From positions 1 to 23,149 of IMG/VR virus record IMGVR_UViG_3300031702_000051: DNA of 23,149 nucleotides; one strand, written 5' to 3'. Source of the DNA: a virus. Positions 1-23,149 of this stretch are shown piece after piece; positions within the stretch are counted from its first letter, which is position 1; every line of letters starts with the position of its first letter. The notes beneath the pieces were generated by a model, which saw only the letters and a program-made list of their open reading frames with translations, was not told where the DNA came from and ran no database searches. A program made the position numbers and the translations under genes.

Positions 1-40
1 GATATTGTATCCCCCGATCTTAGGTAGCCAATAAAGGGTA
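1..40 (-). other. Possible ribosome binding site of a gene beyond the left edge
   Basis: On the minus strand this stretch reads toward the left edge and carries GGGGG (plus-strand 11-15) about ten bases from the boundary. A start codon just outside the window would be well placed for it. The stretch lies directly downstream of the 634-aa virion-type gene, so another structural gene may follow. No coding frame is visible inside the window. Confidence 0.3.
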
Positions 41-1945
41 TTAAGTGCGTTTTGCTGCCAAAGCTCCCTTTTTAGCTTGTGCTTTTTGTTTTGCTATCTT
101 CTTAGATGCTAGTCCTGAGGTAGGATCTTTACGCATCTTTTTAATCTTAGGCTTGCTAGGAGATACTAGTCCACCATAGTTAAACGATTTACCTGTTGTA
201 TTTTTTCCAGTAGTACCAGCGGTGACTTCCTTGCCACTATTCTGCTGTTTAGATCGTTGTTGTCTTTGTTTACCACCCCTACTCTTAGGGCCACTAGTAC
301 TACCACCCACAGGCCCACTGTTATTTCCTTTAGGGCCATCTCCATCTCCATCATTATTATTAACAGTAGAGTTGCTGAGTGTTTGGGTTGCAGGGTAGGG
401 GTCGGTCACAGGAGGAGTAGGAGTAGAATCGGCAGCATCATTATCTGCTTTCTTTGCTGTATCTCGTATTATAGCATCCTGCCTATCAGCTTCTTTTTTA
501 GCGGCTGCTTTTTTAGCGGCCTTTTCTTCAGCCATTAGTCTTATTGTATTTAATTTTTCTTCTTCTGCACGATACTTCTTAGCTATAATTTCTGTAGCAC
601 TACTAGGATTTACGCCAGATATAGTATTACCATATATATCCTTACCTGTTCGACCTGCTACAGTTTGTTGCTCAAGAAATAAATCCTTCTGTATATTTGT
701 ATTTCCTGCCAACGTACCTTTTTGTAACTTTTCTGCCCAGTAGGCTTGGTTATACCCTCCTTCTGGAATACCCGTTGACCCACTAGGTAAGTTACCTTCA
801 CCATCTGAATTACCAAACGGAGAAGGCTCACCAATCTGAGTTATAACTCCCTTCAAAGCTTCAAACGTACTCTTTACAGTTTCTTTTTCTTCATCGGACA
901 TACCTTTTAAAGCTATACCTATTGGCCCCATGGCTCCTGAAATAAGACCCATGCCTAGATACTTAAGCCCCCTAGCCAATGCCCCTGGCTCTGGTACATG
1001 ACTAGCGTTAGGATCATAGTCAATGATACCACGCTGGTTGTTCATGGCATCAGCAGTTTTTTGTGCTACTATCATTAGATCCGCAGGTGACTTACCCTTA
1101 GACATAAAGCCGTCTATTAATCCTCTATCTGCTTCTACCTTAAATCGGCTATTATATATCTCTCTGGCTTGCGGAGTTAACTGTGCAAACATAGCATTTG
1201 ATTCTTCTTGAGACATATCAAAACTAGCAAACTCTGTTAGAGAACCAATTCGTTCCCTATGAAGCCTATTAGAAGTAACTATATCCTTAAAACGTTCTTC
1301 TTTGTCTTGGGCAGATTGGAGGTTATTTGTATCTTGTTGATAAGCAACTCCACCATCTTCTATAGGTTGAGGTACTGGATCAGACCCGTCTTCAGGTTCT
1401 ACATATAAAAAATAACCTTCGGGTACTAGCTTTAATGGATCACCTTTTAACGTAGGTATAACTATAATATCACCAGCAGCATTTACATATTTAGTTTGCT
1501 GGATTATATCAGGAGTAGCTTCTTTTCTACCTGTGTATTGTTGGTAGGAAGGTAGGTGAACAGAACCGCCATGTGCGTAGTTCTGAGCAACGCCTTCAAA
1601 ATCATCACTATCCATACCATCAATAAGGGCGTCCATCTCCATAGCTTCATCCATCTCTGGTGCTAGGCCCATATCTTGTTGCATAGGAGCAGATGATCCA
1701 CCTATCTGACCTTCTGCTTCCATACTCGCAAGTCCGTTTTTAGCAGCATCTCGCATCTTCATAAGTTTTTCTAAGCCAATGAAACGTACAACGTCAGCAG
1801 GTACTACAAACTCTCCTTCACTAAGCTGTGCTGGAATATCATCACGAACTTCTTCTGCAAGAGAACCCGTAGGTACTTCATTGCCTGACACAGGATCTTG
1901 TGAAGACCCATCATCTAAGAAACCGCCATCTGCATTATTTTTCAT
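41..1945 (-). CDS. Probable virion-associated protein, low-complexity (634 aa)
   Basis: The function is not known. Residues about 37-70 hold a segment containing DIPAQLSEGEFVVPADVVRF followed by GLEKLMKMRDAAKNG. I recall similar segments in hypothetical structural proteins of marine podovirus-like phages. The middle (about 110-480) has Gly/Ala-rich stretches, including a hydrophobic run near 325-350 (LGMGLISGAMGPIGIALKG) that could be a membrane-active helix. The last 130 residues are Ser/Thr/Gly/Asn-rich and then strongly Lys-rich, ending in KKGALAAKRT. The gene follows the portal and a 67-aa gene and overlaps the latter by 11 bp, so it belongs to the virion operon. The ATG at 1945 has a GAGAGCGAG run upstream as a weak ribosome site. 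An internal virion (ejection) protein is a plausible alternative but is only inferred from position. Confidence 0.75.
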   Translation of the reverse strand: MKNNADGGFLDDGSSQDPVSGNEVPTGSLAEEVRDDIPAQLSEGEFVVPADVVRFIGLEKLMKMRDAAKNGLASMEAEGQIGGSSAPMQQDMGLAPEMDEAMEMDALIDGMDSDDFEGVAQNYAHGGSVHLPSYQQYTGRKEATPDIIQQTKYVNAAGDIIVIPTLKGDPLKLVPEGYFLYVEPEDGSDPVPQPIEDGGVAYQQDTNNLQSAQDKEERFKDIVTSNRLHRERIGSLTEFASFDMSQEESNAMFAQLTPQAREIYNSRFKVEADRGLIDGFMSKGKSPADLMIVAQKTADAMNNQRGIIDYDPNASHVPEPGALARGLKYLGMGLISGAMGPIGIALKGMSDEEKETVKSTFEALKGVITQIGEPSPFGNSDGEGNLPSGSTGIPEGGYNQAYWAEKLQKGTLAGNTNIQKDLFLEQQTVAGRTGKDIYGNTISGVNPSSATEIIAKKYRAEEEKLNTIRLMAEEKAAKKAAAKKEADRQDAIIRDTAKKADNDAADSTPTPPVTDPYPATQTLSNSTVNNNDGDGDGPKGNNSGPVGGSTSGPKSRGGKQRQQRSKQQNSGKEVTAGTTGKNTTGKSFNYGGLVSPSKPKIKKMRKDPTSGLASKKIAKQKAQAKKGALAAKRT

Positions 1946-2138
1946 TGTTAACTCGCTCTCGTAAATACTTTAATGATCTTAGTGCTTGTATCGCACCTTG
2001 TGATTGAAACAGTTCTTGAGTATTAATAGTCTGCTCCATCTTTCGATGTTGCTGTTCTATGAGGTAATCCATGTGTTCTGTGAATGTAGCCCATGTTTCT
2101 TTATTGTTACATAGGGGGTTCAGTAGGTGCAGGTTCAT
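1935..2138 (-). CDS. Small protein between portal and virion gene (67 aa)
   Basis: This is a conserved-looking small protein, mostly helical by eye, with WATFTEHMDYLIEQQHRKMEQ followed by QGAIQALRSLKYLRERVN. Its 5' end overlaps the portal 3' end by about 32 bp, and its 3' end overlaps the next gene by 11 bp, which implies translational coupling. I prefer the ATG at 2138 over the GTG at 2144, because AAGGA lies about 10 bases upstream of that ATG. Position and size would suit a small head or head-tail accessory protein, but no family is recognised. Confidence 0.65.
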   Translation of the reverse strand: MNLHLLNPLCNNKETWATFTEHMDYLIEQQHRKMEQTINTQELFQSQGAIQALRSLKYLRERVNNEK

Positions 2139-4200
2139 TGCCACTAAATCCTTCTTCTCCTGGAACTGGTGCCATACCTATTCCAATGTTTGCGTTACCT
2201 ACTCCTGATGTATCCATAGGCGCACCTTCTGGTGGCGCACCCTGTGGAGGGCCAGCTTGTGCTTGTGCTTCTGCTTGTTGCTTCTGCATAATCATAGCTT
2301 GCTCTTGGGCTTCTTCAATGTTATTGGTAACCTTGTCAGGATCTAACTCCATTGATTTAGCAATCTCACGAATAATATATTGTGATTTCATCCAAGGTGC
2401 AAGGTTAGGATTAGCACCTACTTGTAAGAACTGAATCAATCGCTGGCTACGGATTTCATTAGCCATTAGTGACTCTGTACCACGGGCCTTAACTTCTAGG
2501 TCACCACGAATGCTTTCATCAAAGTCAAACTGCATATTGAAATGGAAGAAGCTTTTACCCATTGGCCCTAAAAGGTAATCATCAATGTTCTTAATAACAG
2601 TCTTGATACCACCAGCAGCAGCATTCATCAACATACTGATACCACTAGAGGTACGGCCTACTCCTGTAACACCTGTCTGTCCATGTGAGAAAGAAGGTAA
2701 GCCTGTAGACTCGTCTGCTAGTTGTCGTGCCTTATCAAATAGCTGTAAGTTTTCTTGAGATACGTTAGGATACTTAGTACCAAACAATGCTTGACCTGGC
2801 GCACCGCCTTGCCTACGGAATACTTTACCTGGGTATAGCTGCATGTCTTGACCAGGAACTAAGTTAGTCTCGTCAACTTCAAAGATCAAGTTGCCTGACA
2901 ACACAGCGTTATCCACAGCCATACGCATGAAACCATTCATAAGAGTCTGGGTATCATCCATGTTCTCTGCTAAAGCAATGCCAAAGATAGAGTAAGGGTT
3001 ATGCTCATATGGCACAGCGTAGTAAGGTAAACGTACAGGCTTAAATGGATTAAGAACGGAGCGTATGATACGATCATTACACAACCATATATTAACTTGA
3101 AGTTCATCAGCAGACTCTAGTTCTTCTGGAATCTCAATCTCATGCTCTTCGATGGTTTTCATATCCATCACGCCCCAGTACTCTAGTACCTCAAAGCGAT
3201 CAACGCCTGTGTCTGTCTGGTAATCTTTTAAATCATCTTCCCAGTACTTCTTAACGTAACTCTCACCTTGATTGATAACATCTTCAATGACATCATTACG
3301 AAAGAAAGGTCTACGCTTTAGATCACGTAGCTGGCTACGATTTAGTTTGTGACGTTGGATAGAGTATTGACAATCACTTACAGTGGCAGCATCAGGATCT
3401 GGATACCAATCCCAGACAGATACGTAAGATACTTTAGGTACAGTCTTAGTAATAGGAATGTAGTTACCTTCTGCATCCCAGTTAGGGTACTCCTTGTCTA
3501 CAGCCATTGGGCCTTTCATGATACCCGTACCAAACAAAGGCATCTCAAATGCAGCAGAGCGTAGTTGCTTAGTAGCCTCTGACTCGTCTAGCTGGTCATG
3601 TATCTTCTTCTCCATACGCTTAGCAGCAAGCATAGCAGGATTATAGTTAACTGAAGTAGGAGAAGAACCCATACCTTCTTTAACATCTTTACTCTTTAGT
3701 TTATTTTCTAGTGGCCCCAGTTGTAGTGAGGTTTCTGTAGCTCCAGCAGGTAACTCTTTGCCATCTCCAGCAAAGCCATAAGGAGATTCTTCGCCCTCCT
3801 CACCTGCAATTTCTTTATCCATAGGATCATAATGTACATCACCTGCAATACCCTCAGGCAACACAGTAGGATCTACAGACAAAGGAAAACGTCCTGCACT
3901 GAATAGTACATCTGTTATCTGACCATAGGCAGCTAGCACCTTAGTCTTAGTAACTTTAATAAATACACGAGACTTCTCAGCTTCAGTGAACTTAACTGCT
4001 TCACTGTAAACACCACGATAGTTTCTGTAGTTGCGTAACCACTGTTCTTCGTACTGCCTACGTGAAGTCTCTGCACTAGTGAATCTGGTAGTTACTATAT
4101 CAACTAAACGACTTACATACAGCTTCTCTTCTGACGCTTCTGACACATCTTCAAGTGCTGCGGTTTCACTGCTTAGTTCGGGGATTTTATCTTCTTCCAT
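2107..4200 (-). CDS. Portal protein (697 aa), podovirus-like
   Basis: It would form the dodecameric ring at the capsid vertex through which DNA is packaged and ejected. The assignment rests on its place directly after the terminase large subunit, its length (podoviral portals are commonly about 500-760 aa) and its portal-like features. These include RRQYEEQWLRNYRNYRG near the N terminus, KTKVLAAYGQITDVLFSAGRFP (about 90-110), and the central block with VSVWDWYPDPDA and VLEYWGVMDM. Further on come PVRLPYYAVPYEHNPYSIFG (about 390-410) and MDDTQTLMNGFMRMAVDNA. The last 60 residues are rich in Gln, Pro, Gly and Met with a collagen-like PPQGAPPEGAP run. The ATG at 4200 has only a weak GAG ribosome site. 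The terminase gene ends 22 bp upstream. Confidence 0.9.
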   Translation of the reverse strand: MEEDKIPELSSETAALEDVSEASEEKLYVSRLVDIVTTRFTSAETSRRQYEEQWLRNYRNYRGVYSEAVKFTEAEKSRVFIKVTKTKVLAAYGQITDVLFSAGRFPLSVDPTVLPEGIAGDVHYDPMDKEIAGEEGEESPYGFAGDGKELPAGATETSLQLGPLENKLKSKDVKEGMGSSPTSVNYNPAMLAAKRMEKKIHDQLDESEATKQLRSAAFEMPLFGTGIMKGPMAVDKEYPNWDAEGNYIPITKTVPKVSYVSVWDWYPDPDAATVSDCQYSIQRHKLNRSQLRDLKRRPFFRNDVIEDVINQGESYVKKYWEDDLKDYQTDTGVDRFEVLEYWGVMDMKTIEEHEIEIPEELESADELQVNIWLCNDRIIRSVLNPFKPVRLPYYAVPYEHNPYSIFGIALAENMDDTQTLMNGFMRMAVDNAVLSGNLIFEVDETNLVPGQDMQLYPGKVFRRQGGAPGQALFGTKYPNVSQENLQLFDKARQLADESTGLPSFSHGQTGVTGVGRTSSGISMLMNAAAGGIKTVIKNIDDYLLGPMGKSFFHFNMQFDFDESIRGDLEVKARGTESLMANEIRSQRLIQFLQVGANPNLAPWMKSQYIIREIAKSMELDPDKVTNNIEEAQEQAMIMQKQQAEAQAQAGPPQGAPPEGAPMDTSGVGNANIGIGMAPVPGEEGFSGNEPAPTEPPM

Positions 4201-4222
4201 TTGCTACTCACAAAATGTTAAG

Positions 4223-5803
4223 TTAATAACCCATTACTGGGTCAGCTAAATACTGTGCATTAGGTCGTGCTGTTGCAGGATCATAATCAAATACACCAAA
4301 TCTAGGACGAGACATAAGCCCATACCTAAGTGCATCATACAAGTGATCGTGTGCGTAATTTGTGTCTATGTCTTCTGCGTTCTTTTTATCTAAAGGTATA
4401 GTAGGTAGCTGAGAGATAAGATGATTGCAGGTATTAAATATAACCATACGAGGCTCTTGAGTGAAGTCATCTAACTGTAACCTTCTATGTAATTCGTTCT
4501 TACCTGATATGCGTGTACCCTTTGATCTATCAGAAGGTCGCCATCTACAGCCTCTAACAACCATTCGTTCCGCTATACTAGGGCCAGTGTCGCCACGCTT
4601 ATGCCAGCATGAGGAGTCTAGTACTCCATACTGTATGCCACCATCCTCATGCTCTGCTTCTAGTATCATGTCAGCTAGATCTTCTGCTAATACTTTAGTA
4701 ACGTACATCTCTCTGTATACAATGATCTGATTATCAGGAGCTACAGCGCACCAAACAATGGCGGAGTAAGAGCCATAGCCATAGTCTCCAGCCCTGAACT
4801 TAGTCCAGTTATTGGGTATTTCAAAAGGTTCCACCACATGTATAGTGCGGTTAAACTCAGGGAAAGCTGCACCTTCTGCAATATCCCAATCCCCTTCCAG
4901 CAGTTGTCTTCGCTGCTGTTCAGGTAGTGAAAGTAAGTTTGCTTCATAATCGCCAGTCTCAGTCAAGTAAGGATTGTCGGATAACTTTGCAGGAATGAAT
5001 TTCCTACGAAATAGAGCCTGTCCTTCCTTGGAATGGCCCGATGGGTATATCATTGGGTTGCCAGTTTCAGAATCTGTTGCATCAAACGGCTCCCCATATG
5101 GAGCAGGGTCAATGAACATTTTCTTTACCCAAGCATGACCACGACCTCCTGGGTTTGTAGATGCCCTCATGTAAATCGGAAGATCAGTTGCAGTACTACG
5201 TAAACGTGATCGTAGGTAATCCCATGCGTAGGATGTACCCCATTGAGTAAGCTCGTCAAAGCCAACCCAAGAGAAAGATAAACCTTGGTAACGAGATACG
5301 TCATCGTCTTTGTCTAGGTAGGAGAACCATAGCCTACCACCTGATGGTGCAGTCCATGTCATCTTACGTTCAGACCATTTAATGCCTGGAATTATCTTAG
5401 GGTATAACTCCTGAGACTTCCAGATTAACTCTCGTAGTTCTTCTGTAGTGTGACGTAGTATTAAACCTGAGAACTGTGGGTGTGTAATGTAACGTAGTGG
5501 GTCAGCTAACATTGCGTATGACTTACCACCACCAGCACTACCACCATATAGTACTTCTCTCTCACCAGCAGCCAAGAAATCTGTCTGTGGCCCTTTGTTA
5601 GGTGAGAAGATTATATTCTGATCAGCTACATCTACTTGTTCTAGCTGTTCTGCTAAGGCTATAGGGCTAGGTGAATCGTCTGTCTGCAAAGTTTCTTGCA
5701 CCTTTGCGGTGCGCTTCGTACTTTTCCGCAATTGCTTTGGCTTTGGCGTACCTTTCGGCCCAGTAGTTTGCGCTTCTAGCTTTAGTCTTGTTTTTCCTGT
5801 CAC
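4223..5803 (-). CDS. terL: Terminase large subunit (up to 526 aa)
   Basis: This is the ATP-driven packaging motor and headful or end-cutting nuclease. The Walker A motif GGSAGGGKS is at residues 87-95, preceded by an adenine-binding-like KGPQTDF. Walker B with catalytic acidic residues is WVGFDELTQW near 180. The nuclease part shows three acidic sites: FRAGDYGYGSYSAIV (about 340), YGVLDSSCW (about 410) and AHDHLYDALRYG (about 490). No ATG exists before the Walker A region. The GTG at 5803 gives the longest frame but overlaps the upstream gene by 137 bp; GTG at 5701 or TTG at 5689 are alternatives. The first 34 residues are almost all basic or polar and may not be translated in this frame. Confidence 0.95.
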   Translation of the reverse strand: MTGKTRLKLEAQTTGPKGTPKPKQLRKSTKRTAKVQETLQTDDSPSPIALAEQLEQVDVADQNIIFSPNKGPQTDFLAAGEREVLYGGSAGGGKSYAMLADPLRYITHPQFSGLILRHTTEELRELIWKSQELYPKIIPGIKWSERKMTWTAPSGGRLWFSYLDKDDDVSRYQGLSFSWVGFDELTQWGTSYAWDYLRSRLRSTATDLPIYMRASTNPGGRGHAWVKKMFIDPAPYGEPFDATDSETGNPMIYPSGHSKEGQALFRRKFIPAKLSDNPYLTETGDYEANLLSLPEQQRRQLLEGDWDIAEGAAFPEFNRTIHVVEPFEIPNNWTKFRAGDYGYGSYSAIVWCAVAPDNQIIVYREMYVTKVLAEDLADMILEAEHEDGGIQYGVLDSSCWHKRGDTGPSIAERMVVRGCRWRPSDRSKGTRISGKNELHRRLQLDDFTQEPRMVIFNTCNHLISQLPTIPLDKKNAEDIDTNYAHDHLYDALRYGLMSRPRFGVFDYDPATARPNAQYLADPVMGY

Positions 5804-6089
5804 TGTCTACTCTCTTCTTTAAACCCATGTGTGAAATGCTACGACCTGCCTGAGTTGTTAGCCATGCCGATACTTCTCGGTAGGAGTACATCCTCAAATG
5901 CTTCTTAGCTTGCTCTAGTAACTCTAGTTCATCGGGTATAGGTATAAGTATATCGTTATCATCTTCACATAGCATGTATCCAAATGGAATTGTCCTACCT
6001 ATGCGAGGTATAGGCACCCATTCGTATGAATCCATATCAATGTCAGGTAATTCGTACTCACCTGCACTGGGCATTGCTATTGCTTCCAT
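5667..6089 (-). CDS. Small HTH-like packaging-region protein (140 aa)
   Basis: The acidic first half (DIDMDSYEWVPIPRIG, LCEDDNDILIPIPDELELLEQAKKHLR) is followed by MYSYREVSAWLTTQAGRSISHMGLKKRV at about 80-107, which reads like a helix-turn-helix. A very basic helical tail of Lys, Arg and Ala ends the protein. Such proteins next to terminase large subunits can act in DNA recognition during packaging, so this is a second small-terminase candidate. The ATG at 6089 is chosen because AGGAAG lies 7 bases upstream; a GTG at 6131 would extend it. The basic tail is encoded in the segment that overlaps the terminase frame by up to 137 bp. Confidence 0.7.
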   Translation of the reverse strand: MEAIAMPSAGEYELPDIDMDSYEWVPIPRIGRTIPFGYMLCEDDNDILIPIPDELELLEQAKKHLRMYSYREVSAWLTTQAGRSISHMGLKKRVDSDRKNKTKARSANYWAERYAKAKAIAEKYEAHRKGARNFADRRFT

Positions 6090-6110
6090 GTTATTACTTC
6101 CTGTAGGGGA

Positions 6111-6178
6111 AGCAGGAACACTATAGGCCACTCATTATAGTTATCTTATCTTAGGCGTAAGTGCTTAGTGTTCCTGCT
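6111..6178. repeat. 13-bp perfect inverted repeat flanking an intergenic segment
   Basis: AGCAGGAACACTA at 6111-6123 is the reverse complement of the bases at 6166-6178, with 42 bases between. It spans the junction between the terminase small subunit stop codon and the next gene in the leftward operon. A second small stem (CTTCC/GGAAG, about 6096-6111) overlaps the ribosome site of that gene. In RNA the long stem could act as a processing or stabilising structure. There is no U-run, so it is not a classic terminator. Confidence 0.6.
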
Positions 6179-6533
6179 AATCTTGTTTAGGTGGTAGGAG
6201 CATTATGCCCCCTGTTGTTTTAACTTCCACCTTCTCTGTCTTGGCAAATCCTGCTCTATCCATCATATCTTTAGCAGCATTCATCTTATCTTTCAATCCT
6301 AGCTGTGTAGGATCTCGTAGTGCTGACACCATAGCTGTTGCAGCCATAGGTGCGTTACGGGCAATGTACATCTGAGTATGTTCTGCTATCTCATCCTTCA
6401 AAGACTTAACAATAGAAGTAGTAGAGGTACTAGCAGAGTAGCCAGCCAGCTTCTTAGCTTCCACAATAGATCCATTAGCCTCTTCAAAGAGTACCTGTAG
6501 AAATAACTGCTGCTGTTCTGATAGTGTTCTCAT
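6177..6533 (-). CDS. terS: Terminase small subunit (118 aa)
   Basis: The N terminus, LSEQQQLFLQVLFEEANGSIVEAKKLAGYS, has the shape of the small-terminase DNA-binding helix-turn-helix (length, 'ANGSI.EA.KLAGYS' pattern). A helical region with DEIAEHTQMYIARNAPMAATAMVSAL then suits oligomerisation. The C-terminal residues VEVKTTGGIMLLPPKQD resemble the tail that contacts the large subunit in this family. The start codon overlaps the stop of the preceding 74-aa gene as ATGA. It lies two genes ahead of the terminase large subunit in the same leftward unit. Confidence 0.7.
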   Translation of the reverse strand: MRTLSEQQQLFLQVLFEEANGSIVEAKKLAGYSASTSTTSIVKSLKDEIAEHTQMYIARNAPMAATAMVSALRDPTQLGLKDKMNAAKDMMDRAGFAKTEKVEVKTTGGIMLLPPKQD

Positions 6534-6754
6534 AAAGTCTCGTTCTTTCTTTTGTTAAATAGGGCAATAGCCATTGTGATCTGTTTGAATGTGTAGCGTT
6601 TGCCTGTCCTTTCATGTAATGCTTCTCTTACGTAGTACGTAGTAGAGTGAGGCAGGTTAGCTTGCATCAATTTGTTCTGATTGAGCATCTTGTACATCTT
6701 TTCAAGAAGAAGATCATCAGTTCGTATATCCATTACATCTGTTGATTCAATCAT
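6530..6754 (-). CDS. First gene of the leftward operon, unknown (74 aa)
   Basis: I do not recognise this protein. It is small and charged, with DDLLLEKMYKMLNQNKLMQ followed by TTYYVREALHERTGKRYTFKQITMAIALF, which could be a small DNA-binding or regulatory fold. The ATG at 6754 has no convincing ribosome site. The nearest promoter's -10 box ends only 8 bases before the ATG, so transcripts from it would be leaderless or nearly so. An internal ATG at 6733 has no better signal. The gene is coupled to the next one by ATGA. Confidence 0.6.
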   Translation of the reverse strand: MIESTDVMDIRTDDLLLEKMYKMLNQNKLMQANLPHSTTYYVREALHERTGKRYTFKQITMAIALFNKRKNETL

Positions 6755-6762
6755 GTTATACA

Positions 6763-6790
6763 GTTATATCCATTTTAAGTTAAATGTCAA
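6763..6790 (-). promoter_or_regulatory. Leftward sigma70-like promoter, proximal
   Basis: On the minus strand a perfect -35 TTGACA (plus 6785-6790) is separated by 16 bases from TATAAC (plus 6763-6768), a 5/6 match to the -10 consensus. The expected transcription start is near 6755-6757, directly at the start codon of the 74-aa gene. The sequence around both boxes is repeated at the distal promoter, 289 bp upstream. Confidence 0.75.
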
Positions 6791-6837
6791 GCATTATTTT
6801 ACAATTCAAAGTAATTAGTTCAAATTACAATACATTG

Positions 6838-7036
6838 TAAGTGTTTGCGATCTAGGGTTTTGAGTGTGGCACTGTAAGTGTTGGCGATTTAGCCAACTAG
6901 AGGCTACCAGTTAAGGTGTTTGGCAGATAAGCCATTTAGAGGAAGGTACTTTAAGTGCTTTTTCCTTTACTAGGGGCAGTTAGTTAAAGGCATTTAAGTG
7001 CTAGGAGGTAATCTCCTTATATGAACACCTTAAGTG
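6838..7036. repeat. Series of six TAAGTG-type repeats in the leftward leader
   Basis: TAAGTG or TAAGGTG occurs at 6838, 6875, 6912, 6952, 6995 and 7031, spaced 36-43 bp. At least three copies lie beside small stems: GTTGGC-GATTTA-GCCAAC (6880-6897), TGGC-AGATAA-GCCA (6921-6934) and AGGAG-GTAAT-CTCCT (7003-7017). On the leftward transcript each unit would read as a stem followed by CACTTA. The series lies between the two leftward promoters. It may be a protein-binding array or an RNA element of the long leader; nothing in the sequence decides between these. Confidence 0.55.
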
Positions 7037-7050
7037 AAACTAACAGATCA

Positions 7051-7079
7051 GTTATATCATGTGGTATTGAAATTGTCAA
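7051..7079 (-). promoter_or_regulatory. Leftward sigma70-like promoter, distal
   Basis: On the minus strand TTGACA (plus 7074-7079) and TATAAC (plus 7051-7056) are 17 bases apart. The surrounding bases (CAGTTATATC and GTCAAGC on the plus strand) match the proximal promoter, so one looks like a copy of the other. Transcripts starting near 7043 would carry a leader of about 290 nt containing the TAAGTG repeats. Confidence 0.75.
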
Positions 7080-7151
7080 GCTCTATTTATTAGCATGTCG
7101 CATTTAGGTATGAACATGTCCCGTGTGAACCTCCTATGATCGTAGCTTCTC

Positions 7152-7192
7152 TGTGTATAAGTCTGTGTGTATGTGGATAACTATGTGTATAA
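7152..7192. promoter_or_regulatory. Cluster of three DnaA boxes, candidate replication origin
   Basis: TGTGTATAA (7152-7160), TGTGGATAA (7172-7180) and TGTGTATAA (7184-7192) are all perfect matches, in the same orientation, to the reverse complement of the DnaA box TTATNCACA. The middle one is the high-affinity form TTATCCACA. TGTGTATTA at 7239-7247 is one base off. An A/T-rich run lies at 7249-7262. The cluster sits in the divergent intergenic region, a usual place for an origin. Binding of host DnaA is inferred. Confidence 0.6.
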
Positions 7193-7602
7193 CTCCTGTG
7201 TTTTACCTAAAGTGGTTTACAGCTTGTTTTTCACCTTCTGTGTATTAGCACATATATAATAACGCATGTAGGGGTGGTGGCCCCTGCCCACGGGTGGCTG
7301 ATCGCTCGCTATATCGTGCGCATTATGCATAGGATATCGCATACACATGCATTAAACATCGAAGATGTTGCACTTTATATGCTCCACAGCCCCTATATAC
7401 TCTGTATATGGTAAGTGATTACCTAACATGGAACATATTCAGTGCCGCACCAAAGGTGCCGTGTGTCATGTGAGAGAGATTTGAGATTTGTGGGACTACA
7501 AATAGACCCCACCAAAGGTGTTACAGATACTACCCCCCAAATGGCATCGGTCATCGAAGATGCAACACATGTATTGAACAATGATATTGTTAAGGTCGAT
7601 CT

Positions 7603-12467: not shown

Positions 12468-13319
12468 ATGAACGCATTAACTAATATCGCAACACTACCA
12501 GCACTACCTGAGTACCTAGACTTTGATCCTAAGCGTGAGCAACAGACTCGCAATGGGGTGGTGGTTGATGGCAAGTGGTGGACTGTAAATCCCAACACTG
12601 ATGAAGTTATCGGTGATGGTAAGCGCAATCATTCTCCTAAGAATTTCTCCCTCATGTGGGATTCTCTACGAGAGGGGCTGTACCACTCTGGTTTACAGTT
12701 GGACTCTGCAACTACGAAATTTAATTCCTATAATAACAATGCAGGTATGACAGCCGAGATTGTCCTACCCAATCATGACTTTGTTAAGGCATTGGGTGAG
12801 CCTAGTTGCTTGAAGATTCGTATTGTGGACTCACATGATCAGTCACAGCGTAGGCAGATCAAGGCTATGATTATGCGTCTTGCTTGTCTCAATGGCATGG
12901 TGTCTATGGCAGAGAATACTAGCCTCTCACAGCTACATACTTTGGGTGCAGATCCAGAGCGTATAGGTAAGGTGGCATCTAAGTGGCCCGAACTATTACT
13001 GGGTGATGCCTCTAAGATGCAGCATATGAGGGAGGTTAAGGTGTCTAGGGATAAGGCTCAAATATTCTACTCAAATCATGTTGCAAGCCACAAGACTCGT
13101 ACTGGTATGACGCTAAACAAGGCTATGTTGGATCGTATCATGGGAATTCATGATAGCTATCGCTTAGGTAACAATGCGTACCGCTTATACAATGTGCTTA
13201 CTCACATGTCTACTCATGTAGAGTCTAGGTCTTGTGCTACCAAGAAGCAGTTGGTAATGGAAGACAAGATTGGATCTGTCATTAAGAGTGATGCTTTTAA
13301 AGAGTTAGCATTCGCTTAA
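12468..13319 (+). CDS. DUF932-like protein (283 aa)
   Basis: It resembles the DUF932 family of plasmid and phage proteins of unknown biochemical role, often found in mobile elements with anti-restriction or modification genes. Supporting blocks are YHSGLQLDSATTKFNSYNNNAGMTAEIVLPNHDF (about 75-107), CLKIRIVDSHDQSQRRQIKAMIMRLACLNGMVSM (about 113-146) and the long helical tail with NAYRLYNVLTHMSTHVESRS. Conserved RLxCLNGMV is the clearest family mark. GAGGAAG lies 8 bases before the ATG. A hairpin follows the stop codon. Confidence 0.75.
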   Translation: MNALTNIATLPALPEYLDFDPKREQQTRNGVVVDGKWWTVNPNTDEVIGDGKRNHSPKNFSLMWDSLREGLYHSGLQLDSATTKFNSYNNNAGMTAEIVLPNHDFVKALGEPSCLKIRIVDSHDQSQRRQIKAMIMRLACLNGMVSMAENTSLSQLHTLGADPERIGKVASKWPELLLGDASKMQHMREVKVSRDKAQIFYSNHVASHKTRTGMTLNKAMLDRIMGIHDSYRLGNNAYRLYNVLTHMSTHVESRSCATKKQLVMEDKIGSVIKSDAFKELAFA

Positions 13320-13325
13320 TTAAAA

Positions 13326-13350
13326 TATGCCCCATTAACGTGGGGCCATA
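13326..13350 (+). other. Hairpin after the DUF932-like gene
   Basis: GCCCCA-TTAACG-TGGGGC (13329-13346) forms a 6-bp GC-rich stem, with further pairing of flanking TAT/ATA across one bulge. No T-run follows, so it is more likely an attenuator, processing or stability element than a rho-independent terminator. Confidence 0.55.
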
Positions 13351-13372
13351 CTGGTTTACAGAGGTAGTAGTG

Positions 13373-13615
13373 ATGAACATAAAAGTAAGTAATACCAATG
13401 GTGTTAAGGATAACAATAGCTATGTCCGAGTGTATGTTAACTCAGTCAAGGTAGCAGAGGTGTCCCCCAAACGTAGGAATCCATTAGGTTACCTGCGTCA
13501 GTACAAGAACTCAAAGTATTGGGGGGAGATACGTGTGCAGTTAGAGTGTTGTGCCTTGGCTGGTATGTTTACCCTCAATGAAGTGGACAACATAATGAAT
13601 GAGGTTAAGGGGTAG
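13373..13615 (+). CDS. Hypothetical protein (80 aa)
   Basis: An unrecognised small protein (MNIKVSNTNGVKDNNSYVRVYVNSVKVAEVSPKRRNPLGYLRQYKNSKYWGEI, then a helical LECCALAGMFTLNEVDNIMNEV). I chose the ATG at 13373 with AGAGGT about 9 bases upstream; a GTG at 13340 would start inside the hairpin. It lies 3 bp before the next gene. Confidence 0.65.
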   Translation: MNIKVSNTNGVKDNNSYVRVYVNSVKVAEVSPKRRNPLGYLRQYKNSKYWGEIRVQLECCALAGMFTLNEVDNIMNEVKG

Positions 13616-13618
13616 GCA

Positions 13619-13822
13619 ATGGAAGTTGAATCAAGTAACAAGTGGATCGCCAACACTGTTAACTTTGTGTTAGAGGATAACATCTATCTTAGGTTAATCC
13701 CTGATGGTAATGAGCCTCACTTATGCATATGGTACAAGTCTATTGCTGGCGATAAGTTTCTCCACATAATAGATGATCGTAAACTTAACAAGGCATGGGG
13801 TAAGCATGAAAACATTCAATGA
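13619..13822 (+). CDS. Hypothetical protein (67 aa)
   Basis: The protein (NKWIANTVNFVLEDNIYLRLIPDGNEPHLCIWYKSIAGDKFLHIIDDRKLN) looks beta-rich and soluble. It overlaps the start of the recombinase gene by 17 bp, so the two are probably translated together. It could be a recombination accessory protein by position only; it does not look like a classical excisionase. Confidence 0.6.
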   Translation: MEVESSNKWIANTVNFVLEDNIYLRLIPDGNEPHLCIWYKSIAGDKFLHIIDDRKLNKAWGKHENIQ

Positions 13823-14696
13823 TCTATCTGCTGAGTATGTGGAATCCTATGACTTCAATGCCTGTAAGTCTGGCACTCAACGTGACTACCTATACTGGGC
13901 AGTGCGTCTTGGTAGTGTGCCTATCAATGGCGTACTGTTTGGATTCCATGATGTGGAAAAGATCAACACTCCTATGGCACAGAAAGCCTACGAGTACCTA
14001 CTAAACAGTGGGGTATCAATGGCTAACCATGTGGTAGGCTTGGGGTCTATAGTCTTTGGTCATAGCATACGGCTAGGCACTGTGAACCATAACCCCTTCA
14101 CCCACATCAAGCGTAGGACTTCGGCTCACCGAAAGGTGGTGTGGTCTGAGCAAGACATAAAGGACTACCTCACTACTGCGTACAGTCAGTTTAAGTGGCG
14201 TAACTTAGGACTCATAGTTCAGATGTCTTATGAGTGGTGTCAACGTCAGGGTGACATGCGTCTACTAAAGTGGGAGCAGTATGATCTGGAGACAGGCATA
14301 CTTACTCTGGAGCAGAGCAAGCGAGGTGCCGAGGTTACCCTACCTACATCAGCAGGATTACAGGTCATGCTCAAGAAACAACATGAGGACTTTGGGTTTC
14401 AGAAGTGGGTAGCCCCCAGACCAAGGCCAGTGAGCAGTGTGTACCATCCCTATACTATGCGAGGCTTGTCAGTACAGGCTAAGATAGTAAGGGATGCGTC
14501 AGGTATCTCTGATACATTACAGATCAGGGACATGCGTAGGACAGGAACAGTGGAGATGGTAGATGCAGGGGTAGACTTACCCCAGATCATGTCGGTGACA
14601 GGTCATGCCAATCCTGCTAGTGTTAAGCCTTACATGAAGAACACATTAAAATCATCCAGCATGGCTATGCAAGCCAGATGGGACAGCAAGGAGTAA
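13806..14696 (+). CDS. int: Tyrosine recombinase / phage integrase (296 aa)
   Basis: It would catalyse site-specific recombination, either integration and excision or resolution of phage genome multimers. The catalytic set is visible: Arg I in QRQGD (Arg about 146), the beta-hairpin Lys in SKRGAEVTLP, Arg II in RDMRRTGTVEM (about 241-251, with Arg in place of the usual His before Asp), His in TGHAN (about 267) and the nucleophile Tyr in KPYMKN (about 276). The N-terminal 95 residues suit a core-binding domain (LSAEYVESYDF, RDYLYWAVRLGSVP). The ATG at 13806 has GGGG just upstream and overlaps the previous gene. No attachment site core or repressor is evident in the window. Confidence 0.93.
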   Translation: MKTFNDLSAEYVESYDFNACKSGTQRDYLYWAVRLGSVPINGVLFGFHDVEKINTPMAQKAYEYLLNSGVSMANHVVGLGSIVFGHSIRLGTVNHNPFTHIKRRTSAHRKVVWSEQDIKDYLTTAYSQFKWRNLGLIVQMSYEWCQRQGDMRLLKWEQYDLETGILTLEQSKRGAEVTLPTSAGLQVMLKKQHEDFGFQKWVAPRPRPVSSVYHPYTMRGLSVQAKIVRDASGISDTLQIRDMRRTGTVEMVDAGVDLPQIMSVTGHANPASVKPYMKNTLKSSSMAMQARWDSKE

Positions 14697-14701
14697 TGAG
14701 T

Positions 14702-14926
14702 ATGAAGTTTTATAAAGTGTATGAGTGTGAGGGGTATACCTTCAAGTGGTATGGTGACTGCATCATTGATGTGTTCAAGCCTATTGAGGATGCCCGTAAG
14801 AAACCAGCACCAGCCTATAAACAGATTGAGTTCTTTGAAACTTATGATGATAGAGAGGTAGGATTAATGTGCCTTAACTGGCTAGTAGAGGAAGGTGTAA
14901 TAACAGGAACGGGGATGTACCTATGA
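14702..14926 (+). CDS. Hypothetical protein (74 aa)
   Basis: A small acidic-aromatic protein (MKFYKVYECEGYTFKWYGDCIIDVFKPIEDARKK, then LMCLNWLVEEGVITGTGMYL). AAGGAG at the end of the recombinase gene lies 8 bases before the ATG at 14702; an ATG at 14696 is too close to it. The TGA overlaps the next start as ATGA. Function unknown. Confidence 0.65.
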   Translation: MKFYKVYECEGYTFKWYGDCIIDVFKPIEDARKKPAPAYKQIEFFETYDDREVGLMCLNWLVEEGVITGTGMYL

Positions 14927-15141
14927 GAGCAGAAAGATTATATAAGAACACGGAAGACTTTACACCAGTGCATGTTGTTCTAACCTTTGATATGTTGGAG
15001 GAGATCAACATCATACAGGAGTTAGGCTTTGTACATATGATGAAGCATGAACCTGAGACAGGGGCGCATGTAATCAATCAAGTTCACACTAAGTTTGTAG
15101 CTAATATACTACAGATTATTGAAGAAGAAGTATTTTTCTAA
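14923..15141 (+). CDS. Hypothetical protein, paralogue-like A (72 aa)
   Basis: The sequence contains DFTPVHVVLTFDMLEEINIIQELGFVHMM, then VHTKFVANILQIIEEEVFF. Its order (short N terminus, TPxxxxxTxxxxxE block, variable middle, C-terminal amphipathic helix) parallels the following 67-aa gene, suggesting an old duplication. It begins at an ATGA overlap. The role is unknown. Confidence 0.65.
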   Translation: MRAERLYKNTEDFTPVHVVLTFDMLEEINIIQELGFVHMMKHEPETGAHVINQVHTKFVANILQIIEEEVFF

Positions 15142-15151
15142 GGAGTAACGT

Positions 15152-15355
15152 ATGAAAGCAGAACTAGACGAGTCAGCACAGGTGTGGACACCGATGATTA
15201 TAAAGATCACGTTGGAAACAGAGAGTGAGTATCTTGCCTTGCGTAACATTTATTCAGTACAGGAGGTTACCTCACTGGATGCGGAGCATAGGGTACGTGA
15301 TCGTAATGTACTCACAGGCTTAGTCAATGCTTTAGTTGAGGCAGTAGGTAAATAA
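15152..15355 (+). CDS. Hypothetical protein, paralogue-like B (67 aa)
   Basis: MKAELDESAQVWTPMIIKITLETESEYLALRNIYSV resembles the start of the preceding protein (MRAERLYKNTEDFTPVHVVLTF), and both end in an amphipathic helix (RNVLTGLVNALVEAV here). AGGAG lies 8 bases before the ATG. It is the last gene before the HNH promoter. The identity between the two is low and the relation is by eye. Confidence 0.6.
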   Translation: MKAELDESAQVWTPMIIKITLETESEYLALRNIYSVQEVTSLDAEHRVRDRNVLTGLVNALVEAVGK

Positions 15356-15363
15356 TTTATTGG

Positions 15364-15396
15364 TTGACGGAGTGTTCATATCCATGCTACACTCCG
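15364..15396 (+). promoter_or_regulatory. Promoter with an 8-bp inverted repeat, ahead of the HNH gene
   Basis: TTGACG (15364-15369) and TACACT (15388-15393) are 18 bases apart. CGGAGTGT (15368-15375) is the exact inverse of ACACTCCG (15389-15396), so each arm overlaps one promoter box. This is the arrangement of a repressor operator. A further GTTAC/GTAAC stem lies between the promoter and the ribosome site. Confidence 0.65.
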
Positions 15397-15430
15397 TTAC
15401 CCCCACCGCCAGTGTAACATAGGAGGTTGT

Positions 15431-15910
15431 ATGAAACATATTAAACATATAGGTCAGTCTATACTAAATAAATTTAATTATGATGTAGTTAATGGGGGTG
15501 TCATGCGTGTTAAATGGATAGGCAGAAATAAGCCAGCCCCTAAGCCCAATAACAAGGGGTATATATTGCATGGCGTTACTGATAATGGCTATCAACTTAT
15601 GTACCCTGCACATAGGCTTACCTACCTATTGCATAATCCAGACATGGATCAATCCCTAACGATAGATCATATCAATGGTATAAAGACAGACAATCGTATA
15701 GAGAATTTGAGGGCCATATGTACTCAGCAAAATAGTTTTAATAGGCACACTAATAAAGGTTTTTCTTGGGTTCCTGCATTGAAGAAGTTTAGGGCAGACA
15801 TAGGTGTTGACTATAAGGTTGTGTATCTAGGGGTGCATGACACCATCTTAGATGCCAGAGCAGCATACCTTAGAGCCAAGAGGAAGTATCACGTAATAGA
15901 AGAGGGGTGA
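15431..15910 (+). CDS. HNH homing-type endonuclease with AP2-like domain (159 aa)
   Basis: A free-standing homing endonuclease would cut an uninvaded allele and spread itself by repair. The HNH core is TIDHINGIKTDNRIENLRAI at about 77-96 (Asp79-His80, Asn at 82 and 92-96), followed by CTQQNSFNR. The C-terminal KGFSWVPALKKFRADIGV, YLGVHDTILDARAAYLRAKRKYH (about 113-155) matches the AP2-type DNA-binding domain often fused to such nucleases. AGGAGG precedes the ATG. It sits between small genes and the primase with its own promoter, and its TGA lies 2 bp before the primase ATG. Confidence 0.9.
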   Translation: MKHIKHIGQSILNKFNYDVVNGGVMRVKWIGRNKPAPKPNNKGYILHGVTDNGYQLMYPAHRLTYLLHNPDMDQSLTIDHINGIKTDNRIENLRAICTQQNSFNRHTNKGFSWVPALKKFRADIGVDYKVVYLGVHDTILDARAAYLRAKRKYHVIEEG

Positions 15911-15912
15911 GC

Positions 15913-16680
15913 ATGAACATACGACAGCACGTAATAGACTTGGAGCTACCAGTAGGTCACTCAGTCAGAACCAACTGCCCTGTATGCCATAGGAAGAATA
16001 CCTTTGGTGCATCTAATGATATGGGTATCCTCAAGTGGCAATGCTTTAGCGCATCATGTAGCACAAGAGGTATAGGTGAGACTAACCTATCAGCTATGGA
16101 CATAAGAGCATTGATGAATCAGGCAGGTATCAGTGCGGAGTTATCACCCATTGAGTTGCCTATCAGTGTGACTAGAACCTTACCTGACGAGGCAGTATCA
16201 TGGCTCCACTACTGGGGCATACATGGTGTAGGCACACACTACTGGGACATAAAGGATTCACGGGTAATATTCCCTGTGGTTAAGAACCATCTACTGTATG
16301 ATGCAACTGGTCGTACACTAGACAAGATAGTCACACCTAAATGGAAGCGATACGGAGGCTCTGGCTTACCATTCGTAGTAGGTGAGGGCAACGTAGCAGT
16401 TGTAGTAGAAGACGCTATCAGTGCCAGTGTGTGTGCCTCTGAGGGGTATGTTGGTGTAGCATTGCTAGGTACTAACCTAATGGAGAGCCATGCACTATCC
16501 TTGCTCAAGTATGACAAGGTGATTGTAGCACTAGACCCTGATGCCTCTATGAAATCCTTAGCTCACGTTAAGGAACTACGTAGGCACATAAGGAAAGCAG
16601 TAGCATTGAAGCTGGACGATGATATAAAGTACCGACTTGATGTTGATCTTAATAAACTTAGGAGTATGGCTAATGGCTAA
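15913..16680 (+). CDS. DNA primase, zinc-finger and TOPRIM domains (255 aa)
   Basis: It would make RNA primers for lagging-strand synthesis. The N-terminal zinc site uses Cys22, Cys25, Cys44 and Cys49 (CPVC, then CFSASC). The TOPRIM core shows the catalytic Glu in VVVEDAIS (about 166) and the metal-binding Asp pair in VIVALDPDAS (208 and 210). It corresponds to the primase half of T7 gp4, while the helicase is a separate gene 2.5 kb downstream. The ATG at 15913 has GAGGGG 5 bases upstream; a GTG at 15907 would overlap the HNH stop. Confidence 0.9.
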   Translation: MNIRQHVIDLELPVGHSVRTNCPVCHRKNTFGASNDMGILKWQCFSASCSTRGIGETNLSAMDIRALMNQAGISAELSPIELPISVTRTLPDEAVSWLHYWGIHGVGTHYWDIKDSRVIFPVVKNHLLYDATGRTLDKIVTPKWKRYGGSGLPFVVGEGNVAVVVEDAISASVCASEGYVGVALLGTNLMESHALSLLKYDKVIVALDPDASMKSLAHVKELRRHIRKAVALKLDDDIKYRLDVDLNKLRSMANG

Positions 16681-16876
16681 ACAAGGCACAGGCAAATGGG
16701 AATTGTGGGGTGAGTTTTATTTTGGTGATGGGGTCACTTGCTCTGAGTTAATAATGAGATCAGCAATTAAGGACGATGTAATATTTAGGAAGTATGAAGA
16801 GAGTCAAGATAGTCAGTACTTGTACACTACAATAGTAGAGGAAGGTACTTATGAAGAGGAAGAGGATGATGAGTGA
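16673..16876 (+). CDS. Small acidic protein (67 aa)
   Basis: KWELWGEFYFGDGVTCSELIMRSAIKDDVIFRKYEESQDSQY is followed by a strongly acidic tail (EEGTYEEEEDDE), which could mimic DNA or contact a basic partner. AGGAG lies 8 bases before the ATG. It overlaps the primase by 8 bp and the Mom-like gene by about 26 bp. No family recognised. Confidence 0.65.
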   Translation: MAKQGTGKWELWGEFYFGDGVTCSELIMRSAIKDDVIFRKYEESQDSQYLYTTIVEEGTYEEEEDDE

Positions 16877-17501
16877 CTACACTATAACACCTGTAACAAG
16901 GGATGATTGCAAGCCATTCATCTTGGACATTCACTATGCTAAGAGGTGGCCCAGTGTTAGCTTTAGGTATGGTCTATTCAAGGGGGAGGAACTGGTGGGT
17001 GTAGTTACCTATGGTACTCCAGCATCCTCTGGACTTAGGGCTGGCATAGCAGGTGATGCACATAAGGGTGAGGTACTTGAACTTAACAGGCTATGCTTGA
17101 AGTACAACGTAAAGAATGAGGCATCCATGTTGGTGGCTAAGAGTCTGACCATGCTACCTAAAGGGAGGATCATAGTATCCTTTGCTGATGGATCACAGGG
17201 TCATGTAGGGTACGTTTACCAAGCATGTAACTTTACCTATCATGGCCTTAGTGCCAAGCGTACTGATTGGAAGGTCAGGGGTAAGGAACATCTGCATGGC
17301 ATGACTATAGCTGACGAGTTCAGAGGTGTAGCTAATCGTAGCCAAGCATTGAGGGATAAGTATGGTGATGATTTCTACTCAGCACCTAGACCAAGGAAGC
17401 ATAGGTACATTTTTCTAGTAGGCAGCAAGACTTATAAGCGTGTGGTTACTAAACACATTAAGTATAAACAGGAACCCTACCCCAAGGAGGTAGCAGTATG
17501 A
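16851..17501 (+). CDS. mom: Mom-like DNA adenine modification protein (216 aa)
   Basis: Phage Mu Mom, a GNAT-fold protein, converts adenine in DNA to N6-carbamoylmethyladenine and protects against restriction enzymes. Family features seen here are the N-terminal FILDIHYAKRWPSVSFRYGLFKGEELVGVVTYGTP (about 23-57), GEVLELNRLCL (about 73-83) and VSFADGSQGHVGYVYQACNFTYHGLS (about 109-134), then WKVRGKEHLHGMT. The ATG at 16851 has GGAAGG upstream; ATGs at 16866 and 16869 are alternatives, the last giving MSDYTITPV. The stop overlaps the next gene as ATGA. The substrate and exact chemistry in this phage are inferred. Confidence 0.85.
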   Translation: MKRKRMMSDYTITPVTRDDCKPFILDIHYAKRWPSVSFRYGLFKGEELVGVVTYGTPASSGLRAGIAGDAHKGEVLELNRLCLKYNVKNEASMLVAKSLTMLPKGRIIVSFADGSQGHVGYVYQACNFTYHGLSAKRTDWKVRGKEHLHGMTIADEFRGVANRSQALRDKYGDDFYSAPRPRKHRYIFLVGSKTYKRVVTKHIKYKQEPYPKEVAV

Positions 17502-17824
17502 AACTATATGTAAACAAAGATAAGACCCAATGGGCTGGCACTCAGGCAGATGCCAAGAAAGCGTTTGGTATGATAGAGTCTTATGAAGTACCTACAGATA
17601 AGACAGGACTCATAAACTTTATTAACAGTATAGGTGTTAAATGTTTATCACCTGTAGAAGCTACTCCATTACCAGTACGTAATGAGAATGCTTCTCCCCC
17701 ACTAAGGGATACTTTGGTAGGTCGGTGCAGCATGGTAGAGTTAAAAGAGTTAAGCACTATGATGAACGTGCTTATAAATAAAACTTGGAACAGTATGGAT
17801 AGGCTAGAGGATAAGTCAGCATGA
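17498..17824 (+). CDS. Hypothetical protein (108 aa)
   Basis: The N-terminal half (KLYVNKDKTQWAGTQADAKKAFGMIESYEVPTDKTGLINFIN) resembles small phage proteins that follow modification genes, but I do not recognise a family. The second half is a helical segment (MVELKELSTMMNVLINKTWNSMDRLEDKSA). GGAGG lies 8 bases before the ATG, which overlaps the Mom-like stop. Confidence 0.7.
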   Translation: MKLYVNKDKTQWAGTQADAKKAFGMIESYEVPTDKTGLINFINSIGVKCLSPVEATPLPVRNENASPPLRDTLVGRCSMVELKELSTMMNVLINKTWNSMDRLEDKSA

Positions 17825-17928
17825 ATAAAATAATGGAGTTCTTGTATGGTGCAGGTTATATATGTTGCATTGCCGTAGCATTCTATGTAACACTTGTGAT
17901 TGTTGATAGCACAATAGGAGGTAGGTAA
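17821..17928 (+). CDS. Small membrane protein (35 aa)
   Basis: The frame MNKIMEFLYGAGYICCIAVAFYVTLVIVDSTIGGR encodes a single hydrophobic helix. It is linked to both neighbours (ATGA at 17821, TAATG at 17928), which supports translation. A ribosome site is weak. The function is unknown. Confidence 0.6.
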   Translation: MNKIMEFLYGAGYICCIAVAFYVTLVIVDSTIGGR

Positions 17929-18179
17929 TGAGTGAAAAAGCATTAGAAGCAATCGGTAAAGTATTCACAGAAGAAGTACTGGACATCCTACTCAAGGAAG
18001 GACTGAAGGGTTACTATGATATAGTTAGCTTCTTCCAAGAGGATACCAGCACTCACCCTAAAGACTTTAAGCATAACCAAGTTGTACTCAAGGCATTGGC
18101 TGTAGTCATTGAAGACTTCATGACTCCTGATGAATATATTGAATGGTTAAATGGTAACTCTAAGGAGGATGCATCATGA
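17928..18179 (+). CDS. Hypothetical protein (83 aa)
   Basis: An acidic, mostly helical protein (ALEAIGKVFTEEVLDILLKEGLKGYYDIVSFFQ, then VVLKALAVVIEDFMTPDEYIEWLNG). AGGAGG lies a few bases before the ATG, inside the 35-aa gene. Its stop overlaps the next ATG as ATGA. No family recognised. Confidence 0.7.
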   Translation: MSEKALEAIGKVFTEEVLDILLKEGLKGYYDIVSFFQEDTSTHPKDFKHNQVVLKALAVVIEDFMTPDEYIEWLNGNSKEDAS

Positions 18180-18397
18180 CTACAAAGAACGACATAACAG
18201 GTGACGAGATTAAGACTAAGGTTCAAACATCGTCCGAGTACCAAGACAACTTTAACAATATCTTCGTTGGTAAGGTTGTTCCTATTGAAGAAGACATTGT
18301 TCCTATTGGAGAAGACACTCGCCCTAAGGATAGAATTAAACAGGGTATCAGTCCTCACTGTGTTATAGTGGACATTAATTCGGAGGATTTAAAATGA
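18176..18397 (+). CDS. Hypothetical protein with an internal repeat (73 aa)
   Basis: The central part has a direct repeat VVPIEED / IVPIGED, matched by a nearly exact DNA repeat (18278-18296 and 18299-18317). The rest is soluble and charged. AAGGAGG precedes the ATG. It is coupled to its neighbours by ATGA overlaps. No function is suggested. Confidence 0.65.
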   Translation: MTTKNDITGDEIKTKVQTSSEYQDNFNNIFVGKVVPIEEDIVPIGEDTRPKDRIKQGISPHCVIVDINSEDLK

Positions 18398-18666
18398 GCA
18401 TTGTATTTAAGCCTAAAATATCTGAGGTATTTTCTGGATCTAAGGCACCCCCTAAGAAGGATGTAGTGGAGCGTAGGAAACACCTGTACACAAAGCAGGA
18501 GTTGCAAAGGTTAGTAACCCTACGGGTTCATGGCTTTTCTTTCATCCAAATTAGTAAGCTTATACACAGGGGTCAGGGTGGTGTAGCTGCTGCTATTAAC
18601 CATCACAATCTACATAGTGAGATACGAACAAAAAGAAAAGAACTTCTTGAGGGGATAATGACATGA
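18394..18666 (+). CDS. Small HTH-like protein, tandem copy 1 (90 aa)
   Basis: After MSIVFKPKISEVFSGSK, the segment YTKQELQRLVTLRVHGFSFIQISKLIHRGQGGVAAAINHHNL (about 30-72) has the pattern of a homeodomain-like helix-turn-helix used in small phage regulators. It would bind DNA, probably as a transcription regulator. The following gene encodes a related protein with the same opening (MSIVF.PKI). GGAGG lies upstream of the ATG. Confidence 0.7.
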   Translation: MSIVFKPKISEVFSGSKAPPKKDVVERRKHLYTKQELQRLVTLRVHGFSFIQISKLIHRGQGGVAAAINHHNLHSEIRTKRKELLEGIMT

Positions 18667-18887
18667 GCATAGTCTTCGTGCCTAAGATAGGTGACCATCT
18701 ACGTAAGACAGAGGGTGTACTTGAGGCCTTTTCTAAGGGGGAGTTAGCAGAAGTAGTGAAGCTACGTGCTTCTGGACTGAGCTATAGAGAGTGCGGCCTT
18801 GCCATAGGCAGGGGTGGGAGCAGTGTTGCTTCTGCTGTTAACTACTACAATTTGTTTGACGATATAGCTTCGGAGAAACGACCATGA
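18663..18887 (+). CDS. Small HTH-like protein, tandem copy 2 (74 aa)
   Basis: It opens MSIVFVPKIGDHL and contains FSKGELAEVVKLRASGLSYRECGLAIGRGGSSVASAVNYYNL, aligning without gaps to the HTH of the preceding protein (G.S...... I.RG...VA.A.N.(H/Y)NL). The DNA around both start codons is also similar, so this is a tandem duplication with divergence of the recognition helix region. GAGGGG lies upstream. ATGA overlaps on both sides. Confidence 0.7.
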   Translation: MSIVFVPKIGDHLRKTEGVLEAFSKGELAEVVKLRASGLSYRECGLAIGRGGSSVASAVNYYNLFDDIASEKRP

Positions 18888-19183
18888 GTAATGGTATTAC
18901 AGTACTAGAAATAGTGGATCAAGCAGATGGTTCAGGTATAATGAATATGGATATAGAGGAGAAAGAGATAACCTCCTTTGTACAATCGGGGCTAGACTAT
19001 GTACTCACACAGATGCAGGTTCATGATGAAATAGTACAGTTTGAAGCTAACACCTTTGCTAAGCATACACGGACAGTGGAGTTGACTGATGAAGAACTTA
19101 ACATCTTGTTTCACTTTGGGGTTATAGGGGCGATCAGGAGGGGTATGCGTGAGCAGAACAAAGAAGAAGAAGATGGGGGGTAA
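18884..19183 (+). CDS. Hypothetical protein (99 aa)
   Basis: An acidic, mainly helical protein (EEKEITSFVQSGLDYVLTQMQVHDEIVQFEANTF, then VELTDEELNILFHFGVIGAIRRGMREQNKEEEDGG). It lies directly before the helicase and could be a loader or partner by position, but no motif shows this. The start overlaps the previous stop as ATGA. Confidence 0.65.
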   Translation: MSNGITVLEIVDQADGSGIMNMDIEEKEITSFVQSGLDYVLTQMQVHDEIVQFEANTFAKHTRTVELTDEELNILFHFGVIGAIRRGMREQNKEEEDGG

Positions 19184-19231
19184 GTCTGTAAGTAAGCCAT
19201 ACTGCACAATGTATACAATGAGGAACATATT

Positions 19232-20458
19232 ATGGAATTAGCATTACTACGAACACTCATGGATAAAGACTTCCATGATAACCACAAGGGCATACGTTGC
19301 CCCAACAGTATATTCAGCAAGGAAGGTCGCAAGGTTAAGGCTACCATTGATGCTGCCATTACTACCTACGGCAGGGATGTTACACCCATAGAGGTGGAGG
19401 CACTCTTCTTCTCTAAGAACCCTACGCTCACTACAGCACAAAAGGATTCCTATCAAGGTATCTTTGACAAGGTAGAGCGTGAGGCTATCATGGGTGTGGA
19501 CATAGCCAGTGATGTACTGTCGGATATGTTCCGACAACATGTAGGAGAAGAGGTAGCTAACCTTGGCTTTGAATACGTCAATGGTGAACACGCATCCCTT
19601 GAACCTCTACGTGCCATACTAGATAATTACAATGAAGACTTCACACCTAACCTATCGGTTGAGTGGGCTGACATTGATATGGATTATCTATTACAGAAGA
19701 GTGACCTTGAGGCTCAGTGGACATTCAACCTACCTACCTTGGCACGTAAGGTGGAGGGTGTTAATGGTGGTCACCTTATTATGATAGGTGCTAGACCTGA
19801 GACAGGTAAGACTTCTAGCCATGCGTCATTCATTGCTGGCCCTAAAGGTTTTGCAGAGCAGGGCGCACAGTGTCTAGTGTTATGTAATGAGGAGGCAGTA
19901 CACAGGGTAGCAGCACGTTACCTCAATGCATCCACAGGTATGACACTCAATCAGATACGGGACAATCCTTCAGCAGCTACTGCTAAGTACCAGCGTATCA
20001 AGGATCATGTTAAGTTCATTGATGCCACAGGTAAGGACATGGCATGGGTTGAGTCGGTCATTAAATCCTACACACCTGACGTTGTTGTACTAGACATGGG
20101 TGATAAGTTTGCTAGGCTCAATGGTGCTGCCCGTGAGGACATGATGCTCAAGGCTAATGCTATCTATGCTAGGGACATTTCCAAGCAGTATGGGTGTGCC
20201 ATGTTCTATATGTCACAGCTAAGTGCAGAGGCAGAGGGTAAGGTAATCCTTAATCAGTCTATGATGGAAGGTTCTAAGACAGGTAAGGCATCAGAGGCTG
20301 ACCTCATGCTGCTCATTGCTAAGAACCCTGCCATTAGTGAAGACGATACTATGGATGATCCTATGCGGCATATCAACATAACCAAGAACAAACTAACAGG
20401 ATGGCATGGCAAGGTGACTTGCATGTTAGACGGGAGGATTGCAAGGTATGGTGTTTGA
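19232..20458 (+). CDS. DnaB-like replicative helicase / RecA-fold ATPase (408 aa)
   Basis: It would unwind DNA ahead of the polymerase. The Walker A motif is GARPETGKTS at about 186-195, Walker B is VVVLDMGDKF at about 282-291, and a DnaB-type C-terminal segment KNKLTGWHGKVTCMLDGRIARYG closes the protein. SGxxTGKASEADLMLLI precedes it (conserved motif around 360-372). Residues 1-150 are a separate helical domain. The motif-3-like block MFYMSQLSAEAEGK supports the family. The gene sits upstream of endonuclease VII and polymerase in one unit. Confidence 0.88.
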   Translation: MELALLRTLMDKDFHDNHKGIRCPNSIFSKEGRKVKATIDAAITTYGRDVTPIEVEALFFSKNPTLTTAQKDSYQGIFDKVEREAIMGVDIASDVLSDMFRQHVGEEVANLGFEYVNGEHASLEPLRAILDNYNEDFTPNLSVEWADIDMDYLLQKSDLEAQWTFNLPTLARKVEGVNGGHLIMIGARPETGKTSSHASFIAGPKGFAEQGAQCLVLCNEEAVHRVAARYLNASTGMTLNQIRDNPSAATAKYQRIKDHVKFIDATGKDMAWVESVIKSYTPDVVVLDMGDKFARLNGAAREDMMLKANAIYARDISKQYGCAMFYMSQLSAEAEGKVILNQSMMEGSKTGKASEADLMLLIAKNPAISEDDTMDDPMRHINITKNKLTGWHGKVTCMLDGRIARYGV

Positions 20459-20882
20459 TCAAATAGAATTATTTATTGAGGACATAGAGTTATATGAAGC
20501 ACATCCTGAGTGTGAGGACACAAAGGTATGCTCCAAGTGTAATCATACTCTACCTGTGACAGACTTCAGCCCCGTAGGTAAGGGCGGTTATGTACGGCAT
20601 GAGTGTAGAGCCTGTAGTAATGAGTTAACTAGAGTGCGTAAAGGGCTTAAGGAATTACATGGTCAGCCACCTGAGGGGTATGAATGTCCCGTGTGCTTAT
20701 GTGATGAAGAGAGGGCTGCTACTGGTGGGCCTAGTAACTCTGCTTGGGTTCTTGACCATGACCATGAGACAGATGATTTCAGGGGCTGGCTATGCCATAG
20801 GTGCAACAGAGCATTAGGTTGTTTCCATGATGATGTTGCACGAATGAAGAGAGCAATTAAATACTTAAGGGGTAAGCTATGA
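20448..20882 (+). CDS. Recombination endonuclease VII-like nuclease (144 aa)
   Basis: It would resolve branched DNA (Holliday junctions) before packaging, as T4 gp49 does. The family core is VLDHDHETDDFRGWLCHRCNRALGCFHDD at about 101-129, with catalytic His/Asp (103-106) and zinc-binding Cys residues, followed by KRAIKYL. An N-terminal zinc-ribbon-like pair (CSKCNHTL, CRACSNEL) and CPVCLCDEE precede it. The ATG at 20448 overlaps the helicase end by 11 bp with GGGAGG upstream; a TTG at 20439 is possible. The stop overlaps the polymerase ATG. Confidence 0.88.
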   Translation: MVFDQIELFIEDIELYEAHPECEDTKVCSKCNHTLPVTDFSPVGKGGYVRHECRACSNELTRVRKGLKELHGQPPEGYECPVCLCDEERAATGGPSNSAWVLDHDHETDDFRGWLCHRCNRALGCFHDDVARMKRAIKYLRGKL

Positions 20883-22936
20883 TTACTATATTGGATGTAG
20901 AGAACACCACCTGTAAGAGGGATGGCAAGCAGCACTTTGATCCCTTTGAGTCAGAGAATGAGTTGGTTATGATAGGTATGCTATCTGAGAGTATGAGTTA
21001 TTACTCTGATGAAACTGTAGTTACCTTTACTCATTCAGATGAACCGCCCACTTGTAATGGAAATATAATAACGCAGAACATATTAGATGCCACCACCCTA
21101 CTGGTCTGTCACAATGCAGTGCATGACCTTACGTGGATATGGGAATGTGGCTTTGTGTATGACGGAAAGATATACGACACCATGTTAGGTGAGTACATAC
21201 TTAACAAGGGTGTCAAGTCTCCTCTTAACTTAGGCTTTGTATCTGCACAGTATGAACTGGAAGAGCAGAAGCTTGATACTATGTCCGACTACTGGAAGTC
21301 TGGTACATCTACAAAGGACATTCCCTTTGATGAACTGGACGAGTACCTACGCTACGACTTGCGCTCTACTCTTGGTGTCTACAAGAAACAGATGGTAAGG
21401 TTTGCCAATGACGAGAACAGTAGTATGCAGTCTGTACTAGATCTTACTATGGATACTTGCTATGAACTGGCACTGATCTATAAGCGAGGCATCAAGGTAG
21501 ACTTAGTAGAGTTGAACAAAGTAAAGACTGAGTTTGAAGAAGAGAGGGCTACTCTATCAGAGGAACTTATGGAGTTTGTTGAGGAGTTGATGGGTGATAC
21601 ACCCGTAAACATTAACTCACCAGAGCAGCTATCAGCACTAGTGTTCTCTCGTAAGCCTGTAGATAAGAAGTTGTGGGCCTTGAGTGTTAATGCATTCATG
21701 TCTGACTCAGCATTCAAGGATACTATGAAGTCTCAGTGTGGCCCTGTCTACAAGACTAAGGCTAGCAAGTGTGTCATATGCAATGGCACTGGCATGGTTC
21801 AGCATCTTACTAAGAAGGGTACGCCTCGTAAGAACAAGAACATCTGTCAGTCATGTGATCGAAAGGGCTATGTACTCACACAGACTAAGGTGTTGGCAGG
21901 ACTTAAGTTCACACCACCCAAGGCTACATGGGCTAGTGCTAGTGGCTTCAGTACAGGTAAGGGAATCCTTGAGACACTTGAGGCTACGGCTAGAGGCAAG
22001 GGCATGGAGCGTGAGGGTAACTTCTTAAAGAAGCTGCGTAGACTTAACGCTATTGAATCATACCTATCCTCCTTTGTAGGTGGCATAGAGAAGTACACTA
22101 AGGCAGATGGTATGCTGCATGTACAGTTGACTCAGCACATTACCTCTACTGCTAGGCTGTCAGGACGTAACCCTAACATGCAGAACATGCCAAGGGGTGG
22201 TACGTTCCCTGTTAAGCGTGTGTTTATATCACGATGGAAGGGTGGCAAGATAATGGAGGCTGACTTTGGGCAGCTAGAGTTTCGTGTAGCAGCATTTCTT
22301 TCACAGGATAAGACTGCTATAAAGGAGGTGTTAGAAGGATTTGATGTACATCAGTACACCGCAGACATCATAGGTGGGGCAGGACAGCCTATAGCTAGGC
22401 AGAACGCTAAGGAACACACCTTTGCCCCCTTGTATGGTGCTTCAGGGTATGGTCGTACTCCAGCAGAGGCAGAATATTATACTCACTTCCTATATAAGTA
22501 TCGTGGAATAGCAGAGTGGCACAAGAGGTTAGCCACTGAAGCCCTGTCAGAGAGAAAGATTACAACACCTTCGGGTAGGCAGTTTGCTTTCCCCGATGTG
22601 TCAAGGAGGCGTGATGGTACTGTTACAAACTTTACCATGATTAAGAACTATCCTGTTCAGTCATTTGCTACGGCAGATATAGTGCCAGTTGCACTGCTGA
22701 TGATGGAGAAAGTGATGAAGGAGAGAGGTTTATTATCTTGCATAGTTAACACAGTTCATGATAGTATGGTAGTGGATGTACACCCTGACGAGCAGACTGA
22801 TATGTTAGCAGTCGTAGTGGAAGTAGAGAGTAAGTTAGTAAGCACAGTAAATAAGCTGTGGGATATTGATTTTAACTTACCTCTATCACTGGAAGCTAAG
22901 ATGGGAAACAATTGGTTAGATCAAGTAGATTGCTAA
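20879..22936 (+). CDS. Family A DNA polymerase with 3'-5' exonuclease (685 aa)
   Basis: This is the phage replicative polymerase, comparable to T7 gp5. The exonuclease domain shows TILDVEN (Asp6, Glu8), HNAVHDLTW (about 78-86) and YLRYDLRSTLGVY (about 156-168). The polymerase motifs are A, ADFGQLEFRVAAF (about 460-472); B, RQNAKEHTFAPLYG (about 504-517); and C, TVHDSMVVDV (about 624-633). The motif B residue equivalent to E. coli Phe762 is Phe. SARLSGRNPNMQNMPRG is also typical. An unusual insertion at about 297-328 carries CVICNGTG and CQSCDRKG, like a DnaJ-type zinc finger. The ATG overlaps the previous stop (ATGA). Confidence 0.95.
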   Translation: MITILDVENTTCKRDGKQHFDPFESENELVMIGMLSESMSYYSDETVVTFTHSDEPPTCNGNIITQNILDATTLLVCHNAVHDLTWIWECGFVYDGKIYDTMLGEYILNKGVKSPLNLGFVSAQYELEEQKLDTMSDYWKSGTSTKDIPFDELDEYLRYDLRSTLGVYKKQMVRFANDENSSMQSVLDLTMDTCYELALIYKRGIKVDLVELNKVKTEFEEERATLSEELMEFVEELMGDTPVNINSPEQLSALVFSRKPVDKKLWALSVNAFMSDSAFKDTMKSQCGPVYKTKASKCVICNGTGMVQHLTKKGTPRKNKNICQSCDRKGYVLTQTKVLAGLKFTPPKATWASASGFSTGKGILETLEATARGKGMEREGNFLKKLRRLNAIESYLSSFVGGIEKYTKADGMLHVQLTQHITSTARLSGRNPNMQNMPRGGTFPVKRVFISRWKGGKIMEADFGQLEFRVAAFLSQDKTAIKEVLEGFDVHQYTADIIGGAGQPIARQNAKEHTFAPLYGASGYGRTPAEAEYYTHFLYKYRGIAEWHKRLATEALSERKITTPSGRQFAFPDVSRRRDGTVTNFTMIKNYPVQSFATADIVPVALLMMEKVMKERGLLSCIVNTVHDSMVVDVHPDEQTDMLAVVVEVESKLVSTVNKLWDIDFNLPLSLEAKMGNNWLDQVDC

Positions 22937-22956
22937 TAGCATAAAGGATAATGAGT

Positions 22957-23149
22957 ATGAGTGAAGTAGCTTTAAATCAAGTAAGTCAAGAAGAGTTAAT
23001 GCGCCTAACAGGTATGGCTAATGAGACAGGAGGTGGTGGTTCTAAGAACAAGCTACCCCGTCTACGTATGTGGCATACCCCATTGATGGGTGTCGTTGAG
23101 GTAGATGGTAAGAAGAAGAAGATGGAAGTTGTGGAGGCAGGGCAGTATC
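22957..23149 (+). CDS. Partial gene cut by the right edge (64+ aa)
   Basis: AAGGA lies 8 bases before the ATG at 22957 (an ATG at 22951 is too close). The visible part, MSEVALNQVSQEELMRLTGMA followed by a Gly-rich linker and KNKLPRLRMWHTPLMGVVEVDGKKKKMEVVEAG, is open to the edge. The Gly linker followed by a beta-rich, basic segment after the polymerase could suit a single-strand DNA-binding protein, but that is only positional inference. Confidence 0.7.
   Translation, partial: MSEVALNQVSQEELMRLTGMANETGGGGSKNKLPRLRMWHTPLMGVVEVDGKKKKMEVVEAGQY

Follow-up and report, generated by a model that had tools for sequence, protein, structure and literature searches.

A row of mini-hairpins at the divergence point of a marine phage genome

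Short inverted repeats crowd the point at which the leftward packaging genes and the rightward early genes of a marine phage diverge, which raises the question of whether they are kept for their own sake and, if so, in which nucleic acid they fold and what they do there. The window, by which we mean the whole 23,149-nt stretch analysed here (IMG/VR record IMGVR_UViG_3300031702_000051), covers part of the genome of a marine podovirus of the HMO-2011 type. Its TerL is 69–70% identical to those of Roseobacter phage CRP-1 and Puniceispirillum phage HMO-2011, and other genes match portal, DnaB-like helicase, primase, family-A DNA polymerase and tyrosine integrase, so that terminase, DnaB-type helicase, primase and DNA polymerase, the genes by which we judged membership of the group, are all represented. 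The DNA polymerase A gene (20879–22936) encodes the mid-protein DnaJ-like CXXCXGXG zinc region typical of the HMO-2011 group. Phages of this type form one of the dominant marine phage groups (PMC9038755). The words 'hairpin' and 'promoter' never occur in that study, a non-exhaustive search of the literature on HMO-2011-type phages found no mention of a hairpin array, and the early control region of these phages appears to be unstudied.

Between 7355 and 8829 we listed 32 non-overlapping mini-hairpins with stems of 4–6 bp and loops of 3–4 nt. They span the control and promoter region (non-coding part of the array, 7355–7748), the first rightward gene (7749–8375, plus strand), which encodes a 208-aa protein of a family of unknown function and carries its hairpins within the coding sequence, and the leader and start of the next genes. 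All 12 perfect hairpins with a 6-bp stem and a 3-nt loop in the window fall inside this interval. The first-pass annotation had placed six triloop stems in the control region, and each was found: aacatc-GAA-gatgtt (7355–7369, GNA loop), atatac-TCT-gtatat (7395–7409), gcacc-AAA-ggtgc (7447–7459), cacc-AAA-ggtg (7510–7520), catc-GAA-gatg (7552–7562, GNA loop) and aacaat-GAT-attgtt (7577–7591); the tetraloop hairpin that it named, ggtaa-GTGA-ttacc, is present at 7410–7423. The stems that it described are real, but their extent was understated, as the array continues through the gene to ~8.8 kb and recurs throughout the family. Before the start codon follow taccc-TTTA-gggta (7624–7637, TTTA tetraloop), attac-TAT-gtaat (7682–7694), which overlaps a −10 element, and ataac-GGA-gttat (7733–7745).

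Within the gene the hairpins are taccc-TAAA-gggta (7778–7791, a TTTA loop on the minus strand), attccc-AAA-gggaat (7827–7841), catc-GAA-gatg (7862–7872, an alternative to gatg-CTG-catc at 7869–7879), aaacc-TAAA-ggttt (7913–7926), gagat-GAAC-atctc (7960–7973), caaa-GAC-tttg (7979–7989), cttatc-GAA-gataag (8012–8026), tggct-TTC-agcca (8052–8064, a GNA loop on the minus strand), gctttc-AAG-gaaagc (8082–8096), atcttc-GTAA-gaagat (8125–8140), aagc-GAA-gctt (8167–8177), cacc-GAA-ggtg (8195–8205), ccact-GAA-agtgg (8239–8251), gatatc-GTA-gatatc (8268–8282), attgca-GAG-tgcaat (8295–8309) and aactgt-GAA-acagtt (8321–8335), with GNA loops at 8012, 8167, 8195, 8239, 8268 and 8321. The stop codon is covered by gcttac-AAA-gtaagc (8363–8377), an identical copy of which ends the array at 8815–8829. 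Between these two copies lie cctttaGGGtaaagg (taccc-TTTA-gggta, 8505–8519), upstream of the next ORF, gcttc-TAAA-gaagc (8568–8581), acagg-AAT-cctgt (8703–8715) and cactt-TTC-aagtg (8762–8774).

In 7355–7591, hairpins with a stem of at least 4 bp and a 3-nt loop numbered 6 against 1.10 expected, a count reached by 1 of 500 dinucleotide shuffles. With stems of at least 5 bp there were 4 against 0.28 expected (0 of 500 dinucleotide shuffles), more than chance would give. Over 7300–7748 the latter class gave 6 against 0.49 expected (0 of 500 shuffles), while the adjoining non-coding stretch 6755–7299 showed no enrichment (0 against 0.65 expected). A 63-aa ORF with a GTG start, called mechanically, includes 7442–7633; we found no evidence that it is a real gene. 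Folded as single-stranded DNA, 7355–8354 reached z = −7.9 on the plus strand and −7.2 on the minus strand; a DNA control stretch gave −3.5, and RNA folding of the plus strand of 7355–8354 gave −5.8.

The first-pass annotation had also reported a core followed by a TGCA- or GCAA-like run in three copies. Three copies of TCGAAGATG do lie at 7359, 7554 and 7864, and TCGAAGATG with TGCA is a genuine local repeat. The core ATCGAAGATG(NN)GCA occurs at 7358, 7553 (1 mismatch) and 7863, and with up to 2 mismatches there are 6 matches against 0.4 expected. Across the family, however, it is the hairpin and not this sequence that is kept.

Inside the array, a sigma70-like promoter, TTGACA-18-TACTAT (7660–7689, plus strand), was recognised as a consensus match only, with a near-identical copy at 9062–9091. 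The surrounding 39-nt promoter-like blocks (7659–7697 and 9061–9099) are 92% identical and stand before two early genes, and the array region is probably transcribed from 7660 onwards. Several early ORFs are preceded by a cassette of GGGGATRTCCCC usually followed by TACCCTTTAGGGTA (7602–7637, 8478–8515, 8790–8828, 9119–9156 and 9481–9518); GGGGATRTCCCC has 13 matches on both strands with 2 mismatches allowed, against 1.7 expected. The Shine-Dalgarno sequence GGA(G) of the first gene sits in the C(GGA)G triloop hairpin at 7733–7745, and in HMO-2011 and CRP phages comparable hairpins with a GGA loop are found before start codons.

The hairpins are selected independently of the protein

The first rightward gene contains 8 hairpins with a stem of at least 5 bp and a 3-nt loop, against 0.96 ± 0.94 in synonymous-codon shuffles that preserve both the protein and the codon usage (0 of 200). 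Of 30 genes examined in this way, nearly all show the excess over codon shuffles, and further gene sets gave 26–34 against ~4 (most HMO-type genes) and 31–39 against ~5 (genes of the L159 type). The 600 nt of non-coding DNA upstream of the gene, taken over 46 loci, held 447 hairpins against 100 expected. Relative to the start codon, hairpins are dense between about −400 and +800 and tail off towards +1800, as would be expected of the single element over control region and first gene that the first-pass annotation had envisaged. Its view that the pattern is no by-product of the protein also stood: protein sequence and codon usage are ruled out as the source by the codon shuffles and by a clade that has the homologous gene but lacks the array (see below).

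The stems change in a manner that keeps them paired. In an alignment of 14 helices in 30 sequences (A6), 69.8% of cells were paired against 28–43% in slid controls, and 120 cells were doubly changed against 63 ± 5 in shuffles. Homologous positions carry different stems, such as ttgaag-GTA-cttcaa, aagttg-GAA-caactt and tagttg-GAA-caacta. In 33 close gene pairs, third-position divergence was lowest in stems (0.12), intermediate in loops (0.16) and highest outside (0.20), and 38 hairpins had been altered yet were still perfect. In phages of the HMO and CRP types, a conserved non-coding hairpin that is related to the TCGAAGATG-TGCA repeat and followed by TGCAA lies ~170–185 nt before the gene; in ten phages this site reads TTCG–(6-bp stem)–TGCA, then GAAACGGCA in most, and its flanks are conserved. 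All 60 cells of its helix were paired, with 11 double changes and 0 one-sided changes. Scored over all hairpin states, 227 were perfect, 35 had one mismatch and 217 were absent.

The first-pass annotation had proposed looking for loss of the stems in close relatives with a conserved control region. In the part of this comparison that was run, the relative L002 retained every hairpin, among them those at 7355, 7395, 7410, 7447, 7577, 8012, 8052 and 8082, with changes at 0 of 180 stem positions against 27 of 649 elsewhere. The array-less contigs L094 and L210–L214 would be an unfair counterexample because the similarity of L094 to the window ends at ~7264, so that its control region is not conserved. 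Nucleotide similarity of both L094 and L095, relatives of ~81% identity, stops at this point, where the L095 contig also ends, and the early module may be swapped as a whole. Together, these data show that the hairpins are selected as nucleic acid structures, independently of the protein, and that the conserved entity is the hairpin and not a single sequence family.

The array accompanies one gene family

HMO-2011 (gp74), CRP-1 (gp01) and CRP-345 (gp01) likewise have their hairpin density peak on the first rightward gene, and the array is present in dozens of IMG/VR contigs retrieved with different query proteins. In array-rich loci the densest ORF nearly always belongs to one protein family of roughly 190–290 aa, the exceptions being L054, L135, L150, L156 and L184. 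Profile comparison linked the window-type and CRP-type subfamilies (E 3e-12) and the HMO-type and CRP-type subfamilies (E 7e-8), and more weakly the window-type and HMO-type ones (E 4e-5), while the proteins share 17–21% identity across subfamilies. These comparisons show that the array has remained with a single gene family while its members diverged deeply.

No comparable peak was found in the searched stretches of CRP-2, CRP-3, CRP-9, CRP-207, CRP-603, CRP-738, HTVC033P, T7 and N4, and a scan of prokaryote genome contigs found no relative. We rejected a host-driven origin, as CRP-1, with the array, and CRP-2 and CRP-9, without it, grow on the same host strain, FZCC0023. The clade formed by L094 and L210–L214 has the homologous gene in the same place, the L094 protein being 36% identical to that of the window; this gene showed no array, or at most weak enrichment of hairpins. 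This clade serves as a natural control: since it keeps the gene, the encoded protein does not require the hairpins, and since L210–L214 have no array and other HMO-2011-type phages show none in the stretches searched, it is dispensable for the replication of such phages in general. Around its homologous gene the clade has three copies of CCATTGACGGAATTCAGTCAACGAA (L213: 2714–2756, 3523–3565 and 3840–3882), which is also found in L210. A phrog_586-type protein (11652–12083 in the window; its counterpart is HMO-2011 gp02, whose annotation notes similarity to L5 gp82) is encoded by the array-bearing genomes that were compared, whereas every array-less one lacks it, which is a phylogenetic correlation only.

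Sequence searches of the array-gene protein against Pfam, PHROGs, NCBIfam and PDB gave no match above the cut-off. The AlphaFold2 model of the window protein shows a helical domain (residues 36–146, pLDDT ~80–92 per ten-residue block over most of it), a disordered linker and a C-terminal helical pair. It had no PDB match at Foldseek E ≤ 0.001 (the best VIA-align Z, 4.3, is not meaningful), and its best viral structural match was S4S2E1 (205 aa, probability 1.0, E 6e-3).

Pairing and loops indicate folding of single-stranded DNA

Perfect 6-bp stems, counted as non-overlapping hairpins in 60 genes, exceeded the codon-shuffle null by 539, whereas stems with one G.T or one A.C mismatch showed excesses of −6 and −16. 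One-sided stem changes in close pairs gave 44 G.T and 43 A.C. Because an RNA role should tolerate G.U, yet G.T fared no better than A.C, the array does not appear to act as RNA; G.U is not accepted as a pair, as it would be in a structured RNA.

The loops tell the same story. Enrichment was 6.2-fold for 3-nt loops and 1.3- and 1.7-fold for loops of 0–1 nt, a count in which, unlike the non-overlapping 60-gene stem counts, a hairpin with a stem of at least 6 bp and a 3-nt loop is also counted at loop 5. Among non-coding triloops, 91 of 156 were GNA or its complement (expected ~4 of 34), and TTTA or TAAA made up 36 of 126 non-coding tetraloops (0.4 expected). As a DNA loop, TTTA has special stability. 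Triloops of the GNA type, in which G and A form a sheared pair, are the stable DNA loops found in N4 promoters (PMC4496689) and Streptomyces telomeres (PMC7205883). UNCG-type loops numbered 0 among the non-coding array loops, and GNRA was modestly enriched. No strand preference was seen, GNA and its complement being enriched 30.6- and 17-fold in non-coding and 17.0- and 17.9-fold in coding DNA; therefore, either both strands fold or orientation is irrelevant. Stems of 5, 6 and 7 bp numbered 364, 335 and 134, with a further 37 of 8 bp, and 547 of these 870 hairpins had 3-nt loops. Adjacent hairpin centres are mostly 24–36 nt apart, with no 10.5-nt periodicity in the spacing that would betray helical phasing.

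Watson–Crick-only pairing, together with DNA-stable loops on either strand, thus indicates that the array is selected for folding of single-stranded DNA on both strands. Structured RNA was ruled out by the lack of G.U tolerance and the DNA-type loops, and double-stranded dyad binding sites by the slight enrichment at loops of 0–1 nt and by arms that share no sequence.

Possible roles of the array

We tentatively propose, with a confidence that stops a little short of even, that the array is a cis-acting DNA element whose ~30 hairpins fold once strong underwinding or strand separation affects the region, and that it is a candidate replication origin or strand-opening zone. Melting of the array region would be brought about by negative supercoiling and early transcription, perhaps aided by the encoded protein, and both melted strands would fold into strings of hairpins. 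These might slow re-annealing and resist single-strand nucleases, while the gaps of ~15–20 nt between them could become loading sites for the phage DnaB-type helicase and primase, or for the encoded protein, which we guess may bind the hairpins. The candidate origin lies at the first early gene, where the cumulative GC skew of HMO-2011 reaches its minimum (53–54 kb), a position confounded by its coincidence with the switch in transcription and gene direction. The origin reading has against it that neither a known domain nor a structural match was recognised in the encoded protein and that ~30 hairpins in 1.5 kb are far above the number used by known origins. In its bolder form, which we regard as possible but doubtful, the proposal is of a new class of overlapping information, in which the DNA of a coding gene is selected on both strands as a continuous string of single-stranded hairpins, a self-opening platform for replication or loading that may be read by the gene's own protein.

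Functions tied to other processes were also weighed. A virion RNA polymerase could use the array as an early promoter with many sites or as a loading zone, since its geometry is that of the N4 promoter hairpins (PMC4496689) and it overlies the early control region. We think this unlikely: sequence methods recognised no RNA polymerase relative in the large structural proteins searched from HMO-2011 (gp22–gp25 and gp49) or in CRP-345 gp40, array-less phages carry similarly large genes in the same place, and ordinary sigma70-like promoters are present. Moreover, ~30 sites in both orientations, mostly intragenic, are unlike promoters, and no sequence outside the loop is common to them, in contrast to the contact bases that N4 sites have in common. 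A role in protecting or organising single-stranded DNA elsewhere, in recombination-dependent replication, at genome ends or circularisation, or at the start of packaging, seems to us just as improbable. The loop types and compensatory changes are as at Streptomyces telomeres (PMC7205883), but the array is internal: many contigs continue on both sides of it, and it lies within the circular HMO-2011 genome. No homologue of a terminal protein was seen, and several kb separate the array from the terminase genes in HMO-2011 and CRP-1.

The rival that weighs most on methodological grounds, given that hairpins are mostly either perfect or absent, is that template switching in a locally single-stranded region perfects near-palindromes that have no function. 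The joint change of the arms and the need of fold-back for loops of at least 3 nt fit this account, too. However, stems diverge slowly at third positions and are unchanged in L002, as purifying selection, but not arm conversion, predicts; the strong GNA/TTTA loop preference and the persistence of the array on one gene family despite great protein divergence likewise tell against it, and we hold it to be distinctly unlikely. Least probable of all, in our judgement, is a role in early mRNA (stability, translation control, avoidance of Rho, or a sponge for an RNA-binding protein). The probable transcription from 7660, the RNA folding score and the Shine-Dalgarno sequence in a hairpin loop would suit it, but several hairpins lie upstream of this best promoter-like site, G.U is tolerated no more than A.C, the dominant loops are GNA and TTTA with their complements about equally enriched, UNCG is absent and GNRA shows a modest excess, and both strands score strongly as DNA.

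Whether or not the strand-opening proposal holds, a large and deeply conserved DNA-structure element overlaps a coding gene, and array-less relatives provide natural controls, so that the array enables a direct test of DNA opening and replication start in such phages. If the proposal is true, folding of DNA, not of RNA, can constrain codon choice over a whole gene.

Comparison with known folded-DNA elements

Folded single-stranded DNA is the recognised form in REP elements (by TnpA-REP), integron attC sites and the plasmid Frpo single-strand promoters. These are single elements with a conserved site sequence, and to our knowledge none of them is a dense intragenic array of sequence-unrelated hairpins; REP elements were all that a non-exhaustive literature search for comparable coding-region arrays returned.

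Streptomyces telomeres resemble the array in being rows of short single-stranded DNA hairpins with GNA-type loops and covarying stems: they have GCA/GGA and CTTG loops that resist single-strand nucleases, and they undergo compensatory changes (PMC7205883). They comprise about six palindromes in ~180 nt at DNA ends (PMC7205883), whereas the array has ~30 hairpins in 1–2 kb, many of them intragenic, and does not lie at a replicon end. Dedicated proteins act on the telomeric hairpins, and no Tap or Tpg relative was seen in array phages. The N4 promoter hairpins, likewise located in an early region, share the 5–7 bp stem and 3-nt loop, which is closed by a sheared G:A pair; their stem bases may vary while paired, and they extrude at physiological superhelicity with the help of SSB (PMC4496689). 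However, the N4 promoters are three single sites whose contact bases are conserved, and the phage brings a virion polymerase of 3,500 aa (PMC4496689), whereas the array has dozens of sites in both orientations and no recognised polymerase, and its stems and flanks differ from hairpin to hairpin, apart from the one upstream site with conserved flanks. Lambda ori lies inside the early gene O, has repeated sites and is activated by transcription and negative supercoiling (PMC5043065), which recalls a candidate origin within an early gene in phages whose DnaB-type helicase needs loading. Its four sequence-specific 19-bp iterons are bound by O dimers (PMC5043065), while no iteron family was found over the array gene, where the arms are mostly unrelated.

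Apparently, the array works like known folded-DNA sites, yet it fails one tested defining feature of each named family: it falls outside them because it is not at an end, has no conserved contact bases, no iterons and no G.U pairing. There is a real chance that it is a new class of element among functional DNA hairpins.
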